A stretch of 64,000 nucleotides of DNA from a virus. This document shows, piece by piece, positions 1 to 64,000 of the stretch; the stretch's first letter is position 1, and each line of letters opens with the position of its first letter. Under the pieces are notes generated by a model. The model did no database searches. It saw nothing but the letters and a program-made list of their open reading frames with translations, and had not been told where the DNA came from. Both the position numbers and the translations under genes were made by a program. The stretch spans positions 62,001-126,000 of the IMG/VR virus record IMGVR_UViG_3300026078_000019; one strand, written 5' to 3'.

Positions 1-918
1 ATCGAGTACGACGCGCGCCGTGGCACGCTGCCGGCGGCTCAGGGGTTCACGCATGCGGGCAGCGGGTCCGCCGGCAACTTCCAGCTCATCGAGGGCGGAG
101 TGCTGCATGGCGTCACCACTTCGACGCTGCCCTCGTACTTCGCCAAGCAGCTCACCTTGTCTGCCGATCCCGGCGAGGTGCACAGCTACGCCGAAGCTCT
201 TGTGATCGCGGGCACCCACACCAGCCCGAGCGACGGCCTCGTCTTCGACGGCCGCTACACCGCCACACCCAGCGGAGCGTTCCAGGGAGTGCGCTACGCG
301 CTCGTGGTCCCGAACCAGTGGCGCACCACCAAGCTTGACTCCAGCTCCGACAACGCCGTCGCCGGTCGTGCCGATGGCTGGACCCGCTTCGCCACCTCCC
401 ACATCGCGGGTTCGCCCGCCCACGACCAGCAGTGGATCGAAGAGCAAAGCGCGTACGTCGCGCAGCTCTACGGTACGACCGGTACCAATGCGGCGATCGT
501 CTGCCAGATGATCTTCGGCGACATCAACGGCAGCGGCATCGACGCGCTGGTCCGCAACGCGATCGTGTCTCTGGGAGGTCGCTTCATCCGTGCAGGCTGG
601 TCGAGCTTCACGCAGGTGAGCAATCCGGTGATCAGGCTCTACCTGACCGCCGATGCGAATGGATCGGCCTCGAAGACGGCGCGGTTCCGCATCAGCTATG
701 GCACAGGCACCGGCAACCCCTACGCCGCGCTGACCGTTACGGCCGAGGCCACCGTGGCGTTCACCACCGCGAACATCGTGTACGAGGTGCCCTTCCAGCT
801 CAGCGCGCTGACCCCCAACTCCCCGTTCTGGTTCACCGTGGAGCGCGTCTGGGATCACGGCGACGACAAGCTCACCGCCACCGCTCACCTGCTTCAGGCC
901 ACGGTCCGATCGGTATGA
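1..918 (+). CDS. Tail-fibre-like structural protein, 5' truncated
   Basis: The reading frame is open from the first base of the window, so the true start lies upstream; 305 codons are visible. The product is rich in Thr, Ser, Gly and Ala with alternating beta-type segments and no enzyme motif, as in phage fibre or receptor-binding tips. It ends with a TGA that overlaps the ATG of the next gene. An internal GTG at 100 is not a convincing start because the frame before it (DARRGTLPAAQGF) has the same composition. Function is inferred from composition only. Confidence 0.5.
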   Translation: MEYDARRGTLPAAQGFTHAGSGSAGNFQLIEGGVLHGVTTSTLPSYFAKQLTLSADPGEVHSYAEALVIAGTHTSPSDGLVFDGRYTATPSGAFQGVRYALVVPNQWRTTKLDSSSDNAVAGRADGWTRFATSHIAGSPAHDQQWIEEQSAYVAQLYGTTGTNAAIVCQMIFGDINGSGIDALVRNAIVSLGGRFIRAGWSSFTQVSNPVIRLYLTADANGSASKTARFRISYGTGTGNPYAALTVTAEATVAFTTANIVYEVPFQLSALTPNSPFWFTVERVWDHGDDKLTATAHLLQATVRSV

Positions 919-1247
919 TGAAGGAGCGAGAGAAGCGGCTCGAACTGCTGACGCAGGCCGACCCGCATTGGGCCTCGGAGAACGGGCGTGTTGGTGTCGT
1001 GATGGTCTTCGAGTGTCCGATTCACGATCACTACCTCAGCGTACCGCTGCGTCATCCGCTCGACGGTGGCCCGGCTCTCACGAACTGGTTCCCGAGCGGC
1101 GCGACGTGGGAGATGACGGGCGATCGGAACGACTTCAGCACGCTGACGTTCGCTCCGAGCATTCACGTCGAGGGCGGCGAGAAGGGGTGTGAGTGGCACG
1201 GCTTCATCCAGAACGGCCGCTTCGTGCATTGCGGGGATTCGCGATGA
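915..1247 (+). CDS. DUF6527-like small protein
   Basis: 110 residues starting at ATG 915 (a second ATG follows at 918); the start overlaps the previous stop. The pattern FECPIHDHYLSVPL, then W, then TLTFAPSI, then CEWHGFIQNG matches what I recall of the DUF6527 family, short proteins common in phages and sometimes misnamed ammonia monooxygenase. Paired Cys/His residues (C-x-x-H near residue 34 and CEWH near residue 93) suggest metal binding. The role in phage growth is unknown. Confidence 0.6.
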   Translation: MMKEREKRLELLTQADPHWASENGRVGVVMVFECPIHDHYLSVPLRHPLDGGPALTNWFPSGATWEMTGDRNDFSTLTFAPSIHVEGGEKGCEWHGFIQNGRFVHCGDSR

Positions 1248-1522
1248 GGCTCGTTCAGATCAGAGATGGCGCGTTGGAGATTCGGTGGACCTGGCTGCCG
1301 TACTGGCTGGCGGTGAACCCCCGGCTCAAGACCGAGTTGGAGCGCGAGCTGCGGGACGCCGTGCTGCTTCAAGGCGTCACCACCGCCGACCACGACCTCG
1401 AAGCGATGCACGAATGGGTGCTGGTGCGCCTCCAGGCCCTCTTCCCCGCCTTCCCCGGGCTCAAGGACTACCTCGCCGGGCTCCAGAACCTGCGCGAGCC
1501 TACGGGCGCCGCACCGACGTAG
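1244..1522 (+). CDS. Small protein of unknown function
   Basis: 92 residues from ATG 1244, whose ATGA overlaps the stop of the preceding gene, arguing for translational coupling. A longer frame opens at 1193 but would overlap the neighbour by 55 bases. The product is mostly helical with Trp-rich (RWTWLPYWLA) and Leu-rich segments and no recognisable motif. It is followed by a promoter-like palindromic region. Confidence 0.6.
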   Translation: MRLVQIRDGALEIRWTWLPYWLAVNPRLKTELERELRDAVLLQGVTTADHDLEAMHEWVLVRLQALFPAFPGLKDYLAGLQNLREPTGAAPT

Positions 1523-1565
1523 TTGACGGTCATGTGTATTCCTTGTATTCCTACGAATACACATG
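1523..1565 (+). promoter_or_regulatory. Promoter overlapped by perfect 11-bp inverted repeat (likely operator)
   Basis: TTGACG at 1523-1528 and TATTCC at 1546-1551 are 17 bases apart, the canonical -35/-10 spacing. A perfect 11-base inverted repeat (CATGTGTATTC at 1531-1541, GAATACACATG at 1555-1565) brackets the -10 box and ends in the ATG of the ribbon-helix-helix gene at 1563. The layout fits an autorepressed promoter. The start site would lie only a few bases before that ATG, so the transcript would be nearly leaderless. Confidence 0.55.
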
Positions 1566-1757
1566 CCCCGTGGAGACAAGAAGACGCCTCCGACGACCGT
1601 GCGGTTCTTGCCCGATCTGCACGAGTTCATCCGCGAGCAGGCGGCACACCATCCTCGGGGGCAGAGCGGCGTCATCAACGACGCCATGGCGCACTACATG
1701 CGCCACATCAAAGAGCACGGAAGCAAGATCATGAAGACGATCGCGGGGAATCGATGA
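1563..1757 (+). CDS. Ribbon-helix-helix DNA-binding protein (Arc/CopG-like)
   Basis: 64 residues. A basic N-terminus is followed by a strand-like TTVRFLPDL and two helices (HEFIREQAAHH and SGVINDAMAHYMRHI), the size and pattern of ribbon-helix-helix repressors that bind as dimers through the N-terminal strand. The ATG sits inside the right arm of a perfect inverted repeat that covers the -10 box, so autoregulation is the simplest reading. No Shine-Dalgarno is visible. The 3' end overlaps the next start (ATGA). It could equally repress the following small-gene operon. Confidence 0.65.
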   Translation: MPRGDKKTPPTTVRFLPDLHEFIREQAAHHPRGQSGVINDAMAHYMRHIKEHGSKIMKTIAGNR

Positions 1758-2266
1758 AGCTGCGGGTCCACAACGAGCCGCTGCCCAAGGGCGTGGAGCG
1801 TGTCGTGTCGCTGTTCAAGCGCGTGATGCAGCTCAGCGGCATCCAGAAGGTCGAGGTCACGCCCGAGGAGTTCATCGTCTCGCGGCTGATGGAGGACGAG
1901 GACGATTCGCCGGTGCTGCCGAAGACCGAGACGAAGATCGACGTCGATCTGGAGTTCCTCATGGGCAAGATCCGCCTGCTGACTCAGGAGTTCAAGCCCG
2001 ACTCCCACCCCTACCTCAACCTCGGGCTCGCCACCAAGACGATCAGCAACGAACGTCTGCGCGTCTGCGGCATCCTGGCGCCGGCCGGAGACATCTTCGC
2101 CGACTACTTCGGGATCGAGGAGCATTCGCAGCCCGATACGTTCCTCGGCATGAACGTGAGCTACCACGAGAACGAGAAGTACCCCGACAAGCTTCTCGTT
2201 CTCGGCGGTCCGACGATCTACTTCAACGACGCGACGTTCGGCGTCATCATCGACATGGGAGTCTGA
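1754..2266 (+). CDS. Protein of unknown function
   Basis: 170 residues from ATG 1754, overlapping the previous stop. The frame is open back to 1523 but that extension is low-complexity antisense-like sequence. The product is mixed alpha/beta and acidic, without cysteine clusters, membrane segments or known motifs. It is joined to the next gene by a TGATCATG junction (stop, two bases, start), with a GGAG about 9 bases before the next ATG. Confidence 0.6.
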   Translation: MKLRVHNEPLPKGVERVVSLFKRVMQLSGIQKVEVTPEEFIVSRLMEDEDDSPVLPKTETKIDVDLEFLMGKIRLLTQEFKPDSHPYLNLGLATKTISNERLRVCGILAPAGDIFADYFGIEEHSQPDTFLGMNVSYHENEKYPDKLLVLGGPTIYFNDATFGVIIDMGV

Positions 2267-2268
2267 TC

Positions 2269-2703
2269 ATGGCCATCGCCCTCAACAAGCTTCTTCAGCG
2301 TGCCGGCATTTCGATCGCGAAGACCGAGACGGCACCCGGGCGTGTCATCGTTCTCCTGCGCGTCGCCAAGGACAGCTTCTGGAACGAGACCATGAGCGAG
2401 TTCTTGCTGGCCTCGGTGGGACAGCCGTGGAGCACCGACGTCAGCAAGTGGTTCTACGTCGATCAGACCAACAACATCCGCTTCCTGTGGCGTGTCGTGC
2501 TTCAGAACGACGTCAAGGCGGCGTCGGAAGCCCTGGGCGCCGCAGCAGTCCGCGCCGTGCAGTCCTCGGTCGAGGTGGTGTCGCAGCCGCTGGTCGGGCG
2601 CAAGGACTACCCCTTCGATCCCGCGAGCGGGAAGATGATGGGGGCACACGACGCCGGTACCGCGAGCAAGGCCCTCGCCGTCGCCACCTCGACCAAGAGC
2701 TGA
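2269..2703 (+). CDS. Protein of unknown function
   Basis: 144 residues. A short helical N-terminus precedes a beta-rich middle (PGRVIVLLRVAK, WFYVDQTNNIRFLW) and an Ala-rich helix. I recognise no family. It lies in a co-directional run of small genes (1754-4309) whose junctions touch or overlap, so co-transcription and a shared role are likely. Start chosen at ATG 2269, two bases after the previous stop. Confidence 0.6.
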   Translation: MAIALNKLLQRAGISIAKTETAPGRVIVLLRVAKDSFWNETMSEFLLASVGQPWSTDVSKWFYVDQTNNIRFLWRVVLQNDVKAASEALGAAAVRAVQSSVEVVSQPLVGRKDYPFDPASGKMMGAHDAGTASKALAVATSTKS

Positions 2704-2705
2704 TC

Positions 2706-3392
2706 ATGGACAACTTCGTACGTCGAGACGGAAAGAGCCGTGTCCCGCACGGGGTGGTCGATTACGCCGAGGGCGCCGACGATCTCCACATCGAAGCCGA
2801 GGTCCAGAGCAAGCTCGACGCGCTGTTCAAAGAGGCGCAGCTCGATCAGGTCCAGGCGGAGTACAAGCTGGAAGTGGTCTTCTTGGGCCGCAAGGTGAAC
2901 GAGGCGTTCCCCGGCATGATCACGGCGTGGAAGAACATGGGCCAGGCCACGGGTGGCGGAGACGCCGTGGTGTACTTCTGCCCGAACCTCGTCGAGAAGA
3001 ACGGGGCTCGACGAACATGCTCGGGCCCGCTGGACCTTCGCTGGGTCTCGAAGACGGCGGCGCTGTGCCCGCGCTGCAAGCGCGCCGTCAGCCCCAAGGA
3101 CCTCGCAGGCCAGGTCGGCGGACACCTCACGCTCCAGGGTTGGGCAGGCCTCGTGATGCGGATGTGGTTGAACCTCGACGGCAACTGCGACATCCGTCGG
3201 GGCCTGTTCGAGTCCAACATCCACAGCCGCACCGAGGACATCCTCAAGGCGACGGGCGCGCAAGCCGGCGACCGACTGGACCAGGCTCGGGTGGACCGCA
3301 AGTGGGCGATCTATCCGCTGAAGAACATCCTCAAGGACACAGGAGCAGGAGCTGATCTACAGGGCCGTATTCGGTCCTTCCTCAGCACATAG
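2706..3392 (+). CDS. Zinc-ribbon-containing protein of unknown function
   Basis: 228 residues from ATG 2706; the frame is open further upstream, but that part is antisense-like. Around residues 95-130 there is FCPN, then RRTCSG, then LCPRCKR, giving a C..C..C-x2-C arrangement compatible with a zinc ribbon. The rest is helical with no enzyme motif. The neighbours are small genes of unknown function in the same operon. Confidence 0.6.
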   Translation: MDNFVRRDGKSRVPHGVVDYAEGADDLHIEAEVQSKLDALFKEAQLDQVQAEYKLEVVFLGRKVNEAFPGMITAWKNMGQATGGGDAVVYFCPNLVEKNGARRTCSGPLDLRWVSKTAALCPRCKRAVSPKDLAGQVGGHLTLQGWAGLVMRMWLNLDGNCDIRRGLFESNIHSRTEDILKATGAQAGDRLDQARVDRKWAIYPLKNILKDTGAGADLQGRIRSFLST

Positions 3393-3394
3393 CC

Positions 3395-3871
3395 ATGGCA
3401 ACCGTCGGCGAAATCAACGGGCAGATCTCGGAACTGCGGTCGAAGATCGCGGTGGCGAAGATGCTCGTCCTCTACCTGAAGACGAACTACATGCCGGCCG
3501 ATGGCGGCATGGCGGAGATGTTCGTCACCAGGAGCGACCACGGCCGCGTACCGGCGGACCACATCGAGATGACCTCGGCCGACCTGGTCGAGTACATGGA
3601 CGGGCTACAGACCTCGCTGACGCGGCTGGAGAACACTCCCATCGCCGAGCTGCTGAAAGAGCCGGTCGTGCCCGCCACTCCGACGGTGGTCACGTCCGCT
3701 GCGGAGCCGAAGGCAGAACCGCAGAAGACCGAGGCCAAGCCGGCTGCCCCGGCTGCCAAGACGAACGGCAACGGTCACGTGAAGCCCGTAGCGAAGGAGA
3801 GCCCCAGTGGACCTGGAGATCGAAATCAAAATCCGCCCGCTCCCGCAGCAGCTCCCGCCGGAAAGAGCTGA
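3395..3871 (+). CDS. Helical protein with Pro/Ala/Lys-rich tail
   Basis: 158 residues. Residues 1-85 look like a helical coiled-coil-type segment (VGEINGQISELRSKIAVAK). The last 60 residues are Pro, Ala, Lys and Glu rich and probably disordered. Its last 65 bases overlap the start of the next gene in another frame. No family recognised. Confidence 0.6.
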   Translation: MATVGEINGQISELRSKIAVAKMLVLYLKTNYMPADGGMAEMFVTRSDHGRVPADHIEMTSADLVEYMDGLQTSLTRLENTPIAELLKEPVVPATPTVVTSAAEPKAEPQKTEAKPAAPAAKTNGNGHVKPVAKESPSGPGDRNQNPPAPAAAPAGKS

Positions 3872-4025
3872 TGAGCTGCTCAACGGCGAGATCGCCAAGT
3901 TCGAGCGCTGGTTCATCGAGCGCCAGCGCACCAACGGCAGTACGAACCCCTCCCCTCTGATCAACATCGAACGAGCCATCGTGAAGACCTACATCATGTA
4001 CCTGGCCACGGAGAAGCAGCCGTGA
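3807..4025 (+). CDS. Small protein of unknown function
   Basis: 72 residues from GTG 3807, embedded in the 3' end of the preceding gene. A beta-type start (DLEIEIKIRPLP) is followed by an amphipathic helix with many charged residues. The reading continues beyond the end of the upstream gene to a TGA that overlaps the next GTG (GTGA), which supports it as a real coupled gene rather than a shadow. Confidence 0.5.
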   Translation: MDLEIEIKIRPLPQQLPPERADELLNGEIAKFERWFIERQRTNGSTNPSPLINIERAIVKTYIMYLATEKQP

Positions 4026-4309
4026 ACGCGACCCTGGCGATCAAGCGGCAGTGCACGCGCTGTCCGCGAGAGGACGAGGCGGAGGTAAGCCTCGACGAAG
4101 TCGTGAAGATGGCGAGAGGCGGCAAGATCCCGGATCCGCCGAAGAGCCTCGTGGTCCAGATGGACGACAAGAACATCGTGGAGTTCTCGTTTCTTTGCCA
4201 GCAGTGCAAGACGATCGTGCAGCGTTACATGTCGCACGTGATGAAGAAGCCGAAGCATCAGTCGGCGCTGCGAGGCGAGACCAAAATCGAAGTCGAGGAA
4301 GACGACTGA
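4022..4309 (+). CDS. Small zinc-ribbon protein
   Basis: 95 residues from GTG 4022, overlapping the previous stop. CTRCPRE near residue 11 and CQQCK near residue 60 form two C-x2-C knuckles, the four ligands of a zinc ribbon. The C-terminus is acidic. It is the last gene of the 1754-4309 plus-strand run and is followed at once by a hairpin terminator. Function unknown; nucleic-acid binding is possible. Confidence 0.6.
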   Translation: MNATLAIKRQCTRCPREDEAEVSLDEVVKMARGGKIPDPPKSLVVQMDDKNIVEFSFLCQQCKTIVQRYMSHVMKKPKHQSALRGETKIEVEEDD

Positions 4310-4320
4310 GGGCAAAAGAA

Positions 4321-4340
4321 AGGGGACCGCGAGGTCCCCT
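4321..4340. terminator. Bidirectional terminator hairpin
   Basis: AGGGGACC, a GCGA loop, then GGTCCCCT make an 8-bp stem, flanked by A-rich sequence on the left (AAAAGAA) and TTCTT on the right, so it can end transcripts from both strands. It sits between the plus-strand stop at 4309 and the minus-strand stop at 4344. Confidence 0.75.
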
Positions 4341-4343
4341 TCT

Positions 4344-4697
4344 TCACTTTGCCCAAGCGCTGATCTTGTGGAGGCTCTCCAGCTCCTCGGGCTGGAATAG
4401 CTCAGACAGTCTCTGATCCTTCAGGCGGTCTTTCAGGATCGTAGCTACGTGAACCAGTAGCTGTAGGTTCTGGCCCATTGATGGGTAGCTATCGCGGGCA
4501 GGTTTCTTGGGTTCGTCGGCTGTTTCGTAGCGTCCTACGGTGTTGCCGTTGAGGTCTCTGATCTTGAACTCTGTGGGCTTGCGGAACATTGCGCCCTGGT
4601 GGTCGACCTCCTTGGCGACCTGACGCAACGCCTTGGAGACGTCCCGGTTCGTCTGCATCGCGTCGTTGCCCAGCTCGATCTCGACGATGAACTTCAC
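4344..4697 (-). CDS. Protein of unknown function
   Basis: 117 residues from GTG 4697, preceded by a purine-rich GGAGAAGAAGG. An open frame continues upstream to 4934, but that part is Arg/Ser-rich antisense-like sequence. The start overlaps the stop of the upstream gene. The N-terminus is beta-type (KFIVEIELGND) and the C-terminus helical. No family recognised. Confidence 0.6.
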   Translation of the reverse strand: MKFIVEIELGNDAMQTNRDVSKALRQVAKEVDHQGAMFRKPTEFKIRDLNGNTVGRYETADEPKKPARDSYPSMGQNLQLLVHVATILKDRLKDQRLSELFQPEELESLHKISAWAK

Positions 4698-5028
4698 GCC
4701 TTCTTCTCCCGGAACCGCCAGGTTCCTTCTTGATAGACCACATCCCGTTCTTCGAGGCTCTTGAACCGATCTTCGGTCATGAACGAGCCGTCGAAGCGCC
4801 TCAGCCAGCGTCGATAGTCGGGATCGTCCTCGCCCTTCGGCACCGACTTGTTGAGGTGCTCCAGCGCGTACTCCGTGAGGTGAAGCCGCGACTGGGCTGA
4901 CCGGGCAGCGGGATGATGCGCATGTTCGATCCACGCCAGTCCGAGAAGTGGCTGTTGGGCTGGCCGATCACGTAGACCTTCCAGCCAGTGCCCGACGGCG
5001 TCTTGCCGATCGTTGGGTTGCCGTTCAC
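4694..5028 (-). CDS. Small gene apparently split by a -1 frameshift
   Basis: The frame from ATG 5028 reads naturally for about 44 residues (GWKVYVIGQPNSHFSDWRG, then MRIIPLPGQ) and then degenerates to Ser/Arg-rich sequence. A second frame, entered by a -1 shift near 4893-4905, continues naturally (HLTEYALEHLNKS, DDPDYRRWLRRF) to a stop at 4694 that overlaps the next GTG. No start codon suits the second half alone, and no classical slippery heptamer is visible. A missing base or a true frameshift is likely. Confidence 0.5.
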
Positions 5029-5585
5029 GCGTCCTCGGGCAGCTTGCGGACTGCGTTGTGGATGCCCGGCATGATCCAGGTGCCTCCGTCTGCGACGCAG
5101 GGCTGGCCGGCCTTAGCACCACAGAACGAGCAGCCCACGGCTGCGATGGTCTTGCCGACGTGACAGCCCTCGACGTGCTGGACCGGGACGTGGCCGGGGT
5201 GTGGTGCGGGGCATCGGCAGATCTTGCTCTCCGGTACGTTATCGTCGACCGGACCTTCGACCGGTTGCTCACCCGCGCGCAGCAGGTTCATCATGCCCCA
5301 GGAATCGTTGATCTCCTCCCACTTTCCGGTGCTGTGGAACCCGAACTCTTGCGCCTCGTGGAAGTTCATCGGGTGGACGTCGGGCCGGCAGCGGTAGGAC
5401 AGCCAGATGTCGAGGTCGTGCATCGTGCTGCCCTTGCCAGGCATGCCGATGTAGCTGTAGGCGGCTTCCTTGTTCTCGTCGATGTGATCGATGATCCGTC
5501 CGTTCTCGATGATGAGTCTGCGGACGGGGTATGCGGTGTCGTCGAGCACGTCGTCGGACTTACGGATCTTCAGGATGGTCTTCAT
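5025..5585 (-). CDS. Protein with C-terminal phage-type zinc finger
   Basis: 186 residues. The last 55 carry C-x-C, then GCSFCGAKAGQPC and an IHNAVRK. The form C-x2-C-x-A-x2-G-x-PC followed by His/Arg is typical of small phage and actinobacterial zinc fingers. The N-terminal part is mixed alpha/beta with no known motif. ATG 5585 follows a 113-base gap that contains a short inverted repeat. A regulatory or DNA-associated role is plausible but unproven. Confidence 0.6.
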   Translation of the reverse strand: MKTILKIRKSDDVLDDTAYPVRRLIIENGRIIDHIDENKEAAYSYIGMPGKGSTMHDLDIWLSYRCRPDVHPMNFHEAQEFGFHSTGKWEEINDSWGMMNLLRAGEQPVEGPVDDNVPESKICRCPAPHPGHVPVQHVEGCHVGKTIAAVGCSFCGAKAGQPCVADGGTWIMPGIHNAVRKLPEDA

Positions 5586-5593
5586 GGTTCCTC

Positions 5594-5698
5594 ATGGCTC
5601 GCGTTGCGCGAGCCGTCATCATCGTCGTGGCGTGCTTCTGGCTGCTCTCCGCGCTGTTCGGCTACCCCGTGGGCTGGCTGCCGGCGCGCTGGCACTGA
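5594..5698 (+). CDS. Possible 34-residue membrane peptide
   Basis: A 35-codon frame on the plus strand inside an otherwise unexplained gap between two minus-strand genes. It encodes a basic start and a hydrophobic stretch (AVIIVVACFWLLSALFG) long enough to span a membrane. No good ribosome-binding site is visible and it opposes its neighbours, so it may be chance. The 8-bp inverted repeat GGCTCGCG/CGCGAGCC (5596-5614) lies at its 5' end. Confidence 0.25.
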   Translation: MARVARAVIIVVACFWLLSALFGYPVGWLPARWH

Positions 5699-5941
5699 TC
5701 ACCTGCTGACGAGCCGGCGTCGCGCCCGCCTTCGAGCGTTGTCGGTCTTGCGAACGACGAACATCAGCGGGCGGATGTTGTAGCCTACGTTGAGCTTGGC
5801 GTGGAGGATGAACTCCTCCGTCGATACGCGCAGTGCCTGCCACCGAAGCCGTGATCTTGGCTCGGTCAGTCGTTGCGTCTCGTTGTCGATCACTGTGATC
5901 TTGTGGCGCCGTACGCGCCACCTCCACCAACGGTGCTTCAT
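5699..5941 (-). CDS. Small basic protein of unknown function
   Basis: 80 residues from ATG 5941, preceded by AGGAG at ideal spacing. Strongly basic, with Arg/Trp-rich ends (KHRWWRWRVRRHK and a terminal RRRARRR), suggesting nucleic-acid or membrane contact. It is overlapped by an open continuation of the upstream gene, which I read as a frameshift artefact of that gene. Confidence 0.5.
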   Translation of the reverse strand: MKHRWWRWRVRRHKITVIDNETQRLTEPRSRLRWQALRVSTEEFILHAKLNVGYNIRPLMFVVRKTDNARRRARRRLVSR

Positions 5942-5949
5942 CGGAACTC

Positions 5950-6212
5950 CTACACGGGTTGGGCCCACGGCGTCCGCCGCGCAACCAGGCCAGATACTTC
6001 TTGCCCAGTTCGGTGATCGTAACGTCGGACATGTCGCCGGACCAGTCGACGAGCTTCCGGTCCGCCAGGCGGCCTAGCATCGTGCCGACCCACTCCACGC
6101 GGCCGAATGCGCTGTCTTGCCGCCAGCGATCGCTGTAGTAGTCGAACATCGAGTTCGACTCCGCAGCTTCGAGCAGGCCGGTGACTGTCGTGCTGGGGCA
6201 GCGCTCGTTCAC
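5950..6212 (-). CDS. Winged-helix-like small protein, probable frameshift near its 3' end
   Basis: From ATG 6212, about 75 residues read like a small helix-turn-helix or winged-helix domain (GRVEWVGTMLGRLADRKLVDW, TITELGKKYLAWL). The literal frame then runs 119 codons through the whole next gene to 5619 with antisense-like sequence. A -1 shift near 5970-5985 instead gives a TAG at 5950-5952, embedded in the AGGAG of the next gene, the normal spacing here. I therefore give that end; as literally read the frame ends at 5619. Confidence 0.45.
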
Positions 6213-6532
6213 GGCTCGTTCCTGCCGAGGTAATCGGTGCGCACCTCGACTCCGCAGATGTCGACCCAGAGCAGCAGGCCGTGGACCTTGGTCCAGAAAC
6301 CGAAGCGGGTCTGCTCGGTTTTGTGGGTCGACCCCATGTCGTACGTGTCGACCTGGGTCTTGACGCTCTTGAGATCGATGTACTCAGTCGTGCCGTCGGG
6401 CCATCGTACCGGCATCGAACGCTCTTCGAGCTTGATGAGGCCGTGGCCGTTGAGGGTTCGCGTCAGAACCGTCGATTCCGAGTAGCTGATCACGTTCCAC
6501 TGATTCACTTCGCGGAGCCTGATCCAGCTCAT
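6209..6532 (-). CDS. Protein of unknown function
   Basis: 107 residues from ATG 6532. A longer frame to 6643 is antisense to a better small gene. Beta-rich (WNVISYSESTVLTRTL, VHGLLLWVDICGVEV), which could be a small beta-barrel. Both ends overlap their neighbours by 4 bases (ATGA), consistent with one operon from 9085 down to 4344. Confidence 0.55.
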   Translation of the reverse strand: MSWIRLREVNQWNVISYSESTVLTRTLNGHGLIKLEERSMPVRWPDGTTEYIDLKSVKTQVDTYDMGSTHKTEQTRFGFWTKVHGLLLWVDICGVEVRTDYLGRNEP

Positions 6533-6672
6533 TGTTCTTCCTCGCTGTGATCGTTGCAGCAGTTGTCGCATTCGCCCGCGGTGCAGGCACATTCGTAGGT
6601 GCCGTCGTAATCCAGCTTGATGATCTGGTGACAGCACGCGCACTCTTCTCCAACGTCGCCGCCGTAGCTCAC
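6529..6672 (-). CDS. 47-residue cysteine-rich protein
   Basis: GTG 6672 overlaps the upstream stop (GTGA) and the TGA at 6529-6531 overlaps the next ATG, so it fits perfectly between coupled genes. The product has cysteines as CACC, CAC, C and CC plus two His, a dense metal-binding arrangement, and an acidic end. Short metal-binding proteins are common in phages. Neither of the other two frames here looks coding. Confidence 0.6.
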   Translation of the reverse strand: MSYGGDVGEECACCHQIIKLDYDGTYECACTAGECDNCCNDHSEEEQ

Positions 6673-6893
6673 AGCTTGCTCAGCGTGACGGAGGTGACGC
6701 GCTTCAGCTTGTTGAAGCGTACGGTCACGCTGGTGTAGCCGGCTTCTTTAAGCTGCGGCAGATTGATCGGTCGGTTGTTCCAGCGTGAGCTGGGATCGTT
6801 CAGGATGAAATCGCCACCGCCCTTCAGTGTGCTGACGATCTCTCGCTTGGCGCGGTAGTCCTTGCCGTAGGCTGGTGTGAGATGTGCGATCAT
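6669..6893 (-). CDS. Small basic protein of unknown function
   Basis: 74 residues, Lys/Arg rich with beta-type ends (TSVTVRFNKLKRVTSVTLS). It overlaps the genes on both sides by 1 to 4 bases, showing tight translational coupling. No known family recognised. Confidence 0.55.
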   Translation of the reverse strand: MIAHLTPAYGKDYRAKREIVSTLKGGGDFILNDPSSRWNNRPINLPQLKEAGYTSVTVRFNKLKRVTSVTLSKL

Positions 6894-7207
6894 CAGTTGG
6901 GCTCCTCGGGGTCGTGGTCTTTCATGTCTTCGGAGTCGCGGAGCACGTGGGTGTGTGGGCTCTCCAGCTCGTGGCCCACCATGCTGGCGAGCTTCGTGCG
7001 GAACTCCTCGATGATGGTCTCGTCGAGCAGTAACGCTATGGGATCGAGCCGGACGCCTCCACCCTTCTCCGGTACTACGGCGCAGAGGTAGGCGGCGGGG
7101 CGATCACCGAAGTATCCGGCGTGCAGCGCGATTCCCTCCTTGTTCAGCGCGAGCTGGTTCGCTCGCAGAAGCTGCCACTGGCTCAGAGGAGGCGGTTCCT
7201 TTTTCAC
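6893..7207 (-). CDS. Protein of unknown function
   Basis: 104 residues from ATG 7207, overlapping the previous stop. Helical start (LSQWQLLRANQLALNK), a central beta-type segment, and an acidic C-terminus (SEDMKDHDPEEPN). No motif recognised. Part of the minus-strand operon. Confidence 0.55.
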   Translation of the reverse strand: MKKEPPPLSQWQLLRANQLALNKEGIALHAGYFGDRPAAYLCAVVPEKGGGVRLDPIALLLDETIIEEFRTKLASMVGHELESPHTHVLRDSEDMKDHDPEEPN

Positions 7208-7863
7208 GTGTGATGCTCCTTACGATCTGGGTAGCGGTTGTTCAACCAGTCGATCACCTTGACTTGGAAGCCATCGGGCGTCTTCTTGTGCTCGCCGAGC
7301 CCGAGGTCTCCACTCAGGAAGTCCCAGCCCGAACTGCCGATGGCGTTGACCTGACGGTCGGCGACGAAGCCCCACAGGAAGCTGGCGACTGAAGCCTCGA
7401 CCGCGCAGCCCTTGAACGGACCCTTTGCTCTTGTGCTGGTCTTCGTGATGACGGTGAGTTTGACGCCGTAGTCGATCAGCATCTCGCAGATCGCGGCCTC
7501 CTTCCCCGCATCATTGAGGCCGTCCCAGCTCTCTTCGAGATAGTCGCCCATGCTGTTCATCGCGCTGATGATGGAGGTGTCGGTGGCGAAGAAGGGCGAC
7601 ACCGCGATGAGATCGGAAGCCCAGCGATGTCGCGGCTTCTCGAACCTCTCGCTCGGCCATTCGTACGTCATGATGTAGAGCCAGATCGGACCCTCAGCCA
7701 TGATCGGATGCTCGTGCTTCCACAGCCCGTACTCGTCCTCGTAGTCGTCTTCGTACGCGTTGCCGCGCTGTTTCTTGAACACCAGCGGCTCGGGCCGGGG
7801 CGAGCCTTCGGCGAGGAGGCTGGGGTTCGTCCGGTGGACGGTCTTGGCGAACGTGATGCTCAT
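7204..7863 (-). CDS. Protein of unknown function with long leader
   Basis: 219 residues from ATG 7863, which has a GGAG five bases upstream; the open frame to 7935 is ignored because it runs through a palindromic leader. The N-terminus has an acidic cluster (EDDYEDEYG); the middle is hydrophobic and helical. No family recognised. The leader carries a perfect 13-bp inverted repeat and, further upstream, a CCTATAAGC element, so this gene probably has its own promoter and leader control. Confidence 0.55.
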   Translation of the reverse strand: MSITFAKTVHRTNPSLLAEGSPRPEPLVFKKQRGNAYEDDYEDEYGLWKHEHPIMAEGPIWLYIMTYEWPSERFEKPRHRWASDLIAVSPFFATDTSIISAMNSMGDYLEESWDGLNDAGKEAAICEMLIDYGVKLTVITKTSTRAKGPFKGCAVEASVASFLWGFVADRQVNAIGSSGWDFLSGDLGLGEHKKTPDGFQVKVIDWLNNRYPDRKEHHT

Positions 7864-7888
7864 AGATCTCCAAACGAATAGGCCGTGC

Positions 7889-7930
7889 CCCGCAACGCAG
7901 GCACCCATGGCTGGATACCTGCGTTGCGGG
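7889..7930 (-). promoter_or_regulatory. Perfect 13-bp inverted repeat in an mRNA leader
   Basis: CCCGCAACGCAGG (7889-7901) pairs perfectly with CCTGCGTTGCGGG (7918-7930) across a 16-base loop. It lies 26 bases upstream of the gene starting at 7863 and downstream of a CCTATAAGC element. There is no T-run after it on the minus strand, so an operator, attenuator-type leader or RNA-protection hairpin fits better than a simple terminator. Confidence 0.5.
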
Positions 7931-7971
7931 TTCACGGTGGGGAGAGAACACGAAGGAGGATGCGCCTCTCA

Positions 7972-7987
7972 CTTGCTTATAGGTGAG
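7972..7987 (-). promoter_or_regulatory. CCTATAAGC promoter-like element
   Basis: On the minus strand the sequence CACCTATAAGCAAG overlaps the stop codon of the dNMP kinase gene and precedes the leader of the gene starting at 7863. The same core recurs upstream of several other starts in the window. Confidence 0.45.
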
Positions 7988-8735
7988 GTGGGCCCGGATC
8001 TCGCAGGGCCTTGAGCATCTCCTCGATCTTGCTCGGCAGCTCTTCGAGCGTGCCGCGGTTGTCGAGGACGTAGTCGAACTTCTCGCGCGGGATCGTCTTC
8101 AGCTCGGCCTCGCTGGCGTGGGTGTCTTCCGACTCCTCCAGCTTCCGCAGGAGTAGCACGGTTGTCGCGCCCATCTCGGCGCATCGCACCTGCTCGTTGG
8201 CGAAGCGCCCGTCCGTGAAGACGAACTTCGGCTCGTTCTCGAACTCGATCGCGAAGCCGGGTGGAGGGAAGTAGGTCTGGTTACGACCGAACAGCCGCTT
8301 GCGCCAGTCCAGGCGTTCGGCTCTGACGCGCTGCACCGCGGCGTCGACCCATATGTCTTTGTAGAGGCGACGCCCCCACTCGGTGCCCAGCGTTTGTAGT
8401 GCGATCCTTGGGTTCACGTCGTACGGGTAGGTGGAACCGCAGGCTGTACAGATCAACTCAGCTCCGATAGGCGACTTAGCGTTATCGAATAGAACCGATC
8501 CGCACTTCAGGCAGTCGTCGGTCTTCGGGTACTGCGCGTACTGACGCTCGCGTCCTGCGCTGGGCCCGTAGAGATCGACCTCGGTGAAGTCGGGGAACGC
8601 CAGCTTCACCATCTTCTTCAGCGGCGAGGCGAAGCTGTCGGGAGCGAAGTTGTGCTCGTTGTGCAGGTAGTGGCCGACGGTGTCTTTGCCACTGCCCTTC
8701 ACGCCGAACAGCACGATCACGTTGACGTGATTCAT
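7977..8735 (-). CDS. Deoxynucleoside monophosphate kinase
   Basis: 252 residues. A P-loop FGVKGSGKDTVG lies at residues 10-21, followed by SFASPLKKMVK and ALQTLGTEWGR, the order seen in phage dNMP kinases (T4 gp1-like) that phosphorylate dNMPs for DNA synthesis. Unusually, a zinc-ribbon-like insertion (CLKCGS, then CTACGS) sits around residues 75-100. Tail residues are Pro-rich. It overlaps the upstream gene by 4 bases. Confidence 0.8.
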   Translation of the reverse strand: MNHVNVIVLFGVKGSGKDTVGHYLHNEHNFAPDSFASPLKKMVKLAFPDFTEVDLYGPSAGRERQYAQYPKTDDCLKCGSVLFDNAKSPIGAELICTACGSTYPYDVNPRIALQTLGTEWGRRLYKDIWVDAAVQRVRAERLDWRKRLFGRNQTYFPPPGFAIEFENEPKFVFTDGRFANEQVRCAEMGATTVLLLRKLEESEDTHASEAELKTIPREKFDYVLDNRGTLEELPSKIEEMLKALRDPGPPHL

Positions 8736-9085
8736 CCCTTTTCCTCCATCAGCGCGGGCACGACGATCGTTTGCATCCTGTACGCCTCACGCAAGACCTG
8801 CTCGGTGAGAGCGTGCAGCGCCGCAACCTCCTCCATGTTGAAGAGGTTGAGTGGACGCGGATCCTCACCGACCTTGATCCGGCCGAACTTTGCGTAGGGC
8901 TGACGCTGGATGCCGTCGCCTTCGAGCGTGACGTACGCCTGCACGTTGCCGATCCTCGGCACCAGCACGACCCCGCCGGTCTGCTGCACCTGCGGGTTGG
9001 CGGTCGCACACTCGCTGCACGCGAGGTTCGTCGGCATGTTCATCTTGTCGCACTTCGGGCACTTCCATCGATTGTCCTGGGACAT
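8732..9085 (-). CDS. RanBP2-type zinc-finger protein
   Basis: 117 residues. The N-terminal WKCPKCDKMNMPTNLACSEC has the W-x-C-x2-C, N, C-x2-C form of a RanBP2-type zinc finger, often RNA- or protein-binding. The rest is a beta-rich then helical domain of unknown type. GGAGG precedes ATG 9085. It is the first gene of the 4344-9085 operon, behind a CCTATCAGC element. Confidence 0.6.
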   Translation of the reverse strand: MSQDNRWKCPKCDKMNMPTNLACSECATANPQVQQTGGVVLVPRIGNVQAYVTLEGDGIQRQPYAKFGRIKVGEDPRPLNLFNMEEVAALHALTEQVLREAYRMQTIVVPALMEEKG

Positions 9086-9101
9086 GGATCCTCCTTCGAG
9101 A

Positions 9102-9112
9102 GCTGATAGGCG
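9102..9112 (-). promoter_or_regulatory. CCTATCAGC promoter-like element
   Basis: The minus-strand sequence CGCCTATCAGC ends 16 bases before ATG 9085 and is followed by GGAGG. It lies in the divergent gap facing the plus-strand gene at 9146. Confidence 0.5.
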
Positions 9113-9129
9113 AAGTCAGGGGATTCGGG

Positions 9130-9145
9130 TACGCTAACACCTGCG
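9130..9145 (+). promoter_or_regulatory. TAnnnT box before the large virion gene
   Basis: TACGCT at 9130-9135 lies 10 bases before ATG 9146, with no Shine-Dalgarno in between. It resembles the TAnnnT boxes of other plus-strand genes here, though their usual spacing is 6. Confidence 0.4.
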
Positions 9146-12100
9146 ATGACTGTGTACACATCCGCGATGATCTCTGGCATGGTGGGCCAGCAGATGGGCA
9201 TGTTCGCCGGCTATGGCGGTTATGCCCAGCAGATCGGCATGGGCGGCGGCCAGATGCCGATGATGGGTGCGCCCCAGATGCCCCAGCTCAGCGCGATCGG
9301 CGCGATGCGTGGAGGTATGGGTGGGATGTACGGGGAGCAGGTCGCGGCCCGCATGGGAAACCTGGGCACGACCGCAATGGGCGTCGGCATGGCTGGGCTC
9401 GGTATGATGAGCGCTTTCGCGCCTATCCCGATGGATCCGTTCAGCGGTGCGATGATGGGAGCCCGCTTCGGAATGGGCGGGGCCGCGATGGGTGCCGTGG
9501 GCGGGGCCGCGATGGGTCTGCCGCTCTACGCTGCGGGCCAAGCGGCTCAGGTCTATGGAGGAGCGTTCGCCGGAGGCATGCACGAGCAGGCGGCCTTGAA
9601 CTCAACGCTCCGCAACAACTTCCAGTTCATGGGCGGGCAGGGCGCCTTCGGGCGCGGCTTCAGCCAGCAGCAGATGGGTCAGATCGGATCGATGATGGGC
9701 GGCGAGCTGCGCCGCAGTCCGTTCAGCTCGGCCCAAGAGATGACGTCGTTGGTCCAGGGCGGCGCGGACTCCGGCATGTTCACCGCGGTGCGCGACGTGC
9801 AGCAGTTCACGCAGCGCTTCCGCACGATGCTGAACACGCTTCGGGACGTGCAGCGTGAGCTAGGCGGCACGCTCACGGACGCGCTTCAGTTCGTCCGAGG
9901 TGCGCAACAGAGCGGTATCTTCAGGTCGAGCGATCAGTCGAACTTCGCGGCAGAGGTGCGTAGCGCCGAGGCCGTCACGGGTATGGATCGTCAGAGCTTG
10001 ATCGCACTCAGTGCGCAGGGCTCGCAGATCAGCCGAGGCTTCGGTGGGCTCGGTCGTCAGGGCGCCATGGGTGCGCTTCGGGGCGCGCAGACGCTCGGAG
10101 CGGCCCTCAGCTCGGGTGCCATCAACCAGGAGATGTTGTCGGAGGCAACGGGAGGTCTTCAGGGTCCGGAGGCGATAGCAGCCTTCACCACGAACATGCT
10201 TCAGCGTGCGGGACAGTTCAGTCGCACCGGCATGGGGCGGTACTCGCTCTTCGCGATGTCGAACGCTAACGGTACCGGGCTCGATCAGGACATGATGCAG
10301 CGCATGATGTCCGGCGACCTGACCACCGGCGAGGTGAGTCGAGCCGCTCACGGACGTGTCGGCGGCATGGGTCGCGCTCGGGCGTTGAACCGTGAGGGCA
10401 TGCTGCGCGGCGCCGTGATGGAGCAGGGCGGTATGGCTGCCCAGATCGGCATGATGCGCCTGATGGTAGGCGACCGTGTGCTCGACCAGGGTGACGATCT
10501 CGCCAGCCTGGTTCTCCAGCGACGGTTCCACATGGATCGGCCGCAGTCCGAGATGATGATGAGCCTGATGCGCAATCAGGGCGCGATCGCATCGTCGGAG
10601 AGCATCGATCGCATGGCGTCGGGTCGTCAGCAGGCGCTGTCGCAGGACATCTCGGAGAACCGCAGCTTCGACGGTTTCATGCGTCATCTCGAACACGGGA
10701 TGTCCGACACGATGGGCGTCACGCGTGCGCGCGAGCTGGGCCGTAGCTTCCTCACCCGTATCTCGTCGCTCGCCGAGCGCACGATGAACGACGTGCTCGG
10801 CGTCACCGCCAGCAGCATGACGACAGAAGATCGCCGAGCCATGGCTCGGATGAGCATCGGACAGGCTTCGCAGTCGGACATGGATCGGCTTTCCGTTGGC
10901 TCTGGGGTCAGCGGTGCCGGGGTGTCTGGATCTCAGGCCTTCGGAACGCCTCTCGCCCAGCGCATGCTTCGTGGGCTCGGCATCGAGACCGGATACATGA
11001 GCGTGGGCGAGAGCTTGACGGCGCGCGGGGTCCGAGGAGTCCGTGGCATGGGGGCGTCGCAGCTCATGGAGGCGGTCGACTCCGCTCAGATGGCGAGATC
11101 GGGAGCGGTGTTCGGTGCAGACGCCAATCAGCTTCAGCGCCTCAGCGCGGACGCGAACGCGACTCGACGCGACATCATGAACGCGCAGGTGATGGCTGCG
11201 GCCGGCGGCAACGCGTCGAACTTCTACCAGTACATGAACGGCGGGGCCTCGGCGAACGCGGTCGACGCCTTCATGGCGCAGAACGGGATGCGTGTCGGTG
11301 GTGTCTCTCCGACCCGAGCAGGCCTGGCGAACGCCCGTGGCGGCGGCGATACGCTCGGAGGCATGGGCCGCGACATCATGCGCATGCTCGGTATGGGCAG
11401 CGGTCAGATGGAGCAGATCATGACGCCTGCCGATCAGGCGGCGAGCTTCATCACCGGTGGCGGCCACCTCGCCGAACGGCTGGGTCGTGAGGCAGGCGGT
11501 CCAGGAGCTTCGATGGACGAAGCCGGGGCGCGCGAGACCCAGGCCGCCCTTCTGCGCCGCTCCGGCTACTCCGAGGCAGACATCGAGCGTTCCTTGGGCC
11601 GGAGGGCGGCTGGGGGCGGCGCAGCGGCAGCGATGCAGCTCCAAGGGCTCCGTGGCGTCAGCGAGGAGGCCGTACGCTCGGTCGGTGGCTCCGACATGTT
11701 CACGCGCCGCATCCGTCGGATGTCTGGCATGAGCGGCGATCGTGCAGGCCAGCAAGCGGAGCTGGAGCTTCTTCGCCAGGACGTGATGGCGCAGGGCGGA
11801 GCCTACGCCGACGAGGGCTCGGCCGAGGGCCGTGCTGCGCGTTCCATGATCCAGCAGATGGAAGAGAATATCCGCTCGGGCGGAGGTATCGGATCGGAGT
11901 TCGAGCGTTTCGGGATCGACGAAGGTCGTCAGCGCGAGCTGATCGAGGGCCGGCTCAGCACAGGTGCCGACTACAGTCGGCTCGCCCGCCGCCTCGGCGA
12001 CACTTCGATGGGGCGCCAGTTTGGTGCCCTGGCGGGTCGCTTCCGCGATCTGTCGCAGAGCGGTTCGTCCCTGAACACCGCGGCGCAGGACACCATGATG

Positions 12101-12712
12101 CAGCTCGCGCGCATGGACACCTCGTCGGCGGAGTACCGCGCGCTCAGCGAGAGCTTGGGTGGAGACGAGTTCGGGCGCGAAGTGCTCGGTGCCGGTGCCG
12201 GTATCCGGCAGCAGGTGCGCGCGCTCACCGGTGGCGGCCGTCGTGGTGGCGCGCAGAGCGCGGAGACTGCGCTCGGCATGCTGACCGGCAACAGCTTCAG
12301 CGAGGCCGGGATCACCGTCGGTGGACGTCAGGTCGATGCTCGCCGTGCGATGGCGATTCTTCAGCGTGGTGGCGCTGGGGCCGACGAGGTGGCGCGTCAG
12401 CTTCAGACGCATCTCTCCGGAATGGGTGTCTCGGGTAGCGGTGATCTTGTCTCGCAGTTCCGCAGCATGGCAGGCGGCGGCTTCAGCCAGTCCGAAGCCG
12501 AGCAGCTCATTCGCATGACGACCACCGGCGCCGCGGGCGGACGGCTCAGTGAGGTGCAGCGAGAAGCCGTGATGCGCCAGCAGCAAAGCCGCGATCCGGT
12601 CGCGTACCAGAGCATGCAGCATCTCGGCTCGGCCGTAGAGCTGCTTCGGACCATCAGCGGCCAGCTTCCGCAGGTCAGTGGTGGCGTAGCGACGGGTGAA
12701 CCAGGAGACTGA
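9146..12712 (+). CDS. Large Met/Gly-rich virion protein (tape-measure or internal protein candidate)
   Basis: 1188 residues, one of the three longest proteins in the window. The first 130 residues are extremely rich in Met, Gly and Ala (GQMPMMGAPQMPQ, GGMGGMYGE) with hydrophobic stretches that could insert in membranes. The rest is helical, Gln/Arg/Met/Gly rich with no enzyme motif. Length, helical content and position beside baseplate genes suit a tail tape measure or ejected internal protein. There is no Shine-Dalgarno at ATG 9146. Role inferred, not proven. Confidence 0.5.
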   Translation: MTVYTSAMISGMVGQQMGMFAGYGGYAQQIGMGGGQMPMMGAPQMPQLSAIGAMRGGMGGMYGEQVAARMGNLGTTAMGVGMAGLGMMSAFAPIPMDPFSGAMMGARFGMGGAAMGAVGGAAMGLPLYAAGQAAQVYGGAFAGGMHEQAALNSTLRNNFQFMGGQGAFGRGFSQQQMGQIGSMMGGELRRSPFSSAQEMTSLVQGGADSGMFTAVRDVQQFTQRFRTMLNTLRDVQRELGGTLTDALQFVRGAQQSGIFRSSDQSNFAAEVRSAEAVTGMDRQSLIALSAQGSQISRGFGGLGRQGAMGALRGAQTLGAALSSGAINQEMLSEATGGLQGPEAIAAFTTNMLQRAGQFSRTGMGRYSLFAMSNANGTGLDQDMMQRMMSGDLTTGEVSRAAHGRVGGMGRARALNREGMLRGAVMEQGGMAAQIGMMRLMVGDRVLDQGDDLASLVLQRRFHMDRPQSEMMMSLMRNQGAIASSESIDRMASGRQQALSQDISENRSFDGFMRHLEHGMSDTMGVTRARELGRSFLTRISSLAERTMNDVLGVTASSMTTEDRRAMARMSIGQASQSDMDRLSVGSGVSGAGVSGSQAFGTPLAQRMLRGLGIETGYMSVGESLTARGVRGVRGMGASQLMEAVDSAQMARSGAVFGADANQLQRLSADANATRRDIMNAQVMAAAGGNASNFYQYMNGGASANAVDAFMAQNGMRVGGVSPTRAGLANARGGGDTLGGMGRDIMRMLGMGSGQMEQIMTPADQAASFITGGGHLAERLGREAGGPGASMDEAGARETQAALLRRSGYSEADIERSLGRRAAGGGAAAAMQLQGLRGVSEEAVRSVGGSDMFTRRIRRMSGMSGDRAGQQAELELLRQDVMAQGGAYADEGSAEGRAARSMIQQMEENIRSGGGIGSEFERFGIDEGRQRELIEGRLSTGADYSRLARRLGDTSMGRQFGALAGRFRDLSQSGSSLNTAAQDTMMQLARMDTSSAEYRALSESLGGDEFGREVLGAGAGIRQQVRALTGGGRRGGAQSAETALGMLTGNSFSEAGITVGGRQVDARRAMAILQRGGAGADEVARQLQTHLSGMGVSGSGDLVSQFRSMAGGGFSQSEAEQLIRMTTTGAAGGRLSEVQREAVMRQQQSRDPVAYQSMQHLGSAVELLRTISGQLPQVSGGVATGEPGD

Positions 12713-12714
12713 TC

Positions 12715-12921
12715 ATGACGGAACGTACGGTAGTCGAGGCAAAGATCAAGGTCGGAAAGCGCCTGGTGCGTGTGCGCGGCATGGACAGCGTGGGTCCCGA
12801 AGACTGCTTCGAGAACGCGCTGTCCGCCGTGCTGCACCGGTACATCACCTCCGAGGACCTGCTGATGCCGGTGCCTCGGGAGGTGAAGGACTTCATGATC
12901 AAAAACGGTCTGGCGATCTGA
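12715..12921 (+). CDS. Small protein of unknown function
   Basis: 68 residues from ATG 12715, in the recurring TGATCATG junction with AGGAG upstream, so it is co-translated with the large virion gene. Basic beta-type start (VVEAKIKVGKRLVRVRG), then helical. Its last 23 bases overlap, tail to tail, the end of a minus-strand gene. Confidence 0.55.
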   Translation: MTERTVVEAKIKVGKRLVRVRGMDSVGPEDCFENALSAVLHRYITSEDLLMPVPREVKDFMIKNGLAI

Positions 12922-13306
12922 AGATACGTTCGGCACGGATGACGAGTCCGTGGCGCACGTCTACGACGAAGCTGAAGCCCCACTTCGCCTTGATCCGTCC
13001 TGGTGATGTTGCTTCTTGAATGAAGCGCGACAGCTCGTCCGGCCAGATGTCGAACGTCACGCCGTCGATCGTGAAGTGAAGCCCGCGGTTACCGTTGAGG
13101 GTCGCCTTCTTCGGGATCGACATCGCGGCCTGTCTCCACGTGTGGATCGGCACGAACAGGTCCCAGTCCTTCTCCGGTGCGGGCGGTTGCTTCATCGCGA
13201 ATCTCTCCGCCTGCGAGCCCACCAGCCACGCCCCGTAGCTCCAGATCATTCGAGCCGCCATTCGCGGCAGGCGTGCTTGACGCCATGTCTCTTCCCACTC
13301 TTCCAT
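12899..13306 (-). CDS. Nucleotidyltransferase-fold protein
   Basis: 135 residues from ATG 13306, preceded by AGGAAGG; a GTG at 13342 is possible. A GSQAE near residue 31, then EKDWDLFVP near residue 48, and TFDIWPDEL near residue 90 resemble the GS, D-x-D and third Asp of the polymerase-beta-type nucleotidyltransferase superfamily. Such proteins modify RNA, proteins or antibiotics, or act as MNT antitoxins; the substrate here is unknown. Confidence 0.5.
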   Translation of the reverse strand: MEEWEETWRQARLPRMAARMIWSYGAWLVGSQAERFAMKQPPAPEKDWDLFVPIHTWRQAAMSIPKKATLNGNRGLHFTIDGVTFDIWPDELSRFIQEATSPGRIKAKWGFSFVVDVRHGLVIRAERIFRSPDRF

Positions 13307-14027
13307 GACTGCCCTTCCTGGCTCTTTTGTTGATCGGCCCACCAGCCTTGGCCCAATATTCGCCGCGAATGATCTTGCTGACCGTCGACTTAGAGACGGA
13401 GTACTGAAGGGCTAGCTTCGGCTGCGTCACTCCGCTGGCGTAGGCTTCTCTCATGGCGACGACTTTTTCTGTCGTGAGATCAGAAAAGCGGACGCCGCTG
13501 CGGACCTTGTACTGCGCGTTGTAGCAGCCGCGGCATTTCCCTTTGGAGAAGTGGGGTTTGTCGGATCGATTGCAGCGCAAGCAGGCTGCTGGTTTTCTGC
13601 CAGTGCCCCATTCTCCCTGCTTCGACATACTGGATCCCGGGCTCGGGATCCAAGGATTGTCCATCATGTACTTGATCAAGGCTTCCTGTTGGAAGTCCTT
13701 GACGTCGTAATCACGTACCCGATCACGTCCGGGTTCGCTGGACAGCCCGCGCCACAGGTTCAGGTCTAAGGCACGCGCTGCCTTCATGATCTTGAAGACG
13801 CTGAATCCGCTGTATTTCGAGAAGGCGTTGACCGACATGGTGCCGCGCTTGGCGCGACCCAGGCCCATGTCGATCGCTTTGCGAAACACCGCATACCCAC
13901 TGCGCTTGAAGCGCGCGGCGAGTTGCGTCAGTGGGATCGTTCCCCAGTCCCACGACAGCTTCTTCTCGTCTTCCTCGCTCCACGGTTTTCCGTGGTTAGC
14001 CGGAAGCTCAGCGTCGGCCGGTGGCAT
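13089..14027 (-). CDS. DNA-binding protein with zinc ribbon and HTH
   Basis: 312 residues as read. An N-terminal SANT-like helical segment (KPWSEEDEKKLSWDWG) is followed by CLRCNRSD...CRGCYNAQ (four-Cys zinc ribbon, about residues 148-167) and a helix-turn-helix (QPKLALQYSVSKSTVSKIIRG) like those at the end of HNH homing endonucleases. The last 85 residues overlap the nucleotidyltransferase gene and look antisense, so the true end may be near 13320 with a lost stop. Possibly a regulator or a homing-endonuclease relative without its nuclease. Confidence 0.55.
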   Translation of the reverse strand: MPPADAELPANHGKPWSEEDEKKLSWDWGTIPLTQLAARFKRSGYAVFRKAIDMGLGRAKRGTMSVNAFSKYSGFSVFKIMKAARALDLNLWRGLSSEPGRDRVRDYDVKDFQQEALIKYMMDNPWIPSPGSSMSKQGEWGTGRKPAACLRCNRSDKPHFSKGKCRGCYNAQYKVRSGVRFSDLTTEKVVAMREAYASGVTQPKLALQYSVSKSTVSKIIRGEYWAKAGGPINKRARKGSHGRVGRDMASSTPAANGGSNDLELRGVAGGLAGGEIRDEATARTGEGLGPVRADPHVETGRDVDPEEGDPQR

Positions 14028-14328
14028 GGCCGTATCCGCTGATCACCAGGCAGGTCGCCGTGTAGGAGCGGTGCTTGAAGAACGGGTCGGTGATGCGCTG
14101 GGTGGGCGACTTCGACGGCGGTAGAAAGATCGGCCAGCAGGAGAGAATCTCTTCTCCAGGGTACGTCCGCACGACGCGCCCGCAGTACGTGCAGATCGGA
14201 TGGAGGAGTCCTTCGACTTCGTCCTGTTCCGTGACTCCAGCTTCCGCGGCGTCATCGACGGCTCGGTAGAGCTTCTTCAGCTCGTCCGTGGTGTAGGGCG
14301 TCTGCCCTGGCATCATCTTCGGTTGCAT
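14008..14328 (-). CDS. Small protein with CxxC motif
   Basis: 106 residues from ATG 14328, preceded by AAGGAGAACC; the frame upstream of that is antisense-like. An acidic helical first half (TTDELKKLYRAVDDAAE) is followed by CTYCGR and a further C. It overlaps the next gene start by 20 bases. No family recognised. Confidence 0.55.
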   Translation of the reverse strand: MQPKMMPGQTPYTTDELKKLYRAVDDAAEAGVTEQDEVEGLLHPICTYCGRVVRTYPGEEILSCWPIFLPPSKSPTQRITDPFFKHRSYTATCLVISGYGHATGRR

Positions 14329-14338
14329 GGTTCTCCTT

Positions 14339-14686
14339 CTACATCGTGGTGATGCGCCGCAGAACTCCGATCTGCCCGCTGCCTCCCCGAGTTGCCAGGG
14401 CGAATCCGTTGGCGGAGGCGAGGAGCGCGAGCAGGTGCATGGAGTCGGTCGGCGGCGACTCCGGTCGGATGACGAGCGTGCAGCCGCGCACATGTTCGGT
14501 CGTCAGCAGCTCGCTGTAGTAGACGTGGACCGAAGCTTTGCGGATCTCGCGAAGCGCCGTCTCTCCGATGCCCTTCAGCTTCAGAAGATCTTCGTCCGAC
14601 TTCCGGACGGCGGTGTAGAGGTCGAGGCCTGCCTTGTGAAGCAGACTGTTGATCCGGGGTGAAATCGCGGTGGACGTGACGAGCAT
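14339..14686 (-). CDS. RNA polymerase alpha-CTD-like small protein
   Basis: 115 residues. Residues 12-50 (INSLLHKAGLDLYTAVRKS, then EDLLKLKGIGETALREI) closely resemble the helix-hairpin-helix of the RNA polymerase alpha-subunit C-terminal domain, where LLKIKNLGKKSLEEI is typical. That domain contacts UP elements and activators. A phage stand-in could redirect host RNA polymerase, but a generic HhH DNA-binding role is equally possible. The C-terminal half is of unknown type. Confidence 0.55.
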   Translation of the reverse strand: MLVTSTAISPRINSLLHKAGLDLYTAVRKSDEDLLKLKGIGETALREIRKASVHVYYSELLTTEHVRGCTLVIRPESPPTDSMHLLALLASANGFALATRGGSGQIGVLRRITTM

Positions 14687-15177
14687 TAGCCGAACTTCCT
14701 TTTCTCGCGGCGAGGACCGCCGACGTGTTTCCAGATGTCACCGCATGCGATCATCGATGCGGTCTTCTCACTGATACCGAACTCCGGAGCCAGAGAGGCG
14801 AGTGTCTCGCCAGCGTCATGCCGCTCGCGCAGCTTGAGCACTTTCTCGGCCGTCATCTTGGCTGTCCACTTCTTCTCGCCTCGGGCTTGTCGTCCCTTCG
14901 AGATCATGTCGGCCATGTTTTGTTGCTTCGTTCCGACCGACAGGTGATCGGGTCGGCAACACTTTCGATTGTCGCAGGAGTGCATGACCTCCATCCCGTC
15001 AGGGATAGGTCCGTTCTCCAGCTTATACGCGACGCGATGGGAACGATCGCCGTTCTTGGTCCCGTCGTTGAACTTGCCGTACCCGTCGACAATCCCGCCC
15101 TGCCACTCCCAGCAGGAGGTATCGTCATCGACGATCTTTACCTTCTCCCAGAAGCGTTGACGGACGTCTCTTTTCAT
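14686..15177 (-). CDS. HNH homing endonuclease with C-terminal HTH
   Basis: 163 residues. CWEWQGG, GYGKF, RSHRVAYKLENG, VMHSCDNRKCCRPDHL and NMADMISKGR are in the order of the HNH_3-type free-standing homing endonucleases, with the catalytic His in VMHSC. The C-terminal 55 residues form a helix-turn-helix (LAPEFGISEKTASMI) for target recognition. It is the first gene after a CCTATCAGC element. Such genes spread by cutting related phage genomes. Confidence 0.85.
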   Translation of the reverse strand: MKRDVRQRFWEKVKIVDDDTSCWEWQGGIVDGYGKFNDGTKNGDRSHRVAYKLENGPIPDGMEVMHSCDNRKCCRPDHLSVGTKQQNMADMISKGRQARGEKKWTAKMTAEKVLKLRERHDAGETLASLAPEFGISEKTASMIACGDIWKHVGGPRREKRKFG

Positions 15178-15192
15178 GGTGTCCTTCCTACT

Positions 15193-15203
15193 GCTGATAG
15201 GCG
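15193..15203 (-). promoter_or_regulatory. CCTATCAGC promoter-like element
   Basis: Minus-strand CGCCTATCAGC ends 15 bases before ATG 15177, which has AGGAAGG as ribosome site. It is in a divergent gap with the plus-strand gene that begins near 15237-15300. Confidence 0.5.
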
Positions 15204-15220
15204 CAGAAAGGGGTCTGGTG

Positions 15221-15236
15221 TACGATCGCAGTCTTC
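15221..15236 (+). promoter_or_regulatory. TAnnnT box before a structural gene
   Basis: TACGAT at 15221-15226. The downstream frame is open without a standard start until GTG 15300; an ATT lies 10 bases after the box, the same spacing as at 9146. The spacing to the upstream TGATAGGCG is also shared with the 9130 box. Confidence 0.35.
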
Positions 15237-15299
15237 ATTTCGGTCCAGACCGACGCGTTCGGTGAGCTGGATACCGCGCAGCGTCAGCCCTACGACAAC

Positions 15300-16442
15300 G
15301 TGCGTCGTCCACTTCGTGGTCTGGAGATCAAGGAAGACACGTACGGCATCCTCCGCGCCATCACCGCTACAGGCGAGGAGATCCCGCTCTTCGACTCCAG
15401 CAGTCCGACGCAAGAGAACGGCATCGGACGCAGCTCGCACTACGCGAACTTCATCATCCAACAGATCGTGGAGCAGCGCGTCGAGAAGCAGCAGATCGTC
15501 GAGACCTTCGGCGAGGACTACATCTTCTTCTTCGGTGAGCGTCCGCGCTTCCTCAACGTCAGCGGCATCCTGATCAACTCGAAGGACTTCAACTGGAAGT
15601 CGGAGTTCTGGGCGAACTACGATCAGTATCTGCGCGGCACCAAGCTCGTGGAGCAGAACGCGCGCCTGTATCTTTACTTCGACGACATCGTGGTCGAGGG
15701 CTACATCGTCAGCGCCGGTACGCAGCAGGACTCGATGAACCCGCTGCATCTGCCCTTCCAGTTCCAGATGTTCGTCTGCAACTACGCGATCCTCTCCACG
15801 GTCGGATCGGTGTTCTTCCAGCAGGAGGCAGCGGCGGCGCAGCAGGCGAGCCAGGGCGTGCCCACGGACTTCGGCGGTCAGGGGCTGGACAGCGGTGGCG
15901 TGCCGCCGGACACCACGCAGGGCGGTCAGTTGGTTTCGACTGCGGCGGCGCGACAGGGGGCGAGCGGCGGGCTCACCGGCTTCCTCGCGTCGGCGCAGCA
16001 GTTCCTCCAGACCGCAGACTTCAGCATCCAGAACACGCTGGAGGTGATCAAGAACACGTTCTACGGCCGCCGCATCGTGGTGCCGAGCGGGCTCGGGCAG
16101 ACCATCACCGTGGCTCCGATCACCAATCAGGCGAGCTTCTCTCGTCCTCCGGTGAACCAGCCCATCTACACGATGACGGACGAGTACGTGACGCACGGCC
16201 CGACAGAGGCGCAGTTCGATCAGAACGAGATCCAACGCGTCAACGAGGAGCTGAACCTTCGGACACCCGAGCAGCTCGAAAAGAAGGCGCAGCAGTTCTT
16301 GGCGCAGAACGGGATCGATGCAACGAGCCGCTCGAACTCCTATCTGCTGCTGGGGCGTGGCGCCTTCGCCGCGTACCAGACGATGGGCGCCTTCGGGATC
16401 CGACAGGCGGCTCCGCTCTTCGACGTGATCGGTCAGCTCTGA
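15300..16442 (+). CDS. Virion structural protein, probably baseplate-associated
   Basis: 380 residues from GTG 15300, the first standard start. The frame is open back to the TACGAT box at 15221 and those codons (VQTDAFGELDTAQRQPYDN) look coding, so the real start may be an ATT near 15237. The N-terminal half is a compact beta-rich domain (FGEDYIFFFGERPRFLNVSG, DDIVVEGYIVSAG); the middle is Gln/Ala/Gly rich and flexible; the C-terminus is helical. Context with hub and wedge genes suggests a tail or baseplate component. Confidence 0.55.
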   Translation: MRRPLRGLEIKEDTYGILRAITATGEEIPLFDSSSPTQENGIGRSSHYANFIIQQIVEQRVEKQQIVETFGEDYIFFFGERPRFLNVSGILINSKDFNWKSEFWANYDQYLRGTKLVEQNARLYLYFDDIVVEGYIVSAGTQQDSMNPLHLPFQFQMFVCNYAILSTVGSVFFQQEAAAAQQASQGVPTDFGGQGLDSGGVPPDTTQGGQLVSTAAARQGASGGLTGFLASAQQFLQTADFSIQNTLEVIKNTFYGRRIVVPSGLGQTITVAPITNQASFSRPPVNQPIYTMTDEYVTHGPTEAQFDQNEIQRVNEELNLRTPEQLEKKAQQFLAQNGIDATSRSNSYLLLGRGAFAAYQTMGAFGIRQAAPLFDVIGQL

Positions 16443-16462
16443 GCAAACGAATAGCGACAGGA

Positions 16463-16483
16463 CCGGGGTGTAGCCTACCCCGG
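16463..16483. terminator. GC-rich hairpin after a structural gene
   Basis: CCGGGGT (16463-16469) pairs with ACCCCGG (16477-16483) across a 7-base loop, 20 bases after the stop at 16442, followed by TCTGTCTTCC. It may end the plus-strand transcript, or mark the 3' end of the minus-strand tRNA-region transcript. The T-run is weak. Confidence 0.45.
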
Positions 16484-16517
16484 CCCCATCTGTCTTCCGC
16501 CACTAGCTCATCGCACG

Positions 16518-16649
16518 GCAACACTGAGCGTCTTAGATCTGAGTACCAGCGTCTTACCGTTAGACCATCCCCCAATAGTTGATCGGCTACAACTGGGGGA
16601 CTCGGATTTGAACCGAGACTTCTGGTGGGTGATCGCTCAATCGGATTGC
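16518..16649 (-). tRNA. Circularly permuted tRNA-like gene 2 (Gln-like acceptor)
   Basis: On the minus strand the 3' half comes first: ACCAG (16626-16622), AAGT, a T-arm CTCGG-TTCAAAT-CCGAG (16617-16601), then TCCCCCA (16600-16594). After 19 bases the 5' half follows: TGGGGGA (16574-16568), TG, D-arm GTCT-AACGGTA-AGAC, G, then CTGGT. Acceptor (7/7), T-stem (5/5), D-stem (4/4) and anticodon stem CTGGT/ACCAG (5/5) all pair. U1-A72 and G73 are tRNA-Gln features. Sequences outside the anticodon stem also pair (CGCTCAGT with ATTGAGCG, GTTGC with GCAAT). The anticodon cannot be fixed. Confidence 0.6.
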
Positions 16650-16706
16650 GAGTTTTGCCTAGCGTCTCAGATTGTCCATTGGAGATCTGAGTTTTCAGGT
16701 TGACGT

Positions 16707-16797
16707 CGAGGAGTTGAAGACCTTGCCTCTGCCGTTGGGCTATCCCCCGGTAGATCGGGGGAGCTGGATTCGAACCAGCACTGTGGGGTCATCCTCG
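16707..16797 (-). tRNA. Circularly permuted tRNA-like gene 1 (Pro-like acceptor)
   Basis: On the minus strand, GACC (16790-16787) and CCACAGT lead into a T-arm GCTGG-TTCGAAT-CCAGC (16779-16763) and TCCCCCG (16762-16756). Six bases later comes CGGGGGA (16749-16743), TA, a D-arm with GCC/GGC stem and the AACGGCAGA loop, then AGGTC. Acceptor 7/7, T-stem 5/5 and anticodon stem 4 of 5 pair (GGTC/GACC). C1-G72 and A73 suit tRNA-Pro. Outer flanks TCCTCG (16712-16707) and CGAGGA (16797-16792) pair perfectly. The loop could read CGG or CAA depending on the joint. Confidence 0.6.
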
Positions 16798-16830
16798 TGA
16801 GGTTGAGATTGAGATTGATGGTCCGTGGGG

Positions 16831-16905
16831 CTCCTGGCCCCGAGAGGGCCGCCGATCCGTACTAGGGGGGCGTTTCCGGATCAGCGACCCACTCAGAGCC
16901 AGGAG
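16831..16905 (-). ncRNA. Long structured RNA hairpin beside the tRNA-like genes
   Basis: Read on the minus strand, CTCCTGGC (16905-16898) pairs with GCCAGGAG (16838-16831), then a 7/7 internal loop, then a 14-bp helix GGGTCGCTGATCCG with CGGATCGGCGGCCC including two G-U pairs, and a 17-base apical loop. On the plus strand those two pairs become C-A mismatches, so the RNA is made from the minus strand. It begins 24 bases after the stop of the minus gene ending at 16929. It may be a processed 3' end, a terminator-like structure or an independent RNA; there is no U-run. Confidence 0.5.
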
Positions 16906-16928
16906 CACGCAGCATGACGCGGACCGCG

Positions 16929-17669
16929 TCAGCGCGCGAGCAGGAAGTCGAAGAGCTGCTGGCCGATGCCGACCTCGTCGACCTCGACCAGGTTGGCGGT
17001 CTCGCGCGCCTGCTTCACCGCGCGCTGGAGCGTCTCCACCCTGGCGACGAGCGTTCGGCGACGATCCTCCGTGATCGCGGCGGAGAGCTTGGTCTTCTTC
17101 CACTCGCCGACCACGACGTCGCGGACCACGAGCTGCGTTTGTGCCGGGTGCTCCTTCGTCGCCTGCGAGAGGACGAGCGGCTCCTGCGACTTCTCGGTCT
17201 TGATCTGCGTGATCGGCTCCGTCACGTAGTAGCCGCGAGTCGAGTCGAACGTCCAGGCCTGGTCGGGGTCGAGCACCGGCAGCTTGGCGAAGAAGGTGTG
17301 CAGGTCCTGAAGCTGCTTCTCCAGGAACAGCAGGGTGGTCGGAGGAAGCTGCCCGAGGCTGACGCCGTTCGGCAGCACGACTTCGGCCGTGGTCTTGGTG
17401 TTGCCGACGTCCTTCGTCGCGGTGAGGTCGAACAGCGGGATCATCTTCGCCGCGGTGGTCAGCAGCTCGTCTTCGACCTTGAGCTGGATCAGGCGATTCT
17501 CGGGCGGGAACTGCCGGCCGGTCTCGTCCTTGGGCGTGTAGGTCGCGGTCTCGCCGGTGACGAGCGCGCCCTTCTGCATGAGGTGGTGATCCTTGGACAG
17601 GTTGCCGTACGCCGACTTCTTCACGTCGCGTTCGATCGCCAGGATCTGGTTCAGTCGCTTCTTCGCCAT
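16929..17669 (-). CDS. Protein resembling an actinobacterial family of unknown function
   Basis: 246 residues, full length, from ATG 17669. The series KKRLNQILAIERDVK, HHLMQKGALVTG, YTPKDETGRQFPPE, TTLLFLEKQLQDLHTFFAKLPVLDP and KEHPAQTQLVV matches, in order, a family of about 240 residues that I recall from Streptomyces genomes, where it has no assigned function. Mostly helical and soluble. It is the second gene behind the promoter at 18283 and is followed by a large structured RNA. Confidence 0.6.
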   Translation of the reverse strand: MAKKRLNQILAIERDVKKSAYGNLSKDHHLMQKGALVTGETATYTPKDETGRQFPPENRLIQLKVEDELLTTAAKMIPLFDLTATKDVGNTKTTAEVVLPNGVSLGQLPPTTLLFLEKQLQDLHTFFAKLPVLDPDQAWTFDSTRGYYVTEPITQIKTEKSQEPLVLSQATKEHPAQTQLVVRDVVVGEWKKTKLSAAITEDRRRTLVARVETLQRAVKQARETANLVEVDEVGIGQQLFDFLLAR

Positions 17670-17716
17670 GGGAATCTCTCCTTCAGGTGCTCATACGAGA
17701 TCTGTGGTTTTGTTTT

Positions 17717-18253
17717 TCATCCCTCCTTGATCCACTCGACCAAGGCGTTGAAGTTCGGCTCGGAGATAGCCTGCTTTTCCCGCTGCGTGAGGCCGATGTA
17801 CTGGTAGTCGATCGGTTCCCAGGAGTAGTGGAGCAGGCGCTTGAGCGCACCGAGAGTGTCGTCCGGGGGATGCGCGTCCACGTGGCCGACGAAAACGGTG
17901 TCGTGCGTGCGGATGACGTCGATGTCGCCGGGATAGACGTTGCAGACCTTCTGGGCCGACAGCAGCGGAGCATCCGAACGAACCTCTGTGAGCTTTCCGG
18001 AGGGAAGGCCGCCGCTGGCGGTGATCCACTGTATGATCGGTCCGGCGAGGTCGCCGTAGCAGTTCGTCTCCCCGAACACGAAGCCGAGGGTGTTCGGCTC
18101 GATGTTGCATACGTCGGGGTCCACCTGACGCTTCGCACGAACCACCGTGCCCACGGCCAGCGTGGGCAGCGGCGTGTTGGGTTCGATCGCGTTCTTGCTC
18201 TGCTTCTCCTCGTACTCCCGCCACTCGTTGGTCTTCTGCTGTGCGCTCTTCAT
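17717..18253 (-). CDS. Protein of unknown function
   Basis: 178 residues from ATG 18253 with AGGAGAG upstream; the open frame to 18403 crosses into the opposite-strand hub gene. A charged helical start (NEWREYEEKQSKN) leads to a beta-rich middle and a helical end. No family recognised. First gene of a two-gene minus-strand operon. Confidence 0.6.
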   Translation of the reverse strand: MKSAQQKTNEWREYEEKQSKNAIEPNTPLPTLAVGTVVRAKRQVDPDVCNIEPNTLGFVFGETNCYGDLAGPIIQWITASGGLPSGKLTEVRSDAPLLSAQKVCNVYPGDIDVIRTHDTVFVGHVDAHPPDDTLGALKRLLHYSWEPIDYQYIGLTQREKQAISEPNFNALVEWIKEG

Positions 18254-18282
18254 GTTCTCTCCTGGGCTAGATCGCCTCACAT

Positions 18283-18292
18283 GCTGATAGGT
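18283..18292 (-). promoter_or_regulatory. CCTATCAGC promoter-like element
   Basis: Minus-strand ACCTATCAGC ends 29 bases before ATG 18253. It shares a divergent gap with a plus-strand TAnnnT box. Confidence 0.5.
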
Positions 18293-18314
18293 ACACTCAG
18301 CGCCTGCTTTGCGG

Positions 18315-18326
18315 TACGGTATGGCC
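18315..18326 (+). promoter_or_regulatory. TAnnnT box, 6 nt before a GTG start
   Basis: TACGGT at 18315-18320, then 6 bases, then GTG 18327. An in-frame ATG begins right after the box at 18321 and would lie upstream of the expected +1. Confidence 0.5.
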
Positions 18327-21300
18327 GTGGCCACTGTAGGACAGCGACTTCGTCTCCGGCTCTTCCTCGAAGGCGTCGAGGTGCCGGTGGTCTCCGCCAA
18401 CATCCAGTCGGCGAAGAACGCGGCGGTGGCCTGTTCGATCCAGGTGCCGGCGAACGACTACGCACTCGACTTCAAACCGCGCACGCTCGTGCACCTGTTC
18501 ATGTACGACCTCTACAATGGCGTGCCGCCGGACGCACAGGTCAGCGTCGGTGGGCCCGGGATCCGAGTCGTGGACCGAGACGACGGCGTCGATCCCGAGC
18601 TGGCGGGTCTCTTTCCTCCCGAGCGTTTCGAGTCGACGACCGAGCAGGACATCACCGATCTGGAGAACGAGAACTACAAGCTGATCTTCGGCGGCGAGGT
18701 TGTGGGCTTCAGCTTTTCGAAGCAGCCGCAGTCACGTTCGATCGTGCTTCAGTGCATGGACTGGTCGAGTTACTGGGACGTCGCGCTTCAGTACCAGGTC
18801 AGCGGCATGAGCCTGGGCGGCCAGGGTATTCGTGGCGCGTTCACCGGTACCAGCGCCACGGTGTTCAACGACTTCTTGCGTGGCAGTGCCGACATCGTCA
18901 CCGATCTACTCAACCAGCCGCCCCGTAACTACCCGAGCATGCGAGGCACGTTGCTCGGCGGCCTGATGCATCTCATGGAGGCGCTCGGCGGCATCTACTT
19001 CGGGCGGCGTGCTGTTCGTGGCGTCAACGACTTCTTCAGCCTCGCCGAGATGCGCCTGCACATCACGCAGATGGTCGGGGCGAATCCGTTCCCCGAGCGA
19101 GACGAGCTGCAACTGCTGCGCGCTCGTGGCTTTGGTTCGCTGTTCCGCCGCAGCCTCGCGGGGCTCGGTCGTCAGGTAAGCGTGCGTGCCGTGATGATGG
19201 CGCTCCAGCGCTTCATCTTCCACGAGATCATCCCGATCAACGCGCCTCGCTTCATTCCGGCCCTCGAAGACCCGGCTCTGCCCCGGTTCGAGACCATGGG
19301 GATCGAGGACGACGAGGAGACGCGCCCCATCGCCAGAGCTGCGCGGGCGATCAAGCAACGAGCAGATGAGCTGAAACAGCGCCAACAGTCGTCGACCAGC
19401 GCTACGGCGGCTCGGCAGCAGAGCGACCGTCGTGGTGGTCTCCTGGCCGAGCTACGGCAGCTCGCGAGGACGTGCGACACCGCAGGGTCACAGGCTCGGC
19501 ATGTCGGGCTCCAGGGCGGGCTGTATACCCGCACCGGTGATTTCTTCGGGATCCCCGAGGTCAGCCGAGCATTCGCCGTGGCGGGTAGCGATTTCAATCA
19601 GATCATCGTGGCGACACAGAGCGGATCTCGCTCGACCCTGCCCATCTCTGGTACCAGCGACGCCAACCTCATCGAGAACAACTGCGATCAGATCAGCCAG
19701 CTCATGCAGCAGGTCCTGGAGTCGCGGCACAACCGTCGTATCCAGCGCACCACCGCGCAGCCCGACCCGCCGGCCCGCTTGCTCACACAGCTCTACCGGC
19801 CCGACGTCTGGATGGTGGCGCCCCCGCGCTGCAACGTCTTCTTCCCCGAGCTGTACTCGCAGTTCACGTACGGCCGGAACTACCAGCAGGAGGTGACGCG
19901 ACTGTTGCTGCGCACGCACAGCGCCTTCTTCGGTTCCGACATCCTGTTCGACGGCTTCTACATGGCGCCGTCTCGCATCTTGGGTCAGCGCAACGGTCGT
20001 CCGATCGGCCGTGGTCGTATCGGGGCTGACCCTCCGGATCTCAGCGACGCTCCGGCGTGGGTGGTCCGCGACATGATGGAGCACGAGCTGTTCACCGGGA
20101 TCATCCCGGCGTTCGAGCGCATGAGCGACCTCAACCTGCACGCCATCCGCGGTGGCAGCGTAGAGATCAGCAGCGCGAATGGCCCCGTTCGGGTCGGATA
20201 CGCACAGCTCGCTTGCAACCACATCTTCTTCCAGTATCGGTTCCGCAGTCGCGAGCTGATGCTCCAGGGAAAGTTCAATCCCTACGCTGTGCTCGGTTTT
20301 CCGACGCTCGTCGTCGACAAGTACCTGCCACAAGATCTATTGCGGGACGGCACCTACGATCCCGCGCTGGCTGCTCGTATCGCGGACGCGGTTCGAGAGG
20401 GCGAGGGTGAGATCGGTCCTCCGAGCGAGGAGCGTAGTCGTATCGCCGAAGCCAACGCCGCGCGCGTGGCCGAAGTTCAGGCAGATCTGATCACGGCGCG
20501 ACCGAACACACACTACCTCGGTACGCCCGAGATGATCTCGCACAGCATCGACGCCAACAGCGGCGGACAGACGCAGGTGCAGATGAGCTACGCGCGCACG
20601 ACGAACGAGCGCACGGAGTTCCTCGGCGACAACACCGGACGTTCCACGCGAGCGACGCTGCGGCGTAACGTGCAGCGTACGACCATCGTGGCCGCTCTCG
20701 AAGCGCCGACCACCGGCAGTCTCGGCTACTACGGTGGTGAGATTCAAGAAGTCACGGACGTCACCGATCAGTACGAGCGTCGGGGCACACGACAGCCTAC
20801 GGACCACAGCGGCTCTCGTACACGCTTCCAGAGCAGCAGTCTGCTGCCCTTGTTCGTGCAGGATCGTACTTTCACCGGACGGCAGCGACGTGGCACTCGC
20901 GTCCCCGTCGGAATCGAGCAGGCGGCGTCCGACTACGGCCCCGAAGTGGTGTCTCTTGTAGGCTCTGCCGGCAGCTTCAACGAAGCTGACCGAGAGATCT
21001 TGGTGGAGTTCCGAGCCTACCGCATCGTGGAGCAGATCGGAGCGTACCGAGCCGAAGATGTCTCGCTTCCTCCCGAGGATCTTTGCTTCCCGCCGTGGTA
21101 TGGCGAGCACTACCGCACGAATCAGATCGGTGGTCTGTATTCGTACTACTTCGGTACCGGAGCCATCACGGATCCTCTCTTCGTGTTGGAGCCGGGAGTC
21201 GATCCGTCTCAGTTCGACAGCACTGCGGCGGTGGCTTCGGCCGGAGAGACCGATGCCGAGGGCGCGCAGCGCGCGGCCAGCATCGCGTTCATCAACAGCT

Positions 21301-21884
21301 TCGCCAGTGTCGTGGCGCAGGCCATCGGTTCCTCCGAGCAGGCGCCACAGCCCGGCGACACCGCTGCGCCCGAGCTGCCGGGCGGAGAGATGCCGGGTCC
21401 GCCGGGAACCGTGACGCCGGAGCCGTCGGACGGGCTCATCGCCCATGTCGATGCACGAAGCGCCATCGACGAGGCGGTGGAAGAGATCGTCCGAGCGTAC
21501 AGTCAGGTGAAGACGCGGAACTTCGACGTTCACCAGTTCATCCGGTCCTACACCTGGCGACCGATTGCCTCGATGGTGGACCTTTTCGGTACGGCGAATC
21601 TGGAGATCAACGACCACGGCGATGTAGTGCGAGGGTCCGAGGGGTTCCACAGCCGCGCCTTCGGCGACTACGATGATCTTCGTCAGCTTGTCTCGTCTAC
21701 GGACGGTAGCCGTCCTCAGACGATTCTGGGCCTCAGCACCAGCGATCCGGACGAGACCAGCGATGATACCGACACGAGCCGCGACGCCAACATCTCGGCG
21801 CGACTCGATACTCGTAAGGAGAAGCGCGCTCCGATCTTGAAGTACCTCTTCCAACTCGGCGCGAGCTGTGGAGTACTCGGATGA
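18327..21884 (+). CDS. Baseplate hub-like structural protein
   Basis: 1185 residues from GTG 18327 (in-frame ATG at 18321). The N-terminal 170 residues, with VPVVSANIQSAKNAAVACSI, LIFGGEVVGFSFSKQ and SIVLQCMDWSSYW, resemble the beta-barrel start of hub proteins of the gp27/gpD type that cap the tail tube. A helical, charged middle (residues 330-400) and a second beta-rich region (QYRFRSRELMLQGKFNPYAVLGFPTLV, written here only in part) follow. The C-terminus is helical. The first base of GTG is where transcription is expected to begin. Confidence 0.6.
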   Translation: MATVGQRLRLRLFLEGVEVPVVSANIQSAKNAAVACSIQVPANDYALDFKPRTLVHLFMYDLYNGVPPDAQVSVGGPGIRVVDRDDGVDPELAGLFPPERFESTTEQDITDLENENYKLIFGGEVVGFSFSKQPQSRSIVLQCMDWSSYWDVALQYQVSGMSLGGQGIRGAFTGTSATVFNDFLRGSADIVTDLLNQPPRNYPSMRGTLLGGLMHLMEALGGIYFGRRAVRGVNDFFSLAEMRLHITQMVGANPFPERDELQLLRARGFGSLFRRSLAGLGRQVSVRAVMMALQRFIFHEIIPINAPRFIPALEDPALPRFETMGIEDDEETRPIARAARAIKQRADELKQRQQSSTSATAARQQSDRRGGLLAELRQLARTCDTAGSQARHVGLQGGLYTRTGDFFGIPEVSRAFAVAGSDFNQIIVATQSGSRSTLPISGTSDANLIENNCDQISQLMQQVLESRHNRRIQRTTAQPDPPARLLTQLYRPDVWMVAPPRCNVFFPELYSQFTYGRNYQQEVTRLLLRTHSAFFGSDILFDGFYMAPSRILGQRNGRPIGRGRIGADPPDLSDAPAWVVRDMMEHELFTGIIPAFERMSDLNLHAIRGGSVEISSANGPVRVGYAQLACNHIFFQYRFRSRELMLQGKFNPYAVLGFPTLVVDKYLPQDLLRDGTYDPALAARIADAVREGEGEIGPPSEERSRIAEANAARVAEVQADLITARPNTHYLGTPEMISHSIDANSGGQTQVQMSYARTTNERTEFLGDNTGRSTRATLRRNVQRTTIVAALEAPTTGSLGYYGGEIQEVTDVTDQYERRGTRQPTDHSGSRTRFQSSSLLPLFVQDRTFTGRQRRGTRVPVGIEQAASDYGPEVVSLVGSAGSFNEADREILVEFRAYRIVEQIGAYRAEDVSLPPEDLCFPPWYGEHYRTNQIGGLYSYYFGTGAITDPLFVLEPGVDPSQFDSTAAVASAGETDAEGAQRAASIAFINSFASVVAQAIGSSEQAPQPGDTAAPELPGGEMPGPPGTVTPEPSDGLIAHVDARSAIDEAVEEIVRAYSQVKTRNFDVHQFIRSYTWRPIASMVDLFGTANLEINDHGDVVRGSEGFHSRAFGDYDDLRQLVSSTDGSRPQTILGLSTSDPDETSDDTDTSRDANISARLDTRKEKRAPILKYLFQLGASCGVLG

Positions 21885-22132
21885 CCCAGACAGGGCGGGC
21901 CAACGATCTCGTTGTGGTCGAAGACTTCTTGAAGGAGGTCGGCCTAGACGACGAGAAGAACAAGGCGATCAAGGATGCCTGGTTGCGCATTCGGGGAGAG
22001 GTGCGTAGGGCCGCGCGCATCTCGTCGCAGCAGCTCCTCATCGCACAGAAGGCGGTGAGGACGCGTGATGATGCGCAGGGCATCATCGACACCCTTCTCG
22101 ACAACACAGATCCGGAGCCCGAGAAGGGCTGA
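21881..22132 (+). CDS. Small helical protein of unknown function
   Basis: 83 residues from ATG 21881, overlapping the hub stop by 4 bases with GGAG upstream. Highly charged and helical (VVVEDFLKEVGLDDEKNKAIK). Coupling to the hub gene suggests an assembly factor or minor virion protein. Confidence 0.55.
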   Translation: MTQTGRANDLVVVEDFLKEVGLDDEKNKAIKDAWLRIRGEVRRAARISSQQLLIAQKAVRTRDDAQGIIDTLLDNTDPEPEKG

Positions 22133-22158
22133 CCTGGACGCTCGGGCCAGCGGCGCAG

Positions 22159-22170
22159 TACACTGCGCGG
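22159..22170 (+). promoter_or_regulatory. Leaderless promoter: TACACT, 6 nt, ATG
   Basis: TACACT at 22159-22164 is 6 bases before ATG 22171; TGGACG lies 18 bases upstream of the box as a weak -35. No Shine-Dalgarno is present. Confidence 0.6.
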
Positions 22171-22806
22171 ATGCTGCCTTCCCCCAAGACGCTGGCTCAC
22201 GGCCTCTCGAAGACCCGTAGCGGAAGTCCGTCCATCGGCATCCACGAGCTGATCGGAAAGGTCCGCGAAGGGTTCGAGGCTCGCACGAAAAAGGCGGTCG
22301 AGGAGGACGAGGCGCTGGATGCCGCCAAGCTGCTGTCGCAGAAGGGCCGGACCCGTCGTTACGCCGAGGGCGGTGCGATCGGTGGCATGACCTATCCGCT
22401 GGTGAATGCTGCGGGAGAGGCCGCCAAGGGCTTCGCCGCGCATGCAGGACAGGGCAAGTTGCGAGCGGCGGCGCACGCCGCGAAGGCCGTGCTGACGACT
22501 CCGGAGCTGGCGAAGAACGTGACCCGGGGCGTTCTCGGTGGCGGCGTGATCCAAGCGGTTCGAGAGGGAGTCGAGCTGGGCAAGGCGAAGCGCAAGGTGC
22601 GCGACTTCATCGACGAACGTACGGGCGGCAAGGTCGCCTTCGCGGTTCCGAAGCCCGGACAGGTCTCGATGGGAGCCAGCCACGTCGGCAGCTTCAGCGG
22701 CCAGGCCACGGCGAACTTCTTGAAGGCACCGGGATCGACGACCGCCGGAGTGACGAACCCGCGTCTCAGCATCCGCAACGCCATGACGAAGAACATGCGC
22801 ACGTAG
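22171..22806 (+). CDS. Gly/Ala/Lys-rich protein, possible virion protein
   Basis: 211 residues, basic, with a helical first third, then Gly/Ala-rich weakly hydrophobic stretches (GGMTYPLVNAAGEAAKGF, TRGVLGGGVIQAV) and a disordered Gly/Ser/Thr-rich end. Composition resembles internal or DNA-associated virion proteins. It has its own leaderless-type promoter, as several structural genes here do. No family recognised. Confidence 0.5.
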   Translation: MLPSPKTLAHGLSKTRSGSPSIGIHELIGKVREGFEARTKKAVEEDEALDAAKLLSQKGRTRRYAEGGAIGGMTYPLVNAAGEAAKGFAAHAGQGKLRAAAHAAKAVLTTPELAKNVTRGVLGGGVIQAVREGVELGKAKRKVRDFIDERTGGKVAFAVPKPGQVSMGASHVGSFSGQATANFLKAPGSTTAGVTNPRLSIRNAMTKNMRT

Positions 22807-22807
22807 C

Positions 22808-22817
22808 ACCTATCAGC
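22808..22817 (+). promoter_or_regulatory. CCTATCAGC promoter-like element before the sigma operon
   Basis: ACCTATCAGC begins 2 bases after the stop at 22806 and ends 16 bases before ATG 22834, followed by AAGGAGG. It is the best plus-strand copy of an element otherwise seen in front of minus-strand genes. Confidence 0.5.
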
Positions 22818-22833
22818 GGGTGAAGGAGGCTAC

Positions 22834-23133
22834 ATGCCGATCACCGCAAAAGAAGCACGACAGACACTTCGCACTCACGCCCTCAAGCATCTTCGAGACG
22901 GATCTCCGTTCGGGGGACGGGGCGCTCTCGACCTCATCAAGGACGCGATCTACGCGCTCGATCCTACGGGGGAGCCTGCGACCAAGAACATGCCCACCGG
23001 GACCGGCCCGGCGCTGGCACGTCTCGACGAAGCCCTGTCGCGTCTCATGGAGGCGTCGCGGTACGTGAGCCAGGAGCTGGGTCATCAGAACGGCGAAGAT
23101 CTGGCCAAGCCCAAGAAGGGGAAGAAGCGCTGA
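22834..23133 (+). CDS. Small protein upstream of the sigma factor
   Basis: 99 residues from ATG 22834 with AAGGAGG. Helical, with a Lys-rich tail (KPKKGKKR). It overlaps the sigma-factor start by one base, so the two are coupled. An anti-sigma or sigma-helper role is conceivable from position, but no motif shows it. Confidence 0.55.
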   Translation: MPITAKEARQTLRTHALKHLRDGSPFGGRGALDLIKDAIYALDPTGEPATKNMPTGTGPALARLDEALSRLMEASRYVSQELGHQNGEDLAKPKKGKKR

Positions 23134-23963
23134 TGCCGACCAAGAAGGAGATCGAGGCGGTCGAGAAGTTCATCAAGGACGCGGCAGACAGCCCGGCCAA
23201 GGTGGAGCGCGCCCATGCCCGGCACGCCGAGCTTCGTGGGCGCCGTGGTGCCGAGCTGAAGCTCTGGGAAACCTGGAAGGACAACGGCAAGAAGCCCGAG
23301 CACCTGGAGCCCCTGCTGAAGTCGCTGGATCCGTTGATCCGCTCGGAGACGACCAAGCGCATGCAGGGGCTCGGTGGGTCGATTCCGCAGATCGCGCTGA
23401 AGAACGCGCTCCGCAACACCGCCGTGGCAGCGCTGGAAAGCTACGACCCGACCAAGGGGACGCAGCTCACCACCCACGTCGTGAACAACTTCATGCGGAT
23501 CACCGACTTCGTCGCGCAGAACCGCAATCCCAAGTACATGCCGCGCGAGGACGTCGAGAAGTACGAGATGTTCCAGAACGCGAAGCGCGAGTTCAAGGAG
23601 CTGAACGGGCGCGATCCTACGCTGACCGAGCTTCAGAGCGCGCTGCCGGCGTGGAAGCCGAAGTACGTCGCCAAGATGTACAAGGGATTCGGATCCGAGG
23701 CCTTCACCGACATGGGTACCGATCTGGAGCACGACGTCCAGGTCGAGGACCCGATCCAGCGCATCCGTGGCGCCTACCATCTCATGCGCAGTGAGCTGAA
23801 GCCGGAAGAACGGCAGTTCGCCGACCTGCACTACCCCGAGGAGGGGACACCGCAGATGTCGATCACCGCCATCTCCAAGAACATGAAGATCCCCGAGCAC
23901 CGCGTCTACCGCATCAAGAAGAGGGTCGAGGCGCTTCTCGCCCCCGTCATCAAGGGACAGTGA
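23133..23963 (+). CDS. Sigma-70-family RNA polymerase sigma factor
   Basis: 276 residues. Around residues 90-125, LESYDPTKGTQLTTHVVNNF matches sigma region 2 (the DP-x-KG-x-x-x-T-x form used in core binding and -10 recognition). GRDPTLTELQSAL looks like region 3. EERQFADLHYP, then SITAISKNMKIPEHRVYRIKK near residues 220-260 is region 4 with its helix-turn-helix. It should bind host core RNA polymerase and redirect it to phage promoters. It lies in an operon behind a CCTATCAGC element. Confidence 0.8.
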   Translation: MPTKKEIEAVEKFIKDAADSPAKVERAHARHAELRGRRGAELKLWETWKDNGKKPEHLEPLLKSLDPLIRSETTKRMQGLGGSIPQIALKNALRNTAVAALESYDPTKGTQLTTHVVNNFMRITDFVAQNRNPKYMPREDVEKYEMFQNAKREFKELNGRDPTLTELQSALPAWKPKYVAKMYKGFGSEAFTDMGTDLEHDVQVEDPIQRIRGAYHLMRSELKPEERQFADLHYPEEGTPQMSITAISKNMKIPEHRVYRIKKRVEALLAPVIKGQ

Positions 23964-23964
23964 C

Positions 23965-24327
23965 ATGGAAATCAGCGCTCTCGTCATCAAGACCCTTTCT
24001 CAGCATCTCGACGTCGATCCGGCCCTGATCAAGCCGGAGACGCGCATCGTCGACGACCTCGGAGCTGACAGCCTCATGATCGTCGAGCTGGTGCTCGCCA
24101 TGGAGGAGCAGCTCGAAATGGACATCTCCGACGAGGAGGTGTTCACGCTCGGCGACGAGTGTACGGTCGCGCTCGCCACCGCCTTCGTCGAGAAGAAGTA
24201 CCGCCAGGGCTACCCGAGTCGGCATCGGGAGGACGAGCCCACGGTGCAGACGCATGGTGTCGTCACCGGCCGCATGTCGTCTTCGGGCCCGAACTACAAC
24301 AACATGCCGCGCGAGGACAAGCACTGA
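23965..24327 (+). CDS. Acyl-carrier-protein-like protein with a DNA polymerase A-like tail
   Basis: 120 residues. Residues 1-75 are a full ACP fold: VDPALIKPETRIVDDLGADSL, with Ser36 of the DSL motif as the expected phosphopantetheine site, then VELVLAMEEQLEMDIS. Residues 95-120 add a tail, TGRMSSSGPNYNNMPR, that matches the motif A region of family A DNA polymerases (TGRLSSS-x-PNLQNIP) and resembles the phage's own polymerase. No fatty-acid or polyketide genes are near. Whether it is acylated, or acts as a protein-interaction module, is unknown. Confidence 0.7.
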   Translation: MEISALVIKTLSQHLDVDPALIKPETRIVDDLGADSLMIVELVLAMEEQLEMDISDEEVFTLGDECTVALATAFVEKKYRQGYPSRHREDEPTVQTHGVVTGRMSSSGPNYNNMPREDKH

Positions 24328-24542
24328 TGCGCTACGCCGTCGTACCGGGAGATAAGATCTCCACCACTTCACTTCGAGCCCGTGATCACGTCTTCTCGCC
24401 CCGCAGCGAAGCGAAGAAGATCATCGACGCCTGGACGGAGTCGCATCTCGGGCTGCGTCACATGTCGGCCCTGAAAGATCTACAGCCTCGCTTGGAGGCG
24501 GCGCTGGAGGCCGCGTACAAGAAGGGACAGGAGGAGCGCTGA
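24327..24542 (+). CDS. Small protein of unknown function
   Basis: 71 residues from ATG 24327, overlapping the ACP-like stop (TGATG). Basic and helical (SEAKKIIDAWTESHLG). Part of the sigma-factor operon. No family recognised. Confidence 0.55.
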   Translation: MRYAVVPGDKISTTSLRARDHVFSPRSEAKKIIDAWTESHLGLRHMSALKDLQPRLEAALEAAYKKGQEER

Positions 24543-24775
24543 TGCCGGACGATCCCGCAACCCAGAGACGGAACCAACTGCTGGACGAGCTTCAGCAGGC
24601 GACCGACGACTGGGCCGATCGCGAAACACAGAAGGTTCAGGACGAGATCACGTACCTGAAGTCTGTGCTTCGCGGTCGGACGGGGTCGGAGCGTCTGGCG
24701 CGCAGCAACACCGCTCAGGCGCGCATCCTGGTCATCGATGACATCACGAGCTTTCTCACGGGCGATGGCGCCTGA
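24542..24775 (+). CDS. Small coiled-coil-like protein
   Basis: 77 residues, overlapping the previous stop by one base. Heptad-like helical pattern (LLDELQQATDDWADRETQ). It is the last gene of the 22834-24775 operon; a T-rich stretch (CTTTTTCTTTTG) just after the stop may end transcription, although no strong hairpin precedes it. Confidence 0.55.
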   Translation: MPDDPATQRRNQLLDELQQATDDWADRETQKVQDEITYLKSVLRGRTGSERLARSNTAQARILVIDDITSFLTGDGA

Positions 24776-24849
24776 TCTTTTTCTTTTGCCAAAATCCTCC
24801 GACGCCGATGCCTGATCCTGCGAAGGTTCCTCGTATCCGACGCCGGTGA

Positions 24850-24861
24850 TAGACTTTCGTC
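24850..24861 (+). promoter_or_regulatory. Leaderless promoter: TAGACT, 6 nt, ATG
   Basis: TAGACT at 24850-24855 is 6 bases before ATG 24862. The upstream gap also holds a 13-base near-perfect direct repeat (TCCGACGCCGATG and TCCGACGCCGGTG). Confidence 0.6.
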
Positions 24862-25815
24862 ATGCCCGTCGTCACCAATACCCCGCTGACCCTGCCGTTC
24901 GTGGTTCCCGACATCACGAGCGTATTGGACACGTTCGACCGTATTCGGTGGTACCGATCGCGTACAGGGGTCGATGGACTCTACGAAGCAGCGACTGGTC
25001 CGTCTGCCACGGTTGCTGCTGTGTCGGGATCACTCGTGGGTCCCTTTCAGGTCACCGGCAAGACGCTGAGCTTTCGCGTGAACGGTCTCACGAAGGTGGA
25101 CGTCGCCTTCTCGGGATCAGACCCGGTTTCGGCAGCAAACGTAGCCGCGGCGATCAACTTGGCCACCGGGCTCGTGGTAGCTGCGCCGAACACCGACGGG
25201 ACGCTGAAGATCCCGACGGTGGCGACTGGAAGTGCGGCTTCGATCGAGATTCTGTCGTCAGAGGCTGCCCCGTTCCTCGGCTTCGATGTCGGAGCCGCAG
25301 CGGTGGGGCTCGACCTCGACACCACGCTCATGGCCGGGACGTACCAGTACTTCTATACCGATCAGAACAGCTCTTCCGATTTCTGGTACCGGACGCAGTA
25401 CCTCAGCTCGTCGACAGCGCAGATCTCGGAGCTGAGTACTCCGTTCACTGCTGATCAAGCTCAAGTCGTGCCCCTGTCGTCGACAGCAGTGGCCTTCGTT
25501 CAGATAGCGGATGCGAGCGGTCGCGCGATCTCTGGCAAGCGCGTGAGCATCGGGGTGATGTTCCAGCCCAACCGGGTAAACGGCTACGCTGTGTTTCGGA
25601 ACTACCAGGTCATGCAGACCGATCGTAACGGATACGCTCAGATCCGGCTCATCAAGGGCACCACCATCGACTTCAACGTGGATGGTTCGGACTTCACCCG
25701 CCGGATCGTGGTGCCGAACACCGACGTGTTCGACCTCTTCGATCCTTCGCTGGTCGTCGAGGACGAGTATGGTATCCAGCAACCCGACATCGACTTCGCC
25801 GTTCGTACGTCGTAG
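24862..25815 (+). CDS. Virion structural protein with beta-rich domains
   Basis: 317 residues, almost entirely beta-type and Ser/Thr/Val rich. Residues 45-150 resemble a surface domain repeated in other proteins of this window (KVDVAFSGSDPVSAANVAAAIN). Residues 205-290 form a second domain (GRAISGKRVSIGVMFQPN, TDRNGYAQIRLIKG) like a carboxypeptidase-regulatory or Ig-type fold, also seen in the 26832-27749 product. A tail decoration or fibre-collar role is likely. Confidence 0.5.
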   Translation: MPVVTNTPLTLPFVVPDITSVLDTFDRIRWYRSRTGVDGLYEAATGPSATVAAVSGSLVGPFQVTGKTLSFRVNGLTKVDVAFSGSDPVSAANVAAAINLATGLVVAAPNTDGTLKIPTVATGSAASIEILSSEAAPFLGFDVGAAAVGLDLDTTLMAGTYQYFYTDQNSSSDFWYRTQYLSSSTAQISELSTPFTADQAQVVPLSSTAVAFVQIADASGRAISGKRVSIGVMFQPNRVNGYAVFRNYQVMQTDRNGYAQIRLIKGTTIDFNVDGSDFTRRIVVPNTDVFDLFDPSLVVEDEYGIQQPDIDFAVRTS

Positions 25816-25824
25816 GAGCACTCC

Positions 25825-26052
25825 ATGAAGAAGATCTCCGTAGCAGACAAGACCGTGTTCAAGGGCTTCTACGACCGGGTCATCAAGGCTTTCGACGAGG
25901 ACAACCACGACGAGCTGGCGGGCAGCCTCGGGTTGCTGCGCGGCGACAAGACCGGGCCGGCGAAGGACGAGCGGCCTCCTCGTGCCAGCTACGCCCGAGG
26001 CGAGACCAGCCGTACGCTCGTCGATAACGTCGTTCAGAAGGCGGCAACCTAG
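25825..26052 (+). CDS. Small charged protein of unknown function
   Basis: 75 residues, with a GGAG upstream of ATG 25825. Mixed basic and acidic helical sequence (DRVIKAFDEDNHDELAG). Last gene before a convergent terminator. No family recognised. Confidence 0.55.
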   Translation: MKKISVADKTVFKGFYDRVIKAFDEDNHDELAGSLGLLRGDKTGPAKDERPPRASYARGETSRTLVDNVVQKAAT

Positions 26053-26064
26053 GCAAAGATGATG

Positions 26065-26092
26065 GGCCGAGGCTCCCGAAGGAGCCCCGGCC
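26065..26092 (-). terminator. Hairpin terminator with cUUCGg loop
   Basis: On the minus strand GGCCGGGGCTCC-TTCG-GGAGCCTCGGCC is a 12-bp stem closed by a C(UUCG)G tetraloop, with one G-U pair that is a C-A mismatch on the plus strand, so it belongs to the minus transcript. It lies 7 bases after the stop at 26099. The tail (CATCATCTTTG) is only weakly T-rich. Confidence 0.6.
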
Positions 26093-26098
26093 AGATCA

Positions 26099-26749
26099 TC
26101 AGAACAGCGGGTTGTCGTCGTCGTTCGACAGATCGAGCAGGTCGTCGTTCGACAGATCGAGCACCTGGACCGTGCCGGTCGCGTCGAGAAGCGACGCGAT
26201 CGCCATGAGAAGCGGGCTTCGGGCCGCCGAACCTCCACGAGCGCGCCGAGGAGAGATCTGCTCGATGAGCGTGGCGAGCAGATCCGTGGTGCGGCGCATG
26301 CGCTCTTCGTGAGGAACGACGCTGGGCGGGAGCGGGCCGGCGAGGATGGTCGCGCCGTAGTGCGCCTTGGCGCGCGGCGGCCCGCCGCGATCGGCGAGGT
26401 TGTGGGCCATCGTCTCGTGCTCGCACAGCGGGCAGGTGCACTCGCCGTTGTCCTTGGTCCGCAGACGGTCGGTGTGCAGGAAGCTGGCGATCAGCGACTC
26501 GCGCTCTTCGCCGAGCATCGACATCAGCCCCGCCGTGATGCGCTGTCCCTCGCGCGACCTGTCGGGGATACCGTGCAGCATCAGAGCGAGATGGACGCGG
26601 ATCGCCGTGTCTCCGACCGAGGCCTGCTCGGTCAGCGGCAGCATCGCCATCGTCTTCATCAGATCACCGAAGATGGCGTAGGACTCGGCCTTGAGGCGCA
26701 TCTCTTGCAGCTCGGCCTTCAGGTGTGCGATCTCTTCTTTCTGGTTCAT
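26099..26749 (-). CDS. Coiled-coil protein with CxxC motif
   Basis: 216 residues. An N-terminal coiled coil (EEIAHLKAELQEMRLKAE) is followed by a helical domain, a CTCPLCEHE knuckle near residue 104, an Arg/Ser-rich linker and an acidic end with a duplicated DLSNDD motif. AAGGAGG precedes ATG 26749. A single-gene transcription unit between two plus-strand structural blocks. Function unknown. Confidence 0.6.
   Translation of the reverse strand: MNQKEEIAHLKAELQEMRLKAESYAIFGDLMKTMAMLPLTEQASVGDTAIRVHLALMLHGIPDRSREGQRITAGLMSMLGEERESLIASFLHTDRLRTKDNGECTCPLCEHETMAHNLADRGGPPRAKAHYGATILAGPLPPSVVPHEERMRRTTDLLATLIEQISPRRARGGSAARSPLLMAIASLLDATGTVQVLDLSNDDLLDLSNDDDNPLF
26114..26161. repeat. 24-base tandem repeat, two copies
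   Basis: Two adjacent copies of a 24-base unit (26114-26137 and 26138-26161) differ at one base. They lie at the 3' end of the minus-strand gene and encode the repeated LDLSNDD residues. Confidence 0.8.
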
Positions 26750-26787
26750 GGGATCCTCCTTCGTTTTGGGGCGTCTCGCCTCCTCTG

Positions 26788-26797
26788 GCTTATAGAG
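26788..26797 (-). promoter_or_regulatory. CTATAAGC promoter-like element
   Basis: Minus-strand CTCTATAAGC lies 38 bases before ATG 26749. It is a variant of the CCTATMAGC element with T at the first position. Confidence 0.4.
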
Positions 26798-26818
26798 GAT
26801 TCGTGGTCCGTTTTCGTG

Positions 26819-26831
26819 TAGGCTTCAGTGC
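26819..26831 (+). promoter_or_regulatory. Leaderless promoter: TAGGCT, 7 nt, ATG
   Basis: TAGGCT at 26819-26824 is 7 bases before ATG 26832. It is divergent from the element serving the 26749 gene. Confidence 0.5.
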
Positions 26832-27749
26832 ATGGCGATGGAGACAGTCGAGATCACGGTCAAGGACGACCAGCTCGTTCCTCAGCTCGTCGACGACGTT
26901 GTCGTGCGCGTCTACGACTCCACTGGCACGACGCTCATCACGAGCGGTACGACCGGCGACGTCATCACCGGCAAGGTGCAGTTCACGCTGCCGGGCAGCA
27001 CGCCTACGCCGACGACGTATCAGCTCCGCTTCTACCTGATGGGCGGGTCGATCCGTTCTCCGCAGTACATCACGGTGTTCTCTCCGGCGTCGGACGCGCC
27101 CACACACGCCAACAACTTCGCGATCACCGCGCACCTGTTCACGTTGCCGGACGCCACGAATCCGCGCCTGTGTCGTGCTTCCGGTTACATCTGGGGACCC
27201 GATGGTCGTCCGCACCGGGGTATCGATCTGGCGTTCATCCCCTGCTTCAACCCGCTCGTGGTCGACGACATCGGAGTACTCGGGGAGCGCCGCAACATCA
27301 AGACCGACCAAGATGGGTACGTGGAGATCGATCTTTGGCGAGATGGCATGTACGAGGCCACGGTCGAGAGCCAGGAGAACGTGACGCGAATCGTCAGCGT
27401 TCCCGACCGTCCCAGCATCAACATCATGCACCTACTGTTCCCGATCGTGGTGAAAGTCGCCTACGGCCCGACTCCACCGCTCAACGTCCCGCTCGGCGGC
27501 ATCCTCACTGTCACGCCCTCGGTCCAGTCGAATGACTATCGTACGCTGGTGGGTACGGCCTCGGAGGACGTACTCTACACCGTGGACGATCCCACCATCG
27601 CAACCGTACTCATCCAACAGAACACGATCGTACTAAATGGACTCACTGGCGGAAGCACGAATCTCCGGGTCACCCGCAAGGACCCGTCGATCGTCTACAT
27701 CCCGGATCCCGGAATCGATGGAGCGGTCGTTTCGATCACGGTCGCCTAG
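26832..27749 (+). CDS. Virion structural protein with Ig-like domains
   Basis: 305 residues from ATG 26832 (a second ATG two codons later). Beta-rich throughout. A first domain (VTVKDDQ-like start, VRVYDSTGTTLI) is followed by a regulatory-type domain (YIWGPDGRPHRGIDLAFIP, TDQDGYVEIDLWRDG) related to the end of the 24862 gene product, and a C-terminal domain of bacterial Ig type (VDDPTIATVLIQQN, GGSTNLRV). Likely on the tail surface. Confidence 0.5.
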   Translation: MAMETVEITVKDDQLVPQLVDDVVVRVYDSTGTTLITSGTTGDVITGKVQFTLPGSTPTPTTYQLRFYLMGGSIRSPQYITVFSPASDAPTHANNFAITAHLFTLPDATNPRLCRASGYIWGPDGRPHRGIDLAFIPCFNPLVVDDIGVLGERRNIKTDQDGYVEIDLWRDGMYEATVESQENVTRIVSVPDRPSINIMHLLFPIVVKVAYGPTPPLNVPLGGILTVTPSVQSNDYRTLVGTASEDVLYTVDDPTIATVLIQQNTIVLNGLTGGSTNLRVTRKDPSIVYIPDPGIDGAVVSITVA

Positions 27750-28080
27750 CATCTCGCTAGATGCTGACTTCTCGGGCGAGAGGAGCCGAACTCCTCCCGC
27801 CCAGAAGCTATTGGTGGCGATCTTGCGCCGCGCGATCTGGGATTTCGTCCTCTACAAGGAAGAGACGAAGAAGAGCGATCCAGAGAAGGCGGCCCTTGCC
27901 GAAGAGGCCGCGGGCTGGTTGTTCTGGGATGGTCAGGAAGAGACAGATCCTGACGGGCTCTACACCTTCCGGTACATCTGCGAGGTTCTGAACCTGGAGC
28001 CCGCTCGCGTGCGCAGCCTCATCGCTGGTCTCGAACGTGACGACATCCAGCGAATGAATAACCACATCAAGGAGGAGTGA
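27718..28080 (+). CDS. Small protein, possibly baseplate chaperone or wedge part
   Basis: 120 residues from ATG 27718, overlapping the previous gene by 32 bases; this is the only standard start near the coding-like part. A basic disordered start is followed by a helical body (LLVAILRRAIWDFVLYKEE, LNLEPARVRSLIAGLE). A short hairpin AGCATCT/AGATGCT (27748-27765) lies within. The AAGGAGG for the next gene is inside its end. Function unknown. Confidence 0.5.
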   Translation: MERSFRSRSPSISLDADFSGERSRTPPAQKLLVAILRRAIWDFVLYKEETKKSDPEKAALAEEAAGWLFWDGQEETDPDGLYTFRYICEVLNLEPARVRSLIAGLERDDIQRMNNHIKEE

Positions 28081-30665
28081 TGGCGACCACGTTCACCGCC
28101 GATGAGGTGGAAGCTGCCGTAGAGCAGTTTCTGCTCAGCACGGTCAGCGTTCCCGTCACGAAGACCGGAGCGCGCGACATCCTTGCGCTCAAGACCGGCG
28201 TCTATGACCTGATCACGACATCGCTACTTCTCCGGCCAGAGGCGTACTTCTACGTCATCTATCTGGCCAAGAACAGGCTTGCCGGGCTGATCCAGCAGCA
28301 AGTCAACGATCTTACTACCATCGTTGATCAAGCGCCGAACTCCACGCGTCCGGCAAAGAAAGTCAACAGCACCACAGATCTTGCTAACGCGCAGGCGGCC
28401 CTGCTCGACCTCAACGCTGGGCTGAACAGCCGCACGAGCGGCGTTCGGGGAAGTCTTGGTCCGTCGGTAGATCGATTCCGTGCCAGCGTGTCGAACTTCG
28501 TGACGTCGGAGTTGACGAAGAACGTGGTGGTAGGCGGAAGCGTCACGCCCACTGGAGCTGAGATCCAGTCCAACATCTCGGCAGCCTGGACGCGAGCCGT
28601 AGCTCGTCATGCACAGATCGTGTCCTTGGCGACCAACATCGCAGATGCGCTCGGCGCCCTCGAAGCGGTGAAGCTTCCCGAGTCGTCGATCCGAGACATC
28701 GTGGGTCGTATCTCGGATCGGCTGAATAGCATCAAGACGACGATGGAGGGGTCGGACGCCATCAGTCAGAGCCGCGTATCGATGCTCGATCTTCTGACGA
28801 TGCGGACGCTCATCACGAAGGCGTCTACCTTCACGAATCCTGAGCTGGTGCTGATGCCGCTCACGGGCGACTCCAACCAGGTCGCATTCGTTGATTCGCC
28901 AAGCGTCGAAGCCAGCATCGTGGGCACGATCAACGGGCCCTACAACTACGATCCTGGCGCTGCTCTGACGTTGAGCGCAAACGGATCGCCGCTCAGCATC
29001 GCGCTTCCTCGTACGATGGGCAGTCGGGCAGAGCTTCGTAGCAAGGTTCTGTCTCCGTGGGTGGCACCGAGCGCCGGAGATCAGCTTTCCTTCGTCGTCG
29101 ACTTCAGCGGCACCACTACCGCTACGCTGGCGGCGTACGCCAACGGAACTGCTGCGGCGGCTGCGCTGAACGCGGCGCTCACCGCGACGATGGCGGTGAC
29201 GTGGGACGCCGCGGCGTCTCAGCTCGTCTTCCAGTCGAAGAACCCAGGAGATAGCTCGCATCTTCGGCTGCTCTTCGATACCTCGTTGCGCATCGGAGGA
29301 CGTGACTGGGCGTTTCCGATCACTGACGTCGTAAGTACGGAAGTTGCGGGCCAGCCAGTGCCACATGCAGAAGTGATTCAGGCGATCGCTGCCCAGACCC
29401 CGCTTCTTTCCGCCAAGGTGCAGGAGACGATCCTTTCGTCGTTCACGGGCCAGCGAACGGCGGTAGGTGGCGAAGAAGCGATCATCTGGAACAAGGTCGA
29501 CGCCGACACGAACCTTGCGTCGACCGGATCGTCGACGGTGACGAGCCCTACAAAGAACTTCGAGCTTCTCGGTGTGAAGGTCGGGATGGCCCTGCACACC
29601 ACGTCACCCGGCGTCGCGGACTACCTGATCACGGCGGTCAGCGGCAACACGCTCTCACTTGCTTCGTCTCCTCCAGCCGGAACGCTGATCTACTACATCG
29701 GTCCCGACTACCGCGCTGTCTCTGCTGGGACGCGCGTACAGGTGGTGAGCGGAGGCAATCGCGACAACAGCGGCTTCTATCGTGTGCTGAGCGCTGATGT
29801 CGCAAAGATCACCGTGGACCGAAACCTCCAGGTCGCAGATAGCGGGCTGGTGGTGACGTTGGCGACGAGGCCCCTGACCTTGACCGCCCGCGGTACAACG
29901 ACGTCGAGCAGCGTCGGAGCGTTGGTCGGAAGCGCTGGAGCTACGGCCCTCGGCTTTGCGGTAACGGCTTCTCCGGCTCGTCCAAGCCTCACGATTCTTC
30001 AGATCCAAGGTGCGGGTGATTTTTTGCTTCGCAACGTGCAGGCCGGAGACGTCGTCACGCTTACCAGCCCGACCTCGTTGATCTACAACACGAACGTCGT
30101 ATCGGCGACTTCGTCGCAGATCACCACAGACGGCGGAGTCCCGTACGAAACCGGAAGCTGGGCCTTCGTGGTCAGCAGCGCGCGCTCTGGGGCGTACGTC
30201 GAGCTACAGCAGGCGTCAAACACCTGGCTCAACTCCACCTTCGTCGCGGGGTTCTCCGCGCTCGACACTCTCGTTGGTCGGCTGATCCGTGGCGCGAAGT
30301 ACACCGGAGACATTCAGAATGGTCTCACGTCGTACTTCGCCGCCTTGGTCACGTACCAGGACGAAAGCAACGACTACTTGGTTCCTCGTGAACAGACGAT
30401 CGACAACGCGGTGCGTACGATGCGGGAGCAGGGCTTCGACCGAGCCCTTGATCTGTTCCTTACTCTAGACGTGGCGACCTTCTTCACCATGGACGACGAC
30501 GGTGTGTCGTACGCCACGTGGTTGACTCGGACGAGCGCGAATGTGGCGCGCGAGGTGGTGCCGGTTTCGAAGCTTGGTCGAGGCCAGCAGATCGTGCAGG
30601 AATGGCGAACGGTCTCGTTCCAGCCCAATCCGTACGACCCGGGGGACAAAGACGTCGACCCCTAG
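28080..30665 (+). CDS. Large virion structural protein
   Basis: 861 residues from ATG 28080, five bases after AAGGAGG (a GTG at 28077 is less well spaced). The N-terminal 250 residues are helical; the middle 500 are beta-rich, with surface domains (LSFVVDFSGTTTATLAAYANG) also found in the 24862 and 31682 products; the C-terminus is helical (TYQDESNDYLVPREQTI). No enzyme motif. Position between wedge-like genes suggests a baseplate or tail-fibre-base protein. Confidence 0.5.
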   Translation: MATTFTADEVEAAVEQFLLSTVSVPVTKTGARDILALKTGVYDLITTSLLLRPEAYFYVIYLAKNRLAGLIQQQVNDLTTIVDQAPNSTRPAKKVNSTTDLANAQAALLDLNAGLNSRTSGVRGSLGPSVDRFRASVSNFVTSELTKNVVVGGSVTPTGAEIQSNISAAWTRAVARHAQIVSLATNIADALGALEAVKLPESSIRDIVGRISDRLNSIKTTMEGSDAISQSRVSMLDLLTMRTLITKASTFTNPELVLMPLTGDSNQVAFVDSPSVEASIVGTINGPYNYDPGAALTLSANGSPLSIALPRTMGSRAELRSKVLSPWVAPSAGDQLSFVVDFSGTTTATLAAYANGTAAAAALNAALTATMAVTWDAAASQLVFQSKNPGDSSHLRLLFDTSLRIGGRDWAFPITDVVSTEVAGQPVPHAEVIQAIAAQTPLLSAKVQETILSSFTGQRTAVGGEEAIIWNKVDADTNLASTGSSTVTSPTKNFELLGVKVGMALHTTSPGVADYLITAVSGNTLSLASSPPAGTLIYYIGPDYRAVSAGTRVQVVSGGNRDNSGFYRVLSADVAKITVDRNLQVADSGLVVTLATRPLTLTARGTTTSSSVGALVGSAGATALGFAVTASPARPSLTILQIQGAGDFLLRNVQAGDVVTLTSPTSLIYNTNVVSATSSQITTDGGVPYETGSWAFVVSSARSGAYVELQQASNTWLNSTFVAGFSALDTLVGRLIRGAKYTGDIQNGLTSYFAALVTYQDESNDYLVPREQTIDNAVRTMREQGFDRALDLFLTLDVATFFTMDDDGVSYATWLTRTSANVAREVVPVSKLGRGQQIVQEWRTVSFQPNPYDPGDKDVDP

Positions 30666-30677
30666 TAGTCTAGGGCC
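30666..30677 (+). promoter_or_regulatory. Leaderless promoter: TAGTCT, 6 nt, GTG
   Basis: TAGTCT at 30666-30671 begins just after the previous stop, with 6 bases before GTG 30678 and no Shine-Dalgarno. Confidence 0.55.
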
Positions 30678-31025
30678 GTGGCCGACGGACCTACCACTAC
30701 CAGCACGACGCGCGAGCAGCAGCGTGAGTTCCGCCGCATCATCGCCAATGCCGTAGGTGAGCTGCGCTCGCAAGAGGTGCGCGACACCTATGCGAGCATC
30801 GGGCTCGAAGAGCTGATCGATCAGCAGCTCGATCGTTTGGAGGGCAGCAGCAGTTCCGGGAACGTGGATCCGGTGAACCCGGCTCGGCTGGCCCGTATCG
30901 CGAAGATCAAGCAGGACCTGGACGACAACATCGCCGCGATGAAGGCAACTTCGCCTGACGAGTTCCGTCCTCACGATCCCGACAATGACGCCAACACGGC
31001 GCCCGATACCGAGGACGAGGGCTGA
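30678..31025 (+). CDS. Small helical protein in the baseplate block
   Basis: 115 residues from GTG 30678. Helical and charged (REFRRIIANAVGELRSQEV, ARLARIAKIKQDLDDN), with an acidic, disordered end. Context suggests a small baseplate or assembly protein; no family recognised. Confidence 0.55.
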   Translation: MADGPTTTSTTREQQREFRRIIANAVGELRSQEVRDTYASIGLEELIDQQLDRLEGSSSSGNVDPVNPARLARIAKIKQDLDDNIAAMKATSPDEFRPHDPDNDANTAPDTEDEG

Positions 31026-31027
31026 CC

Positions 31028-31669
31028 ATGGATGGGATTCAGATCGTTCGCCTTCTCGACGTGATGAAGGTGAACGCTTTCCGCAACGCTCCCGGCGTAA
31101 AGCCGCGCAGTCTGATCGTGGACGGGCAGGACTTCAGTAGCATCGAACAGGTGCTGATGAACGGCTTTGCCTCCCCCGAGTTCGTCACCTACAGCCCGAC
31201 CCAACTGATCGCGCAGGTGCCAGAAGCGATCCAGGACGCCATCATCTCGGACGTTGCGGTGCTGTCTGGTGGGCTCACGCTGACCGAGCGCAGCCTCGTG
31301 GAGTTCACCTTCGGTACGCGGCCGAAGTCGGTGAGCGGGATCTTGCGTCTGATGCAGACCTTTCTGCGCATCCTGCTGCGGACGCCCGGCTCGAACCGGT
31401 TTCACCCACGGAGCGGGGGAGGGATGTTGAAGCGGGTGGGCTCGAACGCCACCGACAAAACCGCGGCCGACATCGCCATCGCAGTAAGCACGGCCCGAGC
31501 CTATCTGATCAACGTTCAGACGTCGGACCGCAACATCCCGCCATCGGAGCGTCTGCTCTCAGCGGAGATCCAGAATCTCACCGTCGATCCGTCCCAGACT
31601 TCGGCCTTCGTCACCATCGTGCTCACCAACCACACCGGACGTCGCGGCGCAGCGACGCTCCAGACGTAG
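31028..31669 (+). CDS. Baseplate wedge protein, gp25-like
   Basis: 213 residues. Residues 30-95 resemble an IPT/TIG-type beta domain (SLIVDGQDFSSIEQVLMNG). Residues 105-210, with LRILLRTPGSNRFHPRSGGG and then PPSERLLSAEIQNLTVD, follow the pattern of gp25/gpW baseplate proteins (the TPPGSR...P-x-x-G segment and a beta-rich end). It directly precedes the gpJ-like gene, the usual order in contractile-tail phages, and would help form the wedge around the hub. Confidence 0.6.
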   Translation: MDGIQIVRLLDVMKVNAFRNAPGVKPRSLIVDGQDFSSIEQVLMNGFASPEFVTYSPTQLIAQVPEAIQDAIISDVAVLSGGLTLTERSLVEFTFGTRPKSVSGILRLMQTFLRILLRTPGSNRFHPRSGGGMLKRVGSNATDKTAADIAIAVSTARAYLINVQTSDRNIPPSERLLSAEIQNLTVDPSQTSAFVTIVLTNHTGRRGAATLQT

Positions 31670-31681
31670 TAGGATCCGACC
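31670..31681 (+). promoter_or_regulatory. Leaderless promoter: TAGGAT, 6 nt, ATG
   Basis: TAGGAT at 31670-31675 overlaps the end of the previous stop region and is 6 bases before ATG 31682. No Shine-Dalgarno. Confidence 0.55.
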
Positions 31682-34600
31682 ATGTCGAACAACGACACGA
31701 AAGTCTTTCTCCAGGACGCCATCACCCGGTACGACCCGACCATCGATCTGAGCGATGGATCGAGGGCGGATCAGGAGCTGGTGCAGCCGATTCTTCAGCG
31801 CATCGGCCTCGATCCGTTCGACGATGATATCTCGACGTTCGTCGTCGAGCGCGTACGGCAGGCCTTCCCCAACCTCGCCATCACCGAGGCCGACGAGCTG
31901 ACCGACACCGTCATCGACCCGATGCGCGTGCTCGTGGAGCCGCTCGTTCGAGAGATCAAGTTGGTGAAGCTCCGCAGCTCTTTGCGGAACATCAGCAGCC
32001 TCGCCGACGATGAAGTCGACTCGCTGCTGGGCAACTTCTTCTTCTCTCGCCTCAGCGGCGGATACGCCGTGGGCGTCGTTCGCATCTACTTCTCGACCCC
32101 GCAGACGCTCAGCGTGACGCAGACGAATCCCGCCACGACGCGGAGCGGTCTCCGCTTCATGCCGTCTCGTCCCCAGGCGATCACGTCCGACGAGATGCTG
32201 CTGAACCGCGAGGGATCGGAGTTCTACTTCGACGTCAACTACACGGCGGAGCAGCGCGGAGACCAGTACAACATCGATCCGGCGACGATCACGTCGGTCG
32301 CCAACCTGCCCACGGCTACGCGCGTCAAAAACGCGCGGCGGTTCCGCGGTGGCGTCACGCGCGAGGACAGCCTCGATGCCGCCGCCAGAGCCGACTCCAG
32401 TCTCAGCGACAAGACCCTCACGATCGAGCGAGGTATCACCACCACGCTGACCGAGGCGTTCCCCGACATCAAGACCCTCTTTTCGATCGGGTTCCGCGAT
32501 CCTGAGATGTCGCGCGATGTCATCAAGGGCGGAAGCCTCGGCCCGATCCCGGACCCCGACACCGACGGCAATCTCTTCGGAGACGGTACCGCCGAGGACG
32601 ATCTGGACGGAGACTTGACCACTCCGATCCTCAGCGCACCGACCGGCAGCTTCATCTCCCGTCTCGGGGCCGCCTCCACTGAACCCGAGGGATGGTTCGT
32701 CACGGTGACTTACCGCGAAGGGCTCGCGAACACCCTCGTCGTCAAGGACGTGCAGGTTCTGGAGGTCATCAGCGCTACGGAGATCAGGATCGATCTGGAG
32801 ATGCCCGTGACCACGCCGGCCACCGCCGTCGTCTGGGCGCTTCGCGAACGCCGGCTCACGATCTCGAACATCCCGGGTGGCATCACCCTCCCCGATACTG
32901 CCGACGGGACGCTGGAGATCCGAAAGGATGAAGTTCACATCGGCGGGAAGACCGACATCTACATCGCAGGGGAGACCGACGTCTCTACGGCGCAGATCGA
33001 AAGCCTTACCGACCAGAACCCGTCGTCCAAGGGACAGAACGCTCAGACCCAGGCGACCGATCTCGTCATTCTCAACGATGTCGCCGTCGCGGAGGATGTA
33101 CAGCCGACGTACAGCCTCGTGCTCGAAGAAGGTGTCGACGTCGGCAGTTACCGCATCTTGGAGATCACGTCAGTCACCGGCGTGTCTCCGAACATCCACG
33201 TCACGGTGCGCCTCGATACAACGATGACGGGCACCCAGGGCTCGTTGGCGTGGCGCGTGGTCGATGAGATCGACGTCGAACTGACCGACCCGAAGGACAT
33301 CAAGGTCGAGGGCGATGACCTCGTAACCGCGGCAGGCAACGTCGTCGTGACCACGGCGAGTGCGACGAACTTCATCGACGCAAACATCCAGCACGGAGAC
33401 ATCCTGGAGATCTTCGGGGAGTTCGGCGGAGAGTTCACGGTCGACGAGGTCAGCGCGGTCAGCCTGAAGCTCACCGCTGCTCCTACGCGCACTCTCACGG
33501 TGGCGGCGTATCGGATCTTCCGTAGGTCCGAGGCCGTGCAGACGCCGGTGGTTCGCGTCAGCTCTCTGGAACTGCTGGACAGCACGGGCGCCCCGAGCGG
33601 CACCACGATCCCGTACCGCGATCCCGTCCTTGCGCTCAGCAACTCGTTCCAGAACGAGGGCTCCGGTTTCGCGTTCGAGGACATCGCGGTCGTGGGACTC
33701 GTCAGCTTCGGCACTCCGACCGGCGTGACGGGCTTCCCGGTCGGCGGGCTCACGATCCACTGGGAGGCCTACAACCCGGATACGATCTGGCTCGGAGTCT
33801 TGAACGCGGCGACTTTCACTTTCAGCGTGTCGCCCTTCAACAAGACCGCGGCGCAGGTGGCGGCTGATCTGAATGCCGATCCCACGCTGGATCTGATGGG
33901 CATCAAGGCCCGCGTCATCACGAAGCTCGGGAAGGAGTACGTCGGCATCGTGTCGACGCTTCACGTCCGGTTCGTCAGCGGTTCCGCCCTTGGTCTTTCC
34001 ACCTGGCTGCCAGGGTACTCGAACGCGATCATCCGAAGCGTGAACGAAAGCTTCACCGACTCCAACGTGCTGGCTGGCGATCTCGTGGAGGTCATCGAAG
34101 GCACGAGCGCTGGCATCCAGTCTCGGGTGATCGCTGGGCCGTTCGTCTCGTCGGCCTTCTTCGATACGGCGATCTGTGGAAGCGGCCCGATGGGACCTGA
34201 GGACACGAGCGGTACCGCGCAGCTCTACAACAGCACGGTGTTCAACCCGGACGTGAATGTCCTGGTGAGGATCGGAAAGCCGGCCGTGGGTTCGACGAGG
34301 GTCTACTTCCTCGCGCCGACGAGCGCGGAGTTCGACTACCGCACGACGCGGTTCGTCGACTCCACTACGACCGCAGAGCTGACTTTCCGGCCCGATCCAG
34401 AGAACACGCGTGTGGTGCGTCCACCTCCGCCGACCACCGCTCTTCCGAACACAGGTACGACGACGGCGGGTCCGAGTCTTCTCACCGATCCTTCGGCGAA
34501 CTTCCTGCTGTACAACATCCAGCGCGGTGATCTTCTGGACGTCTTGTACGTCCCGATCATCGGCACCTCTCCGCTTCCGCCCTCGGGCAACATCGCGTTC

Positions 34601-35719
34601 ACCGGGCTGAACAACACGCTTCGCCTCCGTCTCGACACAGACCCGTTCATCACGATCAGCTTTCCGTTCCCGATGCCGCGTCAGAACGTGGTCGACTTCA
34701 TCAACGCGCAGGTGGGCGAGGATGTCGCGTCACTCGACGGAAGCGGTGCTCTCAAGCTTCAGTCGAGCCGTCGCATCGAGCTGGATCCCAGCTCGACCGC
34801 CATCACGCACGGCTCCAACCCGTTGTTCTTCGCCGGACTGACGTCGTTCAACAGCGATCACCCGGACAAAGGGACGTACATCATCGTCACGGTGACGGAG
34901 ACGGCGCTCACGCTCAGCTCGATGACGAATCGTCAGTTCTCGGTCACTCAGGCGAATACGTCGTATCGCATCCGGCGCTACGTCCAGCGGATCTCTCCGA
35001 CCGAGATGAACCAGAACCTGGAGTCCTCCGGTCTCTACTTCTTCGACGTGCAGATGCTCTCGATGGGCCCCGGAGACATCTACAACATCAGCGCGGGGGA
35101 CTCGCTTCGCGTCACAGGCGTTCGCTCCGACGGCTACCGACTGATGGTGGAGAACAACATCCTCACCTTCAGCCGAGCCGAGGTCCTGAACGCACAGCTC
35201 AGTCGGAGCATCATCCTCGTCGGCAGCCCGGACGATCCGTCGCAGGCCGTTCAGCTCAGTCAGCAGAACTTGCAGGTGACGTATGATCGAAGTCAGCTCA
35301 CCGACGACGTGCAGAGCTTCTCCGATTCGCAGTTCCAGCGTGTGTTGTGCGAAGAGATCTTGGTGCGCCATCTCATGCCGCACTACGTTTCGATGGTGTG
35401 GAGCTACGCGGGCGGCGCGGCAGAGTCGGAAATGAAGTCGGCGATGAACAGCACCCTCGATGCGGTGGAGCCCAACACGCAGCTCGAAGTGTCTGATCTG
35501 ACCGATGTGCTGCGCAAGAACGGCGCGACGTCGGTGTTCACCCCCGACGCTTCGGTTCCGAACGGACGAACCGCTCCGTTCTTCGTCGTGGTGCACCACG
35601 ACGTAGATCGAAGCATCAGCGCTCAGATCGTCAAGGACTACGTGCAGACGGTGCGTACGCAGCGCTACATCCCGGACGCCATCACCCTCAAGCGGATCTC
35701 GACCGGCGGTATCCGCTAG
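31682..35719 (+). CDS. Baseplate J-like wedge protein, enlarged
   Basis: 1345 residues. The first 250 follow gpJ/gp47-type wedge proteins: helical start, FFFSRLSGGYAVGVVRIYFS, then GLRFMPSRPQAITSDEMLL and QYNIDPATITSVANLP, then FRGGVTREDSL. The family is often 300-450 residues, so about 900 residues of extra beta-rich domains are inserted before a helical end (SAQIVKDYVQTVRTQRY). These may form peripheral baseplate decorations. Its stop overlaps by 4 bases a convergent minus-strand gene. Confidence 0.65.
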   Translation: MSNNDTKVFLQDAITRYDPTIDLSDGSRADQELVQPILQRIGLDPFDDDISTFVVERVRQAFPNLAITEADELTDTVIDPMRVLVEPLVREIKLVKLRSSLRNISSLADDEVDSLLGNFFFSRLSGGYAVGVVRIYFSTPQTLSVTQTNPATTRSGLRFMPSRPQAITSDEMLLNREGSEFYFDVNYTAEQRGDQYNIDPATITSVANLPTATRVKNARRFRGGVTREDSLDAAARADSSLSDKTLTIERGITTTLTEAFPDIKTLFSIGFRDPEMSRDVIKGGSLGPIPDPDTDGNLFGDGTAEDDLDGDLTTPILSAPTGSFISRLGAASTEPEGWFVTVTYREGLANTLVVKDVQVLEVISATEIRIDLEMPVTTPATAVVWALRERRLTISNIPGGITLPDTADGTLEIRKDEVHIGGKTDIYIAGETDVSTAQIESLTDQNPSSKGQNAQTQATDLVILNDVAVAEDVQPTYSLVLEEGVDVGSYRILEITSVTGVSPNIHVTVRLDTTMTGTQGSLAWRVVDEIDVELTDPKDIKVEGDDLVTAAGNVVVTTASATNFIDANIQHGDILEIFGEFGGEFTVDEVSAVSLKLTAAPTRTLTVAAYRIFRRSEAVQTPVVRVSSLELLDSTGAPSGTTIPYRDPVLALSNSFQNEGSGFAFEDIAVVGLVSFGTPTGVTGFPVGGLTIHWEAYNPDTIWLGVLNAATFTFSVSPFNKTAAQVAADLNADPTLDLMGIKARVITKLGKEYVGIVSTLHVRFVSGSALGLSTWLPGYSNAIIRSVNESFTDSNVLAGDLVEVIEGTSAGIQSRVIAGPFVSSAFFDTAICGSGPMGPEDTSGTAQLYNSTVFNPDVNVLVRIGKPAVGSTRVYFLAPTSAEFDYRTTRFVDSTTTAELTFRPDPENTRVVRPPPPTTALPNTGTTTAGPSLLTDPSANFLLYNIQRGDLLDVLYVPIIGTSPLPPSGNIAFTGLNNTLRLRLDTDPFITISFPFPMPRQNVVDFINAQVGEDVASLDGSGALKLQSSRRIELDPSSTAITHGSNPLFFAGLTSFNSDHPDKGTYIIVTVTETALTLSSMTNRQFSVTQANTSYRIRRYVQRISPTEMNQNLESSGLYFFDVQMLSMGPGDIYNISAGDSLRVTGVRSDGYRLMVENNILTFSRAEVLNAQLSRSIILVGSPDDPSQAVQLSQQNLQVTYDRSQLTDDVQSFSDSQFQRVLCEEILVRHLMPHYVSMVWSYAGGAAESEMKSAMNSTLDAVEPNTQLEVSDLTDVLRKNGATSVFTPDASVPNGRTAPFFVVVHHDVDRSISAQIVKDYVQTVRTQRYIPDAITLKRISTGGIR

Positions 35720-36033
35720 TCGTCATCGTCGTGTCGCTTCACGAACATCTCGGGGTCCGGCACCTTCCGCGGGTCTCCGGTGTTGATGACGATACCGGAC
35801 ACCGGATCGATCTCTGCTCCGCACTCCTGGCACGCGGCCAGGGTGCGGGGCAACGGATCATGCTCGCTGAACGGCTTCGAGTGCAGGCGCGGCGCCATCG
35901 AGGTGTGGCAGCGCGGGCAGCTCATCGCCTTGATGCGCGCCATTCTTTCCTCGGCCAGCGGCGTCAGTTCGTCTTGGACTCCTTGGATCATCCGCTGCGC
36001 GGCCCCGGGCGGGAGTGGCTTGAACTTGGGCAT
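35716..36033 (-). CDS. Small zinc-ribbon protein
   Basis: 105 residues from ATG 36033. CPRCHTS near residue 39 and CQECGAE near residue 68 give a four-Cys zinc ribbon; the start is Pro-rich and the end acidic (KRHDDDD). A lone minus-strand gene within the structural block; it converges with the gpJ-like gene and diverges from an endonuclease gene, so it may have arrived with the latter. Confidence 0.55.
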   Translation of the reverse strand: MPKFKPLPPGAAQRMIQGVQDELTPLAEERMARIKAMSCPRCHTSMAPRLHSKPFSEHDPLPRTLAACQECGAEIDPVSGIVINTGDPRKVPDPEMFVKRHDDDD

Positions 36034-36038
36034 ACGGG

Positions 36039-36050
36039 TAACCTAGCACG
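36039..36050 (+). promoter_or_regulatory. Leaderless promoter: TAACCT, 6 nt, ATG
   Basis: TAACCT at 36039-36044 is 6 bases before ATG 36051. A similar TAACCT occurs 9 bases before the next gene's ATG at 36612. Confidence 0.5.
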
Positions 36051-36599
36051 ATGCTCAAGCAGTGTTCCAGGTGTCGTCGCCGTAAGAAGGCCTCCGAGTT
36101 CTATGCGGATCGCAGTAAGGGCGCGGGACTTTCGTCGCGATGTAAGGGCTGTCAGCGCATTGTCATGAGAGAAACTCGCAGACGTTGGGCGAGCCGGCCG
36201 TCGATCGTACCTCCATCAACAAAGAGATGTCCGCGGTGCAAGGAGACCAAACCTGCGCGGGACTTCTCTACGCGCCGAGGAAGGCCGGATGGGCTGGCCT
36301 TCTGCTGTAGATCATGTGAAGCGAAAACGCAGATCAAATATGCTCGAACCAAGGTTCTGCGCCGCCGTGGTTTGCGAGAAGAAGATCTTCTGGTTCTCCA
36401 AGTGAGGGCCAAAGGGAAATGCGAGATTTGTAAGACTCCGTTTGCTGACTTGAAGAAGGCACCAGCGATAGATCACGACCACGAGACCAAGAAGGTGCGA
36501 GGGCTCCTCTGTCAGGAGTGCAACCTGGGACTGGGCAAGTTCTGCGACGATCCAGTGCGCGTGAAACGTGCGCTTGAGTACCTCGTCCAGCACAAGTAA
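36051..36599 (+). CDS. Endonuclease VII-like nuclease with zinc ribbons
   Basis: 182 residues. The C-terminal 80 carry CEICKTPF, IDHDHETKKVRGLLCQECN and LGKFCDDP, the zinc-binding and His-based active site of recombination endonuclease VII (T4 gp49-like) HNH enzymes. Two N-terminal zinc ribbons (CSRCRRRK...CKGC and CPRCKETK...CRSC) precede it. G+C looks lower than in neighbours and it interrupts baseplate genes, so it is probably a mobile homing-type nuclease rather than the packaging resolvase. Confidence 0.8.
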   Translation: MLKQCSRCRRRKKASEFYADRSKGAGLSSRCKGCQRIVMRETRRRWASRPSIVPPSTKRCPRCKETKPARDFSTRRGRPDGLAFCCRSCEAKTQIKYARTKVLRRRGLREEDLLVLQVRAKGKCEICKTPFADLKKAPAIDHDHETKKVRGLLCQECNLGLGKFCDDPVRVKRALEYLVQHK

Positions 36600-36611
36600 C
36601 CTATCACGCCG

Positions 36612-39600
36612 ATGGCGCTCCCCACTTCGCCGACCTGGAACATCGCGGACTTCAGCGGCCCCACCATGGGCAGCTTGCTCTCGCTTGGGCCCAGCGATCT
36701 GACCATCACTCCGGCAGTCTCGCCGTACTTCGCGTACAACGACAATCTGACGATCCTGACCGCGCGCTCGAATGACGGGGCGCTTGCGATGCTGGACTTC
36801 CACGTCGCCATCTCGTCGCAGTTCACCATCGAGATCACGGCGAAGTTCCCCGAGATGCCCCACAACCTGGGTGACCTCGCAGACCGCCGGGCCGGCCTTA
36901 CCGTCGCTGATGACGGTGGCCGTGGCATCTCGATCTACTTCGCCAAGACCGGCGTCGCGGTGAGCCGAGTAGATGACTTCGGAAGCGTCACGGCGTTGCC
37001 GGATACCACCGACACGACCGAGGAGATCGCGACCGAGTTCCGTACCATTCGCATCGCCGTCGACTCCGGCCTGGGCCGTGCGTACGTCTTCATCGGAAAC
37101 GGCACCGGGGTCACTCCCGAGATCCGGTACATCCTTCCGGTCGAGGAGACGCCCCCAAGCGTGACCGATCTCTTTCGCGTCTTCGTGAAGGGGCTCGTGG
37201 ACGAGCCGTCGCAGGTGCAGATCGAGGCTCTTCGGCTATCCAGCACGCTCGTCATCCCGAACTTCCCGCCTACGGCCAATGCCGGCCCAGATCGGGTGGC
37301 TCCGGTGGGTTCGGCGGTTCGCTTCGATGGACGCAGCAGCTTCGACGTCGAGGGCGCCCCGCTGACCTATGCCTGGACCGCCATCGATGCGCCCTTCGGT
37401 TCGCAGTACGCGGCCGAGAACAGCTCGGGCTCTACCGTCGATGATGGTGATGCCGACGGGTTCACGAACACGCTGAGCTTCACTGCGAACTCACTGCCGG
37501 CGTGGGTGGCTCCCGGGGACATCTTGCGCGTCGGCTCGACGTTTCATCCGATCGCAACGGTCAACAATGCCGGGGGCGTGCTGACCACCGAGGAAGAGAC
37601 CATCCCGGACGATCTTGTGTCGACGCCCTTCCGTGTCATCGATCAGTCAGTGATCGTCGGTGCCGATACCGAGACGCCGTACATGCTGGCGGACGTGCAG
37701 GGCATCTTTCGCGTCTTCCTGGTCGTGAATGACGGTGTGTCGGACTCCGAGCCCAGCGAGGTCCTGGCGAACATCGTGGGGGCGCGTGCGCCGTTCGGCG
37801 TGGAGCCCGACGTCTCTCCGATCTGGAAGGCTCTCGGGGACGAATGGGGGCTCGTTCAGGGCAAAGAAGTCTTCGAAGAGGCGTGGCGCGGTATCGCCCA
37901 GGTGCTCTCCGGCCGTCTGCTGGAGGTGTGGCAGCATCACTACAACTACAGCATCCGTGATGCGCAGAAGACCTTTCAGAGGAAGTGGGTGGCCTACCGC
38001 ACTCTGATCACCGAGACACAGCCGGATGCGGTGTCGATCAGTCCCCGATACGGCATCGTGCCGGCGAGCTATGCCTTCGAGACAGGCAACCCGCCGGTCA
38101 CCGGGCTCACGCTCGACGTCGAGTATTTCGACGGCGTCGCGCCCACCAGCATCTCGACCGTCGTCGTGACTCTCACCGGCAACACCCTGGCGCAGATCAT
38201 CACCGACCTGAACGCGGCACTGTCGTCGCTGCACATCTCGGCCTTCGGATACGCGACGCGGAAGGACGATCCCGTCTATCGTCTTCAGATCTCCGGAGGA
38301 TCGACCACGGACGATGGAGATGGGGATGGTGTCACGGCTACGCTGAGCTTCCCGCCGAACTCGTTGCCCACGTGGGCAGGGGCCGGGACCACCCTCGTGC
38401 TGAACGGTGAGCGGTTTACGATCAATACTGTGAACAACCCCGGAGGCACCCTCACGATCACGGACGAGGCCCTGCCGGACGATCTTTCAAACGTTTCGTT
38501 CTTCGTCTACCGCATCGTTCGTCTGGGTCTTCGTGGCCAGCGAGGCTTCCGGATCAGCGGAGGCTCGGCTGCCGCGCTTCTCGGCTTCAGTGGCTCCTAC
38601 AACTACTTGGAGGGCTCGAACGGTGCACTGGTCACAGACCGCAGCTACTACGCCGGTGACGGGATCTCCTTCCTCGAACAGGGCGTCACCCGCGGCGACC
38701 TACTCGTCACGAACAATGGTCAATCGTACGTCATCGATCGTGTACTTTCGGGTGTCGACGACCCCCTCGACGGACAGCGTCTGCTGTTGCTCGACCTGCT
38801 TCCCGCGGACGTCTCGGCAACCTGGGCGATTCCTTCGATCGTATCCAGCACCGTCGATTACGAGATCGAAGGCGCGTACCCGGGCGATCTCGTCAAGGCC
38901 GAGGTCTTCGATACGAGAAATAGTTCGACCTCCGACGTCCTGGGTCTCGTCGTGGCTCAAAAGGGCACGAAGCTCGCCGCAAACCTGACAGGGTTCTTCG
39001 GCGCGTTTACCGATGTCTCGCGGTACGAAATCCGCCTGCTGGGCGTGAAGCGGCGCAAGGCGCTGCCCATCTACGCCGATACGATCAGCATTCCTCGGCT
39101 TCAGGACATCATCCCGCTTCACCAGTACGATGAGACCGGAGCAAAGATCGACGCCGCCCGCACGATCTGGTCGGAGAACGTCGACTACATCTTGGAGCCG
39201 TTCTACCGCGACATCGATTCCGCGCCGATTCCTCAGCTTCAGTTTCGGGATTCCGTGTTCATCGATCCCGACCTGGAGCCGCCGGACATCCTGTGGGCGG
39301 AGCTGACCGTGTTCTCGAACGACGGAAACGTGGAGGACCTGTTCGGTCGTCTCGTTGGCTTCATGCGTGACGACGCGTCGCTACTGCCGCCAGACTTCAA
39401 CTACGTCAGCGGCGTTGCTGGCCTGATGTACGCGCAACAGAAGGGTCCGACGGTCTTCGCTACGAAGGTTGGCGCCCAGATCTTGTTCGGTCAGCCGTTC
39501 GCGGAAGCCGCCGGTACGGTCGAAGAGATCCGTGATGACTACTCGCCGTCCCAGGGCCGCATGTTGATTCGTGACGACTCGGGCATCCCGAACGTGCAGT

Positions 39601-40349
39601 CGGAGATCGTGCGGACCTACTACTACAAGAAGGATCCGCTCGACCTCAGTGCGATCAGTGGCCTCGCCGACAACGTCGATCCTTCCATCACTCCGGCTCG
39701 GCCGTGGCAGGTGGGCGACCACGTTCCGCAGTTCGCTCCGCTGGGCGCGGGTGTCGACCTCATCGACATGTACAACGACCCGAAGTGGTACATCCCGTAC
39801 GTTCGTTCGGGGCTGATGACCGAGATCGAGAAGTTCCACACCTTCTTGGTGCGCTTCGACCTCGACCTGGTTTCGCTGTCGAACCTCAGCCTGCTCTTCA
39901 GCTTCATCACGCGCGTGAAGCCGACCTACACGCATCATCTGCTGGTGGGCCTGAAGCAACTCAACGAGGACATCGACATCGAAGACGACCTGGGGATGAC
40001 GCTCGTCATGAACGAGTTCGACAGCCTGTGCGGATCCGGCCGAACGTTCATGTACGACGACTATCGGGGCGATGGTACGATCTGGTCGTTGTTCGACGAC
40101 GGCATCACGCACTACGACAGTATCGTCGACTGCCCGCTCGACATCATCACGTTCGTCCTGACCATCGACTGGCCCGGCGGAGTCATCACGTACGACTCGA
40201 TCTTCTTCATGGACACCTTGGTTACCGACGTTTCGGGCACCCTCGGGTCTCCGGGGTCCACCTTCTCGCCCACCTATGATATGAATCTTCCTGCGGGCAC
40301 CTATAGCGTCACCGCAGTGATCAAGGGCGCAGGAGTCATCCCCCCATGA
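36612..40349 (+). CDS. Large tail/baseplate protein with PKD domain and internal duplication
   Basis: 1245 residues. Residues 1-215 are a LamG-like beta domain. A PKD domain follows (PPTANAGPDRVAPVGS, FDVEGAPLTYAWTAID). A segment near residues 275-345 (VDDGDADG, LPAWVAPGDILRVG, VNNAGGVLTTEEETIPDDL) is repeated near residues 570-635 (TDDGDGDG, LPTWAGAGTTLVLN, VNNPGGTLTITDEALPDDL). The C-terminal 450 residues are mixed. It may link baseplate and fibres. CCTATCAC and TAACCT lie just before the ATG. Confidence 0.55.
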   Translation: MALPTSPTWNIADFSGPTMGSLLSLGPSDLTITPAVSPYFAYNDNLTILTARSNDGALAMLDFHVAISSQFTIEITAKFPEMPHNLGDLADRRAGLTVADDGGRGISIYFAKTGVAVSRVDDFGSVTALPDTTDTTEEIATEFRTIRIAVDSGLGRAYVFIGNGTGVTPEIRYILPVEETPPSVTDLFRVFVKGLVDEPSQVQIEALRLSSTLVIPNFPPTANAGPDRVAPVGSAVRFDGRSSFDVEGAPLTYAWTAIDAPFGSQYAAENSSGSTVDDGDADGFTNTLSFTANSLPAWVAPGDILRVGSTFHPIATVNNAGGVLTTEEETIPDDLVSTPFRVIDQSVIVGADTETPYMLADVQGIFRVFLVVNDGVSDSEPSEVLANIVGARAPFGVEPDVSPIWKALGDEWGLVQGKEVFEEAWRGIAQVLSGRLLEVWQHHYNYSIRDAQKTFQRKWVAYRTLITETQPDAVSISPRYGIVPASYAFETGNPPVTGLTLDVEYFDGVAPTSISTVVVTLTGNTLAQIITDLNAALSSLHISAFGYATRKDDPVYRLQISGGSTTDDGDGDGVTATLSFPPNSLPTWAGAGTTLVLNGERFTINTVNNPGGTLTITDEALPDDLSNVSFFVYRIVRLGLRGQRGFRISGGSAAALLGFSGSYNYLEGSNGALVTDRSYYAGDGISFLEQGVTRGDLLVTNNGQSYVIDRVLSGVDDPLDGQRLLLLDLLPADVSATWAIPSIVSSTVDYEIEGAYPGDLVKAEVFDTRNSSTSDVLGLVVAQKGTKLAANLTGFFGAFTDVSRYEIRLLGVKRRKALPIYADTISIPRLQDIIPLHQYDETGAKIDAARTIWSENVDYILEPFYRDIDSAPIPQLQFRDSVFIDPDLEPPDILWAELTVFSNDGNVEDLFGRLVGFMRDDASLLPPDFNYVSGVAGLMYAQQKGPTVFATKVGAQILFGQPFAEAAGTVEEIRDDYSPSQGRMLIRDDSGIPNVQSEIVRTYYYKKDPLDLSAISGLADNVDPSITPARPWQVGDHVPQFAPLGAGVDLIDMYNDPKWYIPYVRSGLMTEIEKFHTFLVRFDLDLVSLSNLSLLFSFITRVKPTYTHHLLVGLKQLNEDIDIEDDLGMTLVMNEFDSLCGSGRTFMYDDYRGDGTIWSLFDDGITHYDSIVDCPLDIITFVLTIDWPGGVITYDSIFFMDTLVTDVSGTLGSPGSTFSPTYDMNLPAGTYSVTAVIKGAGVIPP

Positions 40350-40987
40350 GAATCGCCGAAGAACTCGAAGTGAAGTGGAACCTGGAGATCGACCTGTTCG
40401 AGCGCGGGAAGCGCCGGCTGTGGCATCAGCGACAGCACAACATCGTCGTGAACACCGGGCGCCAGATGATCTGCGAGGTCATTACTCCATCGAGCCTCGG
40501 GCCGAGCAGTTTCACCCGTACTCAGGACACCGTCGTCCGGTACATCGGCTTCGGCATCGGCGGCACCCGCCAGAACAACCCGGCGGCGGCATCGGCTCCG
40601 TACTCCAGCTCGTACCCCACCGGCTACGGCGGGACGAACGCGCAGACGGATACCGACGTCACGGTGAGCCGCCTGGAGCGTCCGGTTGCGGTGACCGCAG
40701 ATCCGATCTGGATGCAGCAGATCTCGACTCCCGGCACCTTCCCCACGGCCACCGCGACGCGCTTCATCGCGGTGTTCGGCCAGACCGACATCAACTTCGG
40801 CGGCTTCACTTCGGTGCCGCTGTCGGAGATCGCGCTGTACAAGAGCAGCGCCGATCCCACGCTTCCCAACGGATCTGCGGGCGCGTACCCGGGCGCGGGC
40901 GGCCATACCATGGCCTACGACACGTTCGACACCATCTCGAAGACCGGCCTCTTCTCGATCGAAGTGCGCTGGGAGTTCCGCCTCTGA
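40346..40987 (+). CDS. Tail-fibre-associated structural protein
   Basis: 213 residues, overlapping the previous stop by 4 bases, with GGAG upstream. The N-terminus (VKWNLEIDLFERGKRRLWHQ, VVNTGRQMICEV) and later IGFGIGGT and LSEIALYKSS resemble phage proteins placed between baseplate and fibre genes. Mostly beta-type. Position supports a fibre-attachment role. Confidence 0.5.
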   Translation: MRIAEELEVKWNLEIDLFERGKRRLWHQRQHNIVVNTGRQMICEVITPSSLGPSSFTRTQDTVVRYIGFGIGGTRQNNPAAASAPYSSSYPTGYGGTNAQTDTDVTVSRLERPVAVTADPIWMQQISTPGTFPTATATRFIAVFGQTDINFGGFTSVPLSEIALYKSSADPTLPNGSAGAYPGAGGHTMAYDTFDTISKTGLFSIEVRWEFRL

Positions 40988-41001
40988 TCACGGAGTGAGA
41001 C

Positions 41002-43179
41002 ATGTCTTTCAAGACGGCAGCAGAGATCTTCGGTGATGGTGGCGGGTTCGGGCCCGCCGTTCCCTATTCGACCTCGAATCCTCCGGGGACGAGTGCCGGC
41101 AACCGCGGCGTCCAGTTCGGCGAGCAGCTCACGGCTGCGATCGCCAACCGGACGCACTTCGCCCTGGCGCTGAACGACCAGGACCTCAACACGCGTCTGG
41201 CCTCGTTCGAGGTGGGCGGCCTCGACGCCGCCTACGACCTCGGTACCGTCGGTCCGGCGGGTTCGGGTCGTGTCGTGACGAAGGATGCCGGTGCGGTGGA
41301 GACGCGTTCCACTCTCGCCACGATGTACACGGACGATCACGCCAACGCGCACTTCCGCGCCAACGCGATCAGCGATAGCATCGACGGTGGCGGCGGCTTC
41401 GACTTCGTGGGGCGGAGCGGTGTCTCGCTGCCCACGCAGTCGTACGGCTACATCGATCGACGAGACGTCATCCTCAGCGGAGGTGGTTCCACGCTGCCCG
41501 GCGGCATCATCGCGGCCACGCTGAACGTGGGCGGTAGCGTCGTGGACAGCGTTACCCTCGGTGCAGGGACGTTCAAGGACGGCGGCAGCAACAGCGATCT
41601 GATGCTGAAGCGGGACATGGTCGAGATCCTGAACGGGACGAACCCGGGGCTCTACTACGTCAGCCTGCTCTCGACGACCACGCGCTGCACGCTGAAGCGT
41701 CTCGACGGCACGGTTCCGAGTTTCGTGGCGAACGAGAGCGTGAACATCCGGATCTTCCGTCCGATGTTCATGACGAACGCGCCGAACGCCTCCACGGGAC
41801 TTGGGTTCCAGGGCATCGTCGTCACCGGCATGCCAGGAGCCGGCGCCGCCATGGAGTTCATCCCGGGTGCCGTGGGCGGGCGTTTCGATCAGCTACTGAC
41901 GGGCGGAGCCGGTTACGCCTTCCTCGTCAAGTCGCGTTTCGCGACCGGAACGACGGCCGCCATCATGGGCGTCGACGGTCTCGGCCAGATCTTCAGCGTT
42001 GCCACCAGTGCTCTGCTGACGGCGGCGCAGTTGGCGTCGGGCGTTGGCTTCGGCAATCCCGGATACTACTCGCAGATCGGCGGGACTCAGCCGTACGAAG
42101 CCGGGGTCGTGGTCCGCATCGACGACCAGATCAACCACCACTACGGCGTGGTGGTGTCGAGCGAGTCGCGCGGAAGTGCAATCTTCACGGGCGGAACGAT
42201 CAACTTCACCTTCGGCTCGCCGGGTGGTCGCATCGTGTCCGGTACGGTCGCAGCGACGGACTGGTTCGTCGCGCCGGACGCCACCTTCATCGAGATCCTT
42301 ACTCCGTCGGCTCAGGCGGGCATCTACCGCGTCAGCGCGCGTGGCGCTGGTAACGGCCAGCTCGACCTCATCGATCTCGGCGGCGCCGCAGTCACGGGCT
42401 TCCCCACGACGGGTACCGGCACCTTCCGCATCCTGCACGGCGTCAACCTCGGCGACCGCACGTTCGGACAAGAGATCGCGGCACATCGGGCAGCGGCCAG
42501 CATCGAGGTTCCGGCTCAGGCGAACTCCTCGGGCATCTCGTTCTTCGTCAGCAGCCACGACGCGCAGTACGCGTTCCGGATGTTCACGACCGAAGACGGC
42601 GTGACAGCGGAGTACGCGCGGCTGAACTCGAACGGTACGTACGAAGCGAAGAGCTTCGGATACGTCAACCCGCCGACCCGCTACAACAACATCTCGCTGC
42701 CCGCCTTCCATCGCGATCAGCTCAACAGCACGGTCGCCGACTTCCACATCGGTGCCGGCACCAACAACTACTGGCTCATCAAGAGCAACGGCGGCGACAT
42801 CTATGCCGACCTCAACCCGTATCTGCGCGACGGCATGATCATCACCGGCATCGAGGTGATCATGAAGCCGGGCGCCGCGCGCTCCAGTACGAACCGCGCC
42901 TACGCCCTGGTGGGCTACACGCCCCAGAGCTGGGTGTCGGCGGGCTCGAACCCCGTTGCTCCGGTGCAGGTCGCGTTCGAGTACGACGACACCACCGCCA
43001 ACAAGCAGATCATCTCGATCACCGGCCTCAGCCACACCGTGGTGCGCGACAGCTTCAACGGCAGTCGCGACTACTGGATGATCCTCGGCGCCGGCAACAC
43101 CGCCGGCACGGGCGGCCAGGAAGATACGTTCTGGGGCGTGCGCATCCACTACACGGATCCCGGTCCACGCAACAACTGA
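41002..43179 (+). CDS. Tail fibre protein
   Basis: 725 residues with GGAGTGAG before ATG 41002. A helical N-terminal attachment region (FGEQLTAAIANRTHFALALN) is followed by a Gly/Ser/Thr-rich beta body without coiled coils and a C-terminal domain (FWGVRIHYTDPGP) like a fibre tip. No enzymatic motif. It lies after the baseplate proteins, the usual place for receptor-binding proteins. Confidence 0.6.
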   Translation: MSFKTAAEIFGDGGGFGPAVPYSTSNPPGTSAGNRGVQFGEQLTAAIANRTHFALALNDQDLNTRLASFEVGGLDAAYDLGTVGPAGSGRVVTKDAGAVETRSTLATMYTDDHANAHFRANAISDSIDGGGGFDFVGRSGVSLPTQSYGYIDRRDVILSGGGSTLPGGIIAATLNVGGSVVDSVTLGAGTFKDGGSNSDLMLKRDMVEILNGTNPGLYYVSLLSTTTRCTLKRLDGTVPSFVANESVNIRIFRPMFMTNAPNASTGLGFQGIVVTGMPGAGAAMEFIPGAVGGRFDQLLTGGAGYAFLVKSRFATGTTAAIMGVDGLGQIFSVATSALLTAAQLASGVGFGNPGYYSQIGGTQPYEAGVVVRIDDQINHHYGVVVSSESRGSAIFTGGTINFTFGSPGGRIVSGTVAATDWFVAPDATFIEILTPSAQAGIYRVSARGAGNGQLDLIDLGGAAVTGFPTTGTGTFRILHGVNLGDRTFGQEIAAHRAAASIEVPAQANSSGISFFVSSHDAQYAFRMFTTEDGVTAEYARLNSNGTYEAKSFGYVNPPTRYNNISLPAFHRDQLNSTVADFHIGAGTNNYWLIKSNGGDIYADLNPYLRDGMIITGIEVIMKPGAARSSTNRAYALVGYTPQSWVSAGSNPVAPVQVAFEYDDTTANKQIISITGLSHTVVRDSFNGSRDYWMILGAGNTAGTGGQEDTFWGVRIHYTDPGPRNN

Positions 43180-43186
43180 GGTGATC

Positions 43187-43705
43187 ATGGGCCCGCTGGA
43201 GATGTTCTATTCGTGGCAGGCGATGCTCGTGGCGGGCATCGCTTGGATGATCACGCAGTTCGTCAAGACCGCCATCGACATCCACACGGGCCACGGCGTC
43301 ATCCAGAAGCAGACCTCGGTTCCTCCGCCGGATCCGGAGATCGTGCCGGGACCGGAAACGAAGGACGACAAGGCCGTCACCTACCGGGATCCGGCCAAGC
43401 CGGCGACCGTCCAGGTGAAGGCGGCGGTGGGTCGCGACGTACGTCGTGACACCCCGATCATGAACCGCATCGTGCTACCGATCGTCCCGGTACTCGTCGG
43501 TGCGCTCATCGCAGCGATCGTGCCGGTACATCCCGAGGTCCTCACCGCCTACGTCGACTCCAAGGTCCAGGGCGTGTGGCAAGGCGCAGGCATCTACGCG
43601 ATGTGGGGCGCGATCTGCGGGCAGTTCAGCTCGTACATCTTCGACAAGATCTCGAAGGGCATCGAAGGGTTCCGCGTTCCGACGCGTCAGGCCGAGGGAG
43701 GCTGA
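43187..43705 (+). CDS. Membrane protein, holin candidate
   Basis: 172 residues from ATG 43187, with AGGTG upstream (GTG 43181 is an alternative). Hydrophobic segments lie at about residues 8-28 (WQAMLVAGIAWMITQFV) and 88-112 (VLPIVPVLVGALIAAIVPV), and a weaker one near residues 125-150. A charged, Pro-rich loop separates the first two. Several membrane spans right after the fibre gene suit a holin-type or virion membrane protein; no endolysin lies beside it. Confidence 0.5.
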   Translation: MGPLEMFYSWQAMLVAGIAWMITQFVKTAIDIHTGHGVIQKQTSVPPPDPEIVPGPETKDDKAVTYRDPAKPATVQVKAAVGRDVRRDTPIMNRIVLPIVPVLVGALIAAIVPVHPEVLTAYVDSKVQGVWQGAGIYAMWGAICGQFSSYIFDKISKGIEGFRVPTRQAEGG

Positions 43706-43707
43706 TC

Positions 43708-44280
43708 ATGGATCCGCGCGTGCAGCAGGGGTTCGAGGAGGGTGTGAAGACGGCGCTCAGCGCGGGCGTGATGTCGTCGTTCCTGGCGCAGCGTGCGGCG
43801 CAGGGCGCTCGCGTGGCGCCCGGGTTGCTGGCGAAGGCGGAGTCGCTGGCACCCGGGGCGCTGCGGAGTGTGGCCCTCAACGCTGGTGCCGACGTCAGGG
43901 CGGCTCGGCAGGTCCAGGCGCTGGCTCCTGCGAAGGCGGGACTTCAGCAGCGTATCGCGCAGACGCCGCTGAGCTTCAACCAGGCGAAGCCGCTCACCAC
44001 GCACGACGCGTTCAACCACACGCATCAGTACAGCCAGGGGTACATGAACGCGCTCGCCAACCCCTCGGCACAGGTGCACTCGATGACCTCGGCAGGATCG
44101 GTGGTATCGGGCGTGGCGCCGAACATGCTCGGTCGAGCGGCACCGGCACCGGCTCCGGTTCTTGGCGCCACGGTGCCGCGTGGGCGTCGTCCGCTGGCTT
44201 CTCCAGCGCTTGGTGCCACGGTGCCGGCGGCTCGCCTGCCCGGCCGGGCGAACCCGTACGATGCTACGGTGGTGGCATGA
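43708..44280 (+). CDS. Ala-rich protein of unknown function
   Basis: 190 residues from ATG 43708, with GGGAGG before a TGATCATG junction. The first 90 residues are Ala/Arg-rich helices; the end is disordered, with a repeated LGATVPRGRRPLASPA / LGATVPAARLPG motif. Its stop overlaps the next ATG. Unknown role; between two membrane proteins. Confidence 0.5.
   Translation: MDPRVQQGFEEGVKTALSAGVMSSFLAQRAAQGARVAPGLLAKAESLAPGALRSVALNAGADVRAARQVQALAPAKAGLQQRIAQTPLSFNQAKPLTTHDAFNHTHQYSQGYMNALANPSAQVHSMTSAGSVVSGVAPNMLGRAAPAPAPVLGATVPRGRRPLASPALGATVPAARLPGRANPYDATVVA
44265..44276 (+). promoter_or_regulatory. Leaderless promoter: TACGGT, 6 nt, ATG
   Basis: TACGGT at 44265-44270, inside the end of the previous gene, is 6 bases before ATG 44277. 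Confidence 0.5.
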
Positions 44281-44627
44281 ACTGGTTCAAGGACACCGCC
44301 TGGCCCTGGCTCAAGGCGAACTGGCAGTGGGTGCTGTTTCCGATCGGCATCTTGATGTTCGTGCTGCGCGCCATGCAGCCGAAGCCGCAGGTCGAGATCA
44401 TCGATCCGACGGAGAAGGCGGACGAGCGCGCCAAGATCGAGGAAGAGACGCGGCAGCGTCAGCTCGAAGCGGAGCGTGCCCGCCTGGCGGCCGAGGAGAA
44501 GGCGGCGGCGGACAAGGCGACTGCCGACCGGACGGCGGTGGAACAGCAGCAGGCGGCAGAGGTCGATGCGCTGCGGACCGCCCCCGACACACTCCGCGCC
44601 CGCATGCTTCGAGCGGGGAAGCCGTGA
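44277..44627 (+). CDS. Membrane-anchored coiled-coil protein, i-spanin-like
   Basis: 116 residues. One transmembrane segment at residues 14-34 (NWQWVLFPIGILMFVLRAM) follows a short Trp-rich start, then a long charged Ala/Glu/Arg coiled coil (residues 50-105). This is the layout of inner-membrane spanins (Rz-like), which help disrupt the outer membrane at lysis, but also of other phage membrane proteins. ATGA overlap with the upstream gene. Confidence 0.45.
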   Translation: MNWFKDTAWPWLKANWQWVLFPIGILMFVLRAMQPKPQVEIIDPTEKADERAKIEEETRQRQLEAERARLAAEEKAAADKATADRTAVEQQQAAEVDALRTAPDTLRARMLRAGKP

Positions 44628-44920
44628 GGCTACTCCTTGGTGAAGAGACGCGAGATCAGCGGCTCGTGAGCTTGGTCGAGCATTTCGGCAGTCCGGACTA
44701 CACCACCGTGGAATACGGGATCGGCTTTCCTTCTGCTTCTCACTACGGAGTGAACGGGGCGCTACAGGTGACTCGCGAGAACATCGAGCGGGCCTTGAAG
44801 ATCGCCTTCATCAACTTCGGAGTCGATCCGCTCAAGGTGGTGGTGGAACATGCGTCCGGAGACATGGGCCCGACGCTCCAGTATCTCGACTGGGCGGTTA
44901 CCCTGCGGGAGGCACCGTGA
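44624..44920 (+). CDS. Small protein of unknown function
   Basis: 98 residues from GTG 44624, overlapping the previous stop (GTGA). A compact alpha/beta pattern (RDQRLVSLVEHFGSP, ALKIAFINFGVDPLKVVVEHA). Coupled to membrane proteins on both sides. No family recognised. Confidence 0.5.
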   Translation: MRLLLGEETRDQRLVSLVEHFGSPDYTTVEYGIGFPSASHYGVNGALQVTRENIERALKIAFINFGVDPLKVVVEHASGDMGPTLQYLDWAVTLREAP

Positions 44921-45417
44921 GCCGGCTCTGGGCGGTCCTGGGGCTCGTTCTGGCCGTCTGGACGACTCCTGGGCTCGCCAGGGCCCAGGAGGACGCCGAA
45001 GAGCCGCTGGTGGCTCCGGACGTCCCGCCCGGCGACGACGTCATCGAGCACCTGGCGCTGAGGGCTCCAGCCCCCGTCGAGGGCATGCTGCTCGACATGG
45101 ACACCAGCATCCGCTGGACCCACCGCATCGAGTGGTATCGCCAGGAGCTACAGCTTCAGTACCGCTTGCGGGCATCCCTGCTCGATGCAGAGCGCCGCAG
45201 CCACGCCACCGAGCTGAGCCTTACCACCACGAGCATGCAGCGAGAGATCGACGGACTTCGTCAGGACCTTCGAGACCAGGCGGCGACCGCAGCACAGCAG
45301 CTCGCTCAGGCCCGAGAGCATCCTTGGTACGACACCTTCGTCTTCGGGTTCGTAATGGGGGTCTTGGCCGTCGGTCTGGTGGTGGGCGTGACCGCCGGTT
45401 TGCTGAGTCAGCTCTAA
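44917..45417 (+). CDS. Exported coiled-coil protein with C-terminal membrane anchor
   Basis: 166 residues from GTG 44917. Residues 1-23 form a signal peptide (LWAVLGLVLAVWTTPGLARA), then an acidic region, a coiled coil at about residues 80-130 and a C-terminal membrane span (FVFGFVMGVLAVGLVVGVTAG). It would lie outside the inner membrane, anchored by its end. Beside an i-spanin-like protein, a lysis or superinfection role is plausible. Last gene before a convergent hairpin. Confidence 0.5.
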   Translation: MSRLWAVLGLVLAVWTTPGLARAQEDAEEPLVAPDVPPGDDVIEHLALRAPAPVEGMLLDMDTSIRWTHRIEWYRQELQLQYRLRASLLDAERRSHATELSLTTTSMQREIDGLRQDLRDQAATAAQQLAQAREHPWYDTFVFGFVMGVLAVGLVVGVTAGLLSQL

Positions 45418-45437
45418 GCAAAGGGAGCTGTCTCCCC

Positions 45438-45451
45438 GGCCCTTGCGGGCC
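45438..45451. terminator. Short hairpin between convergent genes
   Basis: GGCCC-TTGC-GGGCC, a 5-bp GC stem, lies between the plus-strand stop at 45417 and the minus-strand stop at 45456. There is no clear T-run. Confidence 0.4.
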
Positions 45452-45455
45452 TAGA

Positions 45456-45845
45456 TCAGCACACCAGCTCCGGCACCGTCTTCTTCGTCTCCTCCACCCA
45501 AGCCTTCAGCGCGTCGAGCGCGACCTCCGGCTTGAAGGTGATCCACGGCTTGATATCGTCTTGGGGATCGTCGCCGCTGACCACGACGAACGGCAGGTTG
45601 CGCTCCTGGCATTCCGTGACGACGCGGGAGCCCGCGCCCTTCCTCGGCTCGCCGTCCCCGTGGTACGGGAACGTCCAGTCGATGATCACGGCACCGATGT
45701 ACTGGTTCGTGCTCTCCTCGCGGAGCGCGTGCATGGCCTGGTGCAGGCTCGACGCCCGCACCACCTCAACGCCGGCCTTGGAGAGCACGCGGCGGATGGC
45801 GTTGGCTTTGTAGTCGGCGTCCTCGACGAGCAGGATGGTCTTCAT
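45456..45845 (-). CDS. CheY-like response-regulator receiver domain protein
   Basis: 129 residues, a single receiver domain. Acidic pair E8-D9 (ILLVEDAD), phosphoacceptor candidate D56 (AVIIDWTFP), S in VVVSGDD near residue 92 and K in TFKP near residue 105 complete the active site. No output domain. It could be phosphorylated by a host histidine kinase or titrate host signalling. Start ATG 45845 with AAGGAG and a CCTATAAGC element upstream; it is transcribed as its own unit. Confidence 0.75.
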   Translation of the reverse strand: MKTILLVEDADYKANAIRRVLSKAGVEVVRASSLHQAMHALREESTNQYIGAVIIDWTFPYHGDGEPRKGAGSRVVTECQERNLPFVVVSGDDPQDDIKPWITFKPEVALDALKAWVEETKKTVPELVC

Positions 45846-45863
45846 GGGGGTTCTCCTTCATCT

Positions 45864-45872
45864 GCTTATAGG
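45864..45872 (-). promoter_or_regulatory. CCTATAAGC promoter-like element
   Basis: Minus-strand CACCTATAAGCAG ends 18 bases before ATG 45845, followed by AAGGAG. Confidence 0.5.
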
Positions 45873-45884
45873 TGAGATCGTAGG

Positions 45885-45923
45885 CAAAAAGACAAGAGGC
45901 GAGCCCAGTTACGGGCCCGCCTC
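45885..45923 (-). terminator. Rho-independent terminator
   Basis: On the minus strand, GAGGCGGGCCC and GGGCTCGCCTC (45923-45896) form an 11-bp stem, with one G-U pair, around a 6-base loop and are followed by TTGTCTTTTT. It ends the minus-strand operon just after the stop at 45927 and isolates the CheY-like gene. Confidence 0.8.
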
Positions 45924-45926
45924 AGG

Positions 45927-46112
45927 TCACTCCTCCGGTTCGATCTCGACGGCGTTCTCCACCAGCCTGGTGCGGATGGCGGATTCACGGTCCTCAAGGC
46001 CGGTGAGGTTGATGCCGAGCTGCTGCGCGAGGATCTTCAGGTCGTCCAGACCCATCTCACGCAGCTTGGTGGCACTCACCTCGATCATCATCCCCGGAGG
46101 GAGGGGCTCCAC
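45927..46112 (-). CDS. Small acidic protein of unknown function
   Basis: 61 residues from GTG 46112; ATG 46091 is an alternative. The frame is open upstream and the codons before GTG (TPIQVIPG) also look coding, but no standard start is found there. Acidic and helical with a SAP- or HeH-like pattern (VSATKLREMGLDDLKILAQQ). An 8-bp inverted repeat CCCCGGAG/CTCCGGGG covers the start region. Last gene of the replication operon. Confidence 0.45.
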   Translation of the reverse strand: MEPLPPGMMIEVSATKLREMGLDDLKILAQQLGINLTGLEDRESAIRTRLVENAVEIEPEE

Positions 46113-46159
46113 TCCGGGGATGACTTGGATCGGGGTTCCTCGAATCGGCCGAGAGGACG

Positions 46160-46585
46160 TCAGCCGTTTCCCAGCAGCTCCAGCTTGATCTCCATCTCCT
46201 CGGCGTTCGCCTTCGCGGACGGCGTCGAGAGGACGAGGACCACGAGCAGGTCGTGGATCTTGCGCGTGCGCGCGTCCAGCTCCGCGATGGCCTTCTTCGT
46301 CGCGGCGTCGACGCCACCACCGCCACCGCTGCTCTTCGTGCCCTCGGACGAGTCGACCTTGTCCTTGGCACTCGACGCCTTCGCGCCGCCGCCCTCGTCC
46401 GCGCCCTGCGCGTCCATGATGTGCTGGACGCGGGTCGCCGCGTCCCACGGCATGTAGTCGGTCGACGACTTGCCGAGCGCGCGGAGCGCGTCCGTGACGA
46501 CCTTGCGCTTGGCAGCGTCGGAGTTGTTCGCCAGCTCCAGCCACGCTTCACGGCTGCGCTTCTCGATTCCTGCGGGAAGTCCCAT
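46160..46585 (-). CDS. Protein of unknown function with Gly-rich linker
   Basis: 141 residues with AGGAG before ATG 46585. A helical first 60 residues (REAWLELANNSDAAKRKVV) are joined by an acidic Ser/Gly-rich linker to a helical end (AIAELDARTRKIHDLLVVLV). No family recognised. Confidence 0.55.
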   Translation of the reverse strand: MGLPAGIEKRSREAWLELANNSDAAKRKVVTDALRALGKSSTDYMPWDAATRVQHIMDAQGADEGGGAKASSAKDKVDSSEGTKSSGGGGGVDAATKKAIAELDARTRKIHDLLVVLVLSTPSAKANAEEMEIKLELLGNG

Positions 46586-46600
46586 TTTGATCGTTCTCCT

Positions 46601-46930
46601 CTACCTGGTTTCCGTGTTCTTCAAGATGAAGCTATTCGTCAGAGCGCATTCCGTTGCTTGGACATCCGTGCACTGGAAGCACGCCCTAAGATCTCGGGTT
46701 CGAGCGGGGCATCCACCGACGATGGGGGACACCTGCTTGAAGTTCGCGTCGATCCACTGCATCACCAGCAGACGCGTCTTATCTACTCTTCGTTGGGGAA
46801 GATCCACATCCTCGCCGAGGGCGAGGCGGATCAGGGTCTCGCGCGGTAGGCCGCGGTGAGCACTGGGGTTCGTCTCTTGGGCCATCAGCACTAGCTCGCT
46901 GACGTTCAGAGAGTCAAGGAGATCCTGCAT
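46601..46930 (-). CDS. Protein of unknown function
   Basis: 109 residues from ATG 46930; the upstream open frame is antisense-like. Helical N-terminus (DLLDSLNVSELVLMAQE), then three cysteines late in the chain (C-P-A-R, ACFQC). It overlaps the upstream gene by 17 bases. No known family. Confidence 0.5.
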   Translation of the reverse strand: MQDLLDSLNVSELVLMAQETNPSAHRGLPRETLIRLALGEDVDLPQRRVDKTRLLVMQWIDANFKQVSPIVGGCPARTRDLRACFQCTDVQATECALTNSFILKNTETR

Positions 46931-47165
46931 CAGGGCCTCCCGCGCGGAAGCGCATCTTGAACCGGCTGTTCGGGCAGATCTCGCACTTACGGCCGAAGTA
47001 CAGGGATGCACAGAGGGCGCGAAGCACAACGCTCCGCTTGCCCTTCTCGACACGGAAGAAGTGACCCTCGGGGCGGAACACGGAGCCCCGGGCGTAACAG
47101 ACCGCGAACCGGGGGTCTTCGGTCGTGTCCTTGTTGAGGGTGATCAGCTCGGTGGGCTTGCTCAT
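46914..47165 (-). CDS. Small basic protein with Cys motif
   Basis: 83 residues. Basic, with CEICPN near residue 61 and two other cysteines that could bind a metal. Start overlaps the RusA-like stop by 4 bases, so it belongs to the same operon. Confidence 0.5.
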   Translation of the reverse strand: MSKPTELITLNKDTTEDPRFAVCYARGSVFRPEGHFFRVEKGKRSVVLRALCASLYFGRKCEICPNSRFKMRFRAGGPDAGSP

Positions 47166-47707
47166 TCGAAGCCTCGATACCGGATTACGATCCGAGGGTC
47201 AACCGGGTCGTGGCGTTTGCAGATGGTGACGTCGAGGTTGGCGGAATCGTCGACACCGCTTCCCTTCACCACTGCGTCTTCGATCAGCTTGATGTAGTTG
47301 CTGGCGTCCATCTTCTTGTAGGGGGAACGAGGCTGTGGCTTTCCCGTCTTGCCTCCTGAGGTCGTGCCGCCGCCCACCTTCCACGCTCCGTTGAGCATGT
47401 CGGTGTACAGCCAGATCTCTAGGGCTAGACTCCCCCCTTGCTTATAGACGAGGTCGACCACCTGTCCCCACGGCACCTGGCTGTGCATCAGGGTTTGCGA
47501 GACTTCGGCCCGAAGCGCATCCTCGAAGACCTTGCCCTCCTTGGACAGGAAGACCATGCCGCGCGCTCGGGTGTACGCCGCGTTCACGCTGATCGGACGA
47601 GGGTCACGAAGACGGACCCAGTTCTCGACCACCAGAATCTTCTGGGCGTCGTGATCTTCGATCCGCCGCAACTCCTCGTCGATCTCGTTCCGCCTAAGAA
47701 CCGCCAC
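47162..47707 (-). CDS. RusA-like Holliday-junction resolvase
   Basis: 181 residues from GTG 47707, overlapping the previous stop by 14 bases. RDPRPISVNAAYTRARGMVF near the start, a central ALEIWLY strand, then MDASNYIKLIEDAVVKGSG and VDDSANLDVTICKR match the RusA family, in which the D-N-x-x-K-x-x-x-D and later Asp residues bind metal. It would resolve branched DNA before packaging. Confidence 0.75.
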   Translation of the reverse strand: MAVLRRNEIDEELRRIEDHDAQKILVVENWVRLRDPRPISVNAAYTRARGMVFLSKEGKVFEDALRAEVSQTLMHSQVPWGQVVDLVYKQGGSLALEIWLYTDMLNGAWKVGGGTTSGGKTGKPQPRSPYKKMDASNYIKLIEDAVVKGSGVDDSANLDVTICKRHDPVDPRIVIRYRGFE

Positions 47708-48293
47708 GGCTGAAGTCCCCGGCGGAGGGCCTGGTCGGTCGCTTGCGGTGGTTCGCGATGTTGGCGTCCCGCATCGACTGGTCGAAGTCGAGCTTGCGCA
47801 GCTCGATGATGCGAGAAAGCGCGTCGGCACTGCGCTGATACGCCTTGTAGCGAGCCTCCAAGATCTCCTTCATCGCGAAGAGACGAAGCAGCTCCAGCTC
47901 GTACTCCACGCGAACCGGGTCCTCTCGGACCAGGGCCGGGATCTCGACCTTCGGGATGTCCTTCGCGAAGAGCTTCGACTTCAGGTTCGCTTCGATCAGC
48001 TTTAGCGAAGCTGCGCCGACCTTGTACGCCGCTTCGATGTTCGCGAGGTCCCCGAAGACGTACTGGGCGTACGCGGTGTAGCGGATGAAGTGCTGCCCCA
48101 GCTCGTTGTTCGACATCGAGGTGACGTCGATCTGAGTGAGGTCCGCTGGCTCGCCTGTGGGCCGTGGGAACTTCGTCAGGCCCTTGGCTTCCACCTGGGC
48201 CTCGACCTCGTCGATGATCTCTTGGGCGTTCTTGTACTGCTCCCTTTCGTCGCTCGACAAGACCGGTGCTTTTCCTAGATCGATCTTCGGCAC
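47694..48293 (-). CDS. Helical phage protein of unknown function
   Basis: 199 residues from GTG 48293, which overlaps the stop of the nuclease gene. Almost entirely helical and charged (EYELELLRLFAMKEILEAR, RSADALSRIIELRKLDFDQ), with a basic, Gly/Arg tail. Between two nucleases, it could be a recombination accessory or DNA-end-binding protein; unproven. Confidence 0.55.
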   Translation of the reverse strand: MPKIDLGKAPVLSSDEREQYKNAQEIIDEVEAQVEAKGLTKFPRPTGEPADLTQIDVTSMSNNELGQHFIRYTAYAQYVFGDLANIEAAYKVGAASLKLIEANLKSKLFAKDIPKVEIPALVREDPVRVEYELELLRLFAMKEILEARYKAYQRSADALSRIIELRKLDFDQSMRDANIANHRKRPTRPSAGDFSRGGS

Positions 48294-49105
48294 TAGAGCC
48301 TCCCGCGCTGTCGAAGGTTTGTGGCCTTCTTCTCGTTGTTCTTGTTCTGGATCTTGTAGAGCACTCCGGGTTGGCACGAGCCGCGGTATTCACACCGCGG
48401 GCACTTGTAGTAGTCCTCCTCGCGCGGAGGCAGCGTGCCAGCCTCGAAGTGCTGGAGCCATCCCTCGAACTTCGCCAATGCCGCGGCCATGATGGCATGG
48501 TCGAACAGCACTGGATAGATCTTGCGCTGGGAGTTGTTCTTGCCGTAGTACCAGATGTACATGATCGGGCAGTCGAAGCGGTACGCGTAGATGTGGGCCT
48601 GCATCACGTGTTCGAGCTTCGGCTTGGACAGGGTGTCGAACCCGTCCTTGTTCGCCGACTTGATCTCCAGTATCGAGCGCTGCCGCCAGTCATCGGCCCA
48701 GAACTCCAGCAACCCGTCAGTGGTGCCGGCGATGCCGAGGTCGACGAAGAGCTTGTCCCACGCAGGATCGAAGGGGACCTCACGCCTGAAGCTGTAGCCG
48801 ATGTTCTTCGGGCTCAGAATGCGGGAGAGATCACCCAGACGCTTACCCACCAGCTCGTGGATGGCGTGCCCGAGATCGAAGTACTCGATGGAGTCCGGCG
48901 TGGTGAAGGGGTGGCAGGGCTCTCCGCGATACTCGTAGACGTTCGCCCGGCCGCAGCGCCCCACTCCCGAGGGGTGGAAGACGCCCTGGCGGTTGTCACG
49001 CGGGATGGTGCTGATCAGTTCTTGGTACGTGCCGTCGATGTCGAACACGTCGGCGATCGACAAGCTCGGCACGTCCAGGATGCTGGTAGCGCTACGAGGA
49101 GGCAT
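48293..49105 (-). CDS. Cas4/RecB-like PD-(D/E)XK exonuclease
   Basis: 270 residues. GTTDGLLEFW, then SILEIKSAN, then HVMQAHIYAY give the D, E-x-K and Q-x-x-x-Y signatures of RecB-type nucleases. A Cys near residue 51 (GRCGR) and CPRCEYRGSC near residue 240 could hold an iron-sulfur cluster as in Cas4 and AddB. Probably degrades or resects DNA ends in recombination. Overlaps the upstream gene by 14 bases. Confidence 0.75.
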   Translation of the reverse strand: MPPRSATSILDVPSLSIADVFDIDGTYQELISTIPRDNRQGVFHPSGVGRCGRANVYEYRGEPCHPFTTPDSIEYFDLGHAIHELVGKRLGDLSRILSPKNIGYSFRREVPFDPAWDKLFVDLGIAGTTDGLLEFWADDWRQRSILEIKSANKDGFDTLSKPKLEHVMQAHIYAYRFDCPIMYIWYYGKNNSQRKIYPVLFDHAIMAAALAKFEGWLQHFEAGTLPPREEDYYKCPRCEYRGSCQPGVLYKIQNKNNEKKATNLRQRGRL

Positions 49106-49640
49106 CGAGCCCCGCGGTGCGTAGCAGTTCGATGAACCTGGAGTACTCGATGATGACGAGATCGCCCTTCTTCCTCGCCATGAGCGCGGAAGCGCAGTGC
49201 TGCACGTCGATCTGAATCTGACGGAATGGATGGCCCGCCAGGTCCTTTGGACAGGACTTGGCCCAGTCGCGGTTGATGACGATGCTCCGCGCCGCCTCCC
49301 CGAACATCGGGATCGCTCGCCCTGCGGGCTCCATCTCCAGCCAGAACGTTCGCGGCAGGATGGCCACCGAGAACGGAAATGCCTTGAGCGCCAGCTTGAT
49401 CACGAACACCGGCGTCTTGCCGCTGTTGTCGGAGGAGTGGACGATGTCGCTCCAGTCGGCGCTGTTGAACGTGAACGAGGAGTTGGCGGTGGTCTTCGCC
49501 TCGATCCTCAGCAGGTCCGACTTCACGTCGCCCTTGTCCGGGCCTGCGCCCGACATGAACACGCGCCGTCCTCCGATGTCGGAAGCGATCTTCCTCTCCT
49601 CGCGCGCGGCTCGACGTTGTCTCTTCTTCTGCTCGGTCAT
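49092..49640 (-). CDS. Probable PD-(D/E)XK nuclease (Hjc-like)
   Basis: 182 residues. A basic start leads into DIGGRRVFMSGAGPDKGDV and LLRIEAKTTANSS, where D, E-x-K and T resemble the active site of Hjc-type and restriction-like nucleases. The middle and end are beta-rich. Near the RusA-like and Cas4-like nucleases. The start follows GGGAG, with a CTATCAG element 41 bases upstream. Confidence 0.55.
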   Translation of the reverse strand: MTEQKKRQRRAAREERKIASDIGGRRVFMSGAGPDKGDVKSDLLRIEAKTTANSSFTFNSADWSDIVHSSDNSGKTPVFVIKLALKAFPFSVAILPRTFWLEMEPAGRAIPMFGEAARSIVINRDWAKSCPKDLAGHPFRQIQIDVQHCASALMARKKGDLVIIEYSRFIELLRTAGLDASS

Positions 49641-49680
49641 GGGATCTCCCGGGCGGTCCCGGGCAACCCCAGGACCGCCA

Positions 49681-49689
49681 TCTGATAGT
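49681..49689 (-). promoter_or_regulatory. CTATCAG promoter-like element (weak)
   Basis: Minus-strand ACTATCAGA overlaps the stop of the RecA-like gene, 40 bases before ATG 49640. It differs from the consensus at the flanks. Confidence 0.3.
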
Positions 49690-50969
49690 CAGCGCCAGCG
49701 GTAGATGACCTCGGCGCGCCGGAAGCATTCCAGCCGCAGGTGGTCGTAGAGGTCGGGGTTCTCTTGGATCTTCATCCGCAGCGCGTCCTTGCCGTTCACC
49801 TTGAAGCCCCACTCCTCGTGCTCGTAGGTGATCCAGCTCGTGCCCTCGATGATGCCGTACTTCCGGCAGGCGATGATGAGATCTTCGACCACGTCGACTC
49901 CGCCGTCGTAGAAGAAGTTGTACTCGCCGGTCAGGCCGTCGTGAGTGCCGAGCTTGCCCTTGTCCACGGACCAGCGAACCACGCGGCCCGCCACCAAGTC
50001 GGTGACGGCGTCCATGTGCTTCGGGCCCTTGTGCAGAGACAGCTCGATCGCCTTGCCGTGCTTCAGTGCCCACGACTTCGAGCCGGGCTCGTACTTGTCG
50101 CGCTCCGTCACCGGGCGGCCGCGCACCGGAGCAGCGTCCCGCTTCGAACGCATCTGGTTGACGATGAAGAGGGCGGTCTCGTTCCGGCCGTTCCGGTCGT
50201 TGTTCATCGTCATCGCGAGCTTCGGGATGAAGCTGTTGATCAGCGTCGCCTCGCTCGCCTGGCGGGCGAACTCCTCGAAGCTGTCCAGCGCCTCCTTCGC
50301 TTCGGTCTGAAGCGAGCCGATGCTGTTGATGACGACGATCTGGCACTTGTTCGCGGCGACGAGCTTGATGACGGCATCGAAGCCCTTCTCCGCCGTGACG
50401 CCGTCCATGATGAGGATCCGACCGGTCTGCGTCTGGTAAGTCGCAACTTCATCGTCGGTGAGCCGCGGCTGTCCGATCTTGTCCCGGGCCTGGTTGTACT
50501 CTTCGATCTCCTCGTCGGACATCGCGATTTCCAGGCCGCACAGGTTCCTCATGAAGGGCTTGTCGGCCTTGAACTCGGTGAAGAACGCCGCCATGCAGAA
50601 GTCGTCACCGTAGATCTTCTGGACCTCGGCGCACGTTCTCCAGATGAGGTAGTCCTTGCCCGAGCCATCAGGCCCGACGAAGACGGTGGTGGCGCTGGCG
50701 GGAAACCCTCCGGCCAGCTCGCAGTCGAGGGTGGTGATGCCGGTGGGCCGACGCAGTAGGTACGTCGTGCTCATCTTCTCCGCGCGCCGGATGACGTCCG
50801 AGCCCAGCTCGTCGTTGATCGAATCGATGATGTCGTCGATGCTGGCATCCGAGCCCAGCACGACCTTGTCCTTCTTCTTCGAGACCTTCTCCTCGGCGTC
50901 TGCCTTGGTCTTGGTCTTTTTGGCCGGCTTCGCTGCCGCGGCCTTCTTCATCTGTGCCTTCGTCGCCAT
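49689..50969 (-). CDS. RecA/UvsX-like recombinase with atypical Walker motifs
   Basis: 426 residues. A Lys/Ala-rich start (about 40 residues) precedes a RecA core: TGITTLDCELAGGFP, VFVGPDGSGKDYL, then CQIVVINSIGSLQ, and an L2/MAW-type region (IVNQMRSKRDA, GSKSWALKHGKAIEL). In Walker A the usual Ser/Thr after Lys is Asp (GSGKD), and the Walker B acid is Asn (VVINS). ATP use may be altered. The fold and setting next to polymerase and nucleases fit strand exchange. Confidence 0.75.
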   Translation of the reverse strand: MATKAQMKKAAAAKPAKKTKTKADAEEKVSKKKDKVVLGSDASIDDIIDSINDELGSDVIRRAEKMSTTYLLRRPTGITTLDCELAGGFPASATTVFVGPDGSGKDYLIWRTCAEVQKIYGDDFCMAAFFTEFKADKPFMRNLCGLEIAMSDEEIEEYNQARDKIGQPRLTDDEVATYQTQTGRILIMDGVTAEKGFDAVIKLVAANKCQIVVINSIGSLQTEAKEALDSFEEFARQASEATLINSFIPKLAMTMNNDRNGRNETALFIVNQMRSKRDAAPVRGRPVTERDKYEPGSKSWALKHGKAIELSLHKGPKHMDAVTDLVAGRVVRWSVDKGKLGTHDGLTGEYNFFYDGGVDVVEDLIIACRKYGIIEGTSWITYEHEEWGFKVNGKDALRMKIQENPDLYDHLRLECFRRAEVIYRWR

Positions 50970-50977
50970 GTTCTCTC

Positions 50978-51415
50978 CTACTCGATCGGTCGTGGGATGG
51001 GGAGTCGGCCCTTCTCGCGAAGGATCTTTGTTTCTTCAGACAGGTCGAGCCTGATCATCCCCCGCTTCTCGATGCCCTGGAGGTAGGCACGAACCTTCTC
51101 CACGACTCGTTGTTGGAGGATGGCCTGGATCGTGCGCACCTCATCGACGCAGATGTCTCCGGCGAACATGCCGGGAAACTCTTCTACGATCTTTGCGTGC
51201 GAGTACAACGCGCCGCGCCCCTCGTGGTAGTAGAGGCCTTGGAAGCCTCCTTCTGCGGACATCCACCCGACCAGAGGACGGAGCCTCACCGAGACCGTGA
51301 AGGTCTCCAGTAGGCCGCCGTCCTCTGACGAGTCGATCTGTTTCGGCACGGAGGAGAGGAAGACTCCGTACCAGCCGCGAGCTTGGAGCAGTTGCATCAC
51401 TTCACGTCCGTCCAT
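50978..51415 (-). CDS. Protein of unknown function between polymerase and recombinase
   Basis: 145 residues. Overlaps the end of the DNA polymerase gene by 19 bases. Mixed alpha/beta (RGWYGVFLSSVPKQ, TFTVSVRLRPLVGW) with a helical, basic end. No motif recognised; its position suggests a replication accessory role. Confidence 0.55.
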   Translation of the reverse strand: MDGREVMQLLQARGWYGVFLSSVPKQIDSSEDGGLLETFTVSVRLRPLVGWMSAEGGFQGLYYHEGRGALYSHAKIVEEFPGMFAGDICVDEVRTIQAILQQRVVEKVRAYLQGIEKRGMIRLDLSEETKILREKGRLPIPRPIE

Positions 51416-53481
51416 CGGTACCCCACTGCACCGTCAGGATCGACCGGCACGGGATACTTCAGCCGGATCGGCCCCCAGTTGTACGGGTCGCCCATCTTCG
51501 CCTTCATGATTTCGGCGCACCGCTTGCTCGACGCCTTCGGGGCGCGCGCAATCAGTTCGTCGTGAACCGTGAGGATGAGGATGCCGCCCAGCTCGTTGAA
51601 CTCCTCGTCGTGCGAGATCTGGAGCATCGCGAGCTTCATCATCTCGGAGCCGGAGCCCTGGATGAGCGTGTTGTAGGCCTGGCGCTCCTCTGCGCGCGCG
51701 AGACCCTGGTTGTAGTTGTTGTTGATGCGGTGCAGCCGGCGCATGCGGCCCAGCATCGTGTAGGTGAACTCGTGGTTGTGTGCGAACTCGTGCATCCGGT
51801 CGATTTCGGCCTTGATGCGTTTGTTCGTGTTGAAGAAGGTCTCGATCAGATCCATCGCGTCCTCTTTGGAACACTTCAGATCTTGAGACATCTTCGTGGG
51901 GCCCTCGCCGTAGAGCGCGCCGAGACCAGAGGTCTTTGCGCCGTCGCGCTTCTTCAGCAGGTAGTACTCGTCGGCCGTCAGCTTGATCGTCTTGTCGGTC
52001 TTGCCGGCGTCCTTACGAGCGATCGCCGCCATGATGCCTTCGTACGAGACCTTGGGGTCCGACTTGTACATCGCTGCGGCGTTCGCGGAGTGGATGTCCC
52101 AGCCGTTCCGGATGGCCTCCATCATCCCTTCTTCCCCAGATAGAGCTGCCGCGATGCGGAACTCGATCTGAGGGTAGTCGAAGTCGATGAGGTCGTAGCC
52201 GGGGTCGGCGATGAAGCAGCCGCGGATCTTGTACGGATCGTTGCGGGTCGGGATGTTCTGCATGTTCGGGCCAGAGGAGGAGAGGCGCGAGGTGCGCGCT
52301 CCGCTCTGGTTCAAACGGCAGTGGATGCGGCCATCCGGTCCCAGCTTCTTCCGCATGCTATCGGGCAACGAGGTGTCGCCGATGATGTCCTTGACGTACG
52401 TGCCGTGAAGCTTCTGGAGCTTCGCCAGCGCGAGCTTGGTGTCGATGAACTGCCACTCCCGTGAGTCCACCTGGCAGCGCAGCTTGAGGATGTTGAGCGT
52501 CTTCTCGTCCGTTGCCGGAGTCGGCTCGCCACTCTTGCCGCCGGCAGTGAACTTGATCGGCTTGAGACCGAAGTGGTCCTTGCCGTACAAGATCTCGCGG
52601 ATGTCCTCGTTCGACTTTGGGTTGAAGTCGTTCTCGTCGGCCTCGCCGGGGTTGAACGCGTAGCCCATGATGTCGAACAGCTTCTTCGTCGCTGCCGCGA
52701 TACCGTCCCGCATTGGACCGTCGATCGACTTGACGTAGTCGACATCGACGAGGAAGCCCGCACGCTCCATCTTCCACAGCACCTTGGTGAGTGGAACCTC
52801 GATCGTCTTGTAGTAGTCGAGGAGCGTGTGGAAGCCGCGTACCATCGTGGTTGGCAGCTCGACGTTCGAGAGGTTCTTAGCCAGATCTGTGGCCCGCATG
52901 TACGTGAAGTACGAGTCGCAGGTGGCGTAGTTCTCTACGATGTCGGGCCGCTCGTCGTAGACGAACAGCAGCTTCTTGCCGACGTCGAGCTGCTTGAATC
53001 GCGCGAACGTGACCTTGTCGAGCCCCAGCTCTTCCGAGACCATGTGCGGATCCAAGAACAGCTCCTTGAAATCACCCCATCGAGCGTCGTAGGCGAACTG
53101 CGCTTGGTCTTTCAGACCGTGATCGCGCGTGTCGTCCTCCATCGCATCCATGTCGATGATGTCCCAGGTCTCGCCCGCCAGTGAGTAACCGGCGTTGGCG
53201 AGGAGGTGGGTGTCGTACTTGGCGTTCGCCAGGTACCAGCGGATCTTCGAGTTCAGGAACAGGGGGTCGAAGAACCCCAGGATGTTGGCGGGGAAGAAGT
53301 AGCGCCGGTCCTCGGTCGCCATCGACCAGAAGAGAACGCGCGACCTCATCACGTCGAGGCCGGTGGTCTCTGTGTCGATGGCGACCGGGCCGCCCCGGTT
53401 CATCAGATACTGGATGATCGGGGCGGCCTGTTCCGGCGTCTCGGCCACCGTCACGGGCGGCAGTAGACGCAGTCTCGGCAT
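51397..53481 (-). CDS. Family A DNA polymerase with 3'-5' exonuclease
   Basis: 694 residues. Exonuclease motifs: AIDTETTGLD near residue 36 and YLANAKYDTHLL near residue 84. Polymerase motif A region: TSRLSSSGPNMQNIPTR near residue 395, then DLIDFDYPQIEFR; motif B: GAKTSGLGALYGEG near residue 510; motif C: TVHDELIA near residue 640. No 5'-3' exonuclease domain, as in T7-type replicases. It should be the replicative polymerase of the phage. Confidence 0.9.
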   Translation of the reverse strand: MPRLRLLPPVTVAETPEQAAPIIQYLMNRGGPVAIDTETTGLDVMRSRVLFWSMATEDRRYFFPANILGFFDPLFLNSKIRWYLANAKYDTHLLANAGYSLAGETWDIIDMDAMEDDTRDHGLKDQAQFAYDARWGDFKELFLDPHMVSEELGLDKVTFARFKQLDVGKKLLFVYDERPDIVENYATCDSYFTYMRATDLAKNLSNVELPTTMVRGFHTLLDYYKTIEVPLTKVLWKMERAGFLVDVDYVKSIDGPMRDGIAAATKKLFDIMGYAFNPGEADENDFNPKSNEDIREILYGKDHFGLKPIKFTAGGKSGEPTPATDEKTLNILKLRCQVDSREWQFIDTKLALAKLQKLHGTYVKDIIGDTSLPDSMRKKLGPDGRIHCRLNQSGARTSRLSSSGPNMQNIPTRNDPYKIRGCFIADPGYDLIDFDYPQIEFRIAAALSGEEGMMEAIRNGWDIHSANAAAMYKSDPKVSYEGIMAAIARKDAGKTDKTIKLTADEYYLLKKRDGAKTSGLGALYGEGPTKMSQDLKCSKEDAMDLIETFFNTNKRIKAEIDRMHEFAHNHEFTYTMLGRMRRLHRINNNYNQGLARAEERQAYNTLIQGSGSEMMKLAMLQISHDEEFNELGGILILTVHDELIARAPKASSKRCAEIMKAKMGDPYNWGPIRLKYPVPVDPDGAVGYRWTDVK

Positions 53482-53484
53482 GGC

Positions 53485-54738
53485 TTACCAGGTGACTTCG
53501 TCGTTGGTGCCCTGGTCCTGGGCGTACGACTCGGTCTCTTCGTCGGCCGCCGAGGCTTCCTTCTTCGGCGGCTTCGGGGACAGGCCCCTCGTCAGCTCTT
53601 CCCCGAGGATGAACTTCTGACGATCGAGGCCCGTGGGCGCGAAGATGGAAGCGAGGTCGAGCGGGTTCTCGATCATCTCCATCACCTTCTTGTGGTCCTC
53701 CAGGTTGTTCTTCACGCCCGGCATGCGGATCGCGACGACGACGAGGTTGCTCTTGTTGGTGTCGCCGATCTTCTCGCGCTTGAGGCGGAGGTCGAACGTG
53801 GTGAGGCGGCCCTCGATGGCGTCGCCGATGCCCTCACGCTGGCACTCCCCGCAGACGAGGTACGGGACGAACGGTCCCTTCTCGCCGCAGGAGGTGCACG
53901 TGCGCGCGATCTTGCGGGCCATGCTGAGGCTTCCGTCGGCGTCGGAGACCATCTCGATGTCGGTCCCGGTTTCGCAGCCCGGGCAGATCATCTTCGCGCA
54001 GAAGAGGTTCGACGCGCAGTGCTTGCACGAGTTCTTCAGCTTGGCGTCGTAGCTGATGAGCTGATCGAGATGCTCGGTGCCCATCGTCCAGTGCACGCGA
54101 TGCCCGAACTTGTGCTTGAACTGGTTGAGATCTTCTCCCTCGTGCTTCACCATCGCGAGCGGGTGCGGCACGTAGTTGTAGATGATCTGGCCGCTGCTCT
54201 TCGCCTTGCGGATGCTGCCGTCATTGTTCCGCGCCGGCACCTCGTAGATCTTCTCCATGATGGTGATGGCGAGCGAGAACTGCGACGACCAGCCGACCGG
54301 CGACTCCTTGTCCGGCCGCACGCCCTTCTCCGCCTCGACGGCGTCGAGCATCGCGAAGTGATTGGCTCGGACGGAGCAGCCCCAGCACGGATCGGTACGG
54401 AACGGGCCGCACGAGCAGAGGAAGTCGGTGTCGATCCGCTTGCCCTTGTTGTCCTTGCGGCCCTTGTTGCGGGGCACGTAGTGCTTGCGCGACTCGTACC
54501 ACGTGGTCTCGGTGTCCACGACCTGCTTCTCGTTGCGGTCGTAGATCTTCTGGAGGTACAGGGAGTAGGGCGAGACGTTGATCCAGATGGGCGTCTCACC
54601 GGGGAAGAACCGATCGAACTGACCGGCGGGGAACTGACGGTTGCCGCCACTTCGGCGACCCTGTTCCATTCGCTTTCGGCCCTGATCACCGAAGCTGGGA
54701 GCGGAAAGAGCGCGCGTCTTCAAGAACGAGTCCGACAT
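53485..54738 (-). CDS. Zinc-rich probable ssDNA-binding protein
   Basis: 417 residues. Cysteines as CSCG, CWGC (residues 108-121), CKHC, C, CPGC, CTSC and CGEC (residues 240-310) can form several zinc ribbons. The last 30 residues are acidic (DEETESYAQDQGTNDE) with a terminal aromatic, as in single-stranded DNA-binding proteins whose tails recruit partners. It lies between polymerase and primase. The SSB role is inferred from tail and setting. Confidence 0.5.
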   Translation of the reverse strand: MSDSFLKTRALSAPSFGDQGRKRMEQGRRSGGNRQFPAGQFDRFFPGETPIWINVSPYSLYLQKIYDRNEKQVVDTETTWYESRKHYVPRNKGRKDNKGKRIDTDFLCSCGPFRTDPCWGCSVRANHFAMLDAVEAEKGVRPDKESPVGWSSQFSLAITIMEKIYEVPARNNDGSIRKAKSSGQIIYNYVPHPLAMVKHEGEDLNQFKHKFGHRVHWTMGTEHLDQLISYDAKLKNSCKHCASNLFCAKMICPGCETGTDIEMVSDADGSLSMARKIARTCTSCGEKGPFVPYLVCGECQREGIGDAIEGRLTTFDLRLKREKIGDTNKSNLVVVAIRMPGVKNNLEDHKKVMEMIENPLDLASIFAPTGLDRQKFILGEELTRGLSPKPPKKEASAADEETESYAQDQGTNDEVTW

Positions 54739-55753
54739 GTTGTTGTCTCCAGAGTAGATAGGGTTCAGATTGTGCGATCGCCAGAGTAGTTTCTTCAGAG
54801 GATAGGGCGTCGGGTTGCTGCCGATCGTCGGGGTACTTCGCGACGCGAACTACGATCCCAAGTCTCGAAAGCAGCCGACCGGCTCGGACCGTACCACGCC
54901 AGCCGGCCTCGTTGTTGTCGAGGAACAGCACGACGTCCTGGACCGAAGAAGCCAAGATTTCCGTATGCATGTCGGACATGTACATGCCGATGAGCGCGAC
55001 GACGCTCCTCCAGCCGGACTGCCACACCCACATGCACGCCTTGAATCCCTCCGTGAGGACGAGCGATTCGTCCTGGGGTTCAGAGCTGTAGAAGAAGGGC
55101 CGGACCACGTGGGCATGCCACATGATCGAGTCCTTCACGTCTTCCATCGTGTACTCGTCGGGAACCCGAAAGCCGGTTCGGCGTTTCAGCTCCTGATCGT
55201 AGATGCGGTACTTCTGCTCCTGGATGTCGAGCAGCGCTCTGCCTGAGATACCGACCAGCTCTCCGTAGATGTTCCGCAGCGGGAACGTGATGCGCATGTT
55301 CGTGCTGTCGTAACCGACCTCGAAGTGGCGCAGCGTCTGCTTCTCGAACCCCGAGCGCATCAGGGCTCGCGGAGCATGGCGATAGTCGTCGAGGAGATCC
55401 TCGTCGAGGATGAACGGGCCTCGGAGTGCATTGATGTGCGATCCCACCCTCGCAGCCAGCCTCCCTCGGCGAGACTGCACGGTGTAGGGCTTGTCGAGGC
55501 CAGTGGACTGGAGCACGGCCTGGACGCCGTCATTGCCCAGCCCGAACGTTCGCAGCAGCCGCGAAATGTGGCCGCTCTCTTGGCACGCGTGGCAGAAGAA
55601 CACCGGAGATTCCAGAGAGACCGAGCACGACGGGGTCTTTTCCTCACCACCGCCGTGGAACGGGCACTGGATCATCACAGCGTCCCGTCCACGGCGGGCC
55701 GTGTCTTGGAGTTTCGGCGCGAGGGAGAAGAGCGCCGTAGCAAGATCTCTCAT
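54686..55753 (-). CDS. DnaG-type DNA primase
   Basis: 355 residues. CPFHGGGEEKTPSC and FFCHACQESG near residues 30-58 form the CHC2-type zinc finger that reads template. A TOPRIM region follows: VLTEGFKACMW (acidic Glu) and VVLFLDNNEAG (D-x-N in place of D-x-D). FPLRNIYGELVGISGR is the usual pre-TOPRIM segment. Makes RNA primers with the DnaB-like helicase encoded just upstream. Overlaps the SSB-like gene by 53 bases. Confidence 0.85.
   Translation of the reverse strand: MRDLATALFSLAPKLQDTARRGRDAVMIQCPFHGGGEEKTPSCSVSLESPVFFCHACQESGHISRLLRTFGLGNDGVQAVLQSTGLDKPYTVQSRRGRLAARVGSHINALRGPFILDEDLLDDYRHAPRALMRSGFEKQTLRHFEVGYDSTNMRITFPLRNIYGELVGISGRALLDIQEQKYRIYDQELKRRTGFRVPDEYTMEDVKDSIMWHAHVVRPFFYSSEPQDESLVLTEGFKACMWVWQSGWRSVVALIGMYMSDMHTEILASSVQDVVLFLDNNEAGWRGTVRAGRLLSRLGIVVRVAKYPDDRQQPDALSSEETTLAIAQSEPYLLWRQQHVGLVLEDARSFRSQLR
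54754..54762 (-). promoter_or_regulatory. CCTATCTAC promoter-like element (weak)
   Basis: Minus-strand CCTATCTAC, inside the primase gene, lies 15 bases before ATG 54738. It is a partial match to the CCTATMAGC element and could give extra transcription of the SSB-like gene. Confidence 0.25.
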
Positions 55754-57333
55754 GCCGCAGCTTCGTTGTGAGACTCGGGTTCGTTGTCGTCATCATCGGC
55801 GTCGTCGACCTCTTCGATCCCGCCGCCGAAGTTCTTCTGCATCTCAGCTTCAGCCTTCTTCGCCGCTGAGGTCAGCCCCTTTCGGGTTTTGTGCCCGAGG
55901 TTCCGCGCCTTGGTCTTGGCCTCTGCGGCCTCTTCCTTTGCGTCCTCGGCGTCCTCCTGCTTCAGGAGGTTCTCTACCGTCTTACGGCTCGTGATCGGGG
56001 CGATTTCCGAGAAGTCGGAACACACCACGCTGTTGATGAGAATGCCCTCGAAGGGCACCTCTCGGCCTCCGAGCACGACGATGGCGGAGACATCCTTGCC
56101 CTCGATCTTACCGCTGATGACGCGGAAGCCCAGGTCCATGTCCTGACCGAAGGCATCCGAGTAGCCCAGATTCGACAGCGACCCGACCTTGCTGTCGGCT
56201 TCGCGGTTGAGCTGGTGCGTGCCGATCATGACGACATTCGTGGTCATCGCCAGATCTTTCAGGTTACGGGAGAGCATCGTCATGACCTTGTGGTCGACGT
56301 CGTTGCGCTTCTGCCCATCCGCGACCTGCCGATAGAACGAGTCCGCGATCACGATGTCCGGCTTGTACAGCTCGATCTGCGATTCCATCCACGAGATGGA
56401 ACGGCCGGTTGACTCCACGATGTCGACGCTGGGCATGGCCCACACCGGTAGATCGGGAATCCTGGAGCGCATCCTGAACGAGTACTCGGCCGAGTCCTCG
56501 CTCGGGAGTTGGCCGTACGTACGAGCCGCTTCGAGCAGCCGAAGCGTCTCGGCCTCGTCCAGCCCCGAGTTCTTGAACTCGGTGTACCGAAGCTCGCAGA
56601 ACGATGCGATGGCGCGCAGCAGCACCATCTTACGCTTCATCTCCGGCGTGAAGATCAGCAGACGCTGGTGGTGATGCTTCACCGGCCAGACGCCCGCAGC
56701 AAAGGCGGTGAAGCTCTTCTTCGCCTTTGGTCGGCCGGCCACGATGATGAAGTCCCCCTTCTGCATGCCGCGCGTTGCCTTCTGCATCGACGGCCACATC
56801 CAGGGAATGCCCTCGGTGACGATGGTGCCGTTGTCGTAGTCGGCGATCACCTGCTCGAATCCGGAAGCGAGACTGACGTGCTTCGACCGCTGAAGCTTAT
56901 CCGTCATCTTCCGGATCTCGACCTGCTTCTTGGCGAGGCCGGCGAAGAGGTCGTCTGCACTCTTCGCGAGCGTGTCCAGCTCGACCGCCATCTCTTGGAC
57001 GCGGCCTCGCATGCGTGAGGTCTGCGCTTCGTAGACCAGCGCCTCCATCGTGTCCCCCGGATCCGGGTCCGGGAGTTCGATCATGGAGTTGGCGAAGCGC
57101 GATCGGACGACAGAGAGCGAGGGGTACCTCGCCATGCCGTCCGTTGCGTCTCTGTACCCGGTGATGAAGTTGAAGACGATGAGCCCTTGCTCAGTGGCAC
57201 ACGTCTCGGCTGAGATGTCCCCGGTTTGGATCGGAGAGAAGTCTCCGATCTGGAGCATCTTCGCGAACAGGCGCAGTTCGATGTTGACCATGTCGGGACC
57301 GACCGTTGTATCGATACTTTCTGGCGGAATCAA
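55750..57333 (-). CDS. DnaB-like replicative helicase
   Basis: 527 residues. The N-terminal 100 are helical; the C-terminal RecA-like domain has GDFIIVAGRPKAKKSFTA (Walker A position, but with Lys where Gly is usual), LIFTPEMKRKMVLLR, PDIVIADSFYRQ (Walker B Asp) and VVMIGTHQLNREAD. These follow the DnaB helicase order. A Lys/Ala/Glu-rich tail and acidic end add about 90 residues. Works with the primase encoded next door. Confidence 0.8.
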   Translation of the reverse strand: MIPPESIDTTVGPDMVNIELRLFAKMLQIGDFSPIQTGDISAETCATEQGLIVFNFITGYRDATDGMARYPSLSVVRSRFANSMIELPDPDPGDTMEALVYEAQTSRMRGRVQEMAVELDTLAKSADDLFAGLAKKQVEIRKMTDKLQRSKHVSLASGFEQVIADYDNGTIVTEGIPWMWPSMQKATRGMQKGDFIIVAGRPKAKKSFTAFAAGVWPVKHHHQRLLIFTPEMKRKMVLLRAIASFCELRYTEFKNSGLDEAETLRLLEAARTYGQLPSEDSAEYSFRMRSRIPDLPVWAMPSVDIVESTGRSISWMESQIELYKPDIVIADSFYRQVADGQKRNDVDHKVMTMLSRNLKDLAMTTNVVMIGTHQLNREADSKVGSLSNLGYSDAFGQDMDLGFRVISGKIEGKDVSAIVVLGGREVPFEGILINSVVCSDFSEIAPITSRKTVENLLKQEDAEDAKEEAAEAKTKARNLGHKTRKGLTSAAKKAEAEMQKNFGGGIEEVDDADDDDNEPESHNEAAA

Positions 57334-57369
57334 CGCACCACCTGTTGGGGTGTGCGTCCCCGCCCGGGA

Positions 57370-58419
57370 CTACTCGATGAGGTTGAGAAGAACAGCTCCA
57401 GCCATCTCCGCGTTCGTGTAGGCGCCGTCCTGGTCGTCACCTGCCACGTTGCCCAGGATGGCCTCGAAGACGTGCAGGGCGTGGTGTACGACGTGCTGCT
57501 TCGAGCGATATGTGCGCGCGGAGCCGTCGATGAAGAGGCCGTCCGCTCGAACGCTGTCGAGCATCGCGGTCATCTTCTCGACTGCATCGTCCTCCGTCAG
57601 ATAGGCGATCTGACCGAGCTTGCGCAGCTTGTCGTTCAGCGGACCCCACACGATCTTCGCCTTGTCCAGCGCTTCCTGGAACTTCTCGGAGAGGTCCTTC
57701 AGCGCGCCACGATGGATCCGCTTCAACGTGCACTTCTTCTTGAGCACGAGGAACGTTCCGTGCAAACCGTACGCAGGCATGAAGATCATGGGGGTGAGAG
57801 TGAGCGCGGTGTATCCGACCTCGCTGTTTCTCACCACGACCCCAGGATGTCCCTCGAAGGACGTGTTCGGGATCGAGACCTTCTCTCCGGTGACGGCCGC
57901 GGCGTAGAACGCACGGTCGGTCTTGCCGGAGAATCGCCGGACGACGAACCCCTCGGGCATCACTTCGGTGAGTGCCGTCATGATCGAGGTGTCCGGGATG
58001 TCGGAGTACTGACGAGAGACGATGCCGCGGATCAGACGCAGTTCGTCGCTGTCGTAGCTCTTCATCGTGCGGAGACGGAAGTTCCTCAACGCGTGCGAGC
58101 GCTTGTTCAGCTCGTCTACTTCTTGCACGCGCGTCACAGTGTTGAACCACTTCTCGCGCGTACCCAGGTGGTTGAGGAGCTGGCCGCGGCTCCACTTCGT
58201 GAAGGCGTAGCGGTAGACGGTGTCGCCCTCCTTCATCGAGATGGTTGCGATCTCGTCGATTCTACCGCCGAGGTAGTTACTGAGATCGGTCTCGATGAAC
58301 TTCAGCTCTCGGGTCTCGGACTCCGTGTAGACGAAGTCCGGTAGGCATTGTGCGGCGAACGCTTCAACCTGATCGGCCAGGGTCTTCAGAGGAATCAGAT
58401 GCAGCCTCGACGATTCCAC
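57370..58419 (-). CDS. DUF932-like phage protein
   Basis: 349 residues from GTG 58419, six bases after GGAGA and overlapping the previous gene by 56 bases; no closer start exists. LRTMKSYDSDELRLIRGIVS, then DRAFYAAAVTGEKVSIP, then GVVVRNSEVGYTALTLTP and RRI..HRG-type ending match the pattern I recall for DUF932 / phage-plasmid-like proteins. Function in that family is not settled. In this setting a replication-related role is likely. Confidence 0.6.
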   Translation of the reverse strand: MESSRLHLIPLKTLADQVEAFAAQCLPDFVYTESETRELKFIETDLSNYLGGRIDEIATISMKEGDTVYRYAFTKWSRGQLLNHLGTREKWFNTVTRVQEVDELNKRSHALRNFRLRTMKSYDSDELRLIRGIVSRQYSDIPDTSIMTALTEVMPEGFVVRRFSGKTDRAFYAAAVTGEKVSIPNTSFEGHPGVVVRNSEVGYTALTLTPMIFMPAYGLHGTFLVLKKKCTLKRIHRGALKDLSEKFQEALDKAKIVWGPLNDKLRKLGQIAYLTEDDAVEKMTAMLDSVRADGLFIDGSARTYRSKQHVVHHALHVFEAILGNVAGDDQDGAYTNAEMAGAVLLNLIE

Positions 58420-58687
58420 GCATCTTCTCCACGGTGGGGGTAGCTTCGGTGTTCTGGAAGTGGATGCCTTCGGCCATCGCCTTGAGCCCGGCCAGCATGG
58501 CCTTCGCGGGCTCGTAGAGAGGTGACTCCTCTCCGATCTCCACCTCGTGTGTAGTCTGGGCGTGCACCATGTGGCTCTCGGGATCAGCGAAGAGGACACG
58601 GAACTTCACGACAGATCCCGTGCCGGTGCCCTTGACGCTGAACTCTGCGATGTTGATCGACGACCCACGAAAGCCTGAGTTCGCCAT
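58364..58687 (-). CDS. Small beta-rich protein of unknown function
   Basis: 107 residues from ATG 58687. Beta-type first half (INIAEFSVKGTGTGSVVKF), helical second half. It overlaps both neighbours (1 and 56 bases). No family recognised. Confidence 0.5.
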   Translation of the reverse strand: MANSGFRGSSINIAEFSVKGTGTGSVVKFRVLFADPESHMVHAQTTHEVEIGEESPLYEPAKAMLAGLKAMAEGIHFQNTEATPTVEKMRGIVEAASDSSEDPGRSG

Positions 58688-59061
58688 CACGCCTCCTTGA
58701 CGTAGTTCGCCTTGAGGTGCGCGCAGAGCATGGTGTGGGCAACGCTGATGTTGTCCTCGACGAAGTTCGTGCACTGGTCGAAGCAGATCTGCTGCGCCTT
58801 CGTGACCGACTCCGCGTTCTGGTCGCAGCTCAGCGTGACGCTGACGCGCACCTTCACGCTGCTGTAGCCGTACGGGCCACCCATTGCCTCGTCGACTCCA
58901 ACAGTGACGCGCGCGTTGCCGTCACCGAGGAGCGCCTTCATGTGATCGTTCTGCCTCATGATGTTCTTCACCTTTTTCGATGCGATCTGCTCGTTCACCT
59001 TCTCGATGAGGACACCGTCGGCGTCGAACAGCTCGACGGTGCCCTCCAGGATCAGGTCCAT
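58687..59061 (-). CDS. Protein of unknown function
   Basis: 124 residues from ATG 59061 with GGAGG upstream; the open frame beyond is antisense-like. A beta-rich core (SVKVRVSVTLSCDQN) is flanked by helices with three Cys near residues 81, 93 and 113. One-base overlaps with both neighbours show strict coupling. Confidence 0.5.
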   Translation of the reverse strand: MDLILEGTVELFDADGVLIEKVNEQIASKKVKNIMRQNDHMKALLGDGNARVTVGVDEAMGGPYGYSSVKVRVSVTLSCDQNAESVTKAQQICFDQCTNFVEDNISVAHTMLCAHLKANYVKEA

Positions 59062-59465
59062 CACGCCTCCTTCGGGCCGTAGATGGCTGGCGTGCCCTCC
59101 ATCACTACCTGAGACTGAACCTCGTCGGGAATCAGGCCGGCACCGATGGCCTTCTTCCACTCTTCGGCGATGATCTTGTACTCGATCCTCACCAGGCCTT
59201 CGGCGTTGGGCATCAGCTTCAAGAGCCGAGCAGCGTCGACTTCGACCTTGGGCACGGCCTTGAACTCGCCCCAGGTCTTACCGATCTCGGTGTGCGACTT
59301 CTTGTACTCCGTCTTCACCGCGGCGAGCGCATCGTTGTACGCGGCGACGAGGAGTGCACGCTCTTCGATCAGCTTCGCGTTCTCGTTGTTGAACGCCTCC
59401 AGTGCGGCCCGGGCGGCCTCGAACTTCGCCTTGGCGGCGATGGCTTGGATCGGGGGATTGCTCAT
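59061..59465 (-). CDS. Helical protein of unknown function
   Basis: 134 residues. The first 70 form a long charged helix (AKAKFEAARAALEAFNNENAK), then a short alpha/beta end. Possibly a coiled-coil scaffold or adaptor in the replication operon. No family recognised. Confidence 0.5.
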   Translation of the reverse strand: MSNPPIQAIAAKAKFEAARAALEAFNNENAKLIEERALLVAAYNDALAAVKTEYKKSHTEIGKTWGEFKAVPKVEVDAARLLKLMPNAEGLVRIEYKIIAEEWKKAIGAGLIPDEVQSQVVMEGTPAIYGPKEA

Positions 59466-59466
59466 C

Positions 59467-60141
59467 TCACTCGTCCTTCTTCAGAGTTTCGACATAGAGG
59501 CGGATACGCATGAACGCCTCGATCGTGGTGGTGATGGGACCGTGAGCCGCCTGGCTGGGGTTGGCGACGATCTGGGCAGGAGACAGGGTCGCCAGCACCG
59601 GGTAGGTGATGCTACGGGTACGGCCTGGCAGGCTGATCTCGAACAACTCGCCAGCAGCTTGGGCGATGGTGTTCTTCTTGTTGCGGTTCTTCGGGGGGAC
59701 GATCGACTTCCACGCCTCGTCACCCATGGTGATGATGACGCGGGGGTCGACGAGATAGATCGACTCCATCAACCGAGGCGAACACGTCTCGATCTCGGTC
59801 TTGTCGGGGTGGCGGTCTTGTTGTCGTTCGGGCGTATCGTCGGTCGCCGGCAACACGACGAAGGGCCGGCAGCCCACCAGCGCGGTGCGGAACACGTTCT
59901 TGGCTGGGTCGATGCCTGCCTGGGTCAGCATGTCTTCCACGAGCTGTCCCGGCTCTCCGCTGAGCAGGACCCCGTCGGAGAGGTCTTCACTGGTGGGAGC
60001 GTCGACGATCAGGAGGAAGTCAGACCTGAAGTGACCGGCGCCGAAGATCACGGGAGCGCCTCCGCGAAGTTGGGCGAGGCCGCACTTGGTGCAGCCTGCC
60101 CACTTGTCGCGAAGGACGCGCAGAGACTTTTGCGCGTCCAT
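59467..60141 (-). CDS. Uracil-DNA glycosylase, family 4/5 type
   Basis: 224 residues. CTKCGLAQL near residue 17, VIFGAGH, LIVDAPTSEDLSDGVLLSGEPGQL near residues 43-68 (the GE-x-P-G active-site region) and FRTALVGCRP are typical of iron-sulfur-type uracil-DNA glycosylases. Later PRVIITMGDEAWKSI and a final LATLSPAQ segment, where His is usual (HPA), complete the fold. It would remove uracil from DNA, or act as a related glycosylase. Confidence 0.75.
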   Translation of the reverse strand: MDAQKSLRVLRDKWAGCTKCGLAQLRGGAPVIFGAGHFRSDFLLIVDAPTSEDLSDGVLLSGEPGQLVEDMLTQAGIDPAKNVFRTALVGCRPFVVLPATDDTPERQQDRHPDKTEIETCSPRLMESIYLVDPRVIITMGDEAWKSIVPPKNRNKKNTIAQAAGELFEISLPGRTRSITYPVLATLSPAQIVANPSQAAHGPITTTIEAFMRIRLYVETLKKDE

Positions 60142-60147
60142 GGCTCC

Positions 60148-60627
60148 TCAGCGGATGATGCGCGGCGGGTCGTAGACGCGCAGGAACTCGTCGACGAAGA
60201 ACTTCGCCTGATCCGGCTCCATGTCGCTGATGCTGATCACGTACTGCACATCCGTGAGCCGAATGGCCGGCGTGAACATGATGTCGTACTTCGTCAGGAG
60301 CTGGATCTGCGCGCCGCCCCGAACTCCGATGATCTCGGGCGCTTCGTTCCCGACGAGGGGCTTGCCCTCCTTGTTGACCGGCCGGCCCGTGTCGTCGGTT
60401 CGGATCATCGGCTGGAAGGACAGGTTGCAGATGTACATCAGCGCCCCGTACATCGTCAGCGAGCGAACCTTGATCGTCTCCTCCGGGGTCTCGTCCTCGA
60501 TGATACCGACGAGACGGTGCTGGGCCGTCGCGACGAGATAGAGCCGCTTGAGCCAGTCGCGTGCGCCCTCGGGGACCTCCTGCGAGATGTCGTACGTGTT
60601 GTTCTTGGCCTTGATCTTCGTACCCAT
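60148..60627 (-). CDS. Protein of unknown function
   Basis: 159 residues. Mixed alpha/beta; helical N-terminus (GARDWLKRLYLVATAQHR), beta-rich middle (GAQIQLLTKYDIMFTPAIR). Between a glycosylase and a helicase gene with near-touching ends. No motif recognised. Confidence 0.55.
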   Translation of the reverse strand: MGTKIKAKNNTYDISQEVPEGARDWLKRLYLVATAQHRLVGIIEDETPEETIKVRSLTMYGALMYICNLSFQPMIRTDDTGRPVNKEGKPLVGNEAPEIIGVRGGAQIQLLTKYDIMFTPAIRLTDVQYVISISDMEPDQAKFFVDEFLRVYDPPRIIR

Positions 60628-60630
60628 GCT

Positions 60631-62040
60631 TCACACCTTCAGTATCTTGAACGCGATCTTACCGCCCTTTTCCAAGGGCCACTTGCTGAGCAGTAGCCGA
60701 AGCTTCCCGCACAGTCCTTTGAGTTCTTCGATGTACACGTCCTCGAAGAAGATCACAACAGGCTTCTTCTTTCCGCTGAAGCGGCGAAGGACGCGGCCCA
60801 TGGTCTGTTGGAGCACGCCCGCCTTCGCGAACGGCTCCACGATGAAGAGAGTGTCGAGGGCGGGCTTGTTCAGCGCCTGCTTGCCCAGCGTCATCACAGC
60901 GATGACCGGGTTGCACTCTCTGATACGCCGTCTGCGTTCCTTTCCGCGAACGGCCCCGTTCACCACTCCACTGCCGGGGAATCGACCGCCGAGGATCTCG
61001 GTCATCTCCTTGCTGTGTGTGAGGACGAGCACCTGGCGGTCTGTGGCGAGAGCGTTTCTGATCTCCTTCTCGATCCGGTCGGTCCGGTTGTCCTTGTTGG
61101 ATCGAGCGAAGTACCCGTAGGTCATGCCGTGGTGGAAGTCACCGCCCTTGCCGTGCGTCGCTTTGTAGCAGATCTTGTCGTCGAGGTTCAGCGTCGTCGG
61201 CAACTGACGGAACCACACATCTGGGATGAGATCTGGCGTGAGGTAGCTGTAGACGACGTTGCCGAGCGTCCACTGGAGCAGCGAGTCGAAGCCGTCCTCG
61301 CGCGTTGGCGTCGCCGTGAGCCCCCACCGTCGTCCATGGAAGGGAGTGAGTGCGTTGTTGAAGTACGGCGCGCCGATGATGTGCGCCTCATCCGGGATGA
61401 CGACCCCGAAGTGGCGAAGCATCTCGGGCGGCAAGCGATTCTCGTCCACGCGCTTCGCCAGGGTCGCAACCTGGGCGACGCAGATCGGCTTCCGCCAATC
61501 GAATCGCTTACCCTTTGCGGTTCGTCCGCCGAGGATCCCGACGTCATCGAGATCGATGTCGAGCCACTCGTCGATTTCTTCGAGCCACTGCTCGGCGAGG
61601 CTCTCGTCGTTCACCACGATGAGGATCGGTACGCGGAGTTGTGTGGCGGCGTGAAGCGCGACCACGGTCTTACCCGCGCCGCACTTCAAGCAAAGAATGC
61701 CATCCTGAGCTGCCAGTAGCCGCTGACAGCCGGTGCTCTGGTAGTTCGTGCCAGGCTCGCGCGCATCCATGATCGCGCGGCTCTTCACGTTGATCGTTGG
61801 GAACGAACGGATCCGCGCGTCGTAGAACGGGTACGGCATCGCTCGTAGGGCTTCATGCGACAGGAAGTTCCGCGGCACCCGGAAGTGATGCGGCTCTTCT
61901 CGCCACGCTTCGATCGGCCACTGATCACGGCCGATGTACGTGAAGGTCGACTCGATCTGAATCTTGCTGACGTGCGTGCGGGGCAGCCAGAGCCACGAGT
62001 CGAGATATCCGACACCAGGTTCGCGTTTGATCTGTTGCAT
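60631..62040 (-). CDS. SF2 DEAD/DEAH-box helicase (UvsW/RadD-like)
   Basis: 469 residues. Motif I LKCGAGKTVVALH near residue 117, motif II IPDEAHIIG near residue 217, motif III LTATPTRED, motif VI QTMGRVLRRF near residue 430. The N-terminal 100 residues resemble the DNA-binding start of phage UvsW-type helicases that rewind forks and process recombination intermediates. Starts at ATG 62040 just after a hairpin terminator; no CCTATMAGC element is visible. Confidence 0.85.
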   Translation of the reverse strand: MQQIKREPGVGYLDSWLWLPRTHVSKIQIESTFTYIGRDQWPIEAWREEPHHFRVPRNFLSHEALRAMPYPFYDARIRSFPTINVKSRAIMDAREPGTNYQSTGCQRLLAAQDGILCLKCGAGKTVVALHAATQLRVPILIVVNDESLAEQWLEEIDEWLDIDLDDVGILGGRTAKGKRFDWRKPICVAQVATLAKRVDENRLPPEMLRHFGVVIPDEAHIIGAPYFNNALTPFHGRRWGLTATPTREDGFDSLLQWTLGNVVYSYLTPDLIPDVWFRQLPTTLNLDDKICYKATHGKGGDFHHGMTYGYFARSNKDNRTDRIEKEIRNALATDRQVLVLTHSKEMTEILGGRFPGSGVVNGAVRGKERRRRIRECNPVIAVMTLGKQALNKPALDTLFIVEPFAKAGVLQQTMGRVLRRFSGKKKPVVIFFEDVYIEELKGLCGKLRLLLSKWPLEKGGKIAFKILKV

Positions 62041-62048
62041 AGTAGGGT

Positions 62049-62068
62049 GGGGCGGCCGAAGCCGCCCC
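62049..62068 (-). terminator. Hairpin terminator with cUUCGg loop
   Basis: On the minus strand, GGGGCGGC-TTCG-GCCGCCCC is a perfect 8-bp stem with a C(UUCG)G tetraloop, 7 bases after the stop at 62076 and 8 bases before ATG 62040. No T-run follows, so it may act as a pause or mRNA-end hairpin. Confidence 0.6.
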
Positions 62069-62075
62069 TAGGGGT

Positions 62076-62738
62076 TCACTTCCTTCGACCGAACATGTCG
62101 ATACTGCGGGCGAGGTCGAACGTCTGCCAGCCGAGGGCGCCGACGACGCCGTTCGCCATGTTGCGTGCCAGGCGAGCGAACGGATGCTCACCGGGCGCGG
62201 GCAGGAACGTCGGCGTGATGCCTCCGGTCATCACCGGAGACGGGCCGACGTACGCGCTCTGCATCGCGATCGGCCACTCCGGCGGTGGCTGCACCGGATA
62301 CGGAAGCGCCTGGTTCACCATGAAGGGGGTCGGCACGCCCTGCATCGGGCGCTGTTGTTGGTTCTGTTGTCCCGGTTGCACGACGTACGACTTCGGCATC
62401 GTCGCCGGCATCGGGCTCCATCGATCAGCTCGGATCATCTCGCTCAGGTTCGGGGTCGTCGCGAGAAGCTGACTTCCCATCGGACGCGGGGCATGCGTCT
62501 GGGATCCGTACGTCGGCAGGAATCGCTTCCCTTGCGCCGCCATCGTCTCGGTCTTGCACTCCGTAATCGAGGCGCACGGTTCGTAGAACTCGCTCTTGTA
62601 CCACCCGCCGTTGCACAGGTTGGCCGTGTTCGGGATGCCCTGCTGGCTCTTCCTGGGCTCCTCGTACTCCGCCCAGCTTCGACAGTTCTTGGGCTTGCCT
62701 GCGGGTCCGATCATCGTGTCGCCGGTCTGTGTCTGCAT
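62076..62738 (-). CDS. Pro/Gln-rich protein of unknown function
   Basis: 220 residues from ATG 62738, five bases after GGAGG. Cysteines lie in the N-terminal third (NCRSWAEYEE, NLCNGGW, PCASITEC). The middle is Pro/Gln/Met-rich and disordered (QPGQQNQQQRPMQGVP). The end is helical. Unknown role; composition recalls virion or scaffold-type proteins. Promoter element at 62753-62761. Confidence 0.55.
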   Translation of the reverse strand: MQTQTGDTMIGPAGKPKNCRSWAEYEEPRKSQQGIPNTANLCNGGWYKSEFYEPCASITECKTETMAAQGKRFLPTYGSQTHAPRPMGSQLLATTPNLSEMIRADRWSPMPATMPKSYVVQPGQQNQQQRPMQGVPTPFMVNQALPYPVQPPPEWPIAMQSAYVGPSPVMTGGITPTFLPAPGEHPFARLARNMANGVVGALGWQTFDLARSIDMFGRRK

Positions 62739-62752
62739 CAACACCTCCACCT

Positions 62753-62761
62753 GCTGATAGG
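62753..62761 (-). promoter_or_regulatory. CCTATCAGC promoter-like element
   Basis: Minus-strand CCTATCAGC ends 14 bases before ATG 62738 and is followed by GGTGGAGG. Divergent from a plus-strand leaderless promoter. Confidence 0.5.
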
Positions 62762-62767
62762 ATGGGT

Positions 62768-62803
62768 TTGACCAGTTTCCCCGCTACCGAGTACCCTTCT
62801 GGC
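62768..62803 (+). promoter_or_regulatory. Leaderless promoter: TTGACC, 18 nt, TACCCT, 6 nt, ATG
   Basis: TTGACC at 62768-62773 and TACCCT at 62792-62797 are 18 bases apart; ATG 62804 begins 6 bases after the -10 box, where transcription is expected to start. It is the clearest example with a -35 box. Confidence 0.65.
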
Positions 62804-64000
62804 ATGCGAATCGCAGGGATCGTTCTGGACCTGCACGACGACCCGAAGGGCCTCGTGCTGCGCAACAAGCTGGCTTCCTCGGGAGTGGACCTGCCGAAGA
62901 AGCTGGCGAGCTACCGTCCGCTCGACGAGGAGCAGCGTGATGCGCTCCCGGATCGTCTGTTCGCGCTCGTCGCGACGAGCGGTGACGAGACGGTGCGGAA
63001 GTTCGCGATGGACAGCGCGGAGAACCTCTCCCTCTCGCTGATCTATTTCGACGAGACCCATCGCCTGCTGCCGTACGAGACGCAGCAGAAGGTGGCGTGC
63101 AACCTCATCAACGGCTGCTCGTGGTACGAGGTGGATCCTCCCGAGGGTCTCGTCAAGATCGCGCTGAATCCGCTGAGCGCGCTCAACGTCGGGCTCGGCG
63201 TCATGGACATGGCGTCGAAGGCGCGAGAGGGTTCGATGCAGGGCCGTGCGAACATGGACGCGTTCCGTCAGGCGCAGGCTTCGGGTTCGAAGATCGCGGC
63301 CGGGCGTACCATCGACCTCAGCCTCGACGAAGATCAGGCGATGCAGAAGGGTGACGGCCCCGAGGCCGGGCACATCTTCGGGCCCCTCGGTCTCTTCTCG
63401 CAGCACGACGCGACGCACCGGAAGCTCGACGAGCAGCTCTCGAAGCGGGATCAGCTCGAACCGGTGGCGGGCGGGAACCCCGGCAAGGCCAAGGGCGTCG
63501 AGGTGTCGAAGAAGGCAGACCTCAACGGCACCGACATCATGCCGCAGTCGACGCTTCGCAGCGTCTCCACGCGCAACAACCCGTCGCGTCTGGGTCTTCC
63601 GCAGAAGACCTCGGCCGCCAAGATCGCCGAAGAGCTGATCCCGGTGGGCTGGCAGCACTGCGGCGACCTCTCGATCGCAGAGCCGCCGACGACGCGCAAG
63701 GTGGCGTCGCACACGAACTTCGCGTTGCCGCACGTCAATCGGTATCCGATCGACACCGAGCAGCAGGTCAAGACGGCGATGGCGTACTTCGACGAGCACG
63801 TCATGGACATCGCGCCGATCGAACGCCGGGTGTTCGCCTTCTCGGTCGGAGAACGCGCGCAGGAGCTGGGCGTGAAGACCGCCGGTCGTGTGCTCGATTA
63901 CCTCGGTGAGGGCTACGGTCCGTTCATCGAGGGCGAGCTGCACGCGCGCATCGCGGCGTACGAGGGCACGGGCCGGAGCGCCGGGTACGAGGTCCTTCTG
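62804..64000 (+). CDS. Large protein of unknown function, 3' truncated
   Basis: 399 codons are open from ATG 62804 to the window end. The first 110 residues are helical and compact (KFAMDSAENLSLSLIYFDE, YETQQKVACNLINGCSWYE); the next 100 are charged and less ordered; later segments are again globular (FALPHVNRYPIDTEQQ). No motif recognised. Its leaderless-type promoter is shared with structural genes, so a virion role is possible. Confidence 0.6.
   Translation, partial: MRIAGIVLDLHDDPKGLVLRNKLASSGVDLPKKLASYRPLDEEQRDALPDRLFALVATSGDETVRKFAMDSAENLSLSLIYFDETHRLLPYETQQKVACNLINGCSWYEVDPPEGLVKIALNPLSALNVGLGVMDMASKAREGSMQGRANMDAFRQAQASGSKIAAGRTIDLSLDEDQAMQKGDGPEAGHIFGPLGLFSQHDATHRKLDEQLSKRDQLEPVAGGNPGKAKGVEVSKKADLNGTDIMPQSTLRSVSTRNNPSRLGLPQKTSAAKIAEELIPVGWQHCGDLSIAEPPTTRKVASHTNFALPHVNRYPIDTEQQVKTAMAYFDEHVMDIAPIERRVFAFSVGERAQELGVKTAGRVLDYLGEGYGPFIEGELHARIAAYEGTGRSAGYEVLL

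What the first reader, a model, noticed from the sequence alone, without database searches (positions are those of the whole stretch)
16518..16797. Two tandem tRNA-like genes with circularly permuted halves
On the minus strand each unit carries its 3' half (anticodon-stem 3' strand, variable loop, TTCAAAT or TTCGAAT T-arm, acceptor 3' strand) upstream of its 5' half (acceptor 5' strand, D-arm, anticodon-stem 5' strand). Halves pair only in permuted order: TCCCCCA with TGGGGGA and ACCAG with CTGGT in one, TCCCCCG with CGGGGGA and GACC with GGTC in the other. Reading them in normal order gives no matching anticodon stem, and the outermost halves have no partners. The linkers are 6 and 19 bases. 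Flanks outside the anticodon stem also pair (6 bp in unit 1, 13 bp with a bulge in unit 2), like the extended helix of permuted pre-tRNAs in algae and archaea. In bacteria or phages this would need an unusual cutting and ligating route.
Basis: partly seen in the sequence, partly recalled or inferred. Interest (0 to 1): 0.93.

Follow-up and report, generated by a model that had tools for sequence, protein, structure and literature searches.

The report
Twin tRNA-mimic RNA beside DUF7873
The two 'back-to-front' tRNAs are most likely not tRNA genes but the two tRNA-shaped domains of one conserved non-coding RNA, which in dozens of phages and bacteria lies just behind one protein family of unknown function (DUF7873), much like the Y RNA-Ro partnership but with another protein.

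Summary
Both units fold as tRNA cores only in permuted order, and the 149,872-bp phage record has no ordinary tRNA. One or two such units, unannotated, sit just downstream of DUF7873 genes in phages of many hosts and in bacteria (Streptomyces, Nocardia, Lentzea, some Chloroflexi and Planctomycetota): 70/80 viral and 70/80 bacterial loci, against 15 control hits in 3.2 Mb. In 61 Streptomycetaceae genomes a structure model of the second unit with flanks lies beside DUF7873 in 37/37 carriers and exceeds 54 bits in 0/24 non-carriers. The outer helices covary strongly. U33 is not conserved, and the phage record has no recognised tRNA-splicing endonuclease, RtcB or RNA ligase. The layout is that of bacterial Y RNAs (YrlA): a tRNA-mimic module with closed acceptor end on a basal stem. 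Yet the phage record lacks Ro, and other conserved flank motifs replace the Ro-type ones. Best reading: a Y-RNA-like RNP with DUF7873 in place of Ro; binding and function are inferred. I found no Rfam family or paper covering it. New variant of a known kind.

The parts
16929..17669 (-). DUF7873 (Pfam PF25283) protein gene, 246 aa; proposed RNA-binding partner
   Evidence: Pfam E=1.1e-83; the same family lies upstream of the RNA in nearly all phage and bacterial relatives examined
16460..16928 (-). Intergenic stretch that carries the inferred non-coding RNA (two tRNA-like domains, flanks, 3' hairpin); exact ends unknown
   Evidence: Position and order of parts as in relatives; A-to-B spacing 84-107 nt in 70 of 74 pairs
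16798..16813 (-). YTNA hexamer repeat CTCAAT CTCAAC CTCA upstream of unit 1
   Evidence: Triple YTNA at 6-nt spacing: 1.73/kb behind viral DUF7873 genes vs 0.036/kb elsewhere
16719..16790 (-). Unit 1 (A): tRNA-like core in permuted order (anticodon-like stem, T-arm, acceptor 3' strand, 6-nt linker, acceptor 5' strand, D-arm with 3-bp stem)
   Evidence: Sequence and ARAGORN on doubled sequence; Rfam YrlA 22.7 bits; R1 34.8 bits
16682..16698 (-). Spacer with YTNA motifs CTGAAAACTCAGATCTC between the units
   Evidence: Sequence; relatives carry CTNAGATTATYGCTCYAGAYTNA here
16512..16659 (-). Unit 2 (B) with basal helices: P0 (16651-16659 with 16517-16525), P1 (16634-16639 with 16525-16530), anticodon-like stem, T-arm, acceptor, 19-nt linker, D-arm with 4-bp stem
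   Evidence: R1 model built without the window: 43.7 bits, full length, 16654-16512, E=1e-8 in 391 kb; caution: tandem identical tRNA genes reach about 50 bits
16460..16487 (-). 3' hairpin GGGGCCGGGGTAGGCTACACCCCGGTCC, possible end of the RNA
   Evidence: Fold; a hairpin with a YAGGCTAN loop follows 9 of 102 B units vs 1 in 477 kb control

Best explanation
The two units are the tRNA-mimic domains of one small non-coding RNA made from the stretch behind the DUF7873 gene. SHOWN by sequence: each domain is a tRNA core (acceptor, T-arm, D-arm) whose acceptor end is closed by a short linker or hairpin and whose 'anticodon' end opens into flanking sequence; in unit B the flanks form a basal stem of P1, a conserved internal loop (AUCRA / UUAAACG in typical members) and P0. 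Also shown: A precedes B at nearly fixed spacing, and the RNA is tied to DUF7873 across phages and bacteria. INFERRED: both domains are on one transcript; DUF7873 binds the RNA through the basal stem and the YUNA repeats, as Ro binds the basal stem of bacterial Y RNA; the tRNA-like domains then hold or recruit a host protein that recognises tRNA (for YrlA these are PNPase and tRNA-modifying enzymes), so the complex works as an RNA-tethered scaffold in RNA turnover or tRNA-related control. The phage carries its own copy of a module that many bacteria have in their chromosomes. No cutting and ligating is needed.
For: Tandem permuted pair found unannotated in Gordonia, Arthrobacter and Rhodococcus phages and, as one or two units, in cyanobacterial, Rhizobium, Vibrio and Klebsiella phages, each time behind DUF7873. 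70/80 viral loci have a unit within 1.5 kb downstream, control 11 in 1.72 Mb. 70/80 bacterial loci do, control 4 in 1.48 Mb. Streptomycetaceae: DUF7873 in 37/61 genomes; R1 at 70 bits or more in 35, all carriers, one each, about 145-300 bp downstream; the two others, at 52.3 and 49.9 bits, also beside the gene; no non-carrier above 54 bits. Covariation: 14 of 14 pairs of P0 and P1 have changes on both sides, 91-92% paired; whole structure 0.702 vs 0.207 shuffled and at most 0.197 slid; alignment-free test z=11.0 and 7.7. U8 in 117/117 units, not imposed. No other conserved neighbour in bacterial loci. YrlA architecture, Ro-type protein on the basal stem and PNPase on the tRNA-like module: PMC8394870. 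In BRock, Atuin and Klebsiella phi1_175008 similar cores lie beside Ro or a Ro-like gene.
Against: No RNA or binding data. DUF7873 is not notably basic (pI 7.9 in the window, 5.8-6.7 in six bacterial members) and its model matches no solved fold at E<=0.001, so RNA binding is a guess from linkage. The window's own unit B lacks the UUAAACG motif, and its R1 score (43.7) is no higher than that of tandem identical tRNA genes (about 50 bits); its membership rests on gene linkage and layout. NCCA follows the acceptor in 91/226 linkers (2% by chance), which a permanently closed loop does not explain. A few DUF7873 loci remain without a clear unit: L116 none; L099, L100 and L122 only weak hits; L085 and L109 end too soon to tell; the Microcoleus phage L022 is negative.
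Confidence: 0.62

Rival explanations
1. A two-piece tRNA-like RNA: the linkers are cut (RNase P at the acceptor 5' strand, trimming to CCA), so each domain has a free CCA end and can be charged or bound by EF-Tu, as in circularly permuted two-piece tmRNA.
For: NCCA directly follows the acceptor 3' strand in 91/226 units against 2% by chance; the nucleotide after the acceptor is C in only 1 of 226. Permuted tmRNA is a precedent named in PMC3978253.
Against: 135 of 226 linkers lack NCCA, including both in the window; many linkers are 4-8 nt loops or long enough to form hairpins.
Confidence: 0.17
2. An ordinary Y RNA (YrlA) that works with a Ro protein supplied by the host, with DUF7873 only a neighbour.
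For: YrlA is the best Rfam hit on unit 1 (22.7 bits) and hits B units of relatives at 32.9-38.2 bits; 30 of 50 DUF7873 bacteria also encode TROVE.
Against: 20 of 50 DUF7873 bacteria and 45 of 48 DUF7873 phage records have no TROVE hit. Ro-linked units have the flanks CGAUGC..ACUUC / CUUUUUCU; DUF7873-linked ones have other motifs. YrlA scores in the 30s are also reached by tandem tRNA-Asn genes (36.9 bits), so they are not diagnostic.
Confidence: 0.1
3. True circularly permuted pre-tRNAs that are circularised and cut as in algae and archaea.
For: Permuted order, 7-bp acceptors, D- and T-arms, U8.
Against: U33 not conserved (36/116); no tRNA-intron endonuclease in 12 phage and bacterial genomes or records, no RtcB or RNA_ligase hit in the phage record; conserved helices and sequence motifs lie outside the tRNA part; close tie to one protein family.
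Confidence: 0.05
4. A decoy or antitoxin RNA: the tRNA-like domains soak up or neutralise an enzyme that attacks tRNA, with DUF7873 as that enzyme or its carrier.
For: tRNA cores without an anticodon loop, carried by phages and bacteria as a stand-alone two-part cassette without other conserved neighbours.
Against: No match of DUF7873 to PADLOC or NCBIfam families; the elaborate conserved flanks are not needed for a decoy; no known enzyme fold found.
Confidence: 0.05
5. An artefact of normal tRNA genes: tandem duplicate tRNAs, decayed tRNAs, or a tRNA with an intron read across the two units.
For: Tandem identical tRNA-Asn or tRNA-Arg genes do mimic the permuted pattern; ARAGORN with introns offers a poor tRNA-Leu.
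Against: The outer halves have no partners and no tRNA is found in the record. Across 73 tandem pairs the acceptor of A pairs with the 3' strand of B over all 7 bp only once.
Confidence: 0.01

Closest known systems
Bacterial Y RNA, YrlA (Rfam RF02553), with Ro/Rsr (RYPER; Deinococcus, Salmonella)
   Same: tRNA-like D, T and acceptor arms in permuted order, acceptor end closed by a loop, basal stem of paired 5' and 3' ends; partner protein gene next door; found in bacteria and phages (PMC8394870, PMC12282133)
   Different: Partner gene is DUF7873, not TROVE/Ro; different flank motifs (YUNA repeats, AUCRA/UUAAACG); two domains at fixed spacing, probably on one transcript; scores far below Rfam's cut-off
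Circularly permuted tRNA genes of algae and Thermofilum (Soma 2014, PMC3978253)
   Same: 3' half before 5' half, short intervening sequence at the acceptor end, helix continuing beyond the anticodon stem
   Different: No anticodon-loop signature (U33), no tRNA-intron endonuclease found, conserved flanks and a linked protein
Circularly permuted two-piece tmRNA
   Same: tRNA-like domain split at the acceptor loop; NCCA in part of the linkers
   Different: Ordinary D-arm, two tRNA-like domains, no tmRNA hit in the window
Ro-linked phage Y RNAs in Streptomyces phage BRock, Arthrobacter phage Atuin and (with a DUF2828/DUF7788 Ro-like protein) Klebsiella phage phi1_175008
   Same: Permuted tRNA-like cores beside a putative RNA-binding protein
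   Different: Flanks carry other, Ro-type motifs; R1 matches BRock and Atuin only in the core (one of two phi1_175008 units gives a full-length match at 48.4 bits)

Membership tests
YrlA bacterial Y RNA (RF02553) | tRNA-like module with closed acceptor end plus basal stem | tested here: met
YrlA bacterial Y RNA (RF02553) | Score above Rfam gathering threshold (69 bits) | tested here: not met
   22.7 bits on unit 1, no listed hit for unit 2 at E<=1; relatives 23-38 bits
YrlA bacterial Y RNA (RF02553) | Ro/Rsr (TROVE) gene in the genome | tested here: not met
   None in the 149,872-bp record or the 172,310-bp near-identical contig; the records may be fragments and the host is unknown
YrlA bacterial Y RNA (RF02553) | Binding of Ro and PNPase | not testable with these tools
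   Needs biochemistry
Circularly permuted tRNA gene | Permuted halves with acceptor-end intervening sequence | tested here: met
Circularly permuted tRNA gene | Functional anticodon loop with U33 after joining | tested here: not met
   U at position 33 in 36 of 116 units; in the window U in unit 1, C in unit 2 by sequence
Circularly permuted tRNA gene | tRNA-intron endonuclease and ligase available | tested here: not met
   PF01974 absent in 12 genomes or records; RtcB and RNA_ligase absent from the phage record, RNA_ligase present in 2 relatives; host ligases not tested
Circularly permuted tRNA gene | Circular or joined RNA product | not testable with these tools
   No RNA data
DUF7873-linked twin tRNA-mimic RNA (defined here) | Lies just downstream of DUF7873, same strand, A (3-bp D-stem) before B (4-bp D-stem) | tested here: met
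DUF7873-linked twin tRNA-mimic RNA (defined here) | Match to covariance model R1 | tested here: inconclusive
   Unit 2 full length at 43.7 bits, E=1e-8, but tandem tRNAs reach about 50 bits
DUF7873-linked twin tRNA-mimic RNA (defined here) | Internal-loop motif AUCRA/UUAAACG | tested here: not met
   Absent in the window copy; present in typical members, so the window copy is a divergent one
Two-piece tmRNA | tmRNA model hit | tested here: not met
   No tmRNA by ARAGORN or Rfam in the window

The most novel reading that the evidence does not exclude
DUF7873 and its twin tRNA-mimic RNA form an undescribed class of bacterial and phage ribonucleoprotein, built like the Ro-Y RNA particle but with an unrelated protein and two tRNA-like domains on one RNA: an independent solution to putting a tRNA mimic on an RNA handle.
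Probability: 0.65. Interest if true: 0.86.

Novelty: new variant of a known kind. Interest (0 to 1): 0.76.

Why it matters
Bacterial Y RNAs are so far described together with their Ro partner. A second family of tRNA-mimicking RNAs, tied to a dedicated protein of unknown fold and present in more than half of the Streptomycetaceae genomes sampled and in phages of very different hosts, would show that RNA-tethered tRNA mimicry is a general strategy, give DUF7873 a first testable function, and explain loci that tRNA annotation overlooks or misreads (for example a 'tRNA-Sup' call in Klebsiella phage FBKp24). It also warns that permuted-tRNA searches in bacteria will mostly find such mimics or tandem duplicate tRNAs.

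Tried and rejected
Permuted pre-tRNA: U33 and enzyme tests failed. Intron-containing or tandem normal tRNAs: rejected by comparison across 73 pairs. Self-splicing permuted intron-exon: the spacer between the units (about 100 nt) is too short for a group I intron (own knowledge). Filing under YrlA by Rfam score: rejected, because tandem tRNA-Asn genes score as high. DUF7873 as a Ro relative: no TROVE hit, no solved fold at E<=0.001, none in BFVD, no PDB sequence hit below E=0.1. DUF7873 as a known defence, phage or named family: no PADLOC, NCBIfam or PHROGs hit. YUNA repeats as paired strands: RNAalifold on 31 A units predicts no flank helix and single-sequence folds disagree, so protein recognition is preferred. 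Paper searches: none on DUF7873, none found on phage or Streptomyces permuted tRNAs. Chen 2014, Wang 2018 and Sim and Wolin 2018 were cited by held papers but were not read (Chen 2014 was not held), so it could not be checked whether they mention this gene.

Full report
What is in the window. The finding lies in a 149,872-bp virus record. On the minus strand, just behind a 246-codon gene (16929-17669), two units carry a T-arm, an acceptor 3' strand, a linker, an acceptor 5' strand and a D-arm, in that order. ARAGORN finds no tRNA in the window or in the whole record, but folds each unit as a cloverleaf when the sequence is doubled so that permuted order can be read. In normal order it finds only a poor intron-containing tRNA-Leu with mismatches. 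A strict detector finds these two places only; surrogate sequences give about 0.55 per record.

Relatives. blastn led to the same arrangement, unannotated, in Gordonia phages GodonK and Phendrix, Arthrobacter phages Racecar, Mimi and Talia1610, and Rhodococcus phage NiceHouse. In these the gene upstream is DUF7873 (Pfam PF25283), as in the window. tblastn with DUF7873 gave 63 phage records; of ten further ones inspected, nine have one or two permuted units behind it, from Gordonia, cyanobacterial, Rhizobium, Vibrio and Klebsiella phages; the Microcoleus phage is negative. Of 80 viral contigs with DUF7873, 70 have at least one unit within 1.5 kb downstream and 28 have two, against 11 control hits in 1.72 Mb. 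70 of 80 bacterial loci have units, 39 have two, control 4 in 1.48 Mb. No other gene is conserved around the bacterial loci.

RNA structure. A (3-bp D-stem) precedes B (4-bp D-stem) in 62 of 74 tandem pairs, and the spacer is 84-107 nt in 70 of 74. U8 is present in 117 of 117 units although the detector did not ask for it. For unit B, two helices outside the anticodon-like stem were tested without a structural alignment, anchored on sequence motifs: P1 z=11.0 and P0 z=7.7 against cross-shuffles. On an alignment of 26 B units all 14 pairs of P0 and P1 have changes on both sides with 91-92% pairing, and the whole structure scores 0.702 against 0.207 shuffled and at most 0.197 slid. Between P0 and P1 lies an asymmetric internal loop, AUCRA on one side and UUAAACG on the other. 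The anticodon-like stem of B is weak in this alignment (45.7% paired). Around A and in the spacer, YUNA repeats at 6-nt spacing are enriched about 48-fold and do not covary as helices, which suggests protein recognition.

Co-occurrence. A covariance model R1 of B with its flanks, built without the window, was run over 61 Streptomycetaceae genomes. DUF7873 occurs in 37. R1 reaches 70 bits or more in 35 genomes, all carriers, once each and about 145-300 bp downstream; in the other two carriers the hit beside the gene scores 52.3 and 49.9 bits; no genome without DUF7873 exceeds 54 bits. In a phylum-wide sample of 101 genomes the only carrier is also the only genome above 51 bits. R1 also found unit B in most of the detector-negative loci. 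Background hits near 50 bits that I looked at turned out to be tandem identical tRNA-Asn or tRNA-Arg genes, an important artefact for any permuted-tRNA search, and such a pair also scores 36.9 bits with Rfam YrlA. Therefore neither the YrlA scores of 22.7-38.2 bits nor the 43.7 bits of R1 on window unit 2 prove membership alone; the gene linkage and layout do most of the work. The window copy lacks the UUAAACG motif.

Why not permuted pre-tRNAs. If the halves were joined, position 33 would be U; it is U in 36 of 116 units. No tRNA-intron endonuclease is found in 12 phage and bacterial genomes checked, and the phage record lacks RtcB and RNA_ligase, though host ligases were not tested and two relatives do encode an RNA_ligase. 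Reading across the two units, all 7 acceptor pairs form in only 1 of 73.

What it works like. PMC8394870 describes bacterial YrlA as a large stem of paired 5' and 3' ends plus a tRNA-like domain with D, T and acceptor arms; the stem holds the Ro-like protein Rsr and the tRNA-like domain binds PNPase; YrlA is a substrate of DusA and TruB. PMC12282133 discusses Y RNAs of phages. The layout here is the same. In phages BRock, Atuin and phi1_175008 similar cores lie beside Ro or a Ro-like DUF2828/DUF7788 protein, with other flanks. The window record has no TROVE gene, nor have 45 of the 48 DUF7873 phage records searched; 20 of 50 DUF7873 bacteria have none. I therefore propose that DUF7873 takes the place of Ro. 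That it binds the RNA is inferred. The AlphaFold model is confident (mean pLDDT 92.3, pTM 0.68) but matches no solved fold at E<=0.001. The proteins are near neutral, which neither helps nor excludes RNA binding.

Open point. NCCA follows the acceptor in 91 of 226 linkers against 2% by chance. Either the mimicry extends to the CCA end, for example for RNase P or CCA-binding enzymes, or part of the family is processed there into a two-piece form. This is the main rival.

Verdict. Real, conserved, widespread; not permuted tRNA genes; a Y-RNA-like twin tRNA mimic tied to DUF7873. I found no Rfam family or paper for it, with the limit that key Y RNA papers were not read.

Noticed in passing
L200 283-434, L201 281-432, L202 278-466 (Streptomyces genomes G215, G233, G209): Tandem identical tRNA-Asn or tRNA-Arg genes look like a permuted tRNA and score about 50 bits with R1; the tRNA-Asn pair in L200 also scores 36.9 bits with Rfam YrlA. 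A trap for permuted-tRNA searches.
   Followed up: yes
L015 5940-6530 (Streptomyces phage BRock): About four Ro-type Y RNA-like elements in a row before the Ro gene, two with a tRNA-like domain and two apparently without; none annotated.
   Followed up: partly
L115 247-1677 and 1961-2213 (Klebsiella phage phi1_175008): A DUF2828/DUF7788 protein (distantly Ro-like vWA) followed by two YrlA-like units: a third protein type beside such RNAs.
   Followed up: partly
L025 4766-4845 (Klebsiella phage vB_KpM_FBKp24): The annotated 'tRNA-Sup-TTA' overlaps a permuted unit behind DUF7873 and is probably a misread of it.
   Followed up: no
window 16460-16487 and L071, L087, L023, L028, L159, L161, L169, L174: A 3' hairpin with the loop YAGGCTAN follows unit B in distant members (9 of 102, control 1 in 477 kb).
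   Followed up: partly
L001 525-1053 (Gordonia phage GodonK): Rfam tmRNA hit (90.3 bits) in a stretch where the record annotates a short tRNA-His.
   Followed up: no
L086 7943-8086 and L137 2774-2953: Unit B lies on the opposite strand to DUF7873, unlike in nearly all other loci.
   Followed up: no

Follow-up and report, generated by a model that had tools for sequence, protein, structure and literature searches.

A viral acyl carrier protein gene that ends in a DNA polymerase A-like segment

Phage acyl carrier proteins and the gene at 23965-24327

Acyl carrier proteins (ACPs) of phages are small, stand-alone, AcpP-like proteins with a DSL serine, and they are encoded among other small phage genes. 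Members of PHROG families 5934 and 4154, such as those of Brevundimonas phage Bajun and Xanthomonas phage phiXF1, are built in this way. The ACP encoded by Erythrobacter phage vB_EliS-R6L is of the same kind, and the role of phage ACPs has been described as unclear (PMC5463345). ACPs of isolate phages end after helix IV or bear unrelated extensions. Extra C-terminal regions after the ACP domain occur in Prochlorococcus phage P-HM1 and Vibrio phage P018-4, as they do in the protein described here; these extensions are longer than its tail and did not score with a polymerase profile. None of the other phage ACPs examined carries a polymerase tail, unlike the product of the gene analyzed here. 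The closest described counterpart of that tail is found in phage family A DNA polymerases (PF00476, phrog_17), whose TGRxSSxxPNxQNxP segment is homologous to residues 92-119 of the protein. In a polymerase, this segment provides contacts with substrate and template, and it does so only inside the folded palm. In KlenTaq, the arginine of the TGR element is Arg573. For KlenTaq Arg573, a contact with the ring oxygen of the incoming nucleotide's ribose has been described (PMC7155079).

The window analyzed here is a stretch of 64,000 nucleotides and forms part of a virus record of 149,872 bases. On its plus strand, an ORF running from ATG to TGA at 23965-24327 encodes 120 amino acids. Residues 1-79 (23965-24201) form the ACP domain. 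Pfam PP-binding (PF00550) matched residues 7-61 with 35.6 bits (cut-off 20.8; E 1.1e-8), two PHROG ACP families were hit (phrog_5934 with 1.6e-8, another with 3e-6), and the best match of this half in a PDB sequence search was the Vibrio harveyi ACP 2l0q (3.9e-10). The DSL motif occupies residues 35-37, a column invariant in an alignment of six ACPs, and places Ser36 at 24070-24072. A single-sequence structure model of low confidence (mean pLDDT 59.8) showed helices at residues 3-15, 36-50, and 56-81; the top Foldseek matches obtained with it were all ACPs, with TM-scores below 0.5. By its sequence, the product is an AcpP-like acyl carrier protein, and the complete ACP domain with DSL serine announced in the original prediction was thus confirmed. 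The same prediction had stated that no acyl synthesis genes are near. This held for holo-ACP synthase (PF01648) and AMP-binding enzymes (PF00501), since profile searches detected neither anywhere in the 150-kb record. Modification and loading of the ACP would therefore need the host. The further statement that ACP-like genes are rare in phages had to be corrected to uncommon: 234 phage records matched at E <= 1, and 215 IMG/VR stretches retrieved with one pattern encode a relative.

The polymerase segment at the C terminus

The polymerase-like segment, PTVQTHGVVTGRMSSSGPNYNNMPREDK, comprises residues 92-119 (24238-24321, plus strand). It was matched by phrog_17, a DNA polymerase family, with 9.2e-5. 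Pfam DNA_pol_A reached 12.1 bits (E 0.093), which is under the Pfam cut-off, and aligned over positions 109-134 of the 381 in its profile. On residues 92-119, a purpose-built profile of 64 polymerase segments, to which the chimeric ORF did not contribute, scored 34.6 bits (E 7.8e-13 for one protein; SIGNIFICANCE). Many of the 64 had been collected from loci retrieved by motif pattern, a choice that does not affect the PHROG match. When the tail was shuffled 20,000 times at constant composition, the top score was 9.3 bits. This result was complemented by searches with the tail alone. tblastn matched 1317 phage records (best E 3e-3), and among the approximately 120 matches listed nearly all were annotated as polymerase, the remainder being hypothetical, unannotated or, in one case, "RNase H superfamily". 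In the PDB, only two entries were matched, both DNA polymerase I (8jrb, 0.017; 7r0k, 0.048). Nine of the ten columns that are near-invariant in polymerases (at least 90% of the fetched segments) are kept in the tail, namely T, G, R, S, S, P, N, N, and P, and the tenth is changed from Q to N. Part of this column conservation arises by construction, because the polymerase segments were picked by motif expression.

A short, low-information tail rich in Ser, Pro, and Asn might resemble a polymerase by chance, a notion favored by the length of only 28 residues and by the Pfam score below the cut-off. We give it practically no credence, as no shuffled tail of the same composition approached the score of the real one and PHROG, tblastn, and PDB searches all led to DNA polymerase. 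The tail is thus judged to be true family A DNA polymerase sequence, in agreement with what had been read from the letters. According to the original prediction, ACP homologues with unrelated tails would mark the match as chance. Such homologues were indeed found, other ACPs being tailless or having unrelated tails, but this indicates that the tail is peculiar to the window lineage and is not evidence for a chance match.

The product of the chimeric ORF is not a polymerase. Its polymerase part amounts to about 28 residues, whereas motif A, motif B (the O helix), motif C, the exonuclease, and the rest of the palm of family A polymerases are absent. The match stops one residue short of the end of the ORF, leaving only the final His outside. 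No secondary structure was predicted for the tail (single-sequence model, low confidence).

Distribution and insertion site

The combination of ACP and polymerase tail occurs in one virus alone, as judged from IMG/VR pattern scans and 80 viral ACP loci; no conserved family with more than one independent member emerged from them. Over its entire 64 kb, the window is identical to IMG/VR contig 3300005614_001084; that contig therefore represents the same virus and provides no independent evidence. Two scans of viral contigs for a DSL motif followed by the tail motif 151-211 nt farther on returned 99 stretches. Those in frame were polymerases or polymerase fragments with a chance upstream DSL, those out of frame were spurious, and the sole ACP was that of the window virus. 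A widespread family of ACPs with this tail was rejected on these grounds. A scan with an ACP alignment led to 80 viral loci, the window gene and the 79 best other ACPs. Counted from the D of DSL, 77 of the 80 proteins end after 41-52 residues, one after 63, and the window protein after 86; the remaining one is a long fusion. The polymerase profile scored on none of the 79 others. Plasmid records yielded ordinary ACPs, none with a polymerase tail, and a pattern scan of genome contigs gave host-type polymerases among the matches listed. Literature searches found no published report of an ACP-polymerase-tail chimera. PHROG 24950 was considered as a second small protein with the motif and rejected: its profile fits full-length polymerases (positions 17-94 on the polymerase of phage BSTP10), so that it is probably a family of polymerase fragments.

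Relatives of the virus were found via its polymerase: G003 (3300045912_000789, polymerase 76% identical), G002 (a 64-kb fragment, 76%), and G004 (3300025018_000098, 54%). An ACP gene was not detected in any of the three, either by protein comparison or with PF00550. In the window, the chimeric gene lies between a gene that is sigma-like by residue pattern and lacks a significant Pfam match (23133-23963, plus strand) and a small gene at 24327-24542 on the same strand, whose start overlaps the ACP stop as TGATG. Both flanks are common to G003, the left one with 74% amino acid identity, and the flanking genes differ from those of G003 by about 24% of nucleotides. In G003, the sigma-like gene is joined directly to the homologue of the small gene, as CAGTGATGCG, and in G004 what comes next is the homologue of the gene that succeeds 24327-24542. 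Comparison of the junctions, CAG-TGATGCG in G003 and CAG-TGAC-ATG...AAGCAC-TGATGCG in the window, delimited an extra block of about 364 bp (23961-24324, plus strand), the ends of which are ambiguous owing to the repeated TGA. Because the relatives are without the gene and the flanks are joined by TGATG in one of them, a single-gene insertion of this length is probable. In the simplest reading, the block was gained in the window lineage, although loss in both relatives is possible.

Two Shine-Dalgarno-like sites accompany the chimeric gene on the plus strand. AAGGGA (23952-23957), inside the end of the upstream gene, would be that of the ACP gene; in G003 it precedes the homologue of the small downstream gene instead. 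GAGGA (24313-24317) lies within the codons of the tail, 9 nt before the start codon of the next gene, and the junction thus retains a plausible ribosome-binding site. Near the ACP site, G003 has an extra gene that is absent from the window (L021:4269-4970); its product of 233 amino acids is amidase-like by eye. The neighborhood thus seems prone to the uptake of single genes.

Origin and possible role of the tail

The phage possesses a family A DNA polymerase of its own (51397-53481, minus strand; DNA_pol_A 1.8e-73) with the intact segment TSRLSSSGPNMQNIP; it does read TSRLSSSGPNMQNIPTR, as had been claimed. The tail shares 11 of 28 residues and 44 of 84 nucleotides (52%) with it. These values rule out a recent copy of the phage's own gene, and the original prediction was right on this point as well. 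The closest polymerase segment found was that of Weizmannia phage Youna2 (16/28 residues, 55/84 nucleotides), followed by one from IMG/VR (L129, 15/28). A donor was not found: blastn of the segment gave no meaningful match, and pattern scans for PNY or TGRMSSSGPN returned polymerases sharing at most 15 of 28 residues. The signature SSSGPN..NMPR of the tail is phage-like; the bacterial polymerases fetched mostly have PNLQNIP preceded by D, E, or N. Codon usage of linker and tail falls at the 76th percentile of equal-length windows of the phage, pointing to a donor of similar composition or to DNA that has been resident for some time.

Somewhat better than an even chance is given to the reading that a piece of another, phage-type polA was captured in frame by an auxiliary ACP gene and is carried along as a passenger. 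An AcpP-type gene would have entered the phage lineage as a single-gene insertion between the sigma-like gene and its neighbor; about 84 bp at its 3' end, in frame, would derive from the polA gene of another family A polymerase of phage type. Illegitimate recombination probably brought the two parts together, either ahead of the insertion or in the course of it. The ACP half would most likely be an auxiliary carrier, charged by the holo-ACP synthase of the host, and may feed or divert acyl-ACP-dependent reactions of the host during infection; supplementing, diverting, and sequestering acyl groups are all conceivable. The tail would most likely be an unstructured passenger with no polymerase activity, whose last codons may supply the ribosome-binding site for the next gene. 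The restriction of the match to a short interior part of the Pfam profile, broken off by the end of the ORF, is as expected of a cut fragment, and a tail that lacks a catalytic residue and is predicted to be unstructured favors passivity. Several points count against capture. The donor is missing, codon usage shows that the tail is not visibly foreign, landing in sense and in frame is an event of about one in six, and the preservation of nine near-invariant positions out of ten could also reflect selection on the tail. Nevertheless, at the 5% level, one change in ten conserved columns allows for as many as about 0.39 changes per site, so a neutral, recent capture is not rejected.

Selection is the core of another explanation, which appears unlikely to us: the tail may be a functional mimic, as the original prediction proposed. 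It would then have been acquired or retained for its binding to something that family A polymerases also bind (DNA minor groove, processivity factor, primase, or host sensor), tethering the ACP to the replication machinery or acting as a decoy. Still more doubtful is the specific proposal that selection has made the tail imitate the template/primer-contact segment of family A polymerases, whereby a phosphopantetheinylated, acyl-loaded ACP would be directed either to the machinery of replication or to a host factor recognizing phage polymerases. Mimicry accords with the nine kept residues, with the intact ORF, with codon usage suggesting residence in this genome, and with the fusion of some phage ACP domains to other functions, for example in RIIB proteins. 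However, conservation is not demonstrable in a single virus, the segment works within a folded palm in polymerases and by itself has neither a catalytic residue nor predicted structure, and neutral recent capture fits the retained residues. Capture of a polA fragment is preferred because it explains the data with fewer assumptions. It is likewise unlikely that the gene has a long history in this phage group, or was obtained ready-made from another phage that conserves it, and then disappeared from G003 and G004, with the tail belonging to a sparsely sampled ACP family. Phage-typical codon usage, the differing gene content at the site, and the very small number of relatives sampled agree with such a history; the two relatives without the gene, with junctions closed by TGATG, and the absence of a similar ACP from the IMG/VR pattern scans and from the 79 best ACPs speak against it. 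Only a very slight probability attaches to an assembly or binning artifact that joined two unrelated reads or contigs within the gene. A single sequence variant is available, and the second contig may rest on the same reads; yet both ends of the insert coincide with an intact gene junction in which TGATG is kept, and an open frame with phage-typical codon usage throughout is not normally expected of a random misassembly.

The gene, a probable single-gene insertion in a phage, is clearly chimeric: it encodes a protein in which a metabolic carrier is fused to a recognizable piece of a replication enzyme, and it draws attention to phage ACPs. If neutral, it exemplifies how illegitimate recombination at the boundaries between genes lets phage genes gain tails. 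Under selection, it would hint at a so far unexplored tie between phage replication and acyl carriers, and mimicry, if true, would join acyl carriers to phage DNA replication by a link of a new kind. The chimera is curious rather than of demonstrated importance, the functional suggestion being less likely than fragment capture.

Some minor observations were made on polymerases and ACPs of other phages. In Youna2, BSTP10, and Fi4S2, the ORF with the motif is followed by a further polymerase ORF, and small ORFs or an HNH endonuclease lie in the space separating the two; polA of these phages is interrupted beyond the TGRxSSS motif, with introns as the probable cause. The RIIB lysis-inhibition protein of Aeromonas phage ZPAH1 (MW272540.1; L007:1423-2667; phrog_609, 3e-98) begins with an ACP domain (phrog_5934, 3e-12; PP-binding, 9e-7) and also contains a helix-turn-helix. 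Its carrier serine is replaced (GLDELDVIELV), so that it could not carry phosphopantetheine. A second fusion, in IMG/VR 3300046457_000084 (L312:1135-2526), consists of an ACP with intact DSL (PP-binding, 4e-14) and a C-terminal half that is RIIB-like by eye. The annotated ACP of the Kuttervirus Salmonella phage ISTP3 (L141:354-665) reads GGDDLDMIELI, with Ser changed to Asp at the attachment site, and is probably not a carrier.
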